From Halorarum halophilum (GTDB lineage: Archaea; Halobacteriota; Halobacteria; Halobacteriales; Haloferacaceae), in contig NZ_CP058530.1 of the NCBI RefSeq assembly GCF_013401515.1, forward strand, positions 186,001 to 250,000: a stretch of 64,000 nucleotides of DNA, read 5' to 3'. Position 1 is the stretch's first letter. Every line of letters starts with the position of its first letter. Below, piece by piece: positions 1-64,000 of the stretch. The position numbers were made by a program, and so were the translations under genes. The notes under the pieces are model-generated. The model had not been told where the DNA came from and ran no database searches. It saw nothing but the letters and a program-made list of their open reading frames with translations.

Positions 1-1396
1 CGAGTTCCTCGCGGGAGTAGCCCGTCATCGCGACGTACTCGTCGTTGACCATCGCGAACCGCATGTCGGCGTCCAGGGCGCAGAGGCCGTCCTCCATGGT
101 GTCCACGACGAGCTCGTACAGCCTCCGCTGTCCCGCCTGGACCGTCCGGTCCGTGATGTCCGTGAAGAAGACGGCCAGCCCGGACTCCGACGGGTACGCG
201 GACACCTCGAACCAGGACTCGGCCGGCGGGTAGTACGTCTCGAATGTGGCCGGGCCGCCCGTGTCCAGCGCCGTCCGGTACTCGTCGTGGAACCACGACT
301 CGAGCGCGTCGGGGAACGCCTCGAACAGCGATTCGCCGAGGACGTCGCGCTGTTCCCGCCCGAGTAGTTCGACGGCGCGATCGTTCACGTCCGTGAAGCA
401 CCACTCCGCGTCGAGCTCGAAGTACCCGACCGGGGCCCGTTCGAGCGTCCGCCGGTGGGCCGACGCGAGTCGCTCGCGGTCGAGGGCCGCCGAGAGCGTC
501 GCGGCGACGCCCCGGACGACGTCGACGTCGTCCCCGGAGAGCGGTCCCTCGCCGGCCGTGTACGCCTCCAGTACGCCCCACGGTTCGTCCCCCCTGCTGA
601 CGGGGACGGACAGGCCGTTGTCGACCGCGTGCTCCGGCTGGACGGTCGGTTCGCCGAGCCACTCGCCGTGCTCCGCGTCGGTCGCGACGATCGGCCCCCC
701 CGACGCGAGCGCGCGACCGCCGAGGGTGCCCGGGTTCGCGGCCACCGGCCCCGTCCCGTCGAGCCCCTCCGACCAGCCGACGGCGCTCCGGACGGTGAAC
801 GCGTCGTCGTTGGCCAGTTCCAGCACCGCGACGTAGTCGGCGTCGAGCGCGTCGGCGACGACGCGGATCGCCTCCTCGCACAGGTCCCCCACGTCGGTCG
901 CCTCCAGGGCGTACTCGCCGAACGACGCGAGCGCCTCGGTCCCCGTTCGCGTCCCCGTCCCCGCCGACGTGCCGCCGTCCCCGCAGGCGATCGCGTTCCG
1001 CATCCGGCGGGAGAGGAGCGAGTCGTCCACCGTCCCGAGCGCGACCACGTCGGTCGCCCCGGCCGAGAGCGCGGCTTCCACAACCGTCTCCTCCTCGGCT
1101 GGGACGACGAGCACGAACGGGAGGTCGGGGAACCGCTCGCGAACCGCCCGGAGGAACTCGATCCCGTCCCCCTCGGGCAGCGACTGGGACGCGACGACGC
1201 AGTCGATGTCCCCCTCCGCGGCGAGCCGGCCCAGGGCGTCGGTCGGGTCCGACTCCGCCACGAGGGTCGCGCCGACGAGCGCGCGCTCGACGGCCGAGGG
1301 CGCCGGCTCGTCGCCGTCGGCCCCGCCCACGACGAGGACGCGACTGCGGATCCGGCGGGTGTCGTCGTGACGCTCGACGGTCCCGGGGGAGGTCAT
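1..1396 (-). CDS. Degenerate receiver-GAF-PAS sensor protein, 3' end outside window
   Basis: About 465 residues are visible. They show a receiver-like fold (about 1-125), a GAF domain (about 145-290), a PAS domain (about 300-410) and the start of another PAS; the C-terminus, perhaps a kinase or HTH output, lies outside the window. The receiver-like part has Ser in VASQSLP where the phosphoacceptor Asp normally sits before the LP motif, so phosphorylation is doubtful. The start is the first in-frame ATG, MTSPGTVERH; an upstream ATG at 1428 is in another frame and stops at once. The architecture is established for haloarchaeal signalling proteins; the ligand is unknown. Confidence 0.8.
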   Translation of the reverse strand, partial: MTSPGTVERHDDTRRIRSRVLVVGGADGDEPAPSAVERALVGATLVAESDPTDALGRLAAEGDIDCVVASQSLPEGDGIEFLRAVRERFPDLPFVLVVPAEEETVVEAALSAGATDVVALGTVDDSLLSRRMRNAIACGDGGTSAGTGTRTGTEALASFGEYALEATDVGDLCEEAIRVVADALDADYVAVLELANDDAFTVRSAVGWSEGLDGTGPVAANPGTLGGRALASGGPIVATDAEHGEWLGEPTVQPEHAVDNGLSVPVSRGDEPWGVLEAYTAGEGPLSGDDVDVVRGVAATLSAALDRERLASAHRRTLERAPVGYFELDAEWCFTDVNDRAVELLGREQRDVLGESLFEAFPDALESWFHDEYRTALDTGGPATFETYYPPAESWFEVSAYPSESGLAVFFTDITDRTVQAGQRRLYELVVDTMEDGLCALDADMRFAMVNDEYVAMTGYSREEL

Positions 1397-1519
1397 GTCC
1401 TCCCCGAGTCGTGCGCGTGGGAACTCATTGTCAGATGGGGAGGAACTATCGACGTTTACTTATACAGCGAATAAGCGCGTTTCGCGCCGCTCTGCGGCGC
1501 GTCGACCGTACCGCTCGCG

Positions 1520-1540
1520 GCTTACCTGAGTCATAATAAA
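1520..1540 (+). promoter_or_regulatory. GCTTA-N9-TAATAA promoter P1
   Basis: GCTTACC is followed, with fixed spacing, by ATAATAAA. The same layout recurs at ten other places in this island. It lies 53 bases before the ATG of the small membrane protein at 1594. Confidence 0.6.
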
Positions 1541-1593
1541 ACCCGCACGGGGCCGAAGAACGACGTAGCGGCACCCGCCGCACACGACAACAC

Positions 1594-1734
1594 ATGACCC
1601 GAAGGAAACGCCTCGCGCTGGCCGGTATCGCACTCGTACTCCTGTTCCTCGTCGCTCGGCGTCGGTCGGGGACCGAACCCGCCGACGACGGCGAGGAGGA
1701 GGAAGGAGAGACCGAAGTGGACGTGACGGTTTAG
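1594..1734 (+). CDS. Small single-span membrane protein (46 aa)
   Basis: The protein begins MTRRKRLALAG and has a basic N-terminus, one hydrophobic segment (about residues 8-21), an Arg cluster, then a strongly acidic tail rich in Glu. It lies between promoter P1 and the glycosyltransferase at 1738, with only three bases between its stop and the next ATG, so the two are surely cotranscribed. Codon third positions are GC-rich, as in real genes here. The function is unknown; a membrane-anchored partner of the glycosyltransferase is an inference. Confidence 0.6.
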   Translation: MTRRKRLALAGIALVLLFLVARRRSGTEPADDGEEEEGETEVDVTV

Positions 1735-1737
1735 CGT

Positions 1738-2736
1738 ATGTACGAGGGGAAGACGGTCGGCGTCGTCATTCCGGCGTACAACGAGGAGTCGTTCATCGGG
1801 GAGGTCATCGACACCCTCCCGGAGTTCGTCGACCGCGCGTACGTCATCGACGACGCGTCGACCGACGGCACGTTGGCGGAGATCGAGGAGCACGCGGCCG
1901 AGGCGAACGAGTCGGTCCCCGAGGACCCGCCGATGACCGACGGCGGGGTGGAGCTCGACCCGCGGGTCGTCCCCATCCAGCACGAGGAGAACCGGGGCGT
2001 CGGCGGCGCGATCAAGACGGGGTACCTCCACGCGCTCGACGACGGCGTCGACGTGACGGCCGTCATGGGCGGCGACGGCCAGACCGAGCCCGACATCGTC
2101 GAACGCATCATCACGCCGGTCGTCGAGGGGAAGGCCGACTACGCGAAGGGCAACCGCCTCCTCGACCGCGACCGCGACGACATGCCCGCGTTCCGCCAGG
2201 TGGGCAACTTCATGCTCACCTTCATCACGAAGATCGCCAGCGGCTACTGGAAGCTGATGGACCCGCAGAACGGGTCGACCGCCATCTCCCACGAGGCGCT
2301 GGAGCGGGTCGGCATCGAGGACATGTACGAGGGGTACGGCTACTGCAACGACCTCCTCATCCGGCTGAACACCCGGAACATGACCGTCGCCGACGTCTCG
2401 CGGCGCGCGGTGTACAAGGACGAGGAGAGCCACATCGACTACCGGACGTACATCCCGAAGGTGTCGACGATGCTCCTGCGGGGGTTCCTCCGGCGGCTCC
2501 GGACGAAGTACCTCGTGAACGACTTCCACCCGCTCCCGCTGTTCTACTACCTCGGGGCGCTCGGGGCGGGCAGCGGCCTCCTCGCGCTCGTCGCGAACGC
2601 GGTACGGCGCGGGCGGAACGACGGGATCGCGGGGGGCGTCGCCCTCTTCATGGTCGGCTGCGTCATGCTGCTGCTGGCGATGGTGTTCGACCTGGAGGAG
2701 AACCGGGACCTCGAAGTGCTGCTGTACGACCGGTAA
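1738..2736 (+). CDS. Family 2 glycosyltransferase, dolichol-phosphate sugar synthase-like, membrane-anchored
   Basis: The GT-A domain (about residues 1-230) opens with VGVVIPAYNEESFIGEVI, has the VIDDASTDGT nucleotide-binding segment and a GGDGQTEPD metal-site region. Two hydrophobic helices lie near the C-terminus (about 265-320). The length of 332 aa fits the DPM-synthase-like group to which haloarchaeal AglD and AglJ belong. It likely loads a sugar on dolichol phosphate or extends a lipid-linked glycan at the inner face of the membrane. The specific sugar cannot be told from sequence. Confidence 0.88.
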   Translation: MYEGKTVGVVIPAYNEESFIGEVIDTLPEFVDRAYVIDDASTDGTLAEIEEHAAEANESVPEDPPMTDGGVELDPRVVPIQHEENRGVGGAIKTGYLHALDDGVDVTAVMGGDGQTEPDIVERIITPVVEGKADYAKGNRLLDRDRDDMPAFRQVGNFMLTFITKIASGYWKLMDPQNGSTAISHEALERVGIEDMYEGYGYCNDLLIRLNTRNMTVADVSRRAVYKDEESHIDYRTYIPKVSTMLLRGFLRRLRTKYLVNDFHPLPLFYYLGALGAGSGLLALVANAVRRGRNDGIAGGVALFMVGCVMLLLAMVFDLEENRDLEVLLYDR

Positions 2737-2936
2737 CACCGCCCCACGATTCTGTCCGGCCGCACATTCCCCCGGCCGTCTCGACGAGTCCAGTTCGACG
2801 TGAGCCGCTGCGCTCCCGGCACGACGGTTGTGGCGCGACGTATCCACTGAGAACGCGGGTCGACGAGGTGGGAGCGGTCAATGGTCGACGACTCGCCGCC
2901 GACCCCGGACGGCGCTACTGCTGCTGCGAGACGGTG

Positions 2937-3806
2937 CTACTGCTGTTGCTGTGAGACGGCCGCCGGTTCGAACTCCTCGCCGAAGTCGCAGAACTCGTCG
3001 ATGTTGTACTTCTTCTCGACGAACTGCTCCTCCATGAACCGGCGCGTTCGGCCGAGCGTCTCGTCCTCGAGCGCCGACAGCCGCTCGACGAAGCTCGCGT
3101 CCTCCTCGCCCCAGAGACCCGGGTGGGTCAGCACCTGCATCCGGTCGGGCGTGCCGTCGGCGAGGGGCGGTTCGTTCCGCCAGCGCTGGTTCGAGTCGCC
3201 CCGGTAGGCGATCTCCGTGAAGAAGCGCTCCTCGTAGGTGCTGTCGAAGCTCCGGAACGAGCGCCGGAACACCCACTCGGGCGGCCGGTGGAACGAGACG
3301 GCGCTCACCGGGTCCTCCGCGATCTCCACCAGGACGCGCTGCTCCGAGCGCACCCGCTCCACGAGTTCCGGCGACGAGGGCTCCCCGTTCCAGTACTGGT
3401 GGGTGCTGAAGTGGAGGCCCACGTCGTGGCCGAGCGACTCGATCCGCGCGATGATCTCTCGGTTCGGCTTGTGCTGGACGTTGTAGAACGGCGAGGTGAG
3501 CAGGAAGAAGTACGTCGACTCGATGCCGCGCTCGGCCTCCATCCGGGCGGTCCGGAGCGACTTCCGGGGCGAGAGGTCCACGTCGTGGCGGAGGATGACG
3601 TCGCCGGACTCGATCTCGTCGCTGTAGCCGCGGAACCGGTAGCCGTGGGACAGCAGGCGGTCGAGGAAGTCGCCGTACCAGTCGAACGTGAACGTCATCC
3701 GGTCGTCCGCGACGGAGACCAGCCCGTCGTCGACGGTCGTGCCCGCGCCGTCCGTTTCGACGGCGTCGGCGTCCCCGCCGGTCGTTCCCGCGTCGGGGTC
3801 GCTCAT
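2937..3806 (-). CDS. NodB/polysaccharide-deacetylase-like protein
   Basis: A 289-aa cytoplasmic protein with RHDVDLSP (Asp pair) near residue 73, an H-x3-H site in LHFSTHQY and a SFHRPP segment, matching the metal-binding plan of NodB-fold deacetylases and of WbmS-like proteins in polysaccharide clusters. The first 35 residues are Thr/Asp/Gly-rich linker; the C-terminus is a run of Gln. Its ATG overlaps the stop of the upstream acyltransferase by four bases (ATGA), so the two are translationally coupled. Likely role: deacylation or another trim of an amino sugar or glycan intermediate; the substrate is inferred only from context. Confidence 0.75.
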   Translation of the reverse strand: MSDPDAGTTGGDADAVETDGAGTTVDDGLVSVADDRMTFTFDWYGDFLDRLLSHGYRFRGYSDEIESGDVILRHDVDLSPRKSLRTARMEAERGIESTYFFLLTSPFYNVQHKPNREIIARIESLGHDVGLHFSTHQYWNGEPSSPELVERVRSEQRVLVEIAEDPVSAVSFHRPPEWVFRRSFRSFDSTYEERFFTEIAYRGDSNQRWRNEPPLADGTPDRMQVLTHPGLWGEEDASFVERLSALEDETLGRTRRFMEEQFVEKKYNIDEFCDFGEEFEPAAVSQQQQ

Positions 3807-4693
3807 TGCGAGTCCCCCAGCGGTCGGGCCGGCGAGCCCGCGACCGTCGTCCCCGCGGGCACGTCCTCGAGTACCGCGGCGTTCATGCCGAGTTCGGCGT
3901 CGGCGCCGACGGTGACGTCTGTGGCGACCGACACCTGCGGGTGGACGGTCGTGCGTGCGCCGATCGAGGAGCCCCCGGCGAAGCCGGAGCCGAAGGCGAC
4001 GGTGACGTCCTCGCCGATCTCGACCTGGTGGGCGAGGTGGACGTTGCCGCTCAGTTTCGCGCCGCGGCGGACCACCGTCTCGTCGAACACCGCCCGGTCG
4101 ATCGAGCAGTTCGCGCCCACGGCGACGTCGTCCTCGAGGACGACCTCGCCGTCGTGGATCTGTCGGCCGAGGCTGTCGTCGTCCATCCGCGCGAACCCGA
4201 ACCCGGTCTCACCGAGGACGGTCCCCGGGCCGACCGAACAGTCGTCGCCGATGGTGACGCAGTCGGCGACGTAGGCGTTCGCGCCGATCCGGCAGCGCTC
4301 GCCGACCGTCGCGCCCGGTTCGACGACCGCCGACGGGTGGACCGTCGTCTCGGCCACCTCGTCGACGAAGAACTCGTTCACGGCTCTGACGAAGGCCGGC
4401 TTCGGCCGGTCGGCGTGGACGAGCGTCCGACCCTCGATCGCCGGGATCGACCGTCCGCAGACGACGACGCCCGCGTCGGACGCCCGGACCTCGTCTGGGT
4501 CGTCGTACGTGCAGAACGCGAGGTCGTCCGGTCCCGCGCCGTCGAGCGCGTCGACGCCCGTGACCGTCGTCCGCGGCCCGGTCAACTCGGCGTCGAGGAA
4601 CGACGCGAGTTCGCCGGCGTCGAGCCCGGTCGTCCGGCCGTCCCCCGGCTGGTCCCCGTCTGCCGACCGTGCGGCGTGTGAGTGACCCGTCAT
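3803..4693 (-). CDS. LpxD-like left-handed beta-helix acyltransferase
   Basis: Residues 1-125 resemble the N-terminal domain of LpxD-type enzymes; the rest is hexapeptide repeats (patterns such as VVEPGATVGERCRIGAN) with the probable catalytic His in VHLAHQVEIGEDV. Haloarchaea make no lipid A, so it more likely N-acylates a UDP-amino sugar for surface glycan. The ATG at 4693 (MTGHSHAARS) is chosen because promoter P2 lies just upstream at 4731-4751; the frame is open further but that part would precede the promoter. It is coupled (ATGA) to the deacetylase-like gene. Confidence 0.8.
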   Translation of the reverse strand: MTGHSHAARSADGDQPGDGRTTGLDAGELASFLDAELTGPRTTVTGVDALDGAGPDDLAFCTYDDPDEVRASDAGVVVCGRSIPAIEGRTLVHADRPKPAFVRAVNEFFVDEVAETTVHPSAVVEPGATVGERCRIGANAYVADCVTIGDDCSVGPGTVLGETGFGFARMDDDSLGRQIHDGEVVLEDDVAVGANCSIDRAVFDETVVRRGAKLSGNVHLAHQVEIGEDVTVAFGSGFAGGSSIGARTTVHPQVSVATDVTVGADAELGMNAAVLEDVPAGTTVAGSPARPLGDSQ

Positions 4694-4730
4694 GGTATCC
4701 CCATCGTCAGAGGAACCGTGCCGTCGGGCC

Positions 4731-4751
4731 ATTCTTATTCGGCTGTTAAGC
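4731..4751 (-). promoter_or_regulatory. GCTTA-N9-TAATAA-type promoter P2
   Basis: On the minus strand GCTTAAC is followed at the standard spacing by AATAAGAAT. It lies 37 bases before the ATG of the LpxD-like gene, in the short gap after the upstream membrane gene. Confidence 0.5.
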
Positions 4752-4764
4752 CGCGGTCGCCGGT

Positions 4765-5349
4765 TCAGACGTCGGGCGAGCGGGACCGGAGCACGCCGAG
4801 CAGCGACCGAATGCCGGGCGCCCCGTCGAGCACCCACAGCCCCACGACCGCGAGCAGCATCCCGAGGTAGAGCAGGAGGAAGGGCAGGTACTCCGGCTGG
4901 GTGACCTCGTGGAGGTAGCGGCCGACGTACAGGGTGAACCGACCCGCGAAGCCGACGTCGCTCTCGTACCCCTCGAAGGTGACGAACGGCCAGAGGACGC
5001 GTTCGAACCCGAGCCCCTGTCCCTTGAGCGCCGGGCTGAGAACGTCGGCCGCGAGGTGGGAGACGTACCCGGCGGCGAACGCGACGCCGACGTCGGGCCG
5101 GTCATGGCGAAGGGCGACCGCCGCCACGACGGCCGCGGCCGGCACGGCGAACAGGACGGAGTGGCCGATGGCGTAGCCCTGCGGGAACAGTCCGAGCCCC
5201 CACGAGAGCGGCTTGTCGACGAGGTCGGGGAACTGCGTCGCCAGCGCGAGGACCAGCGCCTCGGCGCCGCGCGGCGAGCGCCGCCAGGCGACGTGGGTCC
5301 ACGCCGAGTAGAGCAGGTAGCCGAACGCGAGGTGCTCCCACGGCCACAT
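4765..5349 (-). CDS. Membrane-bound metal-dependent hydrolase (DUF457/YdjM-like)
   Basis: A 194-aa protein with several hydrophobic helices and the family pattern of His/Asp residues: MWPWEHLAFGY near the start, TQFPDLVDKP, YAIGHSVLF and VSHLAADVLSP. These match the YdjM/DUF457 group of predicted membrane-bound metal-dependent hydrolases. It starts three bases after the DUF1616 stop, so it is the second gene of the P3 operon. Substrate unknown; the DUF1616 neighbour suggests a cell-envelope role. Confidence 0.78.
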   Translation of the reverse strand: MWPWEHLAFGYLLYSAWTHVAWRRSPRGAEALVLALATQFPDLVDKPLSWGLGLFPQGYAIGHSVLFAVPAAAVVAAVALRHDRPDVGVAFAAGYVSHLAADVLSPALKGQGLGFERVLWPFVTFEGYESDVGFAGRFTLYVGRYLHEVTQPEYLPFLLLYLGMLLAVVGLWVLDGAPGIRSLLGVLRSRSPDV

Positions 5350-5352
5350 GGG

Positions 5353-6711
5353 TTAGTTGCCCCCGAGACCGATCCCGCCGTCGTCGGTCTCGGTCCCGGT
5401 GCCCGTACCCGTCTCGGTGCCGGTTCCAGTGCCGGTGTCAGTTCCGGTGCCGGTTCCGGTTTCGGTCTGAGTGCCCGTCGGAGTAGTCATCCCGGAATCG
5501 GTACTCGTTCCGGTGCTCGTCCCCGTGGAGGTGCTCGTACCTGCCGGGGTACTCGTACCTGTCGGGGTGCCCGTTCCGGTACCGCCATCCTCAGCACCGC
5601 CGTCGTCGCTGCTACCGCCACCGTCGCCATCAGCGTTAGCGCCGTCATCGCTGCCACCGGTGTCGCCCCCGCTCCCGCCACCGCCGACCGAGATCATCAG
5701 CTGCACATCCCGGTAGGCGTTCTCCCGCGTGGGGTCCTCCGGCGGTTCACCCTGGTACAGGAGGTACTGCACCCGGAGGCGCCCGCCGCTGAACGTCGGC
5801 TGGAGGTCGTGCTCGACCCGCGCGGTCTCTCCCGCGCCGACCGTGGGCGTGAACCTGGTGAGTTCGGTCTCCTCGGCGACGGTCGTCCCGTTCGGCGTCT
5901 GGTCTATCCGCTGGAGCTCCGCCACGATGGTGTAGGACTGCTCGGCCCCCTCACGGTTCGTCACGGTCACGAACAGCGGCTGGCTCTCCCCGGAGGAGAA
6001 CTGGGTCGGGTAGTTCTCCGCGACAAACTCGCCGTCGTCCGTCTCGGTGGTGAGGTACAGTTCGGTGAACCCCTGTTCCTCCGTCGGGTAGACGTACGCG
6101 ACGCCGACGCTGCTCACGAGCGCGAGGACGCTCGCCACCAGGAGGACGTTCATGAGCAGCCCCCGCCACGTCGTCGCCTCGAACGTCGACGACTGCGAGA
6201 GGCTCCGGTCGTGCTTCCTGAACGGGCGCACCGCCATCCCGAGCAGGTGCGTCAGCGGCGGGACGCCCATCCGCCGCTCCTCGGGGAGCCGAGCGCGGCG
6301 GAAGAACGCCAGCAGCGTCAACACCACGGTGAGCGGTGCGAGCACCAGGAGCGTCGGAACCACGGCGATGGTGCCGGCGGCGAAGTTCAGCGCGAGCACG
6401 ATGGCGGGGACGATGGCGATGCTCGCGGCGACCGAGAGGCCGAGGCGCGCGGACGGCGACAGCCCGTCGTCGACGACGCCGGGGGGCGCGACCGACCGCT
6501 TCTCCGGGGACCACTCGTCGCTCTGCTTCGCGCGCTCGGGGTAGATCGCGGCGACCAGCGCGTAGCCCGGAAGGAGGATCAGTATCGGGGCCACGGCGGC
6601 CGTCCTGAGCGGCGAGCTGTCGACGTCGAGGAGGACGACCCCGGTGGCGATCACCGTGAGGAGCAGAACGACGAGGAGGTCGGTCGTCCACCTGTTTGTC
6701 CGCGCGTTCAT
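5353..6711 (-). CDS. DUF1616 membrane protein with Thr/Gly low-complexity tail
   Basis: About 452 aa from MNARTNRWTTDLLVV. Four to five transmembrane helices lie within the first 200 residues, then an extracellular beta-type DUF1616 region (about 215-355), then a tail of about 100 residues made mostly of Gly, Thr, Ser and Asp with TGTGT repeats. The tail looks like a substrate for O-glycosylation or a wall-spanning stalk. The start at 6711 is chosen over the open upstream ATG at 6780 because promoter P3 covers 6780-6800. DUF1616 genes are common in haloarchaeal glycosylation clusters; their function is not established. Confidence 0.82.
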   Translation of the reverse strand: MNARTNRWTTDLLVVLLLTVIATGVVLLDVDSSPLRTAAVAPILILLPGYALVAAIYPERAKQSDEWSPEKRSVAPPGVVDDGLSPSARLGLSVAASIAIVPAIVLALNFAAGTIAVVPTLLVLAPLTVVLTLLAFFRRARLPEERRMGVPPLTHLLGMAVRPFRKHDRSLSQSSTFEATTWRGLLMNVLLVASVLALVSSVGVAYVYPTEEQGFTELYLTTETDDGEFVAENYPTQFSSGESQPLFVTVTNREGAEQSYTIVAELQRIDQTPNGTTVAEETELTRFTPTVGAGETARVEHDLQPTFSGGRLRVQYLLYQGEPPEDPTRENAYRDVQLMISVGGGGSGGDTGGSDDGANADGDGGGSSDDGGAEDGGTGTGTPTGTSTPAGTSTSTGTSTGTSTDSGMTTPTGTQTETGTGTGTDTGTGTGTETGTGTGTETDDGGIGLGGN

Positions 6712-6779
6712 CGAGTGCGCCTTGCCCGGCGGCGGGTAAAAAACCCCACGTCCCTTGTCGCCCGAAACTGCCAAAATCA

Positions 6780-6800
6780 AGCATTAGAGCGCTTCTAAGC
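6780..6800 (-). promoter_or_regulatory. Promoter P3, divergent from P4
   Basis: On the minus strand GCTTAGA is followed by CTCTAATG at the standard spacing. It drives DUF1616 and the hydrolase, 69 bases before the ATG. Only 46 bases separate it from P4 on the other strand, so one regulator could control both. Confidence 0.5.
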
Positions 6801-6846
6801 CCATGTCAGCTGTTCGCAGGGAATCGGGCGGGACCGTCCGGAGGCC

Positions 6847-6867
6847 GCTTATCTGGCCTATAATAAA
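6847..6867 (+). promoter_or_regulatory. Promoter P4 of the amino-sugar operon
   Basis: GCTTATC is followed by CTATAATAAA, a near-perfect copy of the island consensus. It lies 174 bases before the aminotransferase ATG and 78 before a short coupled ORF. Confidence 0.65.
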
Positions 6868-6945
6868 CCCGCTGAGTGCTCGATGACCGGGTAGCACGTG
6901 TTGCCGTGCGGGTCAGCGAGGACCCACGCGCCCACGGGAGTACCC

Positions 6946-7044
6946 ATGACTTACCAACCACATCCGACGCCTTCGGAGCACCAACTCGACCGGGCCACCG
7001 ACGCACCGACGGGACCGACCGCGGTCCCGGCGGTGGAAGCATGA
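6946..7044 (+). other. Short ORF (32 codons) overlapping the aminotransferase start
   Basis: An ATG-initiated frame (MTYQPHPTPSEHQ...) ends in a TGA that overlaps the aminotransferase ATG as ATGA. The peptide is hydrophilic and matches nothing I recognise. It may be a leader that couples translation, or chance; third-position GC is lower than in neighbouring genes. Confidence 0.3.
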
Positions 7045-8156
7045 GCGGCGAGGTCCCCCTCGCGGGGGAGGTCCCCATCGCCGACCCCGAGCTCGGGGAC
7101 GCCGAGATCGACCGCGTCGTCGACGTGCTCGAATCCGGGCAGCTCGCGGACGGCCCCGAGGTGCGCGCGTTCGAGGACGAGTTCGCCGACCGCTGCGACA
7201 GCGAGCACGCCGTCGCCACGTCGAACGGGACGACCGCGCTCCACGCGGCGCTCGAGGCGGTCGACATCGGCGAGGGCGACCGCGTCCTCACGACGCCGTT
7301 CTCGTTCGTCGCGACGGCGAACGCGGTCAGGCTCGCGGGCGCGGAACCGGTGTTCGCGGACGTCGACCCCGGGACGTACAACCTCGACCCGAACAGCGTC
7401 GAGGAGCGCCTGCGCGAGGAGGCGGTGGACGCCATCCTGGCGGTCCACCTCTACGGGCTGCCCGCGCCGATGGCCGAACTCGCCGACATCGCTGAGGCAC
7501 ACGACGTCCCGCTGATCGAGGACGCGGCGCAGGCGCACGGCGCCGAGTTCGAGGGGACGCCGGTCGGCTCCATCGGCACCGTCGGCACGTTCTCGTTCTA
7601 CCCGACGAAGAACATGACCACGGGCGAGGGCGGGATGATCACGACCGACGACGAAGAGGTCGCCGACGCGGCCGCCAGCTTCGTCAACCACGGGCGGGAG
7701 ACCGCCGGCTACGAGCACGTCGAGCTCGGCCACAACTTCCGCATGACGAGCATGGCCGCCGCCATCGGCCGCGAGCAGCTGGCGCGGCTGGACGAGTTCA
7801 TCGAGCGCCGGCGCGAGAACGCCGAGATCCTCACGGACGCGCTCGCGGACAGTCCCTGCGTCACGCCGACGGAACCGGAGTACGCCAGGCACGTCTACCA
7901 CCAGTACACCGTCCGCTGCGGGAACCGGGACGAGCTGAAGGACGCGCTGGCCGAGCGGAACGTCGGAAGCGCCGTCTACTACCCGACGTGCATCACCGAG
8001 CAGCCGGCCTACGGGGGCGAGTTCGGCTCGGCCCCGGTGGCCGAACAGCTCGCCGACGAGGTGCTCTCGCTGCCGGTCCACCCGAACGTCTCGCCGGAGG
8101 CGGCCGCGTACATCGGCGACCTGATCGCCGACGAACTGGAGGTGGCCCATGTCTGA
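7041..8156 (+). CDS. DegT/DnrJ/EryC1 sugar aminotransferase (WbpE-like)
   Basis: A PLP enzyme of 371 aa. The GTTALHAAL region binds the cofactor phosphate, LIEDAAQAHGA carries the Asp/Gln cofactor contacts, and YPTKNMTTGEGGM contains the Schiff-base Lys. The family converts a 3- or 4-keto UDP-sugar to an amino sugar with glutamate. The next gene (8-bp overlap) is a Gfo/Idh/MocA oxidoreductase and an N-acyltransferase follows, the same trio as WbpE/WbpB/WbpD in UDP-diacetamido-uronic acid synthesis. ATG 7041 is chosen because GGTGGA precedes it; a GTG at 6876 would add 55 atypical residues. Confidence 0.87.
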   Translation: MSGEVPLAGEVPIADPELGDAEIDRVVDVLESGQLADGPEVRAFEDEFADRCDSEHAVATSNGTTALHAALEAVDIGEGDRVLTTPFSFVATANAVRLAGAEPVFADVDPGTYNLDPNSVEERLREEAVDAILAVHLYGLPAPMAELADIAEAHDVPLIEDAAQAHGAEFEGTPVGSIGTVGTFSFYPTKNMTTGEGGMITTDDEEVADAAASFVNHGRETAGYEHVELGHNFRMTSMAAAIGREQLARLDEFIERRRENAEILTDALADSPCVTPTEPEYARHVYHQYTVRCGNRDELKDALAERNVGSAVYYPTCITEQPAYGGEFGSAPVAEQLADEVLSLPVHPNVSPEAAAYIGDLIADELEVAHV

Positions 8157-9144
8157 GACGCCGCTCCGGGCCGGGGTCATCGGCGTGGGGAGCATGGGGC
8201 AGAACCACGCGCGCGTGTACGACGAGATCCGCCCGACGACGCTCGCGGGCGTCTTCGACGTGGACGACGAGCAGGCCGCGTCGATCGCACGGGAGCACGA
8301 GACGACGGCGATGGGGCTCGAGGAGCTCCTGGAGACGGTCGACGTCGCCACGGTCGCGGTGCCGACGGAGTACCACTACGACATGGCCCGCCAGTGCATC
8401 GAGCACGGCGTCGACGTGCTCGTCGAGAAGCCGTTCGTCGCCGAGCCGGCGGAGGGCGAGGAGCTCATCGAGCTCGCGGAGCGGGCCGGCGTCACCGTAC
8501 AGGTCGGCCACATCGAGCGGTTCAACCCGGCTGTCATCACGCTCCGCGAGTTCGTCGACGACCTCGACGTCATCTCGGTCAGCGCGGAGCGGCTCGGCCC
8601 GCCCCTCGAGCGCGAGATCGACGACTCCGTGGTGATGGACCTGATGATCCACGACATCGACATCGTCCTCGACCTGATCGACGGCGAGCTCACCACGGTC
8701 AACGCCGTCGGGACGGATGAGGGGCGCTACGCCTCCGCGAACCTGTCGTTCGACTCGGGCGTCGTCGGCCATCTCACCGCCAGCCGCGTGACCCAGGAGA
8801 AGGTCCGCGGGCTCACCATCTCGGCCCGCGACTGTCGGGTGAAGGTCGACTACATCGACCAGACGGTCGAGGTCCACCGGGCCTCCACGCCGGAGTACCT
8901 CCGCGAGGGGGGGAACGTCCACTACCGCCACGAGAACCTCGTCGAGCGGGTGACCGTCGACCGCCGCGAACCGCTCAAGGAGGAGCTCCGGGCGTTCGCC
9001 GACGCCGCGGCGAACGGGACCGAGCCTGTGGTGACCGCCGAGGACGGCCTCCAGGTGCTCGAGACCACCACGGCCATCGAGCAGGACGCGACCCGGTCGC
9101 GCCTCGAACGCGCGGGCGTGCCGGTGAACGCCGGCTCCGACTGA
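8149..9144 (+). CDS. Gfo/Idh/MocA oxidoreductase (WbpB-like)
   Basis: 331 aa. The N-terminal Rossmann fold has AGVIGVGSMGQNHARVY and the family EKPF motif (DVLVEKPFVAEP, about residue 95). The C-terminal alpha/beta domain includes HIERFNPAV and DLMIHDIDIVLDLI. WbpB-type enzymes oxidise C3 of UDP-GlcNAcA; the aminotransferase just upstream would then act on the ketone. The gene overlaps that one by eight bases, pointing to tight coupling. The exact substrate is an inference from operon context. Confidence 0.85.
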   Translation: MSETPLRAGVIGVGSMGQNHARVYDEIRPTTLAGVFDVDDEQAASIAREHETTAMGLEELLETVDVATVAVPTEYHYDMARQCIEHGVDVLVEKPFVAEPAEGEELIELAERAGVTVQVGHIERFNPAVITLREFVDDLDVISVSAERLGPPLEREIDDSVVMDLMIHDIDIVLDLIDGELTTVNAVGTDEGRYASANLSFDSGVVGHLTASRVTQEKVRGLTISARDCRVKVDYIDQTVEVHRASTPEYLREGGNVHYRHENLVERVTVDRREPLKEELRAFADAAANGTEPVVTAEDGLQVLETTTAIEQDATRSRLERAGVPVNAGSD

Positions 9145-9266
9145 CGCCGGCCGCTCCCGGCGCGATCTCGGGGACTCCCGTCGGTTCCGACCCGCGGTCG
9201 ATCCGATTACTGACGACGAACGGTACCTTTTCACGAGTCGAAAGACCGGGAATCCGCCGACGTGAG

Positions 9267-9310
9267 GCTTATCACTGCTCTAATCGGGCGCTTACCTGGC
9301 CGATAATGAA
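9267..9310 (+). promoter_or_regulatory. Tandem promoter P5 (two motif copies)
   Basis: Two copies sit head to tail: GCTTATC followed by CTCTAATC (9267-9287) and GCTTACC followed by GATAATGAA (9290-9310). They precede the acyltransferase-dehydrogenase operon. The downstream copy matches the consensus better. Confidence 0.55.
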
Positions 9311-9383
9311 GGGGGTGGGTCGCGGAGGGACGAGCAAGCCCCGCAGCCCCCGCAGGGGGGAGCCGCGGGGACCCCACTTCACA

Positions 9384-9485
9384 ATGAGCGCATCGAAGAA
9401 CACACCCCACGCGCGAGACTCGCCGACCGGGCACGGTTCGACGGTCCGGACGAACGGACGCGGTCCGACGGCGGAGCAGTCATGA
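9384..9485 (+). other. Short ORF (33 codons) overlapping the acyltransferase start
   Basis: The frame MSASKNTPHARDS... ends in a TGA overlapping the next ATG as ATGA. It begins 73 bases after the P5 motif, close to the 78 and 70 bases seen at P4 and P7. It is hydrophilic with no recognised similarity; coding status is uncertain. Confidence 0.3.
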
Positions 9486-10066
9486 CCGGCTTCGTCACCG
9501 GAGCCGACAGTCAGATCGACGACGACGCCACCGTCGGCTACCCGGACGAGGCGGACGGGGAGAACACCGTGATCGGTGCGAACGCGACCATCCGCGCCGG
9601 CACAATCATCTACGACGGCGTGGACATCGGCGACGACTTCACGACGGGCCACAACGCGGTCGTCCGCGAGGAGACCCGGATGGGCGACGACGTGCTCGTC
9701 GGCTCGGACACGATCGTCGACGGCCGGTGTACCATCGGCTCGCAGGTGAGCATGCAGACCGGCGTCTACGTCCCGCCGAAGACGAGGATCCACGACGGCG
9801 TCTTCCTCGGGCCGAACGCCGTGCTGACGAACGACCCCTACCCGCTGCGACAGGACGTCGAACTCGACGGGCCGACGATCCGCGAGGGGGCCTCGATCGG
9901 CGCGAACGCGACCGTGCTCCCCGGCGTCACCGTCGGCGAGAACGCGTTCGTCGCCGCCGGCGCCGTCGTCACGGAGGACGTGCCCGCCGACACCCTCGCC
10001 GTCGGCGTTCCGGCCGAACACAAGCCGCTTCCGGACGAACTGGAAGGGGGGAACCTCGACCGATGA
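9482..10066 (+). CDS. Left-handed beta-helix N-acetyltransferase (WbpD-like)
   Basis: 194 aa made of hexapeptide repeats (VIGANATIRAGTIIYDGVD; ASIGANATVLPGVTVGENAF), with the acetyl-CoA/active-site stretch FTTGHNAVVREETRMG including His. Length and layout fit WbpD/PglD-type acetyltransferases that act on UDP-amino sugars. In the proposed pathway it would acetylate the amino group installed by the gene at 7041. Its stop overlaps the next start as ATGA. Confidence 0.87.
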   Translation: MTGFVTGADSQIDDDATVGYPDEADGENTVIGANATIRAGTIIYDGVDIGDDFTTGHNAVVREETRMGDDVLVGSDTIVDGRCTIGSQVSMQTGVYVPPKTRIHDGVFLGPNAVLTNDPYPLRQDVELDGPTIREGASIGANATVLPGVTVGENAFVAAGAVVTEDVPADTLAVGVPAEHKPLPDELEGGNLDR

Positions 10067-11448
10067 CCGCCGAAGGGACGTTCCAGTTCTACGGGTCGAG
10101 CGACTCGCCGGAGTCCGTGAACGCGGCGCTCACCGGCGGGGAGGTCCCCGTCGCCGTCTACGGGCTCGGGAAGATGGGCCTCCCGCTGGCCACGGTGTAC
10201 GCCGAGGTCACCGGGAACGTGACCGGGGTCGACGTCGACCCGGACGTGGTCGAGCGCGTGAACCGCGGCGAGAGCCACGTCGCCGGCGAACCGGGACTCG
10301 ACGACGCCGTCGGCGACCTGGTGGACGCGGGCTCGTTGTCCGCCACCGCCGACGGCGAGGCGGCCGCCGAGGACGCGCGGCTCCACGTCATCATCGTGCC
10401 GACCCTCATCGACGAGGGGAACGAGCCGGACCTCTCGGTCGTGACGGAGGTAGCCGAGACGATCTCCGCCGGCCTGGAGCCCGGCGACATGGTGATCGCC
10501 GAGTCGACGCTCCCGCCCCGGAGCTGCCGGGACGTGCTCCTCCCGCTGCTGGAGGAGGAGAGCGGCGTATCGCGCGAGGAGTTCGGGCTGGCGTTCTGCC
10601 CGGAACGGACCTCCAGCGGGCGCGCGCTCGAGGACATCCGCGGCGCCTACCCGAAGATCGTCGGCGGCATCGACGACGAGAGCGGCCGGCTGGCCGAGCT
10701 GATCTACGGCAACGTCAACTCCAACGACGTCATCCGGGTCGCCGACGCGACGACCGCGGAGGCTGTGAAGGTGTTCGAGGGGGTGTACCGCGACGTGAAC
10801 ATCGGGCTCGCGAACGAGCTCGGACGTCACGCGGGCGAACTCGACATCGACGTGACGGAGGCCATCGAGGCGGCCAACACCCAGCCGTTCTGCGAGATCC
10901 ACCGGCCCGGCGCCGGCGTCGGCGGGCACTGCATCCCGTACTACCCGCACTTCCTCATCCAGCAGTTCGACGCCGACTCGCGGCTGATGGAGACCGCGCG
11001 CGGCGTGAACGAGGAGATGCCGGCGTACACGGCCGACGCCGCGCTCGACGGCCTGCTCGGCGAGGGAGTCGACCCCGCCGACGCGTCGGTGCTCGTGCTC
11101 GGGCTGACCTACCGGCCCGGCGTGGACGAGCTCCGTGCGACGCCCGCACTCCCGATCGTCGAGGAGCTCTCCTCGGCCGGGACGGACGTGGACGCCGTCG
11201 ACCCCGTGACCGACGACGACGAGCCGTTCGAGCGCGCCGGCGCGACGATCCGCGACCTCGACGAGGTCGAGGACGCGACGTACGACGCCGTCGTGCTGGT
11301 CACCGACCAGCCCGCGTTCGAGTCGCTCGACGTCCCCGCGCTCGGTCCGGAGGACCGCGACCTGGTCGTCGTCGACGGCCGCCAGGCGCTGACGGAACTG
11401 CGCGGCGCCGACGGGGTCGCCTACCGGGGGGTGGGCGTCAATGTCTGA
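10063..11448 (+). CDS. Nucleotide-sugar dehydrogenase, UDP-ManNAc/UDP-GlcNAc type
   Basis: 461 aa of the UDP-glucose/GDP-mannose dehydrogenase family. The NAD site is VAVYGLGKMGLPLATVYAE, the catalytic Cys sits in GAGVGGHCIPYYPHF and the C-terminal domain carries GLTYRPGVDELR. A 25-residue N-terminal extension before the Rossmann fold is unusual. It oxidises C6 of a UDP-HexNAc to the uronic acid. It is one of two dehydrogenases in a row, coupled at both ends (ATGA upstream, 8-bp overlap downstream); the substrates probably differ. Confidence 0.88.
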   Translation: MTAEGTFQFYGSSDSPESVNAALTGGEVPVAVYGLGKMGLPLATVYAEVTGNVTGVDVDPDVVERVNRGESHVAGEPGLDDAVGDLVDAGSLSATADGEAAAEDARLHVIIVPTLIDEGNEPDLSVVTEVAETISAGLEPGDMVIAESTLPPRSCRDVLLPLLEEESGVSREEFGLAFCPERTSSGRALEDIRGAYPKIVGGIDDESGRLAELIYGNVNSNDVIRVADATTAEAVKVFEGVYRDVNIGLANELGRHAGELDIDVTEAIEAANTQPFCEIHRPGAGVGGHCIPYYPHFLIQQFDADSRLMETARGVNEEMPAYTADAALDGLLGEGVDPADASVLVLGLTYRPGVDELRATPALPIVEELSSAGTDVDAVDPVTDDDEPFERAGATIRDLDEVEDATYDAVVLVTDQPAFESLDVPALGPEDRDLVVVDGRQALTELRGADGVAYRGVGVNV

Positions 11449-12766
11449 GAGCCTCACGTCCGAGACCACCCGCGCGGCGGTCGAATCGGCGACCGTCTGC
11501 GTCGTGGGGCTCGGCTACGTCGGCGTCCCCCTCAGCCTCGGCTTCGACGAGGAGGGGCTGGACGTCGTCGGCTTCGACATCGACCGCGACAAGGTGGAGA
11601 AGCTCGCGTCGGGCGACGACGTCACCGGCGACCACGGCGACGAGGTCGTCGCCGCGAGCGAGATCGAGTTCACGGCCAACCCGGCCCACATCTCGCAGGC
11701 CGACTACGTCATCCTCACCGTGCCGACGCCGGTGGACGACACCAAGAACCCGAACCTCGACTTTATCGAGGCCGCGAGCCGGACGGTCGGCGAGTACATG
11801 TCCGAGGGCGCGACGGTCGTGCTCGAGTCGACCGTCTACCCGGGCGTGACCCGCGAGGTGCTCGGGCCGGTCATCGAGGAGGCCTCCGGGCTCGAGATGG
11901 GCTCGGGGTTCAACCTCGGCTACTCCCCCGAGCGGCTCTCGCCGGGCGTGGAGGGTCGGGGGCTGCGCGACGTCGTGAAGATCGTCAGCGGCGACACCGA
12001 CGAGACGCTCGCGGAGCTGGCGGCGCTGTACGGGCTCGTCGTCGACGCCGGCGTCTACCGTGCCCCCTCGATCGAGACGGCCGAGGCCGCGAAGGTGATC
12101 GAGAACGTCCAGCGCGACGTCAACATCGCGCTGGTCAACGAGCTCGCGATCGTCTGTGATCACCTCGGCCTCGAGACCGAGGAGGTGCTCGACGCGGCCG
12201 GGTCGAAGTGGAACTTCCACGACTACCGCCCCGGGCTGGTCGGCGGACACTGCATCCCCGTCGACCCGCTGTACCTCGCGCACGGCTCCCAGCGAGCCGG
12301 CTACTCGCCGGACCTCATCCTGACGGGCCGCGAGGTCAACGAGTACATGCCCAAGCACGCCGCCGAACTGGCGCTGCGCGCGCTCAACGACAGCGGACGG
12401 GTGATGAAGGACAGCAGGCTGCTGATCCTCGGGCTCGCCTACAAGGCGAACGTCGGCGACATCCGGACCTCCGAGGTCAGCGGCGTCATCCGGGAACTGG
12501 AGACCTACGGCGTCGAGGTCGCCGGCTACGACCCGCACGCCGACGACGAGGCGATGGCCGAGTCGTTCGGGATCGATATCCAGGGGGAGCGACGCTTCGA
12601 GGGGTTCGACGGCGTCCTCGTCGCGACGGCACACGACGAGTTCGGCGACCTCGACCTCGGGGCCGTCGCCGACGAGCTGAACGACGACCCGGTGCTCGTG
12701 GACGTCGCCGGGCAGTTCGACGGGGAGAGCGCCGCCGAACACGGGTTCCGCTACGAGTGTCTGTGA
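11441..12766 (+). CDS. Nucleotide-sugar dehydrogenase, WbpO/TviB-like
   Basis: 441 aa with VCVVGLGYVGVPLSLGFDEE, LTVPTPVDDTKNPNL, the ESTVYPGVT segment and the catalytic Cys in PGLVGGHCIPVDPLYLAH. It resembles the Vi-polymer and UDP-HexNAc dehydrogenase branch (TviB, WbpO) more than the preceding dehydrogenase does. Four electrons are removed at C6 with two NAD+ to give the uronate. Together with its neighbour it could supply two different HexNAc-uronic acids to the surface polymer. Confidence 0.88.
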   Translation: MSESLTSETTRAAVESATVCVVGLGYVGVPLSLGFDEEGLDVVGFDIDRDKVEKLASGDDVTGDHGDEVVAASEIEFTANPAHISQADYVILTVPTPVDDTKNPNLDFIEAASRTVGEYMSEGATVVLESTVYPGVTREVLGPVIEEASGLEMGSGFNLGYSPERLSPGVEGRGLRDVVKIVSGDTDETLAELAALYGLVVDAGVYRAPSIETAEAAKVIENVQRDVNIALVNELAIVCDHLGLETEEVLDAAGSKWNFHDYRPGLVGGHCIPVDPLYLAHGSQRAGYSPDLILTGREVNEYMPKHAAELALRALNDSGRVMKDSRLLILGLAYKANVGDIRTSEVSGVIRELETYGVEVAGYDPHADDEAMAESFGIDIQGERRFEGFDGVLVATAHDEFGDLDLGAVADELNDDPVLVDVAGQFDGESAAEHGFRYECL

Positions 12767-12771
12767 GACGT

Positions 12772-12834
12772 ATGTACGGGGAAACCGCGGCCACCGAACC
12801 GGGCGTCCGCACGCCGCCGAGGGGGGTCCGCTGA
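12772..12834 (+). other. Very short ORF (20 codons) coupled to the DUF354 gene
   Basis: MYGETAATEPGVRTPPRGVR ends in TGA that shares its A with the next ATG (TGATG). It fills the gap between the dehydrogenase and DUF354 genes. Coding status is unproven. Confidence 0.25.
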
Positions 12835-13859
12835 TGGACGTCCTGATCAGCGTCCAGCACCCCGCGCACGTCCACTTCTACAAGCACGCCGTCGAGGAGC
12901 TCCGCGAGCGCGGGCACGACACCCACGTCTTCGCCGTCGACAAGGACGTCACGGTGGACCTGCTCGACGCCTACGACGTGGACCACACCGTCCTCGCCGG
13001 ACGCGCGCCCGGCGGGTCGGTGCCGCGCGCGCAACTGACCTACGAGTACCGGCTCTGGCGGGCCGCCCGCGGGATCGGGCCGGACGTCGTGACGGGGATC
13101 GGCGGCGTCGCCGCCTCCCACGTCGCGGCGCTCGTCGGCGCCCGGAGCGTCGTCTTCACCGACACGGAGCACGCGACCCTCTCGAACCGGCTGGCGTTCC
13201 CGTTCGCGGACCTCATCTGCACGCCGACCTGCTACCGCGATCAGGTGGGGCCGAAGCAGTACGCCTACCCCGGCTACCACGAGCTCGCGTACCTGCACCC
13301 GGACCGGTTCACGCCCGACCCCGACGCGCTGGACGACGTGGACGTGGACCCCGACGACACGTTCGTCGTCTTCCGACTGGTGCGCTGGGACGCGATGCAC
13401 AACGTGGGCGGCGAGGGGTTCGAGGACCTCGAGGACGTCGTCGAGCGGCTGGAGTCGACCGGCGCGGACGTCCTCATCACCTCCGAGAAGTCGCTCCCGC
13501 CCGCGCTCGAGGAGTACCGCGCGACGGTCGCGACCCACCGGATGCACGACCTGCTCGCCCACGCCGACCTCTTCGTCGGGGAGAGCGGGACGATGACGGC
13601 CGAGAGCGCCGTCCTCGGGACGCCGTCGATCTACGTCCACGAGAACGACACCGGGCTGACCGACGACCTGGCGGAGTACGGGCTGGTGTACCCGTTCCAC
13701 GGGCCCGACCGCCACGAGGCCGGCCTCGAGAAGGCGATCGCCATCCTCGAGGGGAGCGAGGGGGCCGACTGGGATGCCCGGCGAGAGCGCCTCCTCGACG
13801 ACCGTCGGGACACGACGGACGTGATCGTCGAGCGGCTGCTCCACGAGGGGGCGAGGTGA
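12834..13859 (+). CDS. DUF354 family GT-B-fold protein
   Basis: 341 aa beginning MDVLISVQHPAHVHFYKHAV, the hallmark of DUF354, a GT-B-fold family related to UDP-GlcNAc 2-epimerases and MurG-like transferases. A likely ligand-binding region is FVGESGTMTAESAVLGTPSI. In this operon it could be the missing 2-epimerase (WbpI role) or a glycosyltransferase; sequence alone does not decide. Its stop overlaps the next start (GTGA). Confidence 0.82.
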   Translation: MDVLISVQHPAHVHFYKHAVEELRERGHDTHVFAVDKDVTVDLLDAYDVDHTVLAGRAPGGSVPRAQLTYEYRLWRAARGIGPDVVTGIGGVAASHVAALVGARSVVFTDTEHATLSNRLAFPFADLICTPTCYRDQVGPKQYAYPGYHELAYLHPDRFTPDPDALDDVDVDPDDTFVVFRLVRWDAMHNVGGEGFEDLEDVVERLESTGADVLITSEKSLPPALEEYRATVATHRMHDLLAHADLFVGESGTMTAESAVLGTPSIYVHENDTGLTDDLAEYGLVYPFHGPDRHEAGLEKAIAILEGSEGADWDARRERLLDDRRDTTDVIVERLLHEGAR

Positions 13860-14821
13860 GCCGGATGCGCGTCCTCCAGCTCGTCACCACGGAGTCGGCG
13901 TTCTTCCAGAAGCAGGTCGAGGCGCTCGAACGGCAGGGCGTCTCGTGTACCACCGTCTCGCTCGAGAAGCGCGGGAGCGACGGCCGCTCGGTCCGCGCCT
14001 ACGGCGACCTCTACAGGCGGCTGCTCTCGGAGGTCTCGGGCGAGTTCGACCTCGTCCACGCCAACTACGGGCTCGTCGGGCCGCTCGCCGTGGCCCAGCC
14101 GTGCCGCCCCCTGGTCCTCACCCTCTGGGGGTCGGAGATCATGGGCGAGGCCGGCTGGCTCGACGCGGTGAGCGCGTGGACCGCCCGCCGGAGCGACGCG
14201 GTCGTCGCCCCGTCCGCGTCCGTCTCGCGACAGCTCGACTGCGAGCACCACGTCGTCCCCTTCGGCGTGGACACCGACCTGTTCCGACCGATCCCGCGGG
14301 CCGACGCCCGCGAGCGGCTGGGCTGGGACCAGGACGCCGACATCGCGCTCTTCCCGTACGACCCCGCCCGGTCGATCAAGAACTACCCCCTCGCGGAGTC
14401 GGTCGTGGACCGGGCCGAGGGCGACGTCACCCTGAAGACCGTGTTCGACGTCCCCTACGAACGGATTCCGCTGTACATGAACGCGAGCGACGCCCTGCTC
14501 GTGACCTCGCGCCGCGAGAGCGGACCGATGGTCGTGAAGGAGGCGACGGCGTGCGACGTCCCCGTCGTGTCGACGGACGTCGGCTTCGTCGCCGACGTGC
14601 TCGAGGGCGTCGAGGGCTCGTCGGTCTGCTCGTCGCACGGGCAGCTCGTCGAGGGGCTCGAGGCGGCGCTGGCCGCCGATGGTCGCGCGGACGGGCGCGA
14701 CCGGTTCGACGCGATGGGGCTCGACCGGATGGGCGAACGCCTCGTCGACGTGTACCACGAGGCGCTCGGTCGACGTGGGGAGGCGGCTCCGATCGAGGGG
14801 GTGGCCGATGTACGAGCGTAA
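13856..14821 (+). CDS. GT4-type glycosyltransferase
   Basis: 321 aa with a GT-B fold. The N-terminal domain carries DLVHANYGLVGPLAV and LWGSEIMGEAG. The C-terminal nucleotide-sugar site has VVPFGVDTDLFRPI, and the family ESGPMVVKEATACDVPVV motif (E-x7-E) holds the conserved acidic pair. The start may be GTG 13856, which overlaps the previous stop as GTGA, or ATG 13865. It would add a sugar to the growing lipid-linked unit in the cytoplasm. Confidence 0.87.
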   Translation: MSRMRVLQLVTTESAFFQKQVEALERQGVSCTTVSLEKRGSDGRSVRAYGDLYRRLLSEVSGEFDLVHANYGLVGPLAVAQPCRPLVLTLWGSEIMGEAGWLDAVSAWTARRSDAVVAPSASVSRQLDCEHHVVPFGVDTDLFRPIPRADARERLGWDQDADIALFPYDPARSIKNYPLAESVVDRAEGDVTLKTVFDVPYERIPLYMNASDALLVTSRRESGPMVVKEATACDVPVVSTDVGFVADVLEGVEGSSVCSSHGQLVEGLEAALAADGRADGRDRFDAMGLDRMGERLVDVYHEALGRRGEAAPIEGVADVRA

Positions 14822-16790
14822 CAGTGGACTGTCGGGCTGGCTCGCCGACCGCCGCCTCGACGTGGGCGCGGCAGTGCTCGGGCTGCTGCTCGCGGTGCTC
14901 ATGTTCCCGCTGCGGTTCCTCATCTCGCAGATCTACATCAAGACGCTGCCCATCGTGCTGGGGCTCGCCTGCATCCTCTACCTCGTCGCGGTGCGTCAGA
15001 ACCGCCAGACGTCCGGGCTCCCACACCTCGGCGCCTGGTTCGCCCGTCTCGGGCCGACCGTCGTGCTGTTCGGGCTCGCCGCGATGGTGCTCGTGGCGGC
15101 GGTCACGGGCGAGCGGAGCCGGAGTTTCTACGACCTGGGCGGGATCGTCGGCACCCTCCTGATCGGACAGGTGATCCTGCTACGCGACCGGGACCTCCAC
15201 CCCAGCGTCCTGCTCGCGCAGGTCGTCGCGTTCGGGCTGGTCCTCCGGTTCGCCGCGCTCTACACGGCACCGGGGTTCATCGGCGTCGACGTCTGGTCGC
15301 ACACGACCTACATCGAGTCGATCCGCCAGGCGGGGTCGCTCGCACCCGTCTCGGAGAGCAAGTACTACGCGTCGCCGCTCTACCACCTGCTGGTGACGGC
15401 GGCGGCGGGGTTCTACGACGTCTCGATCCGCAACGCGCTGTACCTCACGCTCGGCATCGCGATGCCGCTGACCACGCTGCTGGTGTACGGGACCGCGCGC
15501 CTCCTCGTGCCGGTCCGGTGGGCCACGTTCGCGGCGGTGTGTTACGTGATGGCCGACCACGCGATCCGGTGGGGGATCCACATCATCCCGACGAGCATGG
15601 GGCTCGTGTTCTTCCTCGGCATGCTGTTCGCGCTCACGCGCGTCCTGCAGGCCGAACACGAGACCCGCGACTTCGTGCTCCTCGTGATCTTCAGCATGGC
15701 GGTCATCCTGACCCACCAGATCTCCTCGTTCATCATGCTCGTGCTCGTGGGGGCGGGGCTCGTCGGGCAGCTGCTGCTCCACTTCGACTTCATCCGCACC
15801 CCGCGGGTCCAGAACCCCTTCGCGTCGTCGATGGCCACCCCGGTCAACCTCGTCGGGCTGCTGGCGTTCGACGTCGGGTTCATCACGTTCATGTGGTCGC
15901 TCACCCCGTACAAGGGCGACACCTTCCTCGAGACCGTACTGAGCTACCTCTACGTCACGCTCGTCGAGTCCGCAGGGTTCCTCAGCGGCGTCAGCAGCAG
16001 CTCCGGCGGCGGGGCCGCCGGCGCCGCCGGCGGCGGCCCGGGCTCGCCCTTCATCGCCACCCTCGTGACGTACGTCGACAAACTCGGCTTCCTGGTGCTG
16101 CTGTGTGCCACTGTCATCGGCTGCCTGGCCGTCCTGCGCCGCCGCAGGGCGAGCCACGCGACGTTCACGCTCCTGGTGGCTGTGACGGTCATGCTCTTCT
16201 TCGTCCTGGGGCTCCCCCTCTTCGGCATCGAGAACTTCGTCCCCGGACGGTGGATCGCCTTCATCTACGCGCCGATGGTGATCCTGGCCGCCATCGGCCT
16301 GGGGTACCTCTCCCGGAACGTCTCGCCCGCGGTCGTCGTCGCGTTCCTCCTGATCTTCGCGCTGGTCTTCCCGAGCGTCATGCTGATGTCGACCGACGGG
16401 TCGATGGACAGCCCGGTGTTCACCAGCCAGCACGAGCGGCTCTCCTACACCGAGACCGAACTGGCCGCGATGGAGACCATCGGGACCATGGCCGACGAGG
16501 AACGGCACATCGCGGGGGGACACGTCTTCACCGACCACCCCTACCAGACGGTGTTCACACGGACGGGAGCCGCCCACGCCGAGCCGATACGCCTGGAGAA
16601 CGGGCGTGCGGTGCAGTCCGGCGCGGTCGTCTACCGGGAGTACCAGTCCGACGGCGGGTCGTTCTTCCGGATCGGGGAGGGCGCGGGGATCCGTAACCCG
16701 TCCCAGGACCAGATCTGTCCGAGGACGACCTCCCACATCTATTCGAACGGTGACGTGCGTATGTGTATGACACCCACGTCACAGGGGTAA
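14808..16790 (+). CDS. Large polytopic membrane protein, candidate glycan polymerase or membrane transferase
   Basis: 661 aa from MYERNSGLSGW, with about 12-14 hydrophobic helices and a C-terminal hydrophilic domain of about 130 residues (SMDSPVFTSQHERLSYTE onward) that would face outside. A Gly/Ala/Ser loop (SSSGGGAAGAAGGGPGSP, about residues 400-418) interrupts the helices. The architecture recalls GT-C/DUF2206-like membrane proteins of archaeal glycan clusters. The start overlaps the preceding gene by 14 bases. Polymerisation or transfer of the lipid-linked unit is inferred from position and topology, not from a catalytic motif. Confidence 0.75.
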   Translation: MYERNSGLSGWLADRRLDVGAAVLGLLLAVLMFPLRFLISQIYIKTLPIVLGLACILYLVAVRQNRQTSGLPHLGAWFARLGPTVVLFGLAAMVLVAAVTGERSRSFYDLGGIVGTLLIGQVILLRDRDLHPSVLLAQVVAFGLVLRFAALYTAPGFIGVDVWSHTTYIESIRQAGSLAPVSESKYYASPLYHLLVTAAAGFYDVSIRNALYLTLGIAMPLTTLLVYGTARLLVPVRWATFAAVCYVMADHAIRWGIHIIPTSMGLVFFLGMLFALTRVLQAEHETRDFVLLVIFSMAVILTHQISSFIMLVLVGAGLVGQLLLHFDFIRTPRVQNPFASSMATPVNLVGLLAFDVGFITFMWSLTPYKGDTFLETVLSYLYVTLVESAGFLSGVSSSSGGGAAGAAGGGPGSPFIATLVTYVDKLGFLVLLCATVIGCLAVLRRRRASHATFTLLVAVTVMLFFVLGLPLFGIENFVPGRWIAFIYAPMVILAAIGLGYLSRNVSPAVVVAFLLIFALVFPSVMLMSTDGSMDSPVFTSQHERLSYTETELAAMETIGTMADEERHIAGGHVFTDHPYQTVFTRTGAAHAEPIRLENGRAVQSGAVVYREYQSDGGSFFRIGEGAGIRNPSQDQICPRTTSHIYSNGDVRMCMTPTSQG

Positions 16791-16975
16791 CGTGATCGCG
16801 ACGGTGCAAACGATGCAAACTGCTGCAATCACGGTACAGCGGCGGGGTTGTCAATTCATTCTACATGTTTCGGATGGTTCCTATTACTGCGCTAAAGAGT
16901 GTACAAAGGACGGCAATGGTCGGGATTAGTTTCTCATTTTATTACCCTCACGGCAATCTGAGGGAGCGAAGAAAG

Positions 16976-17572
16976 ATGACCATCGCTGCAAGCTCGTCTA
17001 CCAAGCACGACGTGAACGCCGTGGAGTCGGAGAGCGACAGTCAGAGTCGGCTGACGGAGGACCAGGTGTTCCACGTGCTCCAGAACCAGCGGCGCCGGTG
17101 GGTACTGAAGTACCTCGAGGGCCGGGACGGTCAGGTTCGCATGCGCGACATCGCCGAACAGGTGGCCGCGTGGGAGCACGACACGACCGTACAGGCGCTC
17201 ACATCGAAGGAACGCCAGCGAGTCTACATCCCGCTGTATCAGAACCACCTTCCGAAGCTCGACGAGGAGGGGATCATCGACTACAACCAGAGCCGGGGCA
17301 TCGTGGAGCGCACGAGGCTGGCCGACCAGCTCAACCCGTACCTGGACCCGTTCGAGGACGACGACGCCGACGGCGAGGAGGCGGAGACGTTCCCCTGGGA
17401 GCTCTCCTACCTCGGCGCCGCCGGGGTCGGCGGCGCGCTCGTCGCGGGGGAGACCATGGGAATGCCCGTGGTGTCGATGGCGCCGGACGCCCTCGTCGGC
17501 GTCCTCGTCCTCCTCCTGTTCACCGTCACCACGATCGCCCACGTCGCGAGCGAGCGTGTCCTCGACCAGTAA
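16976..17572 (+). CDS. DUF7344-type winged-helix regulator with two membrane helices
   Basis: 198 aa from MTIAASSS. The HTH part covers about residues 25-115 (VFHVLQNQRRRWVLKYLEG; QVAAWEHDT; RVYIPLYQNHLPKLDEEG), followed by an acidic linker and two hydrophobic helices (about 145-190). A second member of the family lies at 60367-60924 with the same order of motifs. This one closes the glycan operon region and has its own AT-rich promoter near 16930-16943 (CATTTTATTA). It is probably a membrane-tethered transcription factor; its targets could include the island, which is untested. Confidence 0.78.
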   Translation: MTIAASSSTKHDVNAVESESDSQSRLTEDQVFHVLQNQRRRWVLKYLEGRDGQVRMRDIAEQVAAWEHDTTVQALTSKERQRVYIPLYQNHLPKLDEEGIIDYNQSRGIVERTRLADQLNPYLDPFEDDDADGEEAETFPWELSYLGAAGVGGALVAGETMGMPVVSMAPDALVGVLVLLLFTVTTIAHVASERVLDQ

Positions 17573-18058
17573 CCCCCTCGACGCACGACGACGGACGCCG
17601 CCGACGCCGACAGCTGACCCTCTCACCCCCTGAAGACGGCTCTCCGCCGCCGCGAACGACACAGTTCGTCGCCCGCAGGGCCGCCGCTCGCGAGTCCGAT
17701 CGAACCGGACAGTGACGACGAGCGTCGGGAGAAGTACCTTCACCGACGTCCGAACCCCTCGACCGACGTTCGGTCCGTCGACTGGCGTCCGGAACGCCTG
17801 TTCGCGCCCGAGGATCCGACCGGCGAACGACGCGAGGACGTCCCCGCGGCCGCCGAACGTCCCCGATGAATCGCTCCGGAACCCCGTCCGACGCCCATCG
17901 TCGTCGGACCGGGACCGACACGCCCTCGGTACACTCGCTCGTGCGCGCTCGTTCTGCGAGAATCGCTGTACGCGTCGAACCCCGCGGCCGCGCGCGTTCG
18001 GCGTCTGCGGGGAAGCGTTACGTCCCGGACCGGTCCCGGGCCGAACCGACGTCGCGGC
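17573..18058. other. Intergenic 486 bp, no supported gene
   Basis: It lies between convergent genes. Open frames are present on both strands but their translations are Arg/Ser/Pro-rich shadows without domains. No clear hairpin or promoter was seen. Confidence 0.5.
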
Positions 18059-18895
18059 TCAGTTCCCGACCGCGCTCTCGAGCTGTGAGAGCGTCGACTC
18101 GAAGTCGACCGTGGGGGCCGTGATCTCCTCGTTCGCGAACACGCGCGGGACGGTCGCGATCCCCAGGTCGCTCGCGGCCCCGGTCGTCGACTGGACCGGC
18201 CCGGCGTACGCGTTCGACCTGATGGACTGCTGGACCTGCTGGGTGCCGTTCACGCCGCTCTTCTCGGCGAACCTGACGAGGAGGGACGGCTGCGCCCACT
18301 CGCGTCGCTCCTGCGGCTGGTTCGCGAAGACGTGCGCGAAGTACGACCAGTACGACTCGGGGTCGACGTCCCAGACCGAGAGCCCCGCCCGCGCGGCGCG
18401 GGGGGCGTCCGGCCCGAGGAACGGCTCCCCCGACTGGTAGGACAGCGCCCGGAACTCGAGCGCCAGGTCCCCCGGCCGGACGAAGCGGTCGACGACCTCC
18501 GGGAGCTGGTTCAGGACGAAGTCCTGCGTGTACGGGCACTTCCAGTTGCCGTACACCGTCGCGGTGGCCGACGCGTCCGAGGCGCCCATCCGGGCGTACT
18601 GCGTCCGCTCCTCGGGCAGCGGCACGTCGGCCAGCGAGATGTCCGGGGACTCGATGGTGACGGACTCCGTGGACCACGAGTCGTCGTCCGGGGTCCCGGA
18701 CGCGTCCGTCGACTCGGAACCCGGCGTGCTCCCCGTGTCGGTCTCGGGGACCGGCGTCCCCGTCCCTCCGCCCGCCCCAGGGGTACCTTCGCCACTCGAG
18801 AACTGCTCCGCCACGGTCGCACAGCCAGCCAGCGACAGTGTCGCCGCCGTACCGGCAACCTGCAACAGCCGTCTGCGAGTTCGATCACTCGGCAT
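18059..18895 (-). CDS. Thioredoxin-fold (DsbA-like) Tat lipoprotein with single active-site Cys
   Basis: 278 aa. The Tat signal and lipobox (DRTRRRLLQVAG...LAGC) are followed by a Thr/Gly/Ser linker, then a DsbA-like thioredoxin domain (about 75-278). The active site reads NWKCPYTQDF, so the usual second Cys of CPxC is Thr; a cis-Pro candidate is in IATVPRVFANE. It is anchored outside the cell. Without the resolving Cys it may act by a monothiol route or as a chaperone. Promoter P6 lies 25 bases before the ATG, giving a leaderless transcript. Confidence 0.87.
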   Translation of the reverse strand: MPSDRTRRRLLQVAGTAATLSLAGCATVAEQFSSGEGTPGAGGGTGTPVPETDTGSTPGSESTDASGTPDDDSWSTESVTIESPDISLADVPLPEERTQYARMGASDASATATVYGNWKCPYTQDFVLNQLPEVVDRFVRPGDLALEFRALSYQSGEPFLGPDAPRAARAGLSVWDVDPESYWSYFAHVFANQPQERREWAQPSLLVRFAEKSGVNGTQQVQQSIRSNAYAGPVQSTTGAASDLGIATVPRVFANEEITAPTVDFESTLSQLESAVGN

Positions 18896-18920
18896 GATTG
18901 TACTGGTGTTCCCTTCGACC

Positions 18921-18941
18921 GTTATTACCGGGTTGATAAAC
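18921..18941 (-). promoter_or_regulatory. Promoter P6 of the DsbA-like gene
   Basis: On the minus strand GTTTATC is followed at the standard spacing by GGTAATAAC. Its 3' edge is 25 bases from the ATG, which fits a TATA element of a leaderless mRNA. Confidence 0.55.
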
Positions 18942-19081
18942 GGCTTCGTGGCCGGTTCGAGTCCGAACGGAGCCGCGTTCGAATCCGACTTAATCGAGCT
19001 TAGTCGAGTTTAGTTCCCGCACGCGGGAACGTTCCCGACTGTTGTTCACGTGGGATATCGCGCCTCGAGGAGGGCGATTCC

Positions 19082-19102
19082 GCTTATCCCGTCTATAGTA
19101 AT
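19082..19102 (+). promoter_or_regulatory. Promoter P7 of the island glmS
   Basis: GCTTATC is followed by CTATAGTAAT. It lies 226 bases before the glmS ATG and 70 before a coupled short ORF. The second glmS at 61078 has no such motif. Confidence 0.55.
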
Positions 19103-19172
19103 GCACCGAGGGGAGGTAGGAAGGAGCGAGTTCACCGAGAGTCCGGCTTTCGAAACCGGAGACCGATCAACC

Positions 19173-19328
19173 ATGACAAGAGATTCCACCCGCAACGGGT
19201 TCGAGAGCGAGGTCGAGCAGACGGAAGCCGACGACGTCGGAACCGAGGGGACGACGAGCCGCGAGCGTCTCCCCGGCCGAACGGGGCCACGTGCACGGCG
19301 AGCACACCTCGACACGGAGGGCGCGTAG
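19173..19328 (+). other. Short ORF (51 codons) abutting glmS
   Basis: The frame MTRDSTRNGFESEVEQTEAD... ends in TAG directly followed by the glmS ATG. It is hydrophilic and acidic-then-basic with no known domain. A small imperfect inverted repeat (TCCGG/CCGGA) lies just upstream at 19140-19161. It could be a leader peptide or small protein. Confidence 0.35.
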
Positions 19329-21146
<1,818 letters not shown>

Positions 21147-21174
21147 CGCGCACAGGGGACTGGCTGCCAACACT

Positions 21175-22857
21175 ATGAAGAAGGAACTGTTCGGCGTGTT
21201 CGGGGACCGCTCGGAGTTCGGCAAGTTCAGGTCCGAGACGGAGTTCGACCGCGTCGTCGAGGGGGGGACTGCGACCGTGGGCATCCGCGACGTCGGGCTC
21301 GGGATCCCCGGTCGGTCGACGGTCTACTCCGGCGACGGGGGCGTCTGCGTCCTCTGGGGCGAGGTGTACACCCCCAAGAGCACGGGGATGGACCCCGCCA
21401 GGTGGCTCCTCGGCCGGTACGACGAGGTCGGGATGGGCGCGCTGTCGGAGCTGAACGGCTCCTACCTCGCGTTCATCGACGACGGGGACGAGGCGTTCGT
21501 CGCCACCGACCCCGCGCGGACGTGGGAGTGTTACTTCACGGACGCCCCGGGGAGTCGCGTGTTCGGAACCGACCCGGGGGCGGTCTCGGACGGCATCCAG
21601 TCGCCCGAGACGGCCGAGAAGCCGCTGCTGGAGTTCCTGCACCTGGGCGTCGTGCTCGGCGACAGGACGACGATCCGGCAACTCCGGCGCGTGCCCTTCG
21701 ACGGGTGTCTCTACGCCGACTCCACGGCCGAGCTCAGCCGGTTCGTGTACGAGCCGACGGAGTTCGACTACGTGCAGGAGCTCGCGGACCGGCTCGAACG
21801 CGCGCTCGCGCGGCGGGCCAAACACCCCGGACGGAAGGGGCTCCTCCTGAGCGGCGGCTACGACTCGCGGACCATCCTGGCGGGACTGCCGAACATCGAC
21901 ACGTGTTACACCGTCGGGTCCGCCTCGAGCGCCGAGACGAAGGTGGCGAAGAACATCTCCGAGCAGTACGGCGTTCCCCACCACCTGCTGAGCGTCGACG
22001 AGCGGTACCTCAACCGCGAGGGCGACGCCATCGAGTACGGCCACGGCATCAAGGAGTCCATCCACATCCACCACGCGGCGTACGACACGGAAATCGACGT
22101 GGACACCATCTACCACGGGCTACTCTGGGACACCTTCTTCCGGGGGCACTTCCTGCCGACCGACCGGGTCAACGTGGCGGGGTACGAGCTCCCGTGGAAC
22201 CGGCTCGACCCGGAGCCGAGCGTCGCCGAGACGCTCGTCGAGGACAAGTTCGGGTTCATCCCGAGCGATCGGGACCTCGTCCCCGACAGCGAGTACAGCG
22301 GCGACGGCGAGACGCTGGTGAAGGAGGCCGTCGACGAGCAGCTCGTCGGGCAGTCCGACCGGTACGACTCGATCTACAACGCCATCGACCTGGTCGGGAT
22401 CCAGAACCAGCCGACGATGCCGTTCCGGTACCACCTCGCCGACAACTACCTCGAGTCGTTCATCGTCGCGGACAGCGAGCTCATCGACTGGCACCTCAAG
22501 ACGCCGCCGGAGCACCGGAACACCGGTACGCTCCTGAAGGCCATCCGGCGCATCGACGACGACATCCTGAAGCACCGCCCGCCGGACCGACCGTACGACT
22601 CGGTCCAGCTGAACTCGGTCCAGAACTTCATCCGGAAGAAGCTCCCGTTCGTCTCGGGGTTCAACGGGTCCTGGCCCGACCGCACGCGCCACTACGACCG
22701 GAACCAGTACGACCAGCGGCTCTTCGCGGAATGCCCGGAGATCCACGACCTCCCGCCACGACTGAAGCTCCGCATCAACGACATCACGGCGTGGCTCGAC
22801 GAGACGTCCGACGACGAATCGGCGATCTCGGCCCACGTCCTCTGCCCACCCGCCTGA
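21175..22857 (+). CDS. Asparagine-synthetase-like amidotransferase lacking the glutaminase Cys
   Basis: 560 aa. The N-terminal Ntn-like domain starts MKKELFGVFGD instead of MCG, so the Cys nucleophile is absent; remnants such as LNGSYLAFIDDGDE remain. The C-terminal ATP-pyrophosphatase domain has GLLLSGGYDSRTILAGL. Such proteins in O-antigen clusters (e.g. P. aeruginosa WbpS) are thought to amidate uronic acids. With two uronate-forming dehydrogenases nearby, amidation of a HexNAcA residue with free ammonia or a partner glutaminase is a reasonable inference. It begins 28 bases after glmS, probably in the same transcript. Confidence 0.83.
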   Translation: MKKELFGVFGDRSEFGKFRSETEFDRVVEGGTATVGIRDVGLGIPGRSTVYSGDGGVCVLWGEVYTPKSTGMDPARWLLGRYDEVGMGALSELNGSYLAFIDDGDEAFVATDPARTWECYFTDAPGSRVFGTDPGAVSDGIQSPETAEKPLLEFLHLGVVLGDRTTIRQLRRVPFDGCLYADSTAELSRFVYEPTEFDYVQELADRLERALARRAKHPGRKGLLLSGGYDSRTILAGLPNIDTCYTVGSASSAETKVAKNISEQYGVPHHLLSVDERYLNREGDAIEYGHGIKESIHIHHAAYDTEIDVDTIYHGLLWDTFFRGHFLPTDRVNVAGYELPWNRLDPEPSVAETLVEDKFGFIPSDRDLVPDSEYSGDGETLVKEAVDEQLVGQSDRYDSIYNAIDLVGIQNQPTMPFRYHLADNYLESFIVADSELIDWHLKTPPEHRNTGTLLKAIRRIDDDILKHRPPDRPYDSVQLNSVQNFIRKKLPFVSGFNGSWPDRTRHYDRNQYDQRLFAECPEIHDLPPRLKLRINDITAWLDETSDDESAISAHVLCPPA

Positions 22858-22883
22858 TCCCGGCACCACGTCCCCGACCACCG

Positions 22884-22991
22884 CGTTCGTCCCGGACTGT
22901 TCTCCCAGTTCCGACGTTCCCGTCGTCCTGACCGCACCGTTCGTCCCGGACCGTTCTCCCGGTTCCGATGCTCCCGCCGTCCTCACCCCGA
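22884..22991. repeat. 54-bp imperfect direct repeat, two copies, in a 535-bp gap
   Basis: Two adjacent 54-base units (22884-22937 and 22938-22991) both begin CGTTCGTCCCGGAC and run through TCCCxGTTCCGA. The rest of the gap 22858-23392, between convergent genes, holds no gene I can support. Confidence 0.65.
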
Positions 22992-23392
22992 CTGTTTCCC
23001 GGCCGCCCCGAACTGTTCTCCGCCGAACGAGGAGTCACGCGCACCGACCCCGAACGACGGGACGTCACGACTCGTGCGGAGACCCGAGTCCCGATCCAGC
23101 CCGTCTCGAGGACGACGAGGGGACCCGCGATGGCCGGGACCTCGAACTCGCCGACAGGGTTTCGGGTCGCGGCCGCACGGGGGACGGGAGGTCCAGGTAG
23201 GTGGCGAACGGAGCGGTAGCGCCAGGGACGTGTGACGGCGACCGATCGGCCGCCCGGGGTGTCGCGAGCGAAGGAACTGTCGGGACGAACCCGCTTCGAG
23301 GAGAAGTGGTCGACGGGGATGGAATCGGCCCGGTGGATTTCCGCCGTCCATGTGGTCGAGGTGTTCCGACCGGGACGCGGCTCCGACGCTCG

Positions 23393-25759
23393 TCAGTACG
23401 ACAGGACGTTCGTGAGGTCGGCGAACACCGACCGTCCCACCACCAGCATCGACGTCGACGTCGAGGTGGACGAGGTGTCCGTGGACGAGGTGGTCGTCGT
23501 CGAGGAATCCGTCGAGGAGTCTGTCGAGGACGTGTCGGTCGACGACGCCCCCGCCGTCGTCGCCGTCTGCGTCGGTTCGGCCGTCTGCGTGGCGGTCGCC
23601 GTCGGCGTCGACGTCTGCGTATTCGACGGCGTCGGCGTTCGAGTTTCCGACGCCGTCGGGGTCTGGGTCTCCGACGGCGTCGGTGTGGCTGTCGACGTTG
23701 GCGTGTCCGTCTGCGTGTCCGTCGGGGTCTCCGTCGGCTGCGGAGTCGACGTCGGCGCCTCCGTCGGCGTCTCGGTCGCCGTGCCTGTCGGCGTGTCGGT
23801 CTCCGTCCCCGGCGGCGACTCCGTCGGGGTCGCCGTCCCCGGCGGTTCGTCCGTCGGCGTCGGGGACGGGTCGTCGTCCGGCGGGTCATCGTCGTCCGGT
23901 GGGTCGTTGTCCGGCGGATCGTCGTCGTCCGGCGGATCGTCCCCTGGCGGTTCGTCCGTCGGCGAGTCCGTTCCCGTCGGGTCATCGCCCGGAGTCGAGT
24001 CGGGAGTCGACGACGGCGCGTCCGTCGCGGTCCCGGCGGGCGACTGCGTCGTCGGCGACCCGACGGGCTCCGGCACCGGCGTCCCGGTGCCGGTCTCGTT
24101 GTCCGAACCGGGGATGGGAACGCCGAGGTCGCCGATGCCGAGGCCCGGACCGGTGGCGGCGACGGCGATCCCGACGAGGAAGAGCAGCCCCCCGAAGACG
24201 AGGAGTCCCGCCTGGATGGAGTCGACGACGCTCGACCGGTACTTGACCCGCGCGAGGGAGTTCCTGGTGCGGGTCGCCCACTGGTCGATCGGGCTCGGGA
24301 ACGACTGCAACACGTTCAGTATCTCGCCGATGCCGAGCGCGCCGGTCAGCAGCGCGAACGCCAGGAAGATCAGGAGACCGGCCGGCGGGACGACGGCGAG
24401 CGCCAGGTAGTCGTTCCCGATGAACGTCGACAGGTAGTAGATCGGCCAGACCGAGAGCAGGATGGTCATCAGCGTCCGGAGCAGCCGCGCGTCCGACAGC
24501 GGGTCGTAGCCGATGCGGCGCGCGCTCCAGATGTGCAGCAGGCACATCGACCCGTAGCTGACGCTCGTCGCCACCGCGGCGCCGTGCATTCCGTACCGCT
24601 GGATGAGCACGTAGTTGAGCACGAGGTTCATCACGGCGGCCACGCCGGTCGCCAGGATGAGCACCTTCAGGTCGCCCTTCCCCTGCCCGATTGCCAGCAG
24701 CGGCCGGGCGAGCGCGAAGCCGAGCGCGCCCGGCAGGAGCAGGAGGAGCGGTGTCAGGCTCGCGATGTACTCGTCGGGATAGAGGACGGGGATCACCGTG
24801 GGCGCGAGCACCGCGATCCCGATGGACATCAGCGCGGTGAGCAGCAGGGTGTACCGCGTGACCCGCGCGGCGATGGTACTGATGCGCTCCCGGTTGTTGT
24901 TCGCCCAGAGGTTGGAGGTGGAGTGCATCAACACCATCTGCAGCGAGAGCGGGACGAACCAGAGGAACTCCGCGAGCGTCAGCGCGACCTTGTAGTACTT
25001 GGTCTGCTCCTGCCCGGCGAGCGGGCGGAGCATCATGATGTCGACGTGGTACAGCGACATCATCAGCAGCACGAGCAGGATGCTGAACCCGTTGAACGTC
25101 AACATCTCGCGCCGGGGGAAGTCGAACGACGGGATCTTGAACACCGACCTGAGCGGCACGTTCCGGCTGATGAAGTAGAAGCCGCAGAGCGCGACGAGGC
25201 TGCTCGCGACGGCGTGTCCGGCGAGCACGCCGACGACGCCGTGACCGAGATACGCCAGCGTCACCGCGGTCGCGAGGAAGGTGACCTTGCCGAGGATCCG
25301 AAGCGGTTCGGAGTAGTGTTCCAGCCCGAACCCCATCAGCGTCCGGCGGGCGTACTCCCGGAACTGGGACGCCACGACGAGCACCGCGAGCGCGTAGAAG
25401 TACGTCTCGAACTCCGGGCTGTCCACGAACGGGGTGAGGAGCCCCAGCCACGAGACCGCCGCGAGGAGCCCGGCCCCCAGGGCGGCGAGGAGCGCCGCGA
25501 TCCGGAAGTAGAACCCGACGACGTGCGCGTCCCACTCCGGTTCGTCGCGCTGCTCTGCGAGGAACTTCCGCACGCCGTCCGTGACGCCGGAGCTGACGAA
25601 GATCATGAAGATGGCGAACACCGACATGAGGAACGCGTAGTCCCCGTACTCGTCGCCGAGCAGGCGGGTCAGGAGCGGCGAGGACGCCAGCCCCAGCAGG
25701 AGCAGCACGAACTTCGTGCCGACGAACGAGAGGAAACCACTCGTGATGCTTCGGTCCAC
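23393..25759 (-). CDS. MOP-superfamily polysaccharide flippase with long Thr/Ser/Pro tail
   Basis: 788 aa from GTG ([12 protein letters not shown]). About 12-14 membrane helices fill residues 1-545, in the style of Wzx/MATE polysaccharide exporters ([48 protein letters not shown]). From about residue 554 to the end lies a tail rich in Thr, Ser, Pro and Asp, with DDPP repeats then TxTPT repeats, ending in a short hydrophobic segment ([13 protein letters not shown]). The tail is unusual for a flippase and looks like an outside stalk open to O-glycosylation. It likely flips the lipid-linked glycan made by the island. Confidence 0.87.
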
Positions 25760-26182
25760 CTCTACGTCACCTCGTTCCTGTGAGCGGGTTCATGGGAGTG
25801 ATGGGTTCGAAACCGTCCGTTCCCCTCGACTTCGGAGGGCCAACCCGGGAGTCAACACTCACAGGTCACGTGAGTCCGGAGGGCGATTCGTCCCGCCGAA
25901 CGGGAGCGTTCCGTCGGTTCGAGGCTCGCGTCGTCACCGCCTCGGCCGCCGCGTCGGCAGCGCCGTGGCCGACCGACCGAGGGCGCGTCGCGCTCGCCCC
26001 GACGAGCGGCGCGGGTGACAGTGGTCATTGAGTGTAGGTAGTCGGCGCGGGGGGTTTATTATTGAGATAGTAAGAGTCCGGCGTTCGCTTAGGCCCCCGA
26101 TTACCCCGGGACAACTGTCCGATCCGCGACTGGTGCAGGTCGGGAAATCCCTCGGTGCGACGGGGAGACCACCTCGAACCGG
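25760..26182. other. Intergenic 423 bp with the flippase leader
   Basis: Promoter P8 lies about 296 bases before the flippase GTG, a long leader for an archaeon. Within it a minus-strand ORF of 58 codons (26028 down to 25852, MTTVTRAARRGERD...) starts 26 bases after P8, and an 8-codon ORF (MNPLTGTR) ends seven bases before the flippase start. Neither has recognised similarity. Confidence 0.45.
26055..26075 (-). promoter_or_regulatory. Promoter P8 upstream of the flippase
   Basis: On the minus strand TCTTACT is followed by CAATAATAAA at the standard spacing. The nearest ATG is 26 bases downstream (a 58-codon ORF); the flippase starts further on. Confidence 0.5.
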
Positions 26183-27556
26183 TCAGTCAGTCGACCGGTT
26201 CCCGGCGATGGCCGTTCCGTCGTCCGAACCGGCCGTTCCCCCGTCGCGCGCCTCGGCGAGGAGCTCCTCCGCGCGCTCGAACAGCTCCTCCGCGCGCCGA
26301 TCGGTTCGCGCCTCGGCCGTGACGCGGACGAGCGGCTGGGTGCCGCTCGCGCGCACGAGGAACCAGCCGTCGTCCAGGTCCACCCGGACGCCGTCGCTGA
26401 CGTCGACGGCATCGTACTCGGCCATCGCGCGCCGGTGCACGCGGTCGACGGTGTCCTCCTTGTCGTCCGTCGGGTAGCTCTCCCGCCGGGTTGTGTAGCC
26501 GCCGACCCCCTCGACCTGCTCGTCGAGCGGGCCGTGATCCCTGACCAGTTCCGCCAGGCGGCACGCGGCCAGCGGGCCGTCCGGACACAGCGTCTCCTCC
26601 GACCAGATCCAGGCGCCCGACGGCTCGCCGCCGAACGCGACGTCCTCGTCGGCCACGCGCTCGGCCACGAAGACGTCGCCGACCTTCGTCCGGACCACCG
26701 AGGCGTCGACCTCCCCGAGGGCGTCGTCGACGGCGAGGCTCGTGTTGAGGGGGGCGGCGACGCGCTCGCCGGGTTCGACCGCGTCCCGCCCGAACAGCGC
26801 GAGCAACTGATCGCCCGGTACGAACTCGCCCGACGCCGTCACCGCCATCATCCGATCCGCGTCCCCGTCGTGGGCGACGCCGAAGTCCGCGTCCGTGTTC
26901 GCCACGACCTCGCAGAGCCCGGCGCACGTCTCGGCGGTCGGCTCGCTGGGCCGACCCGGGAACCGGCCGTCCGGCTCCGCGTTGAGGGTGGTCACCGAAC
27001 AGCCGAGTTCGACCAGCGCCGTCGCGGTGATTCGCCCGGCGCCGTTCCCGACGTCGACGACGGCCTCCAACCCGTCCAGCGAGCCGGTCGTCTCGCGGAG
27101 CGCGGCGACGTGGCGGTCCGCGCCCTCCGCCCACTCGGTCGCGGACCCGACCTCGTCCGCGGACACGAGCGAGTACGACCCGTCCTCGATGCGACGGGCG
27201 ATGGCGTCGCGCTGCTTCCCGTCGAAGGCCTGCCCCGACGGGTTCCACAGTTTCAGCCCGTTGTCCTTGGGCGGGTTGTGCGAGGCCGTGACCACGACGC
27301 CGGCGTCCGCGTCCAGCCACCCGACGCTCCGGGCGACCGTCGGCGTCGACGCCGTGCCGAGGTGGATCACGTCGGCGCCGCACTCCCGGAGGCCGGCCGA
27401 GAGCGCGTCCATGAGCATCTCACCGCTCTCGCGAGTGTCCCGTCCGATCACGACTCGACCGTGACCCGTCGATGCGAGCGCCCGGCCGACCGACAGCGCG
27501 ACGTCGGCCGTGACGTCCTCGCCGACCTCTCCGCGAATACCACTCGTTCCGAACAT
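26183..27556 (-). CDS. Phosphoglucosamine/phosphomannomutase family protein (GlmM-type)
   Basis: 457 aa of the alpha-D-phosphohexomutase family. MFGTSGIRGEVGEDVT opens the protein; GVVVTASHNPPKDNGLK holds the phospho-Ser; FGVAHDGDADRMM is the metal loop; FGGEPSGAWIW is the sugar loop; RASGTQPLVRV is the phosphate-binding loop. It interconverts glucosamine-6-P and -1-P, or the mannose forms. ATG 27556 is chosen because promoter P9 ends 24 bases upstream. With the nearby GlmS it can supply UDP-GlcNAc precursors to the glycan genes. Confidence 0.9.
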   Translation of the reverse strand: MFGTSGIRGEVGEDVTADVALSVGRALASTGHGRVVIGRDTRESGEMLMDALSAGLRECGADVIHLGTASTPTVARSVGWLDADAGVVVTASHNPPKDNGLKLWNPSGQAFDGKQRDAIARRIEDGSYSLVSADEVGSATEWAEGADRHVAALRETTGSLDGLEAVVDVGNGAGRITATALVELGCSVTTLNAEPDGRFPGRPSEPTAETCAGLCEVVANTDADFGVAHDGDADRMMAVTASGEFVPGDQLLALFGRDAVEPGERVAAPLNTSLAVDDALGEVDASVVRTKVGDVFVAERVADEDVAFGGEPSGAWIWSEETLCPDGPLAACRLAELVRDHGPLDEQVEGVGGYTTRRESYPTDDKEDTVDRVHRRAMAEYDAVDVSDGVRVDLDDGWFLVRASGTQPLVRVTAEARTDRRAEELFERAEELLAEARDGGTAGSDDGTAIAGNRSTD

Positions 27557-27580
27557 GGTTGCCAAACCGGGACGAGCGGC

Positions 27581-27601
27581 CTTACTATACTTCTCATAAA
27601 C
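27581..27601 (-). promoter_or_regulatory. Promoter P9 of the GlmM-type mutase
   Basis: On the minus strand GTTTATG is followed by GTATAGTAAG. Its edge is 24 bases from the ATG, fitting a leaderless transcript. It is divergent from P10, which lies 127 bases away. Confidence 0.55.
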
Positions 27602-27728
27602 GATTTCGCCGGCCGGGAGGGTCCGATGTCGGCCCCGTGTCCCCCTTCTACGGGCCTCTCGGTCCCCGTGCTCCCCGTACAATAGAGCGCGCGAGCCCGC
27701 CCGAATCGGCCGCGTACGTCGCGCCGGG

Positions 27729-27749
27729 GCTTACCTGCTCTATAATAAA
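27729..27749 (+). promoter_or_regulatory. Promoter P10 of the rhodanese lipoprotein
   Basis: GCTTACC is followed by CTATAATAAA, a near-perfect consensus copy. It ends 28 bases before the ATG at 27778, so the leader is only a few bases long. Confidence 0.65.
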
Positions 27750-27777
27750 ACGGTCGTGGAGGGTACGGGGAAGCGAG

Positions 27778-28818
27778 ATGACGGACCGAAACCCGACCCG
27801 CAGGCGAGTCGTCCAGGCGACCGGCGCTGCCGCGCTGTTCGGCCTCGCCGGTTGTTCCGGTAACGACGGCGACCCGACCGAGACCGAGACCGAGACGTCC
27901 GAACTCCAGTCGACGGGGACGGACACCCCGACGTCGACCGGCACCGGCGGGGGGGACTCCTCCGAGCTGACCGGGCCGAAGAACGGCGACGAGCTTCCCA
28001 AGGACTCGAACCCCGAGGACGGCTACCCGCCGGAGTTCGAGAACGTCCCGGAGGAGCGGAACATCGACCCGTCGAGCTTCAACACGCTCCAGCGCGGCGG
28101 CATGGAGATCAAACTGGTCCCCACCGACGTGGCCTACTACTGGTACGTCCGGGGGGAGGCCCGGTTCGCCGACACCCGGAGCGAGAGCGAGTTCGAGGTC
28201 TCGCACATCTTCGGCTCCGTCCTGAGCCCGGCCGGCGACGGCGTCGACCTGCCGGACGACCCCGTGCTCGAGTGGCCCCAGGAGGACCGCATCATCACCT
28301 ACTGCGACTGCCCGCACCACCTCGCGTCGCTCCGCGCGGCCTCGCTGAAGAACCGCGGCTACAAGGAGGTGTACGCGCTCGATAAGGGGTTCGGCGACTG
28401 GCGCGAGCGTAACTTCCCGCTCGCCGGGACGGACCCCGGCCGCATGCCGACGGTTCGCGTCATCAACGGCAAGACCCCCCAGCAGCACGAGGGCGAGTTC
28501 GCGTGGGCGTACCACGAGGGCTCCGACCAGCGGGAGGCGGTCCCCATCCAGGCCGACGGCAGCTACGAACTCCGGACCAAGTTCGTCGACGTGGACGGCC
28601 AGTCGACGGTCCGGGTCGAGACGCCGGCCTACACCGTGACCGGGACGTTCTCGGAGCTGACGAGCGGCACGATCACGGCGGACGGCACCGTGTCCTCGTC
28701 CGGCGGCGGCACGAGCACGACGACCGGGAACTCCACCATGGGGAACTCGACCGCCACCGGGAACGGGACGGCGACCGGGACGGACGACAGCTTCGACCTC
28801 CGGAACCTCTTCCGCTGA
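27778..28818 (+). CDS. Rhodanese-domain Tat lipoprotein
   Basis: 346 aa. A twin-Arg signal with lipobox (PTRRRVVQATGA...LAGC) is followed by a Thr/Gly/Ser linker, a rhodanese-like domain (about 110-220) with FADTRSESEFEVSHIFGS and the active loop ITYCDCPHHLAS containing the catalytic Cys, then a beta-rich region and a Thr/Asn/Gly tail (TGNSTMGNSTATGNGT) with several N-glycosylation sequons. It is anchored on the outer face of the membrane. Sulfur transfer or disulfide chemistry there is possible; the DsbA-like lipoprotein at 18059 shares the promoter type. Confidence 0.85.
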   Translation: MTDRNPTRRRVVQATGAAALFGLAGCSGNDGDPTETETETSELQSTGTDTPTSTGTGGGDSSELTGPKNGDELPKDSNPEDGYPPEFENVPEERNIDPSSFNTLQRGGMEIKLVPTDVAYYWYVRGEARFADTRSESEFEVSHIFGSVLSPAGDGVDLPDDPVLEWPQEDRIITYCDCPHHLASLRAASLKNRGYKEVYALDKGFGDWRERNFPLAGTDPGRMPTVRVINGKTPQQHEGEFAWAYHEGSDQREAVPIQADGSYELRTKFVDVDGQSTVRVETPAYTVTGTFSELTSGTITADGTVSSSGGGTSTTTGNSTMGNSTATGNGTATGTDDSFDLRNLFR

Positions 28819-28829
28819 GCCCCCCACCA

Positions 28830-29234
28830 ATGACGACGACCCGACGGACCGACGGCGGCGCCGACCTGCGACAGCTCGTCGAGGAGTGCGAGGCGATCAG
28901 CCGGTGCGAGGAGTGCGGCACGCACGTCGTGAACCTCGCCAGCCACCGGTGCCCGTCCGCGGACACGCGCCGGACGAACCGCGAGACGCGGCAGGAGCGA
29001 GCCGAAGGCGACGAGCGCGACGACGACGACCTGGTGGGGATCTTCCCCCGCTCCAGCGGCAACTCGTACGCGTACCACGAACTCAGCGACGGCGACGTGC
29101 AGTGCGGCTGCGGGAACTACGCGAAGGCCGACCGACTGGAGATCGTCAGCCGAGTGGAGGCGAAGGACCGCGGCCGCTGTCCGTGCGGGAACTGCGAGCG
29201 GGTGGAGCGGCTCCGGGCCGACGGCGGGGACTGA
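28830..29234 (+). CDS. Small zinc-binding protein (134 aa)
   Basis: The N-terminal region has CEECGTHVVNLASHRCP, the middle is charged and disordered (about 48-72), and the C-terminal half has CGCGNYA and CPCGNCERVERL. The Cys/His spacing suggests two zinc ribbons. It starts 11 bases after the rhodanese gene and is likely cotranscribed from P10. Function unknown. Confidence 0.68.
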   Translation: MTTTRRTDGGADLRQLVEECEAISRCEECGTHVVNLASHRCPSADTRRTNRETRQERAEGDERDDDDLVGIFPRSSGNSYAYHELSDGDVQCGCGNYAKADRLEIVSRVEAKDRGRCPCGNCERVERLRADGGD

Positions 29235-29342
29235 CCGCCACGGCCGGCGTTTAACACCGCTCTAAACCCGTCGCTCGCCCCGATCAGGTCGTGCTTCGAC
29301 TTCCCTCGAGCGCGGCGTGGCTCGACCGACGTCCCCCTCCGC

Positions 29343-30518
29343 CTACAGCAGGCTCCGCACCGCCCCGAGCAGCGACCGGCTCGCCGTCCCGGACGGTGCG
29401 TCGGCGAGCGACAGGTCCGGCTCGGCCGTCAGGTCGACGCGCTCGGCCGACCGGTCGATCCCGTACACGTTGTCGGCCACCCGCATCTTCCGGTAGGCGC
29501 GTTTCGGCGCGTGGAGCTGTCGGACCGCGGACTTGCTCGTCTCGTTGTCGACCTCCGAACGCTCGTTGAAGAACCAGTTGCCGACGATCTCGGCGCCCTC
29601 GGTCGGGCGTCCGCGGATCTTCACCGCCGAGCGGTGTCGCCCGTCGTGGTACGAGCGGCGGAGTTTGACGACGTTGTTGTACACCTCCAGGCGGTTCCCG
29701 GCGATGGGCAGGTCGTAGCCGTCGACGTGCTTGCCGTGCATGTCGATCGCGTGGCTCGTGTGGTACCCCCCGAACACGCAGAAGCGGACGGCGTAGCCGC
29801 AGTTCTCCCGGCCCGACCCGGCGATGCTGTGTCGGTTGTTGTCGAAGTAGCTGAGCTCCACGAGCGGACGTCCCTCCCGGACCGCGACGCCGTAACCGAG
29901 CGACTCGGCGGGGTTGTCCACCGCGTCGACGTGGTGGATGTGGGTGCTCATGTCGCCGCGGCCATCGCGGCGGATACCGATACCCGCGTGCGTCCACCCC
30001 GACAGCAGGAGGTTGTCCAGTTCGACCCCGTCGCCGCGGACGTACACGGCCGCGGAGGCGCCGACCTCGTAGATCGGCTTGTCGACGCCCGGGAAGCGGT
30101 CGGCGGGGTCGAAGTACTCGAACTCGTCGCCGAAGAGCCGGAGGCCGGTGAGCCTGACGTCGTCGTGCGCCTGGAACAGCGGTTGCGGCTTCTCGCTCGA
30201 CCAGAGCGTCCCCGTCGCCCGGTCGGGCACGCCGTAGCCGGACGCGAGCGTGACGTCGGCCAGGTCGAGCCCCTCGGCGTCGCCCACGTCGATGGTCCCG
30301 TCGACCCAGATGACCGCGCCAGGGGCGTGGTCCGAGAGCGCGTCGAGGAGATCCGACCGGCTGTCGACGACGTGGTCCGCGTCCGACCGCGTCACCCGCC
30401 GACTCGGCTCGAAGACGTCGCGCTGTGGGAACGCCTCGGGGCCGAGGCGTTCGACCGCGCCGATGGCGTCCGAGAACCCGTCGAGGCACTCGGCTTTGGA
30501 GGGACGGCCGGTTCCCAT
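29343..30518 (-). CDS. Right-handed parallel beta-helix (pectate-lyase-like) protein
   Basis: 391 aa from MGTGRPSKAECLDG. Residues 55-350 show beta-helix coil repeats (VYVRGDGVELDNLLLSGWTH; IHHVDAVDNP; YFDNNRHSIAGSG; LEVYNNVVKLRRSYH) as in pectate-lyase or Hedgehog-type carbohydrate proteins. No signal peptide is visible. The start at 30518 is preferred over MRAYREDMGTG at 30539 because a TATA-like TTTATCC lies at 30542-30551, about 27 bases upstream. Position at the island edge suggests a glycan-processing role; the catalytic residues are not evident. Confidence 0.75.
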   Translation of the reverse strand: MGTGRPSKAECLDGFSDAIGAVERLGPEAFPQRDVFEPSRRVTRSDADHVVDSRSDLLDALSDHAPGAVIWVDGTIDVGDAEGLDLADVTLASGYGVPDRATGTLWSSEKPQPLFQAHDDVRLTGLRLFGDEFEYFDPADRFPGVDKPIYEVGASAAVYVRGDGVELDNLLLSGWTHAGIGIRRDGRGDMSTHIHHVDAVDNPAESLGYGVAVREGRPLVELSYFDNNRHSIAGSGRENCGYAVRFCVFGGYHTSHAIDMHGKHVDGYDLPIAGNRLEVYNNVVKLRRSYHDGRHRSAVKIRGRPTEGAEIVGNWFFNERSEVDNETSKSAVRQLHAPKRAYRKMRVADNVYGIDRSAERVDLTAEPDLSLADAPSGTASRSLLGAVRSLL

Positions 30519-30660
30519 GTCTTCACGGTAGGCTCGCATAGGATAAACACTTTCCCACGGCAAAAGGTCACCAGCACGGTCGATCCGGCGCGGTCGACGG
30601 ACCGGCCCGAGCTGTCACGGTGTTGGTGTTTTTTACCCCCTCCCCCCGTCGGAGGTGACG

Positions 30661-31401
30661 ATGAGTCGTCAAGAGAACGTCCCCGCGGGGGAGCTCCCGG
30701 TCACCCGCCGACAGATGATCGGGCTCCTCAGCGGCACCCTCGCGGTCGTCGCCTCCGGGCAACTGTTCGACGCGTCGGGGGTCGACACTGACCTCCCCAC
30801 CTCCACGGCGAGCGGCCCGTTCGGCGACGGGTTCCCGGGCTCGATCGAACGGCGGTATCGCGGCACGGCGACGACGGAACTCCCCCCTACCCCGCTCGCC
30901 CCAGGCTCCGAGCGCCCTCCCGTTCGCCACGACGTGCTCGTGACCGTCGGACCCCAGTCCGCGCCCGGCGGCGCCGAACCGGCGACGCGGAACCCGTTCC
31001 ACCTCTCGATCGCGACCGCCGACCGGGACGGCCCGGTTCCGACGGGACCGGGCGCCGTCGCCTCCACGGCGGTCGTCCTCGACCCGGAATCCGGACGCAG
31101 GACGGTCATCGACCACTGGGAGATCCAGGCGGGAGCCGACGGGGTGTTCTCGGGCGTCCTCCGGACCGAGGACCGAACGACGAACGCCCTGACCAGCCGC
31201 CGGGAACTCGTCCCCGGACGGAGCGAGACGACGCTGCTGGTCACGGAGGCCCTGGCCGGCGGGACGACGCTCCGGGGGACTGTCACCGAGGACGAGATGG
31301 AGATCCGGATGGTGGGGAACACGGTCAACCGGTTCGCCGACGACGCGCTGGACCGCACCCGCCCGTTCGTCACCGTCGTTCGGGCGAGCCGCGAGCAGTG
31401 A
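30661..31401 (+). CDS. Tat-signal secreted protein of unknown function
   Basis: 246 aa. The start has a twin-Arg-type signal (VTRRQMIGLLSGTLAVVASG) without a lipobox Cys. The mature part is mostly beta-strand with many Thr/Arg and no domain I recognise. A strong Shine-Dalgarno sequence (GGAGGTGA at 30650-30657) sits before ATG 30661, which decides the start; a T-rich TATA element is near 30630. Confidence 0.72.
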   Translation: MSRQENVPAGELPVTRRQMIGLLSGTLAVVASGQLFDASGVDTDLPTSTASGPFGDGFPGSIERRYRGTATTELPPTPLAPGSERPPVRHDVLVTVGPQSAPGGAEPATRNPFHLSIATADRDGPVPTGPGAVASTAVVLDPESGRRTVIDHWEIQAGADGVFSGVLRTEDRTTNALTSRRELVPGRSETTLLVTEALAGGTTLRGTVTEDEMEIRMVGNTVNRFADDALDRTRPFVTVVRASREQ

Positions 31402-32200
31402 TGCTACACACGTTGTGCCCCTCTCAGCGTGGCGGCCGGCAACACAATGGGCGTTGTATCGACGGCAGACATCCCAGAGACGGATTTAGATCCCTCGTTA
31501 CGCCCTGTCCGCCGTTGAAATTTGTTCGTCCTGAAAGTCCCACGGGAAATAAAGACAGCGTCGTTACAGGTGTAGACGTGTAAGAGCGATGCCGACATCC
31601 CGTGAGGGCACTATTATCGTTGCCCCTCGTGCCGCGCTTGCATAGGGAGACGTGACCGCCGGAACAAGCGACGTTCCATTCCACTACCCTCAAATCACCA
31701 TCATTTATACTGGTTTGATAGTAATCGCGGGGAAACGGTCCGGTTGAGGCGTCGGTGCCGGTAGCGCAGTTCGACTCGACCGAGCCGTTCGGACACGCCT
31801 ACGAACGGAATCGCTCTCCTGGGTGCACCTGTTTCGTGACCCACCACCGAGCAAGCGGTTCCGCGAGCGGCCGGTTCCCTCGGTGGAGGAACGGACGGAG
31901 GTCGAACCCGCCAGTACAGAACCGATCCCCGTTGACCTTCCGGACGGACGGCGAACCGACCGCGACCGGTGAAGGGATGGAAACCCCACGCGGAACATCG
32001 CGTGAAGGACCGGATCCATGGACGGGGCCTGTCCGTCGGGCTCCAGTCAGTTCGTATATATTAAAACGTTCACATCAAACCCGATATAGGTTCGGTAGGC
32101 GGTCGGCGCGATGGTGCGTCGAGGGGAGCAGAGGAACCCCCTCCCGCGCGCGAACCCGTTCGCGCCACGAAGTCACGCTGGGATGCCGTCCTAACCCCCG
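31402..32200. other. Gene-poor, AT-richer 799-bp patch
   Basis: Base composition from 31402 to about 31740 and near 32050-32090 is clearly lower in GC than the surroundings, with AT-rich motifs (ATTATCGTTGCC, TTTATACTGG, ATATATTAAAACG). No frame gives a recognisable protein. It may be the remains of a mobile element, but I could not find paired terminal repeats. Confidence 0.4.
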
Positions 32201-33445
32201 TCAGAACTCCCCGTTCACGACGGCCGCCACGCGGGTCCGATCGAACAGCCACTCGTCCTCGGGGATCTCCGGGTAGTGCTCGCCGTCCTCGTAGTCCGGC
32301 CACTCGCCGAACAGGTCCGGGTAGAGCTGTTTGGCGCCCATCTCGATCTGGAACAGGTTCATGATCGGTCCCTGGTACCGCATCCCCGCCGGGTAGACGC
32401 GGCCGTCCTGCACCGCCGTCAACTGGCTGCCGGCCGAGTGGCTCTCGAGTTCGGCGATCGTATCGGCGATGCTGTAGTTCGGCGTCATCCCCCACAGGTG
32501 GAGGATGACGTCCGGGTCCGTCTCCAGCATCGCCTCGTAGTCGACCTCGCCCCAGAGGCCCCCCCAGTCGCGCTCGGCGAAGGCGTCGTTCGCCCCGAGC
32601 GGCCTGGTGTCGGCCAGCCACGTGCCCGGCTTGTTCAGGTGGTAGGTCCAGAACGACTCGCCGTCCCCCGCGAGCGTGACGCGCACGGCCGTCGGACGCT
32701 CCTCCTTCGGCGGGAGGTCGGCCTGAATGGTGGAGACGAGGTCCGCGTGGACCGCCGCGAGCGCCTCGTACCGCGCCCCCTCCTGGAACACCTCGGCGAC
32801 GTTGCCGAACAGCTCCCAGAGGTCGTAGTACTCGTAGTCGTCGTAGCCCTCCGGCGCCGGGGCGTTCGTCCCGCTGAAGAAGTTGCCGAACCAGGGGGCG
32901 AGCTGCGACCCGATCTCCTCGACGTCCGACCGGTTCCAGCCGGTCTGGGTCGACGCCCACGCGGGGTCCGCGAGGTGGACGTCGCTGTCGAGTTCGAACA
33001 GGAGCTCCTTCGGGAGCCCGTCGCTCAGGGGGTCGGCCAGGTCCTCCCAGTCGAAGGAGACGCCGTCGAGGTGGTGGTAGTAGTGGTTCATCGTCGTCCC
33101 GGACATCTCCGGGACGTACACCGCGTTCACCTTGTGCCCGTGGCCGAGCGCGACCGCCATGTCGGCGTACCCCGGGAACACCGTGAACACGCGCTCGGGG
33201 ACGGCGTCGAACTCGACCCCGCCCATCGGCGACATGCTCGCCGTGTACGGCCCGCCGGCGGTCGGGGACGAACCCGTCGCCGCGTCGGTCCCCTCGGTCC
33301 CCCCGCCGTCCGCCGAGTTCGCGGGGGTCGGCGTCGAGTCGTCGCCGGCACAGCCCGCGAGGGCCGCTCCCCCCGCGAGCGCCGCCATCCCCCGGACGTA
33401 CTCCCGCCGCGTCGATGCGTCGCGTCCCGTCGTCTCGTCGAACAT
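32201..33445 (-). CDS. Iron-type ABC transporter substrate-binding lipoprotein
   Basis: 414 aa. The Tat signal and lipobox (STRREYVRGMAALAGG...LAGCAG) are followed by a BtuF/FepB-type two-lobe domain (PERVFTVFPGYADMAVAL; DPDVILHLWGMTP; YQGPIMNLFQIEMGAKQLYP). It would bind a ferric siderophore or cobalamin outside the membrane; no permease or ATPase gene lies beside it here. A DtxR/IdeR-type iron box at 33448-33465 abuts the start codon, so transcription is probably repressed by iron. Confidence 0.87.
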   Translation of the reverse strand: MFDETTGRDASTRREYVRGMAALAGGAALAGCAGDDSTPTPANSADGGGTEGTDAATGSSPTAGGPYTASMSPMGGVEFDAVPERVFTVFPGYADMAVALGHGHKVNAVYVPEMSGTTMNHYYHHLDGVSFDWEDLADPLSDGLPKELLFELDSDVHLADPAWASTQTGWNRSDVEEIGSQLAPWFGNFFSGTNAPAPEGYDDYEYYDLWELFGNVAEVFQEGARYEALAAVHADLVSTIQADLPPKEERPTAVRVTLAGDGESFWTYHLNKPGTWLADTRPLGANDAFAERDWGGLWGEVDYEAMLETDPDVILHLWGMTPNYSIADTIAELESHSAGSQLTAVQDGRVYPAGMRYQGPIMNLFQIEMGAKQLYPDLFGEWPDYEDGEHYPEIPEDEWLFDRTRVAAVVNGEF

Positions 33446-33447
33446 GG

Positions 33448-33465
33448 TTTTAGGCTAACCTAAAA
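33448..33465. promoter_or_regulatory. DtxR/IdeR-type iron box 1
   Basis: TTTTAGGCTAACCTAAAA is an 18-bp near-palindrome matching the TTAGGTTAGCCTAA box of the DtxR/IdeR/SirR family. It lies from -3 to -20 relative to the ATG of the binding-protein gene, over the start of a likely leaderless transcript. Confidence 0.82.
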
Positions 33466-33482
33466 CAACAAGACCGTTTCGG

Positions 33483-34541
33483 TTACTCACCGACGTCGGC
33501 CGGCAGCGACGCGGCGTACTCCCGGACCCGTTCGTCGTCGACGACGTCGAGCAGCAGGTCGTCGGGCAGGTGTTCGGCGAGGCGTCGTTTCCCGGCTTCG
33601 GCGCGAACGTCCAGCTCCTCGCGGTCCACGTAGGCCGCGGACCGTTCCTCGAGGAGTCGCTCGCAGACGCGCTCGAACCGGTCGTCGCCCGGCCCGAGGT
33701 CGGCGGGCGCCTCGCGGGCCGCCCAGTCGCGCAGGTGGTCCCGGAGCGCCGCCTCGTCGTCGACGTCGCTCGCGCGGCGCACCCAGTCCCAGTGCCCGGA
33801 GACGGGGTCCCAGAGGCCGTCCGTCTCCCGGCGGTCGCGGAGGAGTTCGCACGCCACGCTCGCGCCGTCGCCGGCGGCGGCGATCGCCTGGTTGGTGCCG
33901 TCCGCCATCGGGCCGGCGACGTACAGCCCCTCGATCGGCGTCCGACCGTCCGCGTCGGCGTACCCCCCGTCGAAGCGCTCGTGGGTCTCGCCGCCGTGCT
34001 CGTGCGCCTCGAACATCGCGCCCTCGTCGTCCAGGGGGCGGAGGTACTCGGCGTCGTACGTCGTCGCCGCGACCACGGCGTCGGCCACCGCCGTCCGGCC
34101 GTCCTGCGTCCCGATCAGGAAGCCGTCCGCCGTCCCCGCGTCCGCCGGCTCCCCGTCCACCGTCTCCGCGTCCGCCGGCTCCCCGTCCACCGTCTCCGCG
34201 TCCGCCGTCCCCGCGTCCGCCACCCGTTCGACCCGTTCCACGAGGTCGGGGATGAGTTCGGCGCCGGCCTCCTCGACGTGGTCGTGCATCAGCCCGTAGA
34301 ACGTCTCGACGTCGATTCCGACAGGGAAGCCGAGGAAGTTCTCCAGATGCCCACACCGCGCCAGCGACGAGTTCCCCCGGTCGAAGACGACGACCTCCAG
34401 GCCGGCGCGCGCGGTGAACACCGCCGCCGAACTCCCCGCCGGGCCGCCCCCGACGACGGCGACGTCGTACCGCTCCGCGTCCTCGACTGCGTCGGCAGCA
34501 CCTCCGGTCGAACCGTCCGCTTCCCCGGTCACGGTGACCAC
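33483..34541 (-). CDS. FAD-dependent thioredoxin-reductase-like oxidoreductase, iron-regulated
   Basis: 352 aa. The N-terminal FAD site is YDVAVVGGGPAGSSAAVFTARAG and a second flavin motif is IEGLYVAGPMADGTNQAI. The redox Cys pair of thioredoxin reductases is absent, so this is another member of the clan, perhaps a siderophore reductase. An internal repeat of exact 30-bp units (34141-34200) gives VDGEPADAET twice. The start is unsure: GTG 34541, or GTG 34532, which overlaps the stop of a 23-codon upstream ORF (34529-34600) as GTGA. It is paired with the iron-box-controlled transporter gene. Confidence 0.75.
   Translation of the reverse strand: MVTVTGEADGSTGGAADAVEDAERYDVAVVGGGPAGSSAAVFTARAGLEVVVFDRGNSSLARCGHLENFLGFPVGIDVETFYGLMHDHVEEAGAELIPDLVERVERVADAGTADAETVDGEPADAETVDGEPADAGTADGFLIGTQDGRTAVADAVVAATTYDAEYLRPLDDEGAMFEAHEHGGETHERFDGGYADADGRTPIEGLYVAGPMADGTNQAIAAAGDGASVACELLRDRRETDGLWDPVSGHWDWVRRASDVDDEAALRDHLRDWAAREAPADLGPGDDRFERVCERLLEERSAAYVDREELDVRAEAGKRRLAEHLPDDLLLDVVDDERVREYAASLPADVGE
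34141..34200. repeat. Perfect 30-bp tandem repeat inside the oxidoreductase gene
   Basis: Two identical 30-base units (34141-34170, 34171-34200), flanked by 15-base partial copies on both sides. In frame, it inserts a Glu/Pro/Ala/Asp loop between the two flavin motifs. Confidence 0.9.
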
Positions 34542-34605
34542 GCACCCGCCCGAGTCCGGCCCGGTCGGGCCGACGAGGTCGCGGTCGTTCCGTCGGTCAT
34601 GGGTA

Positions 34606-34632
34606 TTAGGCCAGCCTAAACAGTGTTAACAC
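34606..34632. promoter_or_regulatory. DtxR/IdeR-type iron box 2 with upstream palindrome
   Basis: TTAGGCCAGCCTAA (34606-34619) is a DtxR-type box; GTGTTAACAC (34623-34632) is a perfect palindrome at the TATA position. An ATG at 34600 on the minus strand starts a 23-codon ORF (MTDGTTATSSARPG...) that ends in overlap with the oxidoreductase GTG. Confidence 0.72.
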
Positions 34633-34675
34633 TTGTTGTTTCGTCGAGGTTCGCCGCCGCAGGGCCGACGGCGCG

Positions 34676-35182
34676 CTACGTGCGGCCGCCCAGGAACCGA
34701 CGGACCCCCACCTCGCCGAGCGCGAGGAGGAGGACGGCGACGATACCGAGCGGGGCGAAAAAGAGCGCCCACAGCGCCAGCGGGTCGCTCTCGCCCCGGA
34801 CCCGGAGGAACGCGAACAGCGGGACCGTCGTCAATGCGAACAGCCCCGCGAGCGGCGTGTACAGTCGCCAGCGGGCGGAGAGGTAGGCCGGGAGCGCCCC
34901 CTGCGCGGCGAGGGCGAGCGCGGCGACGGCGAGCAGGCCGACGAACGCGAGGGGGTCCTCGAACAGCGACGGCTCGAACGCGTCGGCGACCAGGCGCGCG
35001 CCGGCCCAGGCGCCGAGCCCGAGCAGCGTCGAGACGGCGCCGACGACGAGTGCGAGTCGGCGAGCGGTCGGGAGGCGGGTCCGGAGGGCGGGCGGGAGCG
35101 CGGTGACGAACGCGGCGCCGGCGCAGGCGACGGCGAACGTGACCGCCTCGCTCCCGAGGACGGGGTCGGGGGTGCCGGGCAT
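34676..35182 (-). CDS. Integral membrane protein (168 aa)
   Basis: The protein has about five hydrophobic helices (AVTFAVACAGAAFVTAL; LALVVGAVSTLLGLGAW; LAFVGLLAVAALALAA; LAGLFALTTVPLFAFL; LFFAPLGIVAVLLLALGE) joined by short charged loops. No family is recognised. It lies upstream of the oxidoreductase in the same direction but the iron box separates them, so it is not clearly in that operon. Confidence 0.68.
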   Translation of the reverse strand: MPGTPDPVLGSEAVTFAVACAGAAFVTALPPALRTRLPTARRLALVVGAVSTLLGLGAWAGARLVADAFEPSLFEDPLAFVGLLAVAALALAAQGALPAYLSARWRLYTPLAGLFALTTVPLFAFLRVRGESDPLALWALFFAPLGIVAVLLLALGEVGVRRFLGGRT

Positions 35183-35414
35183 CTGTCGGTCGAGCTACCG
35201 GTACCGGGGACGGCGTATAGCAGTTGTCACTGCTCACGCGTTCGCACGGGCGACCGTTCGATCGGCCCGTTTTATGCGCGCCGGCGCCACCGTCCCGCCG
35301 GGTAAGACCGGTTGACTGTCGGACTCGCCCACGCGGCCCCGAGCGGGAGGGGAGCGCCCGCGGTCACGCGGGCACGTTTTCGCGGCGCCTCGACTACCGA
35401 GGCGCTCGCCCGCC

Positions 35415-36323
35415 CTATCCGAAGGCGGTGATGACCCCGACGCCGACGACGACAGCCGTCGCCGCGCCGGCGAGTTTCCACGTCACGCGCTCGAGGTGTT
35501 TCGGCATGAACAGCGCCGAGAGCACGACGACGAACAGCGTGTTCGTGATGATGATCGGCGTGACGATGCTCACCGGGGCGATCTCGAGGGCGACGTAGTA
35601 GCCCACGAGGAACAGCGTGTTCGACAGCCCCGCGAGCACGAACCACCGCATGTCGTTCGACCGGAGCACCTCCCGACCCGGGAGGTCGTTTCGCAACCGG
35701 AGGTACAGCGTGAGCCCCAGGATGGCGGCGACCGTCTTGACGACGAGGCCGACCGGGGCGGGCGTCCCCTCGGCGAACCCGAACTTGGCGAAGATCGGCT
35801 CCAGCCCGTATGCGAACGCCGCGGCGAAAGGGATCAGCAGGCCGATCGACAGCTCCCGGCGCGAGAGCCCGTCGGGGTTCTCGTGGTTCGTCTCCCACGC
35901 GATGACGACGATGCCCGCGACGACCAGCGCGATGCCGACCGCGTGGATCGGCGACAGGGTCTCGTCGAGGAAGATCACGCCGAACACCGTCGAGACGAGC
36001 GCCCAGGCGGCGACGATGGGGGCCGTGCGGCTCGCCCCGATCTTCTCGATGCTCGTGTAGCTCAGGATCCGGCCGAGCAGCGTGCCGACCATGCCCGCGG
36101 CGGCGAACGAGAGCCACGAGACGGGGGTCAGCCCGTAGTCCGGGTAGTAGAGGATCGCGACCGAGGGCAGGAGGACGAGGACGTTCACCGCGATGACGAC
36201 GACGACCGCGTCGGAGGCCCGGCCCCCGTCGGTGCCCTTGCGGACGAAGAGGTTCTGGCCGGCGATACCGAGCGCCGCCACCAGCGTCACGAGCACGGCG
36301 ACGAGCGTCGTCAGGTCTACCAT
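35415..36323 (-). CDS. EamA/DMT-family transporter
   Basis: 302 aa with ten predicted helices in two EamA repeats (about 5-140 and 155-300). Typical stretches are AALGIAGQNLFVRKG, ILSYTSIEKIGASRTAPIVAAW, FLDETLSPIHAVGIALVVAG and YYVALEIAPVSIVTPIII. The family exports metabolites or amino acids; the substrate cannot be told. No operon partners. Confidence 0.87.
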   Translation of the reverse strand: MVDLTTLVAVLVTLVAALGIAGQNLFVRKGTDGGRASDAVVVVIAVNVLVLLPSVAILYYPDYGLTPVSWLSFAAAGMVGTLLGRILSYTSIEKIGASRTAPIVAAWALVSTVFGVIFLDETLSPIHAVGIALVVAGIVVIAWETNHENPDGLSRRELSIGLLIPFAAAFAYGLEPIFAKFGFAEGTPAPVGLVVKTVAAILGLTLYLRLRNDLPGREVLRSNDMRWFVLAGLSNTLFLVGYYVALEIAPVSIVTPIIITNTLFVVVLSALFMPKHLERVTWKLAGAATAVVVGVGVITAFG

Positions 36324-36489
36324 CGATTCGTAGTGGGTTCCGACTACTAGGGGCCCCGATATGAGGCATTCGGTCGCGGTGATTCGGCGGGTGGTTCGGG
36401 CGGCGTGGCGTTACTGCAAACCCGGTCGCGGACACCTCGAAAGCCACCCCCTCCCCAGCCGGCCGATTCCCGACGCACCGGTCAGGAAC

Positions 36490-36888
36490 TCACTCCCCGT
36501 GCGGAACCGAGAGCACGACGGCCTCCCCCGACACCACCCGATCGCCGTCGGCGTCCGCGACCGTCTCCACTCGGACTCGGTCGCCGCCGACGTGTTCGAC
36601 GACCTCGACCTCCGCCCGAACCGTCGCACCCGGACGCACCGGGTTCTCGAACGAGAGGTTCTGCGAGAGGTAGATGACGTCGCCCGGGAGTCTGGCGAGC
36701 GCGGCGCTCACGACCCCCGCGGAGTACATCCCGTGGGCGATGCGGCCGCCGAAGGCCGTCTCACCGGCGTACTCCTCGTCGAGGTGGATCGGGTTGCGGT
36801 CGCCGGTGAGTTCGGCGTAGGCGTCGATGTCGTCGGTCGTGACCGCTCGTTCGGCGCTCGCGGCGTCGCCGACGGTTGCGACGGGCAT
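36490..36888 (-). CDS. MaoC-type (R)-enoyl-CoA hydratase
   Basis: 132 aa hot-dog fold. The catalytic Asp/His signature is YAELTGDRNPIHLDEEYA, followed by GGRIAHGMYSAGVVSAAL, the normal hydratase motif. ATG 36888 (MPVATVGDAA) gives the family length; the open frame upstream is Arg/Pro-rich and not coding. It likely acts in acyl-CoA or polyhydroxyalkanoate metabolism. Confidence 0.87.
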   Translation of the reverse strand: MPVATVGDAASAERAVTTDDIDAYAELTGDRNPIHLDEEYAGETAFGGRIAHGMYSAGVVSAALARLPGDVIYLSQNLSFENPVRPGATVRAEVEVVEHVGGDRVRVETVADADGDRVVSGEAVVLSVPHGE

Positions 36889-36941
36889 ACGAGGGGCTAC
36901 GGGTCGCCGGCGAAAAACGACCGGGGTGACGGCCGGTGTCG

Positions 36942-37163
36942 CTACCGGTCGCGGTTCGACTCCTGCGCCTGGGTGAGCGCCCGGAACAGGGTCGAGAGCG
37001 CGGGGCCGATCTCGGCCCGGAGGGGAGGGAGGTCGGGGGAGTCGTCCGAACTGATGGAGTGGCCCGTCTCCCTGACGTGGTCGATTGCGCGTTCGGACGA
37101 GTCCGACTCCGGCCGGGGGTCCGGGTCGACGACCGCCCACTCGCAGTCGAGGCAGTATTTCAT
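36942..37163 (-). CDS. Small C2H2-like zinc-finger protein (73 aa)
   Basis: MKYCLDCEW supplies a Cys pair and AIDHVRETGHSI a His pair, the layout of short haloarchaeal zinc-finger proteins. A Pro/Asp linker and an amphipathic helix (ALSTLFRALTQAQE) follow. Function unknown; a DNA- or protein-binding role is likely from the family. Confidence 0.72.
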   Translation of the reverse strand: MKYCLDCEWAVVDPDPRPESDSSERAIDHVRETGHSISSDDSPDLPPLRAEIGPALSTLFRALTQAQESNRDR

Positions 37164-37835
37164 GGGTCGGGGGGACTGCTCTGTCTGTTCTCGCCAGGGA
37201 CTCTCGACGGGTCGACGTCAGCGCCGGCCGCGAGCTTGCGGCCCGGTCGTTCAGATTGCCCCTGGTTTGTCGAGCGATACGTTCCGTGACTCTTCACACT
37301 CGGCGTCAGGTGGTCCGTGTGGTTAAATACGTTGGGGAGGTATTGCAAGGTCGGTTCGTGAGGTCCGTCCCTGCGCTCCGTCGTCCGCGCGAGCGGACCA
37401 CGTCGGATTCCCGACTAGCGTCCGGACAGTCTCGGCGTGAAGGGAACTGTAAGCGGTACCATCATCGAACGGGAGTAGCGAACTTCCTCGGCTGAACCGC
37501 CGTGGTAGACGCCACGACGGACGCGGAGCGGTACGACCGTTCGCTCGTCCGCGCGACCGGGGGTCGCGGCGTCGCCCTCTCCCACGGCCGCTGGGAGTTC
37601 GACGGGACGACCGAGTCGCTGGGGATGCGAACGGTCGTTGAGTACGAGGACAGCCCGAACTCGCCGGTGTTCCCACCGAACTCCTCGACGGAGGCGGGAC
37701 GGCTGATCGCTCCCTGCTCTCGAAAGCCGACGGCGGCGCGCACGTCCGCACGGTCATCAGCGGGCGAGTCGACGGGGAGTACGGATCGTCGAGGAGATCC
37801 GCGGCCCGGAGCGAGCCCGTGCGGGAGCCACCTCG
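37164..37835. other. Intergenic 672 bp, possible coding relic
   Basis: A plus-strand frame at 37502-37867 (MVDATTDAERYDRS...) has GC-rich third positions in its first 40 codons but then runs into the antisense of the next gene. No domain is recognised. The first 330 bases are AT-richer and hold nothing I can name. Confidence 0.35.
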
Positions 37836-38228
37836 TCAGTCGTACGTCCGGTACGCGGCGGAGCTGACGTCGATACGAACCAGGGTGTTCTCCGACCACG
37901 AGTCCTCGTCGACGCCGTACTTCCGGTTGAGCCGCCGGTTGGCCTCCCGGGACCGCTCCTCGTCGTCGACGACCGTCGCCGTCCCGCGGAGCGTGACCAT
38001 CCACTGGGGCATCCCGCCCTCGTCCTGCTGGATGGAGAGCGCCACCCGTGGGTTCTCGCGGACGTTGGCCAGTTTTCGTCCGGTGGTCATGATCTCCACG
38101 ACGCCGTCCTCGTACCGGTACCAGAGCGGCGCGACGTGGGGTTTGCCGTCGTGACAGGTCCCCAGGTGCGCGACCAGCGGCTCACCGGTGATCAGTTCCT
38201 CGGCCTTCGCGGGGAGCGTCTCCGTCAC
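37836..38228 (-). CDS. Pyridoxamine 5'-phosphate oxidase-family (FMN split-barrel) protein
   Basis: 130 aa from GTG (MTETLPAKAEELITGEP). LVAHLGTCHDGKPHVAPLWY is the first strand pair of the split barrel, followed by VEIMTTGRKLANVRENPRVAL. The length fits small F420- or FMN-binding PPOX proteins. Substrate unknown. Confidence 0.82.
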   Translation of the reverse strand: MTETLPAKAEELITGEPLVAHLGTCHDGKPHVAPLWYRYEDGVVEIMTTGRKLANVRENPRVALSIQQDEGGMPQWMVTLRGTATVVDDEERSREANRRLNRKYGVDEDSWSENTLVRIDVSSAAYRTYD

Positions 38229-38295
38229 GGGTCGGACAAGGGGCCGGCTCCCAATAGTGGCTTGCCCCCCTCCGCCGGGCCGCGCGTGACGTTTA

Positions 38296-38340
38296 GTTTG
38301 CCCAGTTCGTCTAGTTCGCCCAGACCGACTAGCAAACTGG
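38296..38340. repeat. Five 9-bp iterons, inverted relative to the par block
   Basis: AGTTTGCCC, AGTTCGTCT, AGTTCGCCC, AGACCGACT and AGCAAACTG follow with exact 9-base spacing. Read on the other strand they are of the GAACnnnnC type seen at 39326-39631. Confidence 0.7.
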
Positions 38341-38378
38341 GTTTTGATGGATTTTCCGGGTGCGTTTCCGGGCCAAAA

Positions 38379-38396
38379 CGCCGCTTAACAGCGGCG
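38379..38396. terminator. Hairpin downstream of the ModE-like gene
   Basis: CGCCGC-TTAACA-GCGGCG forms a perfect six-pair stem. It lies 47 bases past the stop of the ModE-like gene on the minus strand; no T-run follows, so a terminator role is tentative. Confidence 0.4.
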
Positions 38397-38406
38397 CAGT
38401 CTTGCG

Positions 38407-38430
38407 AAAAGCACTCGAAAAGTGGTGTGT
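38407..38430 (-). repeat. Isolated ORB-like element 13 kb from the origin
   Basis: On the minus strand it reads ACACACCACTTTTCGAGTGC and then TTTT, differing from the ORB consensus (ACACCGGTTTTCGAGTGCTT) at only two positions. It sits just past the ModE-like stop, beside the 9-bp iterons. Confidence 0.68.
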
Positions 38431-38442
38431 CCGTTCGACCGC

Positions 38443-39207
38443 TCACGCCTCGTCGAACTCCCCGGGTTCGTCGTCGACCTGGACCGCCCGCGTCGCCGTG
38501 GCCTTGAAACTCGCGACCACCTCCGCGCCCGGTTCGAGTCCGAGGCGCTCGACGCTGTCGCACGTCACCAGCGCGACGAGCGGGTCGGCGGCGCCGACGT
38601 CGACCGAGACGTGCGCGACGGCGACGCCCGAATCGACCGCCTCGACCCGGCCGTCGAACCTGTTTCGGGCGCTCGTCGCTCCGCCCGGCGGTGCGTCGGC
38701 CGGGTCGTGGAGCGTGACCGCGCTGGCGCGGACGCTCACCTCCACGTCGTGACTACGCGAGTCCACCTCGAACCCGTCGGCGGATCCGGCGTCCGGGACC
38801 ACGAGGGCGCGGAGCGTCCCGGCGCCGGTCTTGACCGTCCCGAGTTCGCCGGTCACCTCCACGACTCGGCCGGGGAGCACCGTCTCGACGACGCTCGCGG
38901 TCTCCGCGAGGTTGGCTCGAAGCCTGTCGTATCGGGCGAGGAGCTCCCGCGCGTCGTCCGTCAGCCTGCTCCCCCCGCCGTCGCTCCCGCCGCGACGACG
39001 GTCCACCAGCTCGCCGAACGCGGCCTCGAGGTCCTGCAGGCGGGTGAGCGCCCGCGCACGGGAACGACCGAGTTCCCTCGCGGCCCCGCTGACCGAACCG
39101 CGGCTGGCGATCGCCCGGAGCAGCGCCGCGTCCGCACGGCCGAACGCCGCGCCGTCCCGTTCGATGACCGCGCTGGCGTCCGCCGCGGCGTCGGCGCCCT
39201 CGGTCAT
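38443..39207 (-). CDS. ModE-like regulator: winged helix plus TOBE/Mop domain
   Basis: 254 aa from MTEGADAAADAS. Residues 20-115 are a LysR/ModE-type winged helix (LLRAIASRGSVSGAARELG; RLQDLEAAFGELVDRRRGG); residues 155-245 are a TOBE-like domain (SARNRFDGRVEAVDSGVAVAHVSVDV; VTCDSVERLGLEPGAEVVASFKAT). ModE proteins sense molybdate or tungstate and control its uptake and cofactor genes. No transport genes are adjacent in this window. Confidence 0.85.
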   Translation of the reverse strand: MTEGADAAADASAVIERDGAAFGRADAALLRAIASRGSVSGAARELGRSRARALTRLQDLEAAFGELVDRRRGGSDGGGSRLTDDARELLARYDRLRANLAETASVVETVLPGRVVEVTGELGTVKTGAGTLRALVVPDAGSADGFEVDSRSHDVEVSVRASAVTLHDPADAPPGGATSARNRFDGRVEAVDSGVAVAHVSVDVGAADPLVALVTCDSVERLGLEPGAEVVASFKATATRAVQVDDEPGEFDEA

Positions 39208-39325
39208 GTCGTTGCTCCACGTCGGCGGCGAGCCGGTATAACCGTTGGCGGATTCGACGGGGAGTTCAGTTCGGACAGTTCGATCGGGCGACCCGGCACA
39301 GCGCCCCCGGCCGGCCGTCGTAGCC

Positions 39326-39631
39326 GAACCCCCCAGCACGCCCAATCTAGCCAAACCGGCCAACTCAGCAAAACCAGTTCAGAGAGGAAAACCAGGCGAA
39401 CTACGGACCGGAGGAGAACGATCCGAGCCGGCCGGCCGGGGCGAAATAGGCGAACCGGTTTTGACGTCCAAACCAAATTTGGCGGTGCGTACGAAAGAAC
39501 TGGCCAATACACCCGAACGGGACGATCGAGGCGAACGGGCCGACCCGGCGTGACCCGCCGAACCCGACGAACGCGCAGAAGGTAACGAACCGGTCGAATC
39601 GCACGAAGCTCGTCGTGGAAATGAACGGTTT
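39326..39631. repeat. About 34 tandem 9-bp degenerate iterons upstream of parA
   Basis: In a single unbroken register, 9-mers follow the pattern RAACnnnnC, e.g. AAACCGGCC (39353), GAACTACGG (39398), GAACCGGTT (39452), GAACTGGCC (39497), GAACGGGCC (39533), GAACCCGAC (39560), GAACCGGTC (39587). About 24 of 34 units begin with GA or AA. The layout recalls iteron centromeres of type Ib partition systems. The same frame read as protein gives xEP/xKP repeats with a stop at 39551, so a decayed coding repeat is the alternative. Confidence 0.72.
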
Positions 39632-39639
39632 GGACGGGC

Positions 39640-39810
39640 GAACCGCAGCACGCCACCGCTATAACTACCGAAGATCGCGGGCATTGGTGTGTGGTTCGTT
39701 CAGTTTGGACGTCCAAACCCCTATGGATCGAACTACGGAGAACGCCCGAACGAGGAAATCGAGCCGAACGGGGAGAAAGAGACGAACGAAGCGAGCGAGC
39801 CGAGAGGAGA
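39640..39810. repeat. Second 9-bp iteron block, register shifted by one base
   Basis: GAAC-type units at 39640, 39730, 39748, 39766 and 39784, plus weaker GA-starting units at 39775, 39793 and 39802, share one 9-base register that is one base off the first block. Spacing is less regular near 39650-39725. Confidence 0.5.
39703..39718. promoter_or_regulatory. Perfect 16-bp palindrome in the par region
   Basis: GTTTGGACGTCCAAAC is a perfect inverted repeat. A near copy, GGTTTTGACGTCCAAACC, lies at 39457-39474 inside the iteron block, and a variant palindrome occurs in hutG at 44025-44040. Confidence 0.65.
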
Positions 39811-39904
39811 AATTCGTCCAAACCTTCCGAACCATACAAACAAGTTGTGGCGTATTTTCCGTATTGTCTGACGTGCGTCTCACAAAGGGCTAATGCGGAT
39901 GGGC

Positions 39905-39924
39905 CATACGAACCAGTTTGTATG
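39905..39924. promoter_or_regulatory. 20-bp operator-like palindrome over the parA start codon
   Basis: CATACGAACCAGTTTGTATG pairs at eight of ten positions with a G-T at one more; its last three bases are the parA ATG. A related half-site, CATACAAACAAGTTGTGG, lies near 39834. It is probably an autoregulatory operator. Confidence 0.6.
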
Positions 39925-40725
39925 ACCGATTCGTCTCGGACGCCGACGGTGGCCGTCTCGAACCAGAAGGGGGGCGTCGGCAAGACGACCACGGCCATCA
40001 ACGTGGGCGGGGCGCTGAACGAGCGCGGGAACGACGTGCTGTTCGTCGACCTCGACCCGCAGGGGAACGCGACCGAGAACCTCGGGATGATGGACGCGTA
40101 CGACGCCGAGCCGCCGACGCTGTTCGACTGTCTCACCGACCCGGAACAGCGTGACGCGATCCACGACATCGTCCACGAACACCCGGAGATGGACGTGCTA
40201 CCGTCGAACATCGACATGACCGCCGCGGAGCCCGAACTCACCCTCTCGCGGCGGAGCGGGGAGCAGCTCGCGTTGCTGCTCGACCGCGTGGAGGACGACT
40301 ACGACTTCGTCGTCGTCGACTGCCCGCCGAACCTCGGGAACCTGATGGACAACGCGCTGTACGCCTCGCGGAACCTCCTCATCCCGGCGCTCGCGGAGTC
40401 CACCAGCAAGCGGGCGTTCGAGCTCCTGTTCGACCACGTGGAGGCGCTGGAGCTGGACTACGGCATCACCATCGAGGAGCGCGGGGTCGTCGTGAACCGC
40501 ATCGACGTGCGCAAGAACCAAGCGAAGGAGATGGTCGAGTGGATCAACGAGGCGTTCGACGGCGTCCCCGTCTGGGAGGTTCGCGAGCGCGCTGCCGTCC
40601 AGAAGGCGCTCGAGGAGGGCTCCTCGCTCCTCCGGTACGATCCTGAGTGCGACATGTGCGAGGTGTTCCTCGACATCGCCGCCGACCTCGAGGAGCAGTT
40701 CGCGACCCGGGAGGTGGAAGCATGA
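39922..40725 (+). CDS. ParA/Soj-family partition ATPase
   Basis: 267 aa. The deviant Walker A is NQKGGVGKTTTAINVGGAL with both signature Lys; Walker A' is LFVDLDPQGNATENLG; Walker B is DFVVVDCPPNLGNLMD. There is no N-terminal HTH, as in short type Ib ParAs and archaeal SegA. The stop overlaps the next start as ATGA. ATG 39922 lies in a palindromic operator; the open frame further upstream is repeat-derived. Such ATPases pattern the nucleoid and move DNA bound by the partner protein. Confidence 0.92.
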   Translation: MTDSSRTPTVAVSNQKGGVGKTTTAINVGGALNERGNDVLFVDLDPQGNATENLGMMDAYDAEPPTLFDCLTDPEQRDAIHDIVHEHPEMDVLPSNIDMTAAEPELTLSRRSGEQLALLLDRVEDDYDFVVVDCPPNLGNLMDNALYASRNLLIPALAESTSKRAFELLFDHVEALELDYGITIEERGVVVNRIDVRKNQAKEMVEWINEAFDGVPVWEVRERAAVQKALEEGSSLLRYDPECDMCEVFLDIAADLEEQFATREVEA

Positions 40726-41162
40726 GCCAGGACGACCGGGCGAGCAGGCTCCGGAACCGCCGTCAGCGGGCGAAGGACAAGGCCACGGGGGACGCCGAGG
40801 CGGACAGCAAGGACGAGGCGTCCGACGCTGTCGAACCCGCCGAATCGCCAGAACCGTCCGAAACGCCCGAACCGTCCAAACAGTCCGAAACGGACGAGCC
40901 GGCCGAGACGGACGATCCCGCCGACGCGGACGAGGAGGGATCGGTGAAGGACGAGCAGGTCGGGACGTACATGTACCTCCCGCGGGAGCAGAAGAAGGAG
41001 CTCGAGCGGACGTACAACCTCCTGAAGGCGGAGTACGAGTTCGAGTACGACGAGGAGTTCGAGAAGAACCGCCACTTCTTCCCGCTCGTCGTCCGGCACG
41101 GCCTCGACGCGCTGGCCGAGGCGGACGCCAGCGACGTCCCAGAACTCCTCGAAGACGTCTGA
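40722..41162 (+). CDS. Candidate centromere-binding partner of ParA
   Basis: 146 aa. The N-terminus is basic (SRLRNRRQRAKDK), like the Arg-rich tails by which ParG/omega-type partners stimulate ParA. Residues about 38-72 are a Glu-Pro-x repeat (ESPEPSETPEPSKQSETDEP). The C-terminal half (VGTYMYLPREQKKELERTYN onward) could form a strand-helix-helix DNA-binding unit. Translationally coupled to parA. No known family is recognised. The 9-bp DNA repeat encoding the linker (40833-40940) matches the iterons upstream of parA. Confidence 0.72.
   Translation: MSQDDRASRLRNRRQRAKDKATGDAEADSKDEASDAVEPAESPEPSETPEPSKQSETDEPAETDDPADADEEGSVKDEQVGTYMYLPREQKKELERTYNLLKAEYEFEYDEEFEKNRHFFPLVVRHGLDALAEADASDVPELLEDV
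40833..40940. repeat. In-frame 9-bp repeat inside the partner gene
   Basis: Twelve 9-mers in register, e.g. GAACCCGCC, GAATCGCCA, GAACCGTCC, GAAACGCCC, GAACCGTCC, AAACAGTCC, GAAACGGAC, GAGCCGGCC. The consensus GAACCGnCC equals that of the intergenic iterons. Confidence 0.78.
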
Positions 41163-41265
41163 ACCCCCATCGGCGATGGATTCGACGCCCCGGTGAGTCG
41201 GTAAACCACATTTCGCGATACGTTTGTTGGCCGGGGGGACGAAGCTGTTCGATCAGTTTTCCGAT

Positions 41266-41283
41266 TAGTAACCAAAGTTACTA
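41266..41283. promoter_or_regulatory. Operator-like inverted repeat before the hut operon
   Basis: TAGTAAC-CAAA-GTTACTA is a perfect 7-bp inverted repeat with a four-base spacer in an AT-rich patch, 135 bases before the hutU ATG. It is a candidate regulator site. Confidence 0.55.
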
Positions 41284-41418
41284 GACCGCTACCGAATCCA
41301 GCTGGATCGTACGCTGTACAGCGGTTAGTTCCCGAACGTGACGGGAACATCGGTCGTCCCCGACGCGCTCGCCGCAAGTATTGCAACCTTCTTGTGTGGC
41401 ACGGGCGAACGTCCCCCA

Positions 41419-43143
41419 ATGGCACGCTCCGACGACCCCGCGACGAGCGACGTTAGCGCCGAGTGGGAGGCCTACCAGGGCTCCCCCACCGGCACCGACA
41501 TCGAGTGTGAGGGGTGGCGACAGGAGGCCGCCCTCCGGATGTTGAACAACAACCTCGACCCCGAGGTAGCAGAACGCCCCGAGGACCTCGTCGTCTACGG
41601 CGGGACGGGGCGGGCGGCGCGGTCGTGGGACGCCTACGACGCCATCCTCGACCAGCTCAGGACGCTCGGCGACGAGGAGACGCTGCTGGTACAGTCCGGC
41701 AAGCCTGTCGGGCGGTTCACCACCCACGAGATGGCGCCGCGGGTGCTCATCGCGAACTCCAACCTGGTGGGCAAGTGGGACGACTGGGAGCACTTCCACG
41801 AACTCGAGGCCGCGGGGAAGATGATGTACGGCCAGATGACCGCAGGCTCGTGGGCGTACATCGGAACGCAGGGGATCGTCCAGGGCACGTACGAGACGCT
41901 CGCCGAACTCGCCCGCCAGCAGTACGACGGCACCCTGCAAGGGCGGATCGTCGTCACCGGCGGGCTTGGCGGGATGAGCGGCGCCCAGCCGCTCGCGACC
42001 ACGATGAACGGCGGCGTCTGCGTCGTCGCGGAGGTCGATGGCGACCGCATCGACCGCCGGATCCGGACGGACTACCTGATGGAGCGCGTCGACGACCTGG
42101 GCGAGGCGATGTCCCGGGCCGAGGAGGCCGCCGCCGCCCGCGAGGCGTACAGCGTCGGCGTCGAGACGAACGTGGTGGACATGCTGGAAACGATGCTCGA
42201 CGAGGGGTTCGTCCCCGACGTCGTCACCGACCAGACGAGCGCCCACGACGAACTCGAGGGGTACTTCCCGGTCGGCTACTCGGTCGCGGAGGCGGACGAA
42301 CTCCGGGAGCGGGATCCCGAGCGCTACGTCGAGGAGAGCCTCGACACGATGGAGCGGCACGTCGACGCCATCCTGGCGATGCAGGACGACGGCGCGGTCG
42401 CCTTCGAGTACGGCAACAACCTCCGCGGGCAGGTGCGCGAGCATCGCGGGCGCGAGGACGCGTTCGACTACCCCGGGTTCGTCCCGGCGTTCGTCCGGCC
42501 GATGTTCTGCCGGGGGCGCGGTCCGTTCCGGTGGGCCGCCCTCTCGGGCGATCCCGAGGACATCCGCCGGACCGACGCCGCGGTGAAGGAACTGTTCCCG
42601 GGGAAGGAGACGCTCCACCGCTGGATCGACCTCGCCCAGGAGCAGGTGTCGTTCCAGGGGCTGCCGGCGCGGGTGTGCTGGCTCGGCTACCAATCGAACG
42701 AGGACGGGGTGACCGAGCGCGCCGAGTTCGCGCTCCGGATCAACGAACTCGTCGCGGAGGGCGAGATCCGGGCGCCGATCGTCGTCACCCGCGACCACCT
42801 CGACGCGGGGTCGGTCGCCAGCCCGAACCGCGAGACCGAGGCGATGAGGGACGGCACCGACGCGGTCGCCGACTGGCCCATCCTCAACGCGCTGCTCAAC
42901 TGCGCGGCCGGCGCGGACATCGTCTCGGTCCACGACGGCGGCGGGGTCGGCATCGGTAACGCGCTCCACTCGAACAACCACGTCGTCCTCGACGGCACCG
43001 ACCTCGCGGCCGAGAAGGCCCGCCGCGTGTTCACCACCGACCCCGGGACGGGGGTGATCCGCCACGCCGATGCCGGGTACGAGGAGGCGCTGGACGAGGC
43101 CGACGAGTCGGACGTGACCATCCCGATGCGGGACGACCGATGA
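41419..43143 (+). CDS. hutU: Urocanate hydratase
   Basis: 574 aa from [14 protein letters not shown]-binding and active-site stretches are clear: [56 protein letters not shown] and [16 protein letters not shown]. It hydrates urocanate to imidazolonepropionate, the second step of histidine breakdown. It is the first gene of hutUGIH, which runs with three overlapping junctions. Length fits the bacterial family. ATG 41419 is preferred over an upstream in-frame start at 41338, whose extra residues are not family-like. Confidence 0.96.
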
Positions 43144-44195
43144 GCCTCCGCCCGCCCACCGATTGGCTCCCGTCGTCGGACGACCCGAACGACATCCAGT
43201 TCGGCGACGTCGTCCAGCCCACCACGCTCGCAGAGGCGGACGAGTACGACGCCGTCCTCGTCGGCGAGCCGTACGACGGCGCCGTCATCGGCCGGAAGGG
43301 TGCCGGCGACGGCCCGGACGCCATCCGCGAATCGCTCGCCGGCGCGAAGGCCCACCACTACGTGACCGGCCCCGTCGCGGGCGTCGGCGACCTCGGCGAC
43401 GTACGCATCCCCGACGACGAAGGGGACGTCGCGGCGGTCCAGGACGCGCTCGTCGAGACGACCCGGAGGGTCCACGAGGCCGACGCGTTCCCGGTGTTCC
43501 TCGGTGGCGACAACTCGCTCACGGTGCCGAACGTCTGGCCGTTGCTGGGCGGGGCAGGCGGCGGCGAGGGCCGAGGGCGAGGCGACCGCGGCGGGGGCGG
43601 CGCTAGCGGCGCGGCCGGGGGAGGGGAAGGAGGGGGAGAGGGGGGTCCAGGGGGGAGAGGGGGAGGACGGGGAGGGGACGGCTCGCGCGTCGGCGTCGTC
43701 AGCCTCGACGCTCACCTCGACTGCCGGGACCCCGACGGCGAGCCGACCAGCGGCACCCCGTACCGCCAACTGTTCGACGCCGGCCTCGACGCGCTCTCGG
43801 TGGTCGGCGCCCGGCACTTCGAGACGTCGACCGCCTACGCCGACTTCCTCGCCGGGCGCGACGGGACGGTGTTCACCCCGGCGGACGTCCGCGCCGACCC
43901 CGCCGGCATCGCAGACGCGGCCATCGAGGCACTCGGCGACGTGGATCTGGTGTACGTCAGCCTCGACGTCGACGTCCTCGACGAGGCCGCCGCGCCCGGC
44001 GTGAGCGCCCCTACCCCCGGTGGAGTTCGGACGTCCGAACTGTACGAACTTCTCGGGGGCGCGCTGGCCGACCCGCGGGTCGTCGGCTTCGAGGTGGTGG
44101 AGTGCGCGCCGCCGCTGGACCGCGGCGGCCGAACGGTCAGGGCCGCCTCTCGTGCGGTCGCGCACGCGCTCGCGGAGGTGACCAGCCGTGAGTGA
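43140..44195 (+). CDS. hutG: Formimidoylglutamase (arginase family) with Gly-rich insertion
   Basis: 351 aa. Metal ligands of the arginase fold are present in [10 protein letters not shown] and [14 protein letters not shown]; the first motif reads FLGGDNSLT rather than GGDHS. A Gly/Arg-rich insertion of about 45 residues (near 138-183) splits the fold and is made of simple repeats at 43550-43682. It cleaves N-formimidoyl-L-glutamate to glutamate and formamide, the last hut step. The start overlaps the hutU stop as ATGA. Confidence 0.88.
44025..44040. repeat. 16-bp palindrome within hutG
   Basis: GTTCGGACGTCCGAAC is a perfect palindrome differing from the par-region palindrome GTTTGGACGTCCAAAC by one transition in each arm. 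It encodes VRTSEL in frame, so it may be chance. Confidence 0.4.
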
Positions 44196-45477
44196 CGAGT
44201 CGTCGTCGGAGGGCCACGGTCCGACGGTCGCGGCCGACGGATCCGGCGACCCTGACTCGCCGGGGCTCACCGTCGTCCACGGCGCCTCGGAACTCGTTGT
44301 CGGCCCGGACGAGGGCGTCGGCGTCGAGACGGTCGCGGACGCCGCGTTCGCCGCCGAGGACGGCCAAGTCGTCGCCGTCGGCGAGACGGAGGAGGTGCTG
44401 CGCGAGTACCCGGCTGAGAACGCTGACGTCGCCGTCGACGCCGACGGCCGCCTCGTGACGCCCGGGTTCGTCGACCCCCACACCCACGCGATCTTCGCCG
44501 GCGACCGGACCGACGAATTCGAGGCCAAGCTCGGCGGGACGTCCTACGAGGACATCCTCGCGGCCGGCGGCGGCATCCTCCGGACGGTCCGCGCGGTCCG
44601 GGCGGCCGACGAGGCGACGTTGACCGCGAACCTGGTCGAGCACCTCGACGTGATGCTCGCACACGGCACCACCACGGTCGAGGTGAAGAGCGGCTACGGC
44701 CTCTCGACCGACGCCGAGTTGAAACTGCTCCGGGCCATCGCCGCGGCCGACGAGGCGCACCCCGTCACCGTGGTCCCGACGTTCATGGGCGCCCACGCCG
44801 TCCCGGAAGACCGGGAGGTCGAGGGGTACACCGAGGAGGTGATCGAGGAACAGCTCCCGGCCGTCGCGGACCAGGGGATCGCGGAGTTCTGCGACGTCTT
44901 CTGCGAACGAGGCGTGTTCGACGCCGAGCAGTCGCGACGGATCCTCGCCGCCGGGCTGGAGGCCAGCCTGACGCCGAAAGTCCACGCCGACGAGTTCGCG
45001 GACGTCGGCGCCACCGGGGTCGCGGCCGACGTCGGCGCCGCCAGCGCGGACCACCTCCTGAAGACCGACGACGAGGGGGCCGACCGGCTCGTCGACGGCG
45101 GCGTGACACCCGTCCTGCTGCCCGCGACGGCGTTCGCGCTCGGCGAGGAGTACGCGGACGCGCGCCGGTTCCTCGACGGGGGGACGCCCGTCGCGCTCGC
45201 GACCGACTTCAACCCGAACTGCTACGCGCGGAGCATGGGGTTCGTCGTCACCCTCGCCTGCGTCGGCATGCGGGCGACGCCCGACGAGGCGCTGCGCGGG
45301 GCGACCCACACGGCCGCGAGGGCCATCGACCGGACCGACGGCACGGGGACGCTCCGCCCCGGCGCGCCCGCGGACGCCGTCGTCCACGACGTGACGGCAG
45401 GCGTGGAGATCCCGTACAACCTGGACGTGAACACGGCCGACCGGGTCGTCGTCGACGGGGAGGTCGTCCATGAGTGA
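44188..45477 (+). CDS. hutI: Imidazolonepropionase
   Basis: 429 aa amidohydrolase. [18 protein letters not shown] carries the metal His pair; [29 protein letters not shown] and [15 protein letters not shown] supply further ligands. It opens the imidazolone ring to formimidoylglutamate. It overlaps hutG and hutH by eight bases each. The first 30 residues are an acidic Ser/Asp extension before the fold. Confidence 0.94.
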
Positions 45478-47062
45478 GGAGGGAGGACGACCGACCGAGG
45501 TCGTCCTCGACGGCGAGTCGCTCACGCCGGCGGAGGTGGCCGCCGTCGCCCGCGACGGGGCGACCGTCCGCGTCGCCGACGCGGCCCGGGAGGCGGTGCG
45601 GGAGGCGCGCGCCCGCGTCGTCGCCGCCGTCGAGTCCGGCGAGGCGGTGTACGGGCTCAACACCGGCTTCGGCCACCTGGTGGACACCCGCATCGCGCCC
45701 GAGGACGTCGAGGCGCTCCAGACCAACCTGGTCAGGAGCCACGCCGCAGGCGTCGGCCGGCGCCTCACGGCCGCGGAGGTCCGTGGGGTGATGCTCACCC
45801 GGGTCAACGCGCTCGTGAAGGGCTACTCCGGGGTCCGGGAGGTCGTCATCGATCACCTCGTGACGATGCTCAACGAGGGGGTCCACCCGGTTGTCCCCGC
45901 CCAGGGGAGCCTCGGGGCGAGTGGCGACCTCGCGCCGCTCGCGCACGTCGCCATCGTCCTGCTCGGCGAGGGGCAGGCCACCGTCGACGGCAACGACCTC
46001 TCCGGCGAGGAGGCGCTGGCCCGGGCCGGCCTCGACCCGCTCAGGCTCGCGCCCAAGGAGGGGCTGGCGCTCATCAACGGCACGCAGCTCACCCTCGCGC
46101 TCGCCGCGCTGCTCGTCGTCGACGCCGAGCGCGTCCTCCACGCGGCGGACGTCGCCGGCGCGCTGACGACCGAGGTGACGATGTCCACGACGGCGAATTG
46201 CGACCCGGCCGTGAACGACGTCCGCCCACACCCCGGCCAGGCGGAGAGTGCGGCCAACGTCCGCCGGTTCACCGCCGGCTCAGAGGTCATCGAGTCCCAC
46301 CGGAACTGCGACCGCGTGCAGGACGCCTACTCGATCCGGTGTCTCCCGCAGGTCCACGGCGCGGTGCGCGAGGCCGTCGGACACCTCCGCGAGGCGGTCG
46401 AGATCGAACTGAACAGCGCGACGGACAACCCGCTCGTGTTCCCGCCGGGCGCAGTCGCCGGGCGCGCCAGCGGCGGCGACGAGGCGGCGGTGCTCTCGGC
46501 GGGCAACTTCCACGGCGCGCCGCTGGCCCACCGGCTCGACTACGTCGCCGGCGCGCTGACGGACCTGGCGGCCGTCTGCGAGCGCCGAGTCGACCGGATG
46601 CTCAACCCCGAACTCCAGGAGGCACACCTGCCGCCGTTCCTCACCGAGAAGAGCGGCCTGCGGTCGGGGTACATGATCGCCCAGTACACCGCCGCGTCGC
46701 TCCTGAACGAGTGTCGGTCGCTCGGCCGGCCGGCGACGGACTCGACGCCCGTCAGCGGCGGGCAGGAGGACCACGTCAGCATGAGCGGGCAGAGCGCGCT
46801 CACCGCCCGCACGGTGCTCGACGACGTCGCCACGGTCGTCGGCGTCGAACTCGCGTGCGGCGCCCAGGCGGCCGAGTTCCTCGACCCGGGGCTCGCGCTC
46901 GGGGACGGCACCGCCGCCGCCTACGACGCCGTCCGCGAGGTCGTCCCGAAGCTCGTGGAGGACCGTCCGCTGGACGCCGACCTGCGGGCGGGCGAGCGAC
47001 TGGTGACGAGCGGCGCGCTCCACGACGCGGTCGAGGCGGCCGTCGCGACGGACACGGACTGA
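45470..47062 (+). CDS. hutH: Histidine ammonia-lyase
   Basis: 530 aa. The Ala-Ser-Gly that forms the MIO prosthetic group is in GSLGASGDLAPLAH; other family stretches are YGLNTGFGHLVDTRI, QDAYSIRCLPQVHGA, ELNSATDNPLVF and GGQEDHVSMS. It deaminates histidine to urocanate, the first step of the pathway, though its gene is last in the operon. Confidence 0.96.
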   Translation: MSEEGGRPTEVVLDGESLTPAEVAAVARDGATVRVADAAREAVREARARVVAAVESGEAVYGLNTGFGHLVDTRIAPEDVEALQTNLVRSHAAGVGRRLTAAEVRGVMLTRVNALVKGYSGVREVVIDHLVTMLNEGVHPVVPAQGSLGASGDLAPLAHVAIVLLGEGQATVDGNDLSGEEALARAGLDPLRLAPKEGLALINGTQLTLALAALLVVDAERVLHAADVAGALTTEVTMSTTANCDPAVNDVRPHPGQAESAANVRRFTAGSEVIESHRNCDRVQDAYSIRCLPQVHGAVREAVGHLREAVEIELNSATDNPLVFPPGAVAGRASGGDEAAVLSAGNFHGAPLAHRLDYVAGALTDLAAVCERRVDRMLNPELQEAHLPPFLTEKSGLRSGYMIAQYTAASLLNECRSLGRPATDSTPVSGGQEDHVSMSGQSALTARTVLDDVATVVGVELACGAQAAEFLDPGLALGDGTAAAYDAVREVVPKLVEDRPLDADLRAGERLVTSGALHDAVEAAVATDTD

Positions 47063-47281
47063 TCGATGGACAGGCACCAGCTACTCGGTCGGGGAGTGCC
47101 CCGTGAGCCACCGGAGCCGGTCGTCGTCCGTCGTGATTTCAGCCGAACCGTCCGTCGTCCGTTGCCGGAATCAGCTCCCGGAGTGGAACGCGTCGATGAT
47201 GTCGCCGCGCGTGAAAATCGAGGGACGCGCCGACGGTCGCGGAGTAAGTACGAGCATATTTGTGGGTCGGCTTCGCATGGA

Positions 47282-48187
47282 ATGGAAATGACCCCCGCGA
47301 CCGACACCGGGAGCGTGAGACGGCTGCTCCGCGACCCTATCGGATCGACTGACGAGGTAATCGTCGTCTCGGACCACGTCACCGTGCTGCGGGAGGCCGT
47401 GCTCGTCGTCGCGGAGGCCGACGAGGACGCGCCCGACCACGTCCGGCTGCTCGGCACCGAGGGAGCGCTGTCCAGGGCGTGCGACGACTTCCTCGCCGCC
47501 TCCCGGGCCGCGGACCTGGTGGAGGAGGAGCGGCTCTCGATGCGCGTGAGCGAGCAGGGGCACCTCCCGTCGCTGGTCATCACCGGCGGTGAGGGAGGTG
47601 ACCCGAACCGGCAATCGGCCGCTGGTGAGGTGGAAGACCCGAGCCGGCACTCCGACTCCGGCGAGGTGACGACCATCTCCCCATTGCCCGGAAACGACGC
47701 CGTGGCGGTGCGGACGGACGAGGCGGACCCGGTCGCCACCATCCGGAGCGCGTTCGCGCGGTCGTTCTCGGACGCCGCCGAGTACGAGGTCGGCGTGCCC
47801 GGCTACACCCGGCTCCTGGAGTCGCTCGACGTCGCGGTCGGACCGGCCGTTCGCGAGGACGTGGCGAGCGTCATGGAGGCCGGCGTGACCGTGCGGAGCT
47901 CCGCGGACGGGGTCGACGAGATCGACACCATCCTGCTCGTGGGTGGACGGAACGGCGCGCAGCTGTTCGAGCTCTCGGAGTGGGCCGAGGACCTGGGCGT
48001 CGCCAGCCGGGCGACGATGTCATCCCGGAAGCGACAGCTCGAGGCCGCGGGCCTGCTCACGACCGAGAAGATCCGTGCGGACGTCGGCCGGCCGCGCCAG
48101 CGGCTCCTCGTCGCCCCCGAGGAACTCCGCGACTCCCCGCCAGCCGACCTGATCCGGGGGGCCCGGGACGCGCTCGTCGACGAGTAG
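47282..48187 (+). CDS. TbsP-like (DUF5821) transcriptional regulator
   Basis: 301 aa. The N-terminal part (SVRRLLRDPIGSTDEVIVVS) and the C-terminal winged helix (LFELSEWAEDLGVASRATMSSRKRQLEAAGLLTTEK; DVGRPRQRLLVAPEEL) match the haloarchaeal TbsP group, known to regulate gluconeogenic genes in Haloferax. An acidic linker (about 105-135) contains a 30-base degenerate duplication. TATA-like GCATATTTG near 47258 places the start at 47282 or 47288. Position after hutH suggests, but does not show, a link to hut control. Confidence 0.75.
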   Translation: MEMTPATDTGSVRRLLRDPIGSTDEVIVVSDHVTVLREAVLVVAEADEDAPDHVRLLGTEGALSRACDDFLAASRAADLVEEERLSMRVSEQGHLPSLVITGGEGGDPNRQSAAGEVEDPSRHSDSGEVTTISPLPGNDAVAVRTDEADPVATIRSAFARSFSDAAEYEVGVPGYTRLLESLDVAVGPAVREDVASVMEAGVTVRSSADGVDEIDTILLVGGRNGAQLFELSEWAEDLGVASRATMSSRKRQLEAAGLLTTEKIRADVGRPRQRLLVAPEELRDSPPADLIRGARDALVDE

Positions 48188-48243
48188 CGAGGCGCCCGAG
48201 GGCTGCCGGTGGCCAACGGTTTATGCCCCGCCGCCGTCGGCGA

Positions 48244-50397
48244 GTGACCGTGAACGACTCCCCGCCCGAGACCCCCCGACGCCCCGTGACGGAGACCCCC
48301 CACGGCGAGGAGGTGGCCGACCCGTATCGGTGGCTCGAGGAGGACACCGACGAGGTCGCCGCCTGGGTCGACGCGCAGAACGAGTACGCCGACGGGTTCC
48401 TCGGCGGCGACACGTCCGACGCGCTCCGCCCTCGCTTCGAGGACCTGGCGCGCGTGACCGACTACGGGGCCGTCACCGTCCGCGGCGGTCGCTACTTCGG
48501 GACCGTCGAGGGACCGGACGAGGACCACGGCGTCCTCTACGTCCGCGAGTCGTTCGACGGGGAGCCGCGGGCGCTCGTCGACCCGAACGCGTTCGACGGC
48601 GAGGCCGCCTCGATGAACTGGTTCGTCGTCGGCCCGGACGGCGACCGCGTCGCCTACGGCTACGACGAGGGCGGCGAGGAACAGTACGACGTGCGCGTCG
48701 TCTACGTCGGCTCGGGCGAGGTGACGGAGACGGTGCCCGACCTCGGCCGGGTGAACCCCGGCGGCTTCGCGTGGACCGACGGCGGCTTCTACTACGTCCG
48801 CACGGGCGGGGCCGGCGGCGGTGCACAGCTCGAGAAATCGCTCTACCACCACGAGCACGGCGCCGACCCGGACGACGACCGGTTCCTCACGGACGCGTTC
48901 GGCCAGCACGACGGGCCCCAGCTGGAGATCGACGACGAGACCGGGGCGCTGCTCGCGGCGGTCCACGAGGGGACGGCGAACTCGGAGGTGTACCTGGTCG
49001 ACGTCGACGCCGCGGAGGCGGACGGAGCCGACGGTTCGTCCGACGCGCTCGTCCCGCTGCTCACCGACGCGGACGGCACCTTCCACCCCCACATCCACGA
49101 CGGAACCGTCTACTTCGTGACCAACTACGACGCCCCGTTCTCGCGGGTCCTCTCGGTTCCGCTCGCCGACGTCGCGGGGAGCGGGTCGAACGCGGACGGC
49201 CGTGACGACGCGCTCGACCCGGATGCGATGGCCGAGCCGATCCCCGAAACCGACGGCGTCCTCCGGGGGATCGCGTTCGCGGGCGACAGGCTGCTGGCAC
49301 ACCACATGCGCGACGCGAGTTCGGAACTGGCGGTCTGGGCCGACGGCGAGCCGACGGAGCGGCTCCCGACGCCCGAGTTCTGTTCGGTCGGCGGCGTCTC
49401 CGGGTCCGACGGCGGTGACGACGAGGGTGAAGGTGAGGGAGCGGACGAGGCCGGCCCTGGTTCGGCCGTCGACGCGGCCGACGAGGTGTTCTACGTCGTT
49501 GGAACGTTCGCCGAACCCGCTAGAGTCCGCCGGTACGACTTCGAGACCGGCGAGGCGGAAACGATCGCGCAGGCCGACGTGTCGCTCGGCGTCGACGTGA
49601 CGGTGTCCCAGGAGTTCTTCGAGTCGCGGGACGGGACCGAGGTTCCGGCGTTCGTGATCCGCCGCGAGGGGCTGGAGCCGGACGGCGACGCCCCGACGGT
49701 GCTGTACGGCTACGGCGGGTTCCGGATCCCGCAGACGCCCGGCTTCGACCGCTTCCGCGGGCCGTTCCTCGCGGCCGGCGGCGTGTTCGTCGTCGCGAAC
49801 CTCCGCGGCGGGACCGAGTACGGCGAACCGTGGCACGAGGCCGGAATGGGCGAGCGCAAGCAGAACGTCTTCGACGACTTCTACGCGGTCGCGGAGGGGC
49901 TCGTCGAGTCGGGCTACACGAACACCGACCGCCTCGCGGCGTTCGGCGGGTCGAACGGCGGCCTGCTGACGGGCGCCGCCGTCACGCAGCGACCCGACCT
50001 CTGGGGCGCGGTGCTCTCGACGGTGCCGCTGCTCGATATGCTCCGGTTCCACCGGTTCCTCCTCGGGGAGTACTGGACCGTCGAGTACGGGAGCCCCGAC
50101 GACTCGGACGACTTCGAGTTCCTCCGGGCGTACTCGCCGTACCACAACGTCGCCGAGCGCGAGTACCCGCCGACGATGTTCAAGACCGCCGCGGGCGACA
50201 CCCGGGTCCACCCGGGTCACGCGCGGAAGATGACCGCGCTGATGCAGGCGCGCAACGCCGGCGACTCGCCGGTCGTGCTCCGGACGGAGACGGACACCGG
50301 CCATGGCGTCGGCAAACCGACGGAACGGATCGTCCGCGAGCAGGTCGAGCAGTGGACGTGGCTGTGCGACCGACTCGGCGTGGACGTACGGGAGTAG
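48244..50397 (+). CDS. Prolyl oligopeptidase family (S9A) serine peptidase
   Basis: 717 aa. The beta-propeller (about 60-420) begins after the family start TPHGEEVADPYRWLEEDTDE. The hydrolase domain has the catalytic Ser in FGGSNGGLLTGA, Asp in AAGDTRVHPGHA and His in TDTGHGVGK. Cytosolic; it cuts after Pro in short peptides. A disordered Asp/Gly/Glu loop (GSDGGDDEGEGEGADE) interrupts the propeller. GTG 48244 is chosen because TTTATGCC lies about 25 bases upstream, as for a leaderless mRNA. Confidence 0.92.
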   Translation: MTVNDSPPETPRRPVTETPHGEEVADPYRWLEEDTDEVAAWVDAQNEYADGFLGGDTSDALRPRFEDLARVTDYGAVTVRGGRYFGTVEGPDEDHGVLYVRESFDGEPRALVDPNAFDGEAASMNWFVVGPDGDRVAYGYDEGGEEQYDVRVVYVGSGEVTETVPDLGRVNPGGFAWTDGGFYYVRTGGAGGGAQLEKSLYHHEHGADPDDDRFLTDAFGQHDGPQLEIDDETGALLAAVHEGTANSEVYLVDVDAAEADGADGSSDALVPLLTDADGTFHPHIHDGTVYFVTNYDAPFSRVLSVPLADVAGSGSNADGRDDALDPDAMAEPIPETDGVLRGIAFAGDRLLAHHMRDASSELAVWADGEPTERLPTPEFCSVGGVSGSDGGDDEGEGEGADEAGPGSAVDAADEVFYVVGTFAEPARVRRYDFETGEAETIAQADVSLGVDVTVSQEFFESRDGTEVPAFVIRREGLEPDGDAPTVLYGYGGFRIPQTPGFDRFRGPFLAAGGVFVVANLRGGTEYGEPWHEAGMGERKQNVFDDFYAVAEGLVESGYTNTDRLAAFGGSNGGLLTGAAVTQRPDLWGAVLSTVPLLDMLRFHRFLLGEYWTVEYGSPDDSDDFEFLRAYSPYHNVAEREYPPTMFKTAAGDTRVHPGHARKMTALMQARNAGDSPVVLRTETDTGHGVGKPTERIVREQVEQWTWLCDRLGVDVRE

Positions 50398-50621
50398 CGG
50401 AACGGAGCGGAAGCGCCGTTGCAGGGAGGGGCAGCGCTCCCCGACAGCCGCGGATTCCGGGTGCCGACGGGCCCCCACCAGGGCGCCGCCGCCTCCGCCG
50501 CGTCGACGAACTCGAACAGATCACGGGCTTGTCAGATAGTCGATTATAATGGTGTCCGGAGGCTCCGGCCACGGGTTCGTTTTTCCCCCTCCGTCACGAA
50601 TCGAGCACGGAGGAGATACGC

Positions 50622-51242
50622 ATGTTCCGCGACAGGACCGACGCGGGCGAGAAACTCGCACGGCTGCTCCGGGACCGAGGGGTCCGCGCGGACCTCGTGC
50701 TGGCGATCCCGCGGGGCGGGCTTCCGATCGGGCGGCCGGTCGCGGACGCCCTCGACGCGCCGCTGGACGTCGCCGTGGCGAAGAAACTGGGCGCGCCGGG
50801 GAACCCGGAGTTGGCCATCGGCGCCGCCGCGTCGGACGGGAGCCTCTGGCTGAACGAGGACGCGATCGACCAGCTCGGGGTTCCCGACGGCTACGTCGAG
50901 CGGGAGCGCCGGAGGGCCGCCGAGACCGCCCGGGAGAAGGAGGACGCCTACCGGGAGGGCGACCCGCCGGACGTGGCCGGCAGGTCCGTCGTGCTCGTCG
51001 ACGACGGCGTCGCGACGGGGGCGACCGTCAACGCCTGCCTCCGGATGCTCGCGGAGCGCGGCGCCGAGCACATCGTGCTCGCGGTGCCGGTCGGCCCGCC
51101 GAACGCGCGCGAGCGACTGGTCGGCGACGCCGACGAGGTCGTGGTGCTCGAATCACCCCCTCGATTCCGGGCGGTCGGCCAGTTCTACGAGCGGTTCGAT
51201 CAGGTCTCGGACGAGGAGGCGATGTCGTATCTCGACCGGTAA
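50622..51242 (+). CDS. Phosphoribosyltransferase-family protein
   Basis: 206 aa. LVLAIPRGGLPIGRPVADAL and the PRPP-binding loop SVVLVDDGVATGATVNACLR identify the type I PRTase fold; the family of stand-alone archaeal members has unknown substrates. GGAGGAG at 50609-50615 is a good ribosome site before ATG 50622. Confidence 0.87.
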   Translation: MFRDRTDAGEKLARLLRDRGVRADLVLAIPRGGLPIGRPVADALDAPLDVAVAKKLGAPGNPELAIGAAASDGSLWLNEDAIDQLGVPDGYVERERRRAAETAREKEDAYREGDPPDVAGRSVVLVDDGVATGATVNACLRMLAERGAEHIVLAVPVGPPNARERLVGDADEVVVLESPPRFRAVGQFYERFDQVSDEEAMSYLDR

Positions 51243-51290
51243 GCGTACGGAACGTCGGGCGTACGGAACGTCGAGCGTGCGGATCTTCGG
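51243..51290. repeat. Three 16-bp tandem units after the phosphoribosyltransferase
   Basis: GCGTACGGAACGTCGG, GCGTACGGAACGTCGA and a diverged GCGTGCGGATCTTCGG follow one another directly after the stop codon. Confidence 0.75.
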
Positions 51291-51350
51291 ATCGTGATTC
51301 GGGAACCGGGTTCGAGTCGGTCCAAAAAATCCCGGTGGAGTGTCCATGAA

Positions 51351-51384
51351 GCTCACGTCGAGCCCCGAGCGGGGCTTCGTGAGC
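51351..51384. other. Long two-part hairpin, RNA structure or terminator
   Basis: GCTCACG-TCG-AGCCCCG-AG-CGGGGCT-T-CGTGAGC forms two stacked perfect 7-bp stems around a two-base loop. It lies in the 842-bp gene-free stretch before the origin. No gene is supported in 51243-52084. Confidence 0.6.
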
Positions 51385-51712
51385 ACCGGAGTACTCTAGA
51401 TGCGCCGCCCCCGGTGGGCGGAGTTCGAAAGGTGCCGGATGGGGGTGGATGCCGGGTACGGCACCTGTGTGGGGTCGTCGACGGTACAGGGGGGAACGAC
51501 CGTCGATTGCTCCGCAGGTCGCCACCGAACCAGTTCGGGTAGGCCATCGCGCTCCGGGCCAGGCACGCGAGGCCCTCCGACGGCCGGTAGCACATATCCG
51601 TAGTGGTGAGTCACCCATTGTTATACACGTAGTACCCCGTCGGGCCACGATGAGGGAGCGACTAGGAGCGGTTCCGACGGCGCGACGACGCGCCCGGCCG
51701 GCCGCCTCCCTA

Positions 51713-51914
51713 ACACCAGTTTGCAAGTGCTTCTCGGGGCCTCGATTTCGCGCATCTCACCGGGTTAGCACTCGAAAACCGGTGTGTCGAAGCGGTCGTT
51801 ACCCGTAGACGAGGGCGATTCGGCCCGGTGACACCGGTTTTCGAATGCTTCGACCGGGGACGGCGGCGGGTAGCGCGTAGCTACCAGTCCGTAAGCATTT
51901 GAAAACTGGTGTGT
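51713..51914. repeat. Four ORB elements downstream of orc1
   Basis: ORB1 51713-51732 (+), ORB2 51767-51787 (-), ORB3 51831-51850 (+), ORB4 51893-51914 (-). The consensus with the other five is ACACCGGTTTTCGAGTGCTT. Orientation alternates, giving two inverted pairs. Confidence 0.82.
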
Positions 51915-52084
51915 CTGTGGACCGATAGACCGTCGGCGGAACTATCGAGTGGGCCTCTGGGAAGGCGCGTCGGATTCGGGGGTGGGTCGGTTCAGGGCTG
52001 GGTCGATCGGGTCGAGTCGAATCGGGATCAGGTCGAATCGGATCGGGCCGAGTCGAGAGTGGGTCGAATTCGAGTGCGATCACC

Positions 52085-53374
52085 TCAGTCCTCGGAGAGG
52101 CCGGCGCGGACGAGGATGTTGTCGAGTTCGAGTTCGACGTCGTTCGTCGGGAGGTCGGAGCTGTCGATGGCGTCCTTCACCTGGCGGACGGTGAGCGCTT
52201 CGGACAGTTCGTACGTGTTGTACTGGCCGCCCCGCAGCCCCTCGTTGTTCTGGAACGACTGGAGGAAGCCGAGCATGTCGAGCCGGGTGAGGTGATTGTA
52301 CATCCCGCGCTGGCTCAGCGGGTCGTCGCCGGCGGCGGAGGCGAGCTGCTCGTAGATGGCGTGGATCGCCTTCGTCCGGACCGGGGTGCGGCCGTCCGCC
52401 TCGAGCCTCGCGACGGCGTCGATGATGAGCTGCTTGTGCTGGTCCTGGTCGATGATGGACTCGACCATGTCGCCGTAGTCGAGCTCCTCCTTGGCGGCGT
52501 ACACGTCGTCCGGTTGGATCGGCATGTTGCCCACGTTCTCGGCGTGTTCGGCCGCCTGCTTCAGGAGGTCCATCGCGCGGCGGGCGCTCCCGGAGGAGTT
52601 CCGCATCGCGAGCGCCGCGCACAGCGACAGCACCTCCTTGTCGTACGTCTCGTCGTGGAGCGCGTTGTTCGCGCGGGCCGCGATGATCTCCTCCAGCTCG
52701 TCGGCGCTGTAGGCGGGGAACTTGATCTCCGTCTCGCACAGCGTATCGCGCACCTTCGGCGAGAGGTTCGAGCGGAACGTGTAGTCGTTGCTGATGCCGA
52801 TGAGCCCGATCCGGGTGTCCTCGACGTAGCCGATGTCGCGGGCCCGCGGAAGGTCGTACAGCAGCGTGTCGCTCTCGCCCACCCGGTCGACCTCGTCGAG
52901 CACGATGAGCACCGTACCGCCGATGTCGTCCAGTTCCTCGTACAGCATCGAGTACACCTCTCGGGAGGCGTACCCCGTCGAGGCGATCTGGTCGTCGCGG
53001 AACTCGTTGACGAGAGCGATCGCCACCTGGTACGAGGAGGCCGTCCCGTCCGAGGGGGCGATGTTCTGGCAGTTGATCCGGACGTGCGTGAACGTCCGCT
53101 GGTCGTCGGCCGGCCGGTCGGCGTTGCGCTCGCGGATGTCCGACTCGAGTTCTCGGAGCAGGTACTTCGTCGCGGCCGTCTTCCCGACACCCGTGTCCCC
53201 GTAGAGGAACGCGTTCCGCGGCGGCCGGCCCTTGTACACCGGCTTCAGCGCGTTCACGTAGTTCTGCATCACGTCGTCGCGGCAGAGGATCTCCTCGGGG
53301 GTGTGCTCCTCCGTGAAGAGGTCGGCGTCGCGGATGATCTCGACGTCGTCCTCGAAGATGGAGTTCGACCCCAT
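52085..53374 (-). CDS. Orc1/Cdc6 replication initiator
   Basis: 429 aa from MGSNSIFEDDVEIIRD. AAA+ motifs are Walker A YGDTGVGKTAATKYLL, Walker B GTVLIVLDEVDRVGES and sensor 1 IGLIGISNDYTFRSNL; sensor 2 is near SSGSARRAMDLL. A C-terminal winged helix (about 330-429) would bind ORBs. The ATG at 53374 is chosen because the frame upstream is made of origin repeats. It binds the flanking ORB elements and loads the replicative helicase. Phased 10-bp repeats just upstream (53414-53495) suggest autoregulation. Confidence 0.94.
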   Translation of the reverse strand: MGSNSIFEDDVEIIRDADLFTEEHTPEEILCRDDVMQNYVNALKPVYKGRPPRNAFLYGDTGVGKTAATKYLLRELESDIRERNADRPADDQRTFTHVRINCQNIAPSDGTASSYQVAIALVNEFRDDQIASTGYASREVYSMLYEELDDIGGTVLIVLDEVDRVGESDTLLYDLPRARDIGYVEDTRIGLIGISNDYTFRSNLSPKVRDTLCETEIKFPAYSADELEEIIAARANNALHDETYDKEVLSLCAALAMRNSSGSARRAMDLLKQAAEHAENVGNMPIQPDDVYAAKEELDYGDMVESIIDQDQHKQLIIDAVARLEADGRTPVRTKAIHAIYEQLASAAGDDPLSQRGMYNHLTRLDMLGFLQSFQNNEGLRGGQYNTYELSEALTVRQVKDAIDSSDLPTNDVELELDNILVRAGLSED

Positions 53375-53413
53375 TGTATCCCGTGTCGGACACGAAGTGG
53401 ATAAAGCTAGTCC

Positions 53414-53495
53414 TTTCGAGTGCTTTCGAGTGCTTTCAAGTGTACCCCGGTCGTTTCGAGTGCTCTGCGAGTGACTGCGAGTGACTGCGACTGTT
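53414..53495. repeat. 10-bp phased mini-ORB repeats at the orc1 promoter
   Basis: TTTCGAGTGC occurs at 53414, 53424 and 53454 with TTTCAAGTGT at 53434, then TGCGAGTGAC at 53466 and 53476 and TGCGACTGTT at 53486. Each core equals the distal half of the ORB consensus, with near helical spacing. Confidence 0.75.
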
Positions 53496-53536
53496 TTCCC
53501 GTACCCAGGATTATCCGCCGAAATCGGCCGAATCGA

Positions 53537-53695
53537 ACACCAGTTTTCGAGTGCTTTCGGTGACGGCACGGGGATACCGGCCTGATATCGCGTCGGAGCG
53601 GTACTGGTCGGCGGTCGTGGGTCGAGCACCGATCGTGGGTCGAGCGCCGAACGCGAGTCGAGTCCCCCCGTCCACACACCAGTTTTCAAGTGCTT
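53537..53695. repeat. Two ORB elements upstream of orc1 (ORB5, ORB6)
   Basis: ORB5 at 53537-53557 (ACACCAGTTTTCGAGTGCTT) and ORB6 at 53676-53695 (ACACCAGTTTTCAAGTGCTT), both on the plus strand. Confidence 0.82.
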
Positions 53696-54109
53696 GATGG
53701 GAGGGGCAAGATTCGCGGGGTCTGATCGAGGGCACGAACGACGCCAGTAGTGTGGAGGGGTTGTCTCAGGGGTCAGGGGGCCGTGTGGCGGCGGAAACCC
53801 GGATGGGATGGGAAACATCGGGCAGTCGATGGGTTTCGGGAGGTACCAGGGAGCGGAAACGCCTGCAGATGGCGATCTCCTCGCCGGAGGCCGCCAGGAG
53901 ACCGTGAATGGCGGGGATCGAACCCCATCAGTTGCGGCCAGGAGCGCTAGGGGCGGGCGGAGTGTGATCCGATCACGACCTGCTCGTGCTTCCTCGGGTT
54001 GGCAGTCGTCCGGCGGAACACGGGGTGGCGGGGGCGATTCGAGACGCCGGCTGTCGGTCCAGGAACTCGCGAGTAAGTGAGGGACGGGACGGTGATCCCG
54101 GACACCCCC

Positions 54110-54438
54110 ACACCGGTTTGCAAGTGCTTTCGATCGGGGGCGTCCGTCGGAACTCGTGCCGGCGGAACCGACGGTTCCGATCACGGTATAAACAGCCGAT
54201 TGGATACACGTGAGGTTAGTCGATTATTCGAGTGGAATCGCACGACTACAGACAGTCGTAATCCGGACAACACTACACTACTACTAGACTAGAAGAAAAT
54301 GTTATAATAAGGAAAGAGATCGATCCGGTTCCAGTTGCCACCCGACCCGCCTCGGCCCGCGTCTCCGACGCCTCGTCCCCCCGCCGCCGGCGAATCCCGA
54401 CCCTCCCTTCGACAGGAAAAGCACTCGCAAACCGGTGT
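54110..54438. other. Core origin: inverted ORB7/ORB8 flanking an AT-rich unwinding candidate
   Basis: ORB7 (54110-54130, plus) and ORB8 (54418-54438, minus) face each other across an AT-rich stretch. The richest part is 54272-54316, with ACTACTAGACTAG and GTTATAATAAGG. Inverted ORBs around an AT-rich element beside orc1/cdc6 is the established layout of haloarchaeal origins. Confidence 0.75.
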
Positions 54439-54676
54439 GAGGGGGTCCCCGACAGACAGACACCCGTTCGATGTAGACAGGATCCGCGGACCGGTGTCCA
54501 CCACTCGCCACGGTCCCCGACGCTGAACGGCCGCCTCGACTGTTATACGCCCCGAACTCCGATCCTGCCACCGAGGGATCGCCCTCTCTCACCGACAACA
54601 TTCGTGCACACTCCCGGTCGAGGAGCACCGACCCTCGCCGGAACTGCGATCGAACTGACGCGACAGCCGTCCGGAC

Positions 54677-54697
54677 ACACCGGTTTTCGAGTGCTTT
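54677..54697 (+). repeat. ORB9
   Basis: ACACCGGTTTTCGAGTGCTT followed by T, a perfect consensus copy and the outermost element on this side. No gene is supported between 53375 and 55267; frames there translate repeats or have no domains. Confidence 0.82.
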
Positions 54698-55267
54698 TCG
54701 CCCGTCCACTCGGCTCGCCGGACGGGGAACTCGGCCGGTCGGTGTCACGTTTCCCCGACACCCGAACGACGTTCCCACGGTGTCCTCCCGACTCTCCCTC
54801 GCCGCCCTCCCACGGTAGGATGTCTGTAACGAAGTCCGCTCGCCGTGACGGTGGGGCCACCGGACCCGCCGTCTCGACCACGTCGGCTCCGCCGCGTGTC
54901 GAGGCCGCGTTCCTGTCGCGCGACTCCCGGGTCCGGACACTGGTTGGGTTGGGATCCATCTCGGAGGCGACGTGGACCCCGGCGGGAAGCCGCCGGGAAC
55001 GCCTCCGGTTCGTCCTCGCGGGGAACCGACCCGCGGGGGCCTGGTCGACCGATCCCTTCGGGACGGAGTGGGGCGACGATCCCCGACCGGCTCTACTCTG
55101 CCCATCGGAACGTCGAATCGGCTATCACCGTCCAGTCACCGAGCTCGTCACGCCGCTGACGGTCACAGTACTCCGTGCCGTTCGAATCCGAGTCGTTCAC
55201 ACTGCTATCGGGTGTGCCGTTCCGCGCCCCCGTGTGCCGTTCCGCGCTCCCGTCCCGGAACGACCCG

Positions 55268-55936
55268 CTAGCGGAGCTCCCGGTCGGATTGGACCGGGGC
55301 GGCCACGGTGTCGGAGAGGAGGCTGCGGAGGCCGCGGCGAAGCCGTTCGGAGACGGCTTGCTTCGAGACGTCGAGATCGTCGGCGAGGGTCTCGAGCGTG
55401 ACGCGTCGGGGAACGTCGAAGTAGCCGCACTCCACGGCGGCCCGGAGCGTCTCCGCCTGTACGCTGGTGAGATCGTATGTCGGGGCGGCGTGACACTCCT
55501 CGGCGTCGCTGAGCGCCTGCACCGTCGGTTCCATCCCGTCCGCGTCGCATCGGCGGGCGAACGTCGAGACGGCTACCCTGTCGGGGAACAGGAGCCGGAA
55601 ATCCCAGCCACCGGCGTCGACACGCGCGCCGATCAGGTAGCCGTCGAGCCGGAGAGCGTGGCGGTACGCGCGCACCGCGAGCCGATCGGCGCCGACGCGG
55701 ACGCGGTAGAGGTGGTCGCTGCGCCCGCTCGCGAGGCTCGTCCAGGCGACGACGGTCTCGTCCTCGCCGAACGCCGCCTCCAGCGCCTCGCCGTCCGCCA
55801 GCGGGACGCGCACCAGGAGCCGATACGTCGCCCCGTCGAGTCGACCGATGTCGACGAGGTGGCCGCTCGCGTCGGTGACCGTCGCGAACGAGTCGCCGAG
55901 CAGCGGGATCGACAGGTGGATGCGGACGGTCGTCAT
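55268..55936 (-). CDS. HTH_10 (bacterio-opsin-activator type) regulator
   Basis: 222 aa from MTTVRIHLSIPLLGDSF. The C-terminal HTH_10 domain (about 160-215) has LTSVQAETLRAAVECGYFDVPRRVTLETLADDLDVSKQAVSERLRRG. The N-terminal half resembles the sensing part of Bat-like short regulators. No operon partner. Targets unknown. Confidence 0.87.
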   Translation of the reverse strand: MTTVRIHLSIPLLGDSFATVTDASGHLVDIGRLDGATYRLLVRVPLADGEALEAAFGEDETVVAWTSLASGRSDHLYRVRVGADRLAVRAYRHALRLDGYLIGARVDAGGWDFRLLFPDRVAVSTFARRCDADGMEPTVQALSDAEECHAAPTYDLTSVQAETLRAAVECGYFDVPRRVTLETLADDLDVSKQAVSERLRRGLRSLLSDTVAAPVQSDRELR

Positions 55937-56116
55937 CCGGCCACCGCGTCGTGACCGATCGCAGTCGGGGGGTTCGAGGGGGTGTGCGGCCACGGTTCGG
56001 CCGGGACTGAAGCGTGCGCTACTCTCTCGTCGGGCGGTCGTCTGGGTCTCATGGCTGGCCGGATGCTGGCGCCTCGCCGACGAGTAGCACGGACCCCGAA
56101 ATAAAGGTTGGCCGGG

Positions 56117-56329
56117 TCAGAGCCCCGGCGGCCCCTGTCCGGACGACGAGGTCGGACCGTCGTTCGACTCCATCGGTATCTCCTCGCCGACCGACTGCGC
56201 CGCGATTCCGCTGTTCAGTTCCGTCTGGGTCATACAGCTGTCACAGCCCCGAACCTCCCCGTCGTTTCCCCCGAAGACGCGGACGAACGACGGCGTGACG
56301 AAGCTCCCGCAGTTGATGCATTCTGGCAT
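56117..56329 (-). CDS. Small zinc-ribbon protein (DUF7563-like, 70 aa)
   Basis: MPECINCGSFVTPSFVRVFG gives the first Cys pair and EVRGCDSCMTQ the second. A disordered Ser/Gly/Pro tail follows. The pattern is well known as a short conserved haloarchaeal family of unknown function. Confidence 0.82.
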   Translation of the reverse strand: MPECINCGSFVTPSFVRVFGGNDGEVRGCDSCMTQTELNSGIAAQSVGEEIPMESNDGPTSSSGQGPPGL

Positions 56330-57027
56330 ACGTGTTGCTCCCACCGGCCCGCTGGGCCGACGGGTCCGAGGATGGGTGATACCAGCGTGACTGTTGGGCT
56401 TGACATATCACGGTGTTAAACCGGACCGCATCCGGGACGTGCGGTTTCGCGGTTCCGGACGTGGACCCCATACAGTCGAAGCTGGATATCCCGACCGACC
56501 GGGCTCCTAATTCGATTCGACGGTGTTCGACCCGATTCGCCGACGGGGGTCGCCCCGCTCCCACCCGTCGCCGGCGTACCGAACGGTGCCATCAACGACG
56601 AGCCGATCATAGAGGCCGACCTCGGATCGAGGACGCCGCCGACCGGCGAGGCGGCCGGGTGGAGAACCGTGCTTGTCGGGTTCGAGCTCGTCGAAAGTTT
56701 TGCCGCCCGGACGGCCCGACTAGTTGTCCCGTACTGCCTCACGTAACCGGCCGGGCCGGGGGGACGCATTACGGCATTACTGCTGTAAAGGCAGACTAAC
56801 CGTTGATTCGGACGTAAGGAGCCGATTAACCGGCCGAAAGGGTACGGATACTGGTAGATTTGGTCGCCCCTGCACCGATCGGAGGCCGAGGCAGTCGGGG
56901 GCAGTCGCCGGGGTCGGACGGCTGTGAAAAAGGTAGTGTCCAGTCGCGTCCCAGGTGTCGAAATCGCCCGTCACCGGCCCCGACGAGTACAGACCGCAAC
57001 TTCTATGCGCGGGGTTTGGCGATAGGA
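56330..57027. other. Intergenic 698 bp, no supported gene
   Basis: Frames on both strands give Arg/Pro-rich translations without domains. GCATTACGGCATTACTGC (56766-56783) contains a short palindrome, ATTACGGCATTAC-type. The promoter for the next gene lies near 56999. Confidence 0.45.
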
Positions 57028-57342
57028 ATGTACATGATGGACGAAGACGGAACCGAGTGGTCGGACGGGGGGACGACGCTCGATCGTTCGGTCCACGACC
57101 CGGCGGCGGGCGACTCGACCGGGACGGCGGTGGCGCTGGCGGTGGGGCGGGCAAAGGACGTACCGCCGACGGAACTCCCGCAGCTCGAATCGGCGCTCGA
57201 CACCGACGCCCTCGACAGGCTGACGGCGTCGCTCGCGACCCGGTCCGACGAGCAGAGCAGGATCTCGTTCCGGTACGCGGGGGTGGCGGTGTCGATCTCG
57301 GGCACCGGCGAGATCGTCGTTCGGGACATCGAGTCGGCCTGA
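57028..57342 (+). CDS. HalOD1 output-domain protein
   Basis: 104 aa (or 101 from the ATG at 57037). The body VALAVGRAKDVPPTELPQLESALDTDALDRL with SFRYAGVAVSISGTGEIVV matches the HalOD1 domain, found alone or at the end of haloarchaeal response regulators. Its molecular role is not established. Confidence 0.83.
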   Translation: MYMMDEDGTEWSDGGTTLDRSVHDPAAGDSTGTAVALAVGRAKDVPPTELPQLESALDTDALDRLTASLATRSDEQSRISFRYAGVAVSISGTGEIVVRDIESA

Positions 57343-57932
57343 ACTCCCCCGCCAGGGCTGAATTCCACGGCACGACGGTCGATCTGGCAGGTTCGATTCC
57401 TCGAGGTGGCTTCTCACAGACAGCGAGTGACGTTCGTTCCGACCGACGCCGGACGCGACTGCGAGTGCGACGTCCCCCGCGGCGGCCACGGTCCGTCCGC
57501 TCCTGGTCGTCGTCCCTGCGACCCGGTCGTTGCCGAACGACCGTCGCCCGTGCGGGCCTCCTCCGGCGAACTCGCGGGCGCTGTCGCCGGTGGGGCCGCC
57601 GAGCCACGGCGAGTTCCCCGGGTCGCGCGCGAACGCCGCGGGCGTCCGCTCCGACGAGCCGGACGGTCCAATAGGTGGAGGATCCGCTCCGCACGCGGCG
57701 TCTAACCCCGGTGAACGCGATTCGGGGGCCAACCACGGTCGAGTCGGACTGGAACGCGCTCACGGGGACTGACGGGTCGGAAGTTAGCGACATCGTGACA
57801 CGCTGTTAAGAAAATCGAATCCGCACGCCCGCCCGCCATCGCGTGTGACGGATCGGGCGTTCGAGTTCGCGCCGCCGAGGGGACGGCGGTGACGAGAAAC
57901 CGGACGAACGGGCCGTGTAGCCCCCGATTTAC
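57343..57932. other. Intergenic 590 bp, no supported gene
   Basis: No translation on either strand shows a domain. TGTTAAGAAAATCG near 57803-57816 is the only AT-rich spot and could be a promoter or terminator. Confidence 0.45.
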
Positions 57933-58052
57933 TCACTCGTCTCGTTCTTCACCCGGCTCCGGAACGAGCATCTCTGGCCCTCGCTTGTACTTCGGGGTAC
58001 TCGCGAACTCCTCCATCCGTCGCTTCTCGTCGTCCGTGATTCGACCCGACAT
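57933..58052 (-). CDS. Conserved small haloarchaeal protein (39 aa)
   Basis: It begins MSGRITDDEKRRMEEFASTP, continues KYKRGPEMLVPEPGEERDE, and is charged and soluble. The pattern of an acidic/basic helix followed by a K-Y-x-R-x-P-x-M-L turn recurs in short haloarchaeal proteins of unknown function. The stretch AATTACTTTTTAGG upstream is a likely promoter. Confidence 0.65.
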   Translation of the reverse strand: MSGRITDDEKRRMEEFASTPKYKRGPEMLVPEPGEERDE

Positions 58053-58179
58053 CTCTTCTGAGTCAGGGAGGCGCCTAAAAAGTAATTTCGAGCGTACCGG
58101 GCCATAGGAGCCTCGTAACTCCAGGATATAGGCCGGCTATCGCCCGATTCGGTCGTGGCCGATCCGACGGATACCCGGC

Positions 58180-58284
58180 TCAGTCCAGCCCGTCCGTGAT
58201 CGGGCGGGTGTACACGTCGACGGTGCGGACGATGACGGCCAGGAGGCCGATCAGCACGGCGGCCGAGAGCAGTTTTCGTGACAT
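58180..58284 (-). CDS. Tiny membrane protein (34 aa)
   Basis: MSRKLLSAAVLIGLLAVIVR forms a single hydrophobic helix after two basic residues, then VDVYTRPITDGLD. Codons are GC-ended like neighbouring genes. Function unknown. Confidence 0.45.
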   Translation of the reverse strand: MSRKLLSAAVLIGLLAVIVRTVDVYTRPITDGLD

Positions 58285-58519
58285 CGCATCCGGTCCTGGG
58301 TCCGGCGGCCGCTTCGTTATCCGCGCGGTACCGCCGCCGGACCGGGGTCCCCCGTTCCACGCCGGCGGCCGAGCGGAACGGTAGGGAAACCATTCGGCCG
58401 AACACGGTCCGCATTACAATCCGCCCCACGTCCGTCGGGAAAGCCGTGATTACATCGGGTAAGGTGGACAAACCGAGGGCCGGTCGGTCGGCGGGTGCGA
58501 CGCCCCCGTCAGCGGGTGG

Positions 58520-58786
58520 ATGGGCGACGCCGGGGACGGACCGACGATCCGGGTCGGGATGAGCTCCGCCAAGACGGCCATCCTCGTCGCCGACGCGGCC
58601 GTGGGCTGGGCGCTCGGGAACACGCTGGCGATGGTGCTGGTCGTGACACATCCGGTACAGATGCCCACTCTCCTGATCGTCAGGAACGTCTTCGTGGCCG
58701 GGCTGATCGCCGGCGTCCTCATCACCCTGCTCATCACGGGTGCACGGGACGCCCACCGGCTCGGCCTGCTCGGCCGGTACGGGTAG
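58520..58786 (+). CDS. Small two-span membrane protein (88 aa)
   Basis: Two hydrophobic helices (TAILVADAAVGWALGNTLAM; VFVAGLIAGVLITLLITG) end in a basic tail. The start could also be ATG 58559 (MSSAKTAIL). Not recognised. Confidence 0.52.
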   Translation: MGDAGDGPTIRVGMSSAKTAILVADAAVGWALGNTLAMVLVVTHPVQMPTLLIVRNVFVAGLIAGVLITLLITGARDAHRLGLLGRYG

Positions 58787-58904
58787 CGTCGGCTGCCCTC
58801 GTTCCCTTCTCGCCTCCTTTCCCTACCCCTCCTCCCTCCTCATCGGTCCCCGGAACTCCCGTACTCGGGGGCTAACAACGTGTGAGGGCGCACCCGTGAA
58901 CGTC

Positions 58905-59348
58905 ATGAGCGGGACAGACCGGGACGCGGTCGAGCACGTCGAGCCGAGCGGCTTCCCCGACCTCGTCGCGGTCCTCTGGCGGCGCCAGGGGTGGACGGTC
59001 GAGCCGAACGCGCTGGACGACCGGTTGTACGCGATCGAGCGACGGGAGGCGGGCGCGATCGAACGTCGCGCGCTGTTCGCCGTGTACCGGTCGCCCGGCG
59101 GCGCCGTCGATGCCGCGGGCGTGCGCGACCGGGCGCGGGTCGAGCTCGGACCGGACGGGACGACGCTGGCGACGAACGCGGGGTTCACGCCCGAAGCGGT
59201 CGACACGGCGGCCGCCCACGGGATCGACCTCGTCGGCCCGGACGACCTCGCGCGCCTCGTCGACGCGCTCGACGCGCGGGCGGTGCTCGACGGGACGGCG
59301 ACGGACGACGAACGGCGACGGGAAACCAGCCCGGACCAGGGGAACTGA
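58905..59348 (+). CDS. Restriction-endonuclease-like (Mrr-type) protein
   Basis: 147 aa. FPDLVAVLWRRQGWTVEPN followed by RLYAIERREAG and RRALFAVYRSPGG resembles the core of Mrr-like endonuclease folds common in haloarchaea; ATNAGFTPEAVDTAAAHGIDLVG is the typical later segment. The catalytic Asp/Glu-x-Lys set is not clear, so it may be inactive. No methylase gene is adjacent. Confidence 0.62.
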   Translation: MSGTDRDAVEHVEPSGFPDLVAVLWRRQGWTVEPNALDDRLYAIERREAGAIERRALFAVYRSPGGAVDAAGVRDRARVELGPDGTTLATNAGFTPEAVDTAAAHGIDLVGPDDLARLVDALDARAVLDGTATDDERRRETSPDQGN

Positions 59349-59444
59349 CCGCCGAACCGATCCTGTTTCTAGAACGTCGCTATCCGTTTCGGCGCTCCGG
59401 GAAGGAACCGCCTTACGAACCGCGAACGGCCGGAATCCGTCGGT

Positions 59445-59909
59445 GTGAGTGGCGAATACGCGAGAACCGAGTACGCCCGGAGAGGGCTCATCCGTCTCAC
59501 GCCCCGTGTCGGAGTGGGGGCGCTCGTGGTCACGCAGGCGGCCGACGTGCTCACGACGGTAGTGGCGCTCCGGTTCGTGTCCGGCCTCAAGGAGGCGAAC
59601 GTCGTCGCGGCCGCCGCCATCGGGGCGCTCGGACCGATCGTCGGGCTGACGCTCGTGTCGGTGGTCGCGGTCGGCACACTGGTCGTCGTGACGGAACGCG
59701 GGGTCGCGGTCGTGCGCGACCTCGGTGACGGAGACGGATTGCGTGACGGGGACGGATCGCGTGACGGGGACGGATCACACGACGAGGAGGAATCGCGGGT
59801 GCTGGTCGGCGTCGTTCGACTCGTCGGATACGGGCCGATGACCGCCCTGAACCTGATCGTCGCGTTCCACAACACGGCACTGATCGGGACGGTCTGCTGT
59901 CCCGGGTGA
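59445..59909 (+). CDS. DUF5658-like membrane protein
   Basis: 154 aa from GTG. Three or four hydrophobic helices (VGVGALVVTQAADVLTTVVAL; AAAIGALGPIVGLTLVSVVAV; MTALNLIVAFHNTALIG) have the AxDxLTT pattern of DUF5658. An acidic cytoplasmic loop is coded by three 18-bp repeats (59725-59778). Function unknown. Confidence 0.68.
   Translation: MSGEYARTEYARRGLIRLTPRVGVGALVVTQAADVLTTVVALRFVSGLKEANVVAAAAIGALGPIVGLTLVSVVAVGTLVVVTERGVAVVRDLGDGDGLRDGDGSRDGDGSHDEEESRVLVGVVRLVGYGPMTALNLIVAFHNTALIGTVCCPG
59725..59778. repeat. Three 18-bp tandem units in the DUF5658-like gene
   Basis: Each unit is of the form GTGACGGGGACGGATCGC, coding an Asp-Gly-Asp-Gly-Ser-Arg repeat in the loop between helices. Confidence 0.82.
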
Positions 59910-59951
59910 CGCGACGCGCCTCGGCCCGGACCCACGCCGTCGAGGAGGGAT

Positions 59952-60230
59952 TCAGTCGAGGAGGTCCTTCGTCTGGATGAGGTTCCAGGTCTCCCGGCCG
60001 TCCTCCGTGATACCGTACACGCGTCCCTTTCGGCGTTCCTCGGGGACGAGAAGTTCGACGAGGTCCCGCTCTCGCAGGCCGCGCAGCGCCCGGGAGACGT
60101 GCGTGACCGCGAGGTCCTCGTCGTCGGCGATCCCGGACGGGGTCGCCGGACCGTCGGCCAGTCGCCCGAGGACGGCGACGCGGTAGCGCGAGCTGATGAC
60201 GTAGCCGACCACGTCCCAGTCGTCGCTCAT
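59952..60230 (-). CDS. Winged-helix transcriptional regulator (92 aa)
   Basis: The protein is a single ArsR/PadR-like winged helix: YVISSRYRVAVLGRLADGPATPSGIADDEDLAVTHVSRALRGLRERDLVELLVPEERRKG in order, then GRVYGITEDG. Short stand-alone regulators of this form are common in haloarchaea. Targets unknown. Confidence 0.82.
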   Translation of the reverse strand: MSDDWDVVGYVISSRYRVAVLGRLADGPATPSGIADDEDLAVTHVSRALRGLRERDLVELLVPEERRKGRVYGITEDGRETWNLIQTKDLLD

Positions 60231-60366
60231 CGGCTCGTCACTCCTGCCGGTCTCCCGGCGCCGTCGACCCGTTTCGGTGCTGTTCTCGTGCCCATCGTTC
60301 GGTAGTCGTCGGTCGTCGCGTCGGATCGGTCGGTTCCCCGGTGAGGGGGAGAGCTGTGCTCGGTCG

Positions 60367-60924
60367 TCATTGCAGTCGACGCTCCACGAGTGACGCCTCG
60401 GTTCCGGGCGCCATGTACCGGCTGTAGACGTACTGTGCCAGCGTCACGACGAGGAACGCCGCGACGACGACGATGCCTGCGACCGCGTCCGGTACGGCGG
60501 CGAACCCCGGCGCGTTCACGACGGTGAGGAGGTAGAACAGGCCGCCGACCACCGCGGTTGCGATGTACAGCGTCTGCCAGGGCAGCTCCGTGCGCTCCTC
60601 CTCCGGAAGGTACCGTTCGAGCTGGTCGACCGTCGCCGTGAGCCGGATCACGCCGTCGTCGGGATCGTAGTCGACGACGCCGGCGTTCCGGAGCTTCGGG
60701 ATGTGTGTCTGGTACAGCGAGACGTACACCCGTTTCTCCTGCTGGTCGGTTAGCTCTTCGGCCGGGACCTGGTTCTCCCAGGCGGCAACCTCCCGTGCGA
60801 GCGCGGTGAGTTCGATGGGGCCGCCGTGCTCCCGAAGGTACGAGATGACGAACCGACGCCTGGGGTTACTCAGGAGGTCGTACACCTCGTTCTGCGACAG
60901 CCTACCGTGCTCTGACTCGGACAT
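60367..60924 (-). CDS. DUF7344-type winged-helix regulator with membrane helices
   Basis: 185 aa with the same plan as the gene at 16976: YDLLSNPRRRFVISYLREHG, VAAWENQ, KRVYVSLYQTHIPKLRNAG, then two hydrophobic helices (about 115-170). A membrane-tethered regulator of the family; targets unknown. It lies divergent from nothing and 150 bases before the second glmS stop. Confidence 0.82.
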   Translation of the reverse strand: MSESEHGRLSQNEVYDLLSNPRRRFVISYLREHGGPIELTALAREVAAWENQVPAEELTDQQEKRVYVSLYQTHIPKLRNAGVVDYDPDDGVIRLTATVDQLERYLPEEERTELPWQTLYIATAVVGGLFYLLTVVNAPGFAAVPDAVAGIVVVAAFLVVTLAQYVYSRYMAPGTEASLVERRLQ

Positions 60925-61077
60925 CAGTCGAGGCTCATGTGATCGGCGTCCGCCGGCCGCCGTTACCCATACAGCGGTCGGTTGTACACTTTGTTACTCC
61001 CCGATTACACGCCGCTCGCAGCGCGACGGCTCGCGGTCCGGTGCGGACTCCTCTCGCGCCACCCAGCCCCGCGCGGT

Positions 61078-62895
61078 TCATTCCACCGTAACGCTCTTGG
61101 CCAGGTTGCGGGGCTTGTCGATGGCGCGCCCGAGGAGGTCGGCGACGTGGTACGACACCAGCTGGAGCTGGACGTTCGCGAGCACGCCCGTCGCGTCGGG
61201 GTGGGTGTCCGGAACGGGGAGGAACTCGTCCGCGAGCTCGCGCACCTCCCGCGAGCCCTCGCCGCCGATGGCGATGACCGGCGCGCCCCGCGCGCGGACC
61301 TCCTCGACGTTCGCCAGGGCCTTCCCCTGGTGTCGACCGTCGAAGACGGCGACGACGGGGGTGTCCTCCGTGACGAGCGCGAGCGGCCCGTGCTTCAGCT
61401 GAGCCGAGCCGAATCCCTCTGCGTGCTCGTATGTAATCTCCTTGAACTTAAGTGCTCCCTCCAGGGCGACCGGGTGGCCCACGCCCCGACCGATGAAGAA
61501 GTACGCGTCGCAGCCGCGGTACTCGTCGGCGAGGCGGTCGACCGGCGACTCCTCGAGGACCCGCTGGACGTCCGTCGGGAGCCGGCGGAACGCGGCGGCG
61601 CGCTCCGCGTGGCCCTCGCTCGGGCTGCCCGTCACGTCCTCGACGATGCGCTCGCCGAGCAGCGACAGCGCGGCCACCTGCGAGGAGAACGTCTTCGTCG
61701 CGGCCACGCCGATCTCGGGGCCGGCGCGGATGAACAGCGCGTCGTCGCACTCCCGGGCGGCCGTGGAGCCGACGACGTTCGTCACCGCGAGCGTCCGCGC
61801 GCCGGCCTCGCGCGCGTGCCGGACCGACTGGAGCGTGTCCGCCGTCTCCCCGCTCTGCGTGACGGCGACGACGAGCGTGTTCTCGCCGATCGGCGCCGGC
61901 GTCGTGGCGTACTCGCCGGCGCGGAAGGCGTACGCCGGGACGCCCTGCTCGACGAGGTGCTCCCGGGCGTACAGCGCGGCGTGGTGGGAGGTGCCGCAGG
62001 CGACGAACTGGACGTCGCTCACGTCCGCGAACGCCCCGAGGGGGAACGACGACAGCGAGACGCTCCCGTCGTCCTGGATCCGGCCGCGGATGGTGCGGTC
62101 GAGCGCCTTCGGCTGTTCGTTGATCTCCTTGAGCATGTAGTGCTCGTAGCCGTCGCGCTCGGCGTCCTCGGGCTGCCAGTCCACGGTCGTGGGCTCGCGT
62201 GTGACGTGCGCCCCGTCGGAATCGGTCACAGCGTAGCCGTCCCGGTCGACCTCGACGACGTCGCCGTCCTCCAGGTGGACGACGCGGTCCGTGAACTCGA
62301 GGAACGACGGGACGTCGCTGGCGAGGAACTGCCGGTCCTCGCCGAGTCCGAGCACGAGCGGCGAGCCGCGACGGGTGGCGTACAGCGACGTCTCGCCGGC
62401 GGCGAGCAGGACGACCGCGAAGCTCCCCTCGAGCCGGTCGACTGCGCGTCTGAACGCCTCGTCGGTCGCGAGCCCGTCGGAGAGTCCCTCCTCGATCAGG
62501 TGGGGGATGACCTCCGTGTCGGTGTCGCTGGTGAAGCGGTGGCCGCGCTCGCGCAGTTCGTCGCGCAGCGCCTCGTGGTTCTCGATGATGCCGTTGTGGA
62601 CGACCGACACGGCGCCCGTACAGTCGGTGTGGGGGTGGGCGTTCGCGTCCGTCGGCGCACCGTGCGTGCTCCAGCGCGTGTGTCCGATGCCGATGTTGGC
62701 GGCGAGAGTCGTCTCCGCGACCGCGTCCCGGAGGGCGTCGATCTCGCCCGCGCGTTTCAGCACGGTGATGTCGTCATCGCCGCGCGGCACCGCGATACCG
62801 CTGGAGTCGTAGCCGCGATATTCGAGGTTCGCGAGCCCCGTGAGCAGCTCGTCGACCACGTCACCGTCGGCGACGCAGGCGGTTATTCCACACAT
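61078..62895 (-). CDS. glmS: Glutamine-fructose-6-phosphate aminotransferase (second copy)
   Basis: 605 aa. It has Cys2 (MCGITACVADG), HTRWSTHGAPTDANAH, VACGTSHHAALYARE, VTQSGETADTLQS and the end KPRNLAKSVTVE. It makes glucosamine-6-phosphate. It is the same length as the copy at 19329 but has diverged throughout the linker and second isomerase domain. The region upstream lacks the GCTTA-N9-TAATAA motif, so regulation differs; this may be the housekeeping copy. Confidence 0.95.
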   Translation of the reverse strand: MCGITACVADGDVVDELLTGLANLEYRGYDSSGIAVPRGDDDITVLKRAGEIDALRDAVAETTLAANIGIGHTRWSTHGAPTDANAHPHTDCTGAVSVVHNGIIENHEALRDELRERGHRFTSDTDTEVIPHLIEEGLSDGLATDEAFRRAVDRLEGSFAVVLLAAGETSLYATRRGSPLVLGLGEDRQFLASDVPSFLEFTDRVVHLEDGDVVEVDRDGYAVTDSDGAHVTREPTTVDWQPEDAERDGYEHYMLKEINEQPKALDRTIRGRIQDDGSVSLSSFPLGAFADVSDVQFVACGTSHHAALYAREHLVEQGVPAYAFRAGEYATTPAPIGENTLVVAVTQSGETADTLQSVRHAREAGARTLAVTNVVGSTAARECDDALFIRAGPEIGVAATKTFSSQVAALSLLGERIVEDVTGSPSEGHAERAAAFRRLPTDVQRVLEESPVDRLADEYRGCDAYFFIGRGVGHPVALEGALKFKEITYEHAEGFGSAQLKHGPLALVTEDTPVVAVFDGRHQGKALANVEEVRARGAPVIAIGGEGSREVRELADEFLPVPDTHPDATGVLANVQLQLVSYHVADLLGRAIDKPRNLAKSVTVE

Positions 62896-63198
62896 CGGAT
62901 GGCTCCCGTTCGCGGCCGATCGTGCGCCTGTTCCAAGGGTTGTGGCGGGGTCGCCGCCGGTAAGGGTCCTCTCATTGATAGCTCCCGGATGGGCGCGCCA
63001 TCCGCGTGACGGTGGTCAATTACGTGTTCTCTCCATTGTTATTCGCGTACTGTGGAGTCCAGCGGATAGGTTAGCCGAAGCCACGAGTTCGTGGTTCCGC
63101 GGGGAGCGCAGGGGACCGATTCGCCCCCCGTATCGGGGGATAGCGACCGGTAGCGAACTGATAACAAAGGGGATAGCTGGCTCCCCCATAGACGTCAC
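62896..63198. other. Intergenic 303 bp, promoter region
   Basis: It carries the upstream region of the second glmS (CCCTTACCGG near 62960 on the minus strand) and, near 63160, ATAACAAAGG before the reading frame at 63199. No gene seen. Confidence 0.4.
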
Positions 63199-63808
63199 AT
63201 GTTAGTCACTCTCTGGGCGGGAGACGGCACGGGCGGCCGGTTCGTGTCGTCGTTCCCGCCGGATTCGATCCCCATCGGCCCGCCCGCGGGCTCGGTGCAG
63301 GTCGACGCGCGGGCCGACCCGCCGTTTCGATCCGGTGTCGCCGACCCGCACCGTCTCACGACCGACCGTACCCGCGCTAGGGTCGGCCCGAACGTCTATA
63401 TCCACGGCGTGCGCGGTATCCAACGTGACACACTCGTCGGCTACCGGGACGAGGTGACGAGTAGCGTCTTGCTCGACTGCGCGCGAGTTCCCTCCGGTCC
63501 GTCCGCCGGGGACGCGCGCGCCGGTCGAGACGCTCCGTTCGACGGACGAACGACCGGGGCGGGTCGCGAAAGCGACGGTGCGCCGGCGCGAGCGGCCCGA
63601 TATCGCCGCTCGACTCGACGCCGGCGTCGCCCGCGCGAGCGCGGGAACCAGCCCCGAAGAGTGGCCGCTGGGCGACGGGTGGAAGCGAGGACCTACCCGG
63701 GCGATCGGCGGGTCCGTCGACGCGCCTCCGTCGCGTCTTGCGATTCCCGTCGTCGACGTGAGTTCCGACGGGGAACTGTCGCACAGATATCGCGACGAAA
63801 CCGGATAA
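63199..63808 (+). pseudogene. Possible frameshifted gene of unknown function
   Basis: One frame starts MLVTLWAGDGTGGRFVSSFP and stays coding-like to about 63520; then a second frame, shifted by one base, continues with PDIAARLDAGVARASAGTSP and PVVDVSSDGELSHRYRDETG to the stop at 63808. Each half has GC-rich third positions only in its own section. This suggests a single gene of about 200 codons broken by an indel, or a sequencing error. No family is recognised. Confidence 0.38.
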
Positions 63809-63816
63809 ACTCAACA

Positions 63817-63830
63817 TTACTTATAAGTAA
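63817..63830 (+). promoter_or_regulatory. Palindromic TATA-like element near the right edge
   Basis: TTACTTATAAGTAA is a perfect 14-bp palindrome containing TTATAA. A transcript would start near 63850. Two ATGs follow in different frames (63865 and 63965), both open to the window end, so the gene it drives cannot be named. Confidence 0.5.
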
Positions 63831-64000
63831 GGGGCAAGCACACATTGCTATCGCCCGAGACGGAATGGGTGGGAAACAGGAGTGCCGGGGTGGACCTGAC
63901 TCATCACGCCCCACGAACGAACGCGAGAGAACGAAGCTGCCGGAACGGACCCGTGGAACGAACCATGTCATCGAAAGCTCGAACCCACAATCAGATGAAC

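What the first reader, a model, noticed from the sequence alone, without database searches (positions are those of the whole stretch)
51713..54697. A replication origin with nine ORBs around orc1/cdc6 and an AT-rich core
Nine copies of ACACCGGTTTTCGAGTGCTT-like elements flank the initiator gene. ORB7 and ORB8 face each other across the only clearly AT-rich stretch (54190-54316). Four more ORBs in two inverted pairs lie on the far side of the gene, which may make a second nucleation zone.
Basis: partly seen in the sequence, partly recalled or inferred. Interest (0 to 1): 0.7.

Follow-up and report, generated by a model that had tools for sequence, protein, structure and literature searches.

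The report
Self-titrating origin of a haloarchaeal plasmid
This is the replication start site of a roughly 264-kb plasmid in a salt-loving archaeon, carrying its own initiator gene, an easily melted core and an unusually well conserved set of initiator-binding sites that probably both start replication and hold it in check.

Summary
In detail: nine ORB copies lie exactly where stated (0 expected in shuffles) around an Orc1/Cdc6 gene (52085-53374, minus). The window belongs to a 263,745-bp contig, apparently a plasmid, with this as its only Orc1/Cdc6.

Two Halobaculum plasmids (Orc1 97% identical, intergenic DNA largely diverged) keep the same nine-ORB order and polarity, the AT-rich core between the facing pair, and the downstream quartet. 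Relatives in Halobaculum (chromosomal in H. litoreum), Halogranum and Haloprofundus keep the facing pair and one or two downstream ORBs. An Orc1-dependent origin is very likely.

The 'second nucleation zone' is not supported: gaps between the downstream ORBs are 33-45 bp, 26-33% AT and unconserved. They resemble Haloarcula hispanica oriC2D, which has no origin activity and represses its origin, probably by initiator titration.

New here: (i) a 10-bp-pitch half-ORB array at the orc1 promoter, conserved in Halobaculum and shorter in two more genera, suggesting self-repression; (ii) two distal ORBs, one in the window at 38409, kept in all three plasmids as conserved islands.

Skew support is mixed: three of four measures peak at this origin on its own plasmid, none on the two relatives. 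Activity is untested.

The parts
52085..53374 (-). orc1/cdc6 initiator gene, 429 aa
   Evidence: Pfam Cdc6_lid, Cdc6_C, AAA; nearest solved structures are 2qby and 2v1u, archaeal Cdc6/Orc1; only TIGR02928 match on the contig
54110..54129 (+). ORB7, left member of the facing pair
   Evidence: facing pair kept in all 16 closest relatives
54419..54438 (-). ORB8, right member of the facing pair
54130..54418 (.). core between the facing ORBs; contains the AT-rich stretch 54190-54316 (putative unwinding element)
   Evidence: 59% AT stretch, top 0.04% of the contig; AT maximum falls between the facing ORBs in 16 of 17 loci
54270..54309 (.). conserved island inside the core (TATTATA ... CTAGT.TAGTAGTAGT.AGTGT on the minus strand)
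   Evidence: 83% invariant columns among three plasmids against 26% for non-ORB upstream sequence
54677..54696 (+). ORB9, outer upstream ORB
53676..53695 (+). ORB6
53537..53556 (+). ORB5, promoter-proximal ORB
53415..53483 (-). half-ORB array: six copies of [CT]ACT[CT]G[AC]A on a pitch of about 10 bp, in front of orc1; putative autoregulatory operator
   Evidence: 6 copies against 0.015 expected, densest cluster of the contig; conserved in both plasmids and in Halobaculum, three-unit version in Halogranum and Haloprofundus
51893..51912 (-). ORB4, downstream quartet
51831..51850 (+). ORB3, downstream quartet
51766..51785 (-). ORB2, downstream quartet
51713..51732 (+). ORB1, downstream quartet
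   Evidence: quartet order conserved, 88% of ORB columns invariant against 15% outside
38409..38428 (-). distal ORB 'B', 13 kb from the origin cluster and 1.5 kb from parA
   Evidence: counterparts at NZ_CP134951:190956 and NZ_CP058580:176292; 89% of ORB columns invariant against 26% in the flanks
39922..40725 (+). parA partition ATPase gene, linked to distal ORB B
   Evidence: 93% identical to the H. salinum plasmid ParA

Best explanation
This is the single Orc1/Cdc6-dependent replication origin of a plasmid of about 264 kb. The initiator binds the upstream ORBs. The facing pair ORB7/ORB8 brackets a core of about 290 bp, where the AT-rich stretch with its conserved TATTATA/TAGTAG island melts and MCM is loaded. 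The other initiator sites act as brakes: the four downstream ORBs and the two distal ORBs soak up initiator, and the half-ORB array covers the orc1 promoter so that the initiator represses its own gene. Shown: the sites, their arrangement and their conservation. Inferred: binding, melting, titration and self-repression. The confidence given is for the origin itself; for the downstream quartet as a titrating brake I would say about 0.6, for self-repression about 0.6.
For: Nine ORBs, none expected by chance; only Orc1/Cdc6 of the contig. Same order and polarity of all nine (-,+,-,-,- | orc | +,-,+,- in gene orientation) in two Halobaculum plasmids whose intergenic DNA has largely diverged. Facing pair in all 16 closest relatives, with the AT maximum between its members in 16 of 17 loci; spacing 242-245 bp in eight Halobaculum loci, 240-242 in Haloprofundus, 299-310 in the plasmids. 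ORB and core polarity match the oriC1-type origin of the same genome, G-end pointing outward. The ORB changes together with the Orc1: GCACTCG in Halobaculum, ACATTTG in Halogranum, AACTCAG in more distant relatives, always followed by the same other half. On C2, AT, purine and keto strand contrasts are strongest within 0-4 kb of this origin or of the point opposite (p 0.002, 0.011, 0.036). In H. litoreum the homologous origin lies within 40 kb of a GC-skew inversion with no other Orc gene in 400 kb. Precedent for a negative downstream ORB cluster: H. hispanica oriC2D (PMC3936714). Half-ORB array.
Against: No functional data. Plain GC skew shows nothing on C2 (p 0.65), and no skew measure points significantly to the origin in the XH14 or H. 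salinum plasmids. Closure of C2 as a circle was not shown (no end overlap). Other types of plasmid replication protein on C2 were not searched for. The negative roles of the downstream and distal ORBs and of the promoter array are by analogy.
Confidence: 0.85

Rival explanations
1. The downstream quartet is a second site of initiation, perhaps working as a two-part origin with the upstream core.
For: Two inverted ORB pairs with the same facing polarity as the core pair, conserved in three plasmids. ORBs downstream of orc/cdc6 are reported in several haloarchaea (PMC3528665).
Against: Gaps of 33, 45 and 42 bp at 33, 33 and 26% AT, unconserved (15% invariant). Halobaculum relatives have only one ORB there and Halogranum/Haloprofundus two in tandem. 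The tested counterpart oriC2D alone gave no autonomous replication (PMC3936714).
Confidence: 0.06
2. A dormant or degenerate origin: the structure is intact but this replicon replicates from something else.
For: Dormant haloarchaeal origins with good ORBs are known (oriC4 and oriC5 of H. hispanica, PMC3528665). Skew is weak in two of three plasmids.
Against: Only Orc1/Cdc6 on the contig; strong conservation of sites against diverged spacers in three plasmids; conserved initiator with intact motifs. The single-origin H. hispanica replicon pHH400 cannot lose its oriP (PMC3936714).
Confidence: 0.08
3. The distal ORBs and the half-ORB array are sites of some other DNA-binding protein, or neutral relics, and not Orc1 sites.
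For: Distal ORB A lies in the promoter-side gap of a VOC gene behind nikR, so it could be an ordinary operator. Only three genomes carry the distal pair.
Against: Distal ORBs keep the full 19-bp ORB (89-95% invariant) while flanks are 26-27% invariant. ORB B stays although its neighbour gene differs: the 3-oxoacyl-ACP synthase beside it in both relatives is not found on C2, and in the relatives it lies between convergent 3' ends. The half-ORB repeats change with the ORB in Halogranum and Haloprofundus.
Confidence: 0.2

Closest known systems
Haloarcula hispanica oriC2-cdc6E with oriC2D (PMC3936714)
   Same: Origin upstream of a cdc6 gene plus a separate ORB cluster directly downstream of the gene.
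   Different: oriC2D has 11 ORBs in 722 bp on a main chromosome; here four ORBs in two inverted pairs on a plasmid, plus distal ORBs and a promoter half-ORB array, which the passages I read do not describe for oriC2. Whether Cdc6E and its ORBs belong to the same family was not tested.
Haloarcula hispanica oriP-cdc6K of the 406-kb plasmid pHH400
   Same: Single cdc6-linked origin of a large plasmid. The Orc/Cdc6 at the start of the 406-kb H. hispanica plasmid record NC_015944 is 45% identical to this Orc1.
   Different: 45% identity is far below the 80% used to define origin families by Wu et al. 2012 (PMC3528665).
orc1-linked origin of Halobaculum litoreum (chromosome) and related Halobaculum
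   Same: Orc1 about 84% identical, same ORB, same facing pair and AT core, same half-ORB promoter array.
   Different: On the chromosome in H. litoreum; six to seven upstream ORBs and one downstream, core spacing 242-245 bp, no conserved distal ORB pair.
Escherichia coli datA and the DnaA boxes of the dnaA promoter (as cited in PMC3936714)
   Same: Working analogy: initiator-binding sites away from the origin that titrate, and sites in the initiator promoter that autoregulate.
   Different: Unrelated proteins; analogy only.

Membership tests
orc/cdc6-associated haloarchaeal replication origin | Adjacent orc/cdc6 gene | tested here: met
   Pfam and TIGR02928 matches
orc/cdc6-associated haloarchaeal replication origin | Inverted ORB repeats in the adjacent intergenic region | tested here: met
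orc/cdc6-associated haloarchaeal replication origin | AT-rich unwinding region between inverted ORBs | tested here: met
[quoted passage not shown]
   ORB ends in CCGGTGT, followed by G-enriched sequence (44% G in the next 12 bases), but a real G run occurs in only some copies
orc/cdc6-associated haloarchaeal replication origin | Autonomous replication or marker-frequency peak | not testable with these tools
   no reads, no experiment
oriC2/oriC2D-type origin with negative downstream ORB cluster | ORB cluster directly downstream of the cdc6 gene | tested here: met
   four ORBs at 51713-51912, conserved in three plasmids
oriC2/oriC2D-type origin with negative downstream ORB cluster | Cluster lowers origin activity | not testable with these tools
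   inferred from PMC3936714
oriC2/oriC2D-type origin with negative downstream ORB cluster | Initiator in the same family as Cdc6E (80% identity) | not tested
   Cdc6E sequence was not retrieved

The most novel reading that the evidence does not exclude
The plasmid has a three-layer initiator budget written in DNA: a titrating ORB quartet beyond orc1, an autorepressing half-ORB array in the orc1 promoter, and two conserved distal ORBs (one near parA, one 50-85 kb away, both on the same side of orc1 and in the same orientation) which count replicon copies or couple origin firing to fork passage or partition.
Probability: 0.3. Interest if true: 0.7.

Novelty: new variant of a known kind. Interest (0 to 1): 0.45.

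Why it matters
How archaeal plasmids and secondary chromosomes with Orc1/Cdc6 initiators set their copy number is poorly known; the one genetically tested negative ORB cluster I found is oriC2D. Here a natural comparison is available: the same origin family on a chromosome (one downstream ORB) and on plasmids (four downstream, two distal), with a conserved half-ORB array at the initiator promoter. Deleting each layer gives a direct test of initiator titration and autorepression in archaea.

Tried and rejected
Second nucleation zone: rejected as unlikely on gap length, composition and lack of conservation. GC skew as proof: GC alone is uninformative on C2, and other measures are significant on C2 but not on the relatives. 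The G079/G069/G036 (Haloprofundus group) distal ORB-like sites were tested as counterparts of distal ORB A, but nikR and VOC are not there. The G112 site 681895 has a CHY zinc-finger gene about 2.3 kb away as near ORB A in the plasmids, but no nikR/VOC, and no counterpart appears in other Halobaculum genomes. First genome-contig scan with the single protein found nothing; the alignment scan worked. Low ORB invariance in the upstream alignment (65%) is partly misalignment of ORBs where spacing differs.

Full report
Setting. The window is bases 186001-250000 of contig C2 of a 4.28-Mb assembly in four contigs. C2 is 263,745 bp; C1 is 3.68 Mb. C2 has one Orc1/Cdc6 gene, the one in the finding; C3 and C4 have one each and C1 has several. 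The closest relatives of the Orc1 are on circular plasmids of Halobaculum sp. XH14 (196 kb, 96.7%) and Halobaculum salinum (239 kb, 96.5%). C2 is therefore most likely a plasmid of a close relative, although its closure was not shown.

Observation. Nine ORBs are found at the stated places and none is expected by chance. Allowing up to 3 mismatches, all close copies in the genome are on C2: the nine, plus two distal ones at C2:154632 and C2:224409 (window 38409); the one hit elsewhere is a 3-mismatch match on C1.

Conservation in the plasmids. In gene orientation the order is -,+,-,-,- upstream and +,-,+,- downstream in all three plasmids. Each plasmid has exactly nine origin ORBs and two distal ORBs. 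Intergenic DNA has diverged: outside ORBs 26% (upstream) and 15% (downstream) of alignment columns are invariant, against 65% and 88% inside; the 65% is lowered by misalignment. The strongest non-ORB islands are the half-ORB array with the orc1 promoter (53402-53441, 85%; 53455-53484, 70%) and the core element 54270-54309 (83%).

Wider conservation. The ORB also accompanies Orc1s of 83-84% identity in Halobaculum (H. gomorrense, H. saliterrae, H. litoreum; chromosomal in H. litoreum), and variants accompany Orc1s of 54-59% in Halogranum and Haloprofundus. The facing pair is found in all 17 loci, and the AT maximum lies between its members in all but L104. Core spacing is nearly fixed in Halobaculum (242-245 bp). 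One or more ORBs downstream of the gene occur in all of these and in many more distant relatives. Across relatives down to about 50% identity the half GAAAACCGSTGT is constant while the other half varies with the Orc1 lineage, as expected for initiator and site evolving together.

Polarity. Written as AAGCACTCGAAAACCGGTGT, the ORB can be laid on the classical haloarchaeal ORB (core, then G-rich end), and in the facing pair its G-end points away from the core. The oriC1-type origin of the same genome (C1, L155:6036-6204) has the same polarity and its AT maximum in the same place.

Skew. On C2 the contrast between the two half-replicons is maximal within 0-4 kb of the origin or the opposite point for AT, purine and keto content (block-shuffle p 0.002, 0.011, 0.036) but not for GC (p 0.65). 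In XH14 and H. salinum no measure is significant and the maxima lie elsewhere. Four measures, not independent, on three plasmids were tried, so this is modest support. In H. litoreum the cumulative GC skew turns at 838-845 kb, the origin being at 808 kb, and no other Orc gene lies in the 400 kb examined.

Half-ORB array. Upstream of the orc1 start lie six copies of [CT]ACT[CT]G[AC]A at 53415-53483, with steps of 10, 10, 20, 11 and 10 bp; 0.015 are expected, and it is the densest cluster on C2. The array is present in both plasmids and all eight Halobaculum loci; Halogranum and Haloprofundus have GCATTTGAAACACRTGAAGCACTTGAAA or a close form, in their own ORB spelling. It overlaps the presumed promoter (CTAGCTTTATCC). 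Self-repression by Orc1 is the natural reading; it is inferred.

Distal ORBs. A lies between nikR and a VOC gene in all three plasmids, 50-85 kb from orc1; B lies 14-23 kb from orc1, 1.5 kb from parA in C2 and H. salinum and about 5.5 kb in XH14. Both are on the same side of orc1 and in the same orientation in all three. ORB columns are 95% and 89% invariant, flanks 27% and 26%. B is kept although the neighbouring gene differs on C2. They are not conserved in the chromosomal Halobaculum genomes. Their role is unknown; titration, or a link with partition or fork passage, are candidates.

Mechanism. The upstream half is the working origin. The downstream quartet most resembles H. hispanica oriC2D, which could not be deleted while oriC2 was present, had no ARS activity and lowered plasmid copy (PMC3936714); the authors propose initiator titration and compare it with datA (PMC4010727). 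The chromosomal form in Halobaculum has one downstream ORB and the plasmid form four plus two distal, so the plasmid form may be under tighter control; this is a hypothesis.

Limits. No functional data; only three genomes with the plasmid form are held; non-Orc plasmid replication proteins were not searched; the Cdc6E family link was not tested; the literature library holds only openly licensed papers, so absence of a prior description of the half-ORB array or distal ORBs is weak evidence of novelty.

Noticed in passing
window 38409-38428: Tenth ORB, distal, beside a TOBE-domain gene and 1.5 kb from parA; conserved in two related plasmids.
   Followed up: yes
C2:154632-154651 (outside the window; L033): Eleventh ORB, ACCCC variant, between nikR and a VOC gene, conserved in two related plasmids.
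   Followed up: yes
window 53415-53483: Array of half-ORBs on a 10-bp pitch in front of orc1, conserved across genera.
   Followed up: yes
L090, L091, L092 (Haloprofundus-group genomes G079, G069, G036): ACCCC-type distal ORB 250-280 kb from the homologous origin in three genomes; not beside nikR/VOC.
   Followed up: partly
G077:C2:115408 and 115508: Two ORB-like sites 100 bp apart on a second contig of a Halobaculum genome, possibly a related origin.
   Followed up: no
L110-L132: ORB halves evolve separately: GAAAACCGSTGT constant, the other half changes with the Orc1 lineage.
   Followed up: partly
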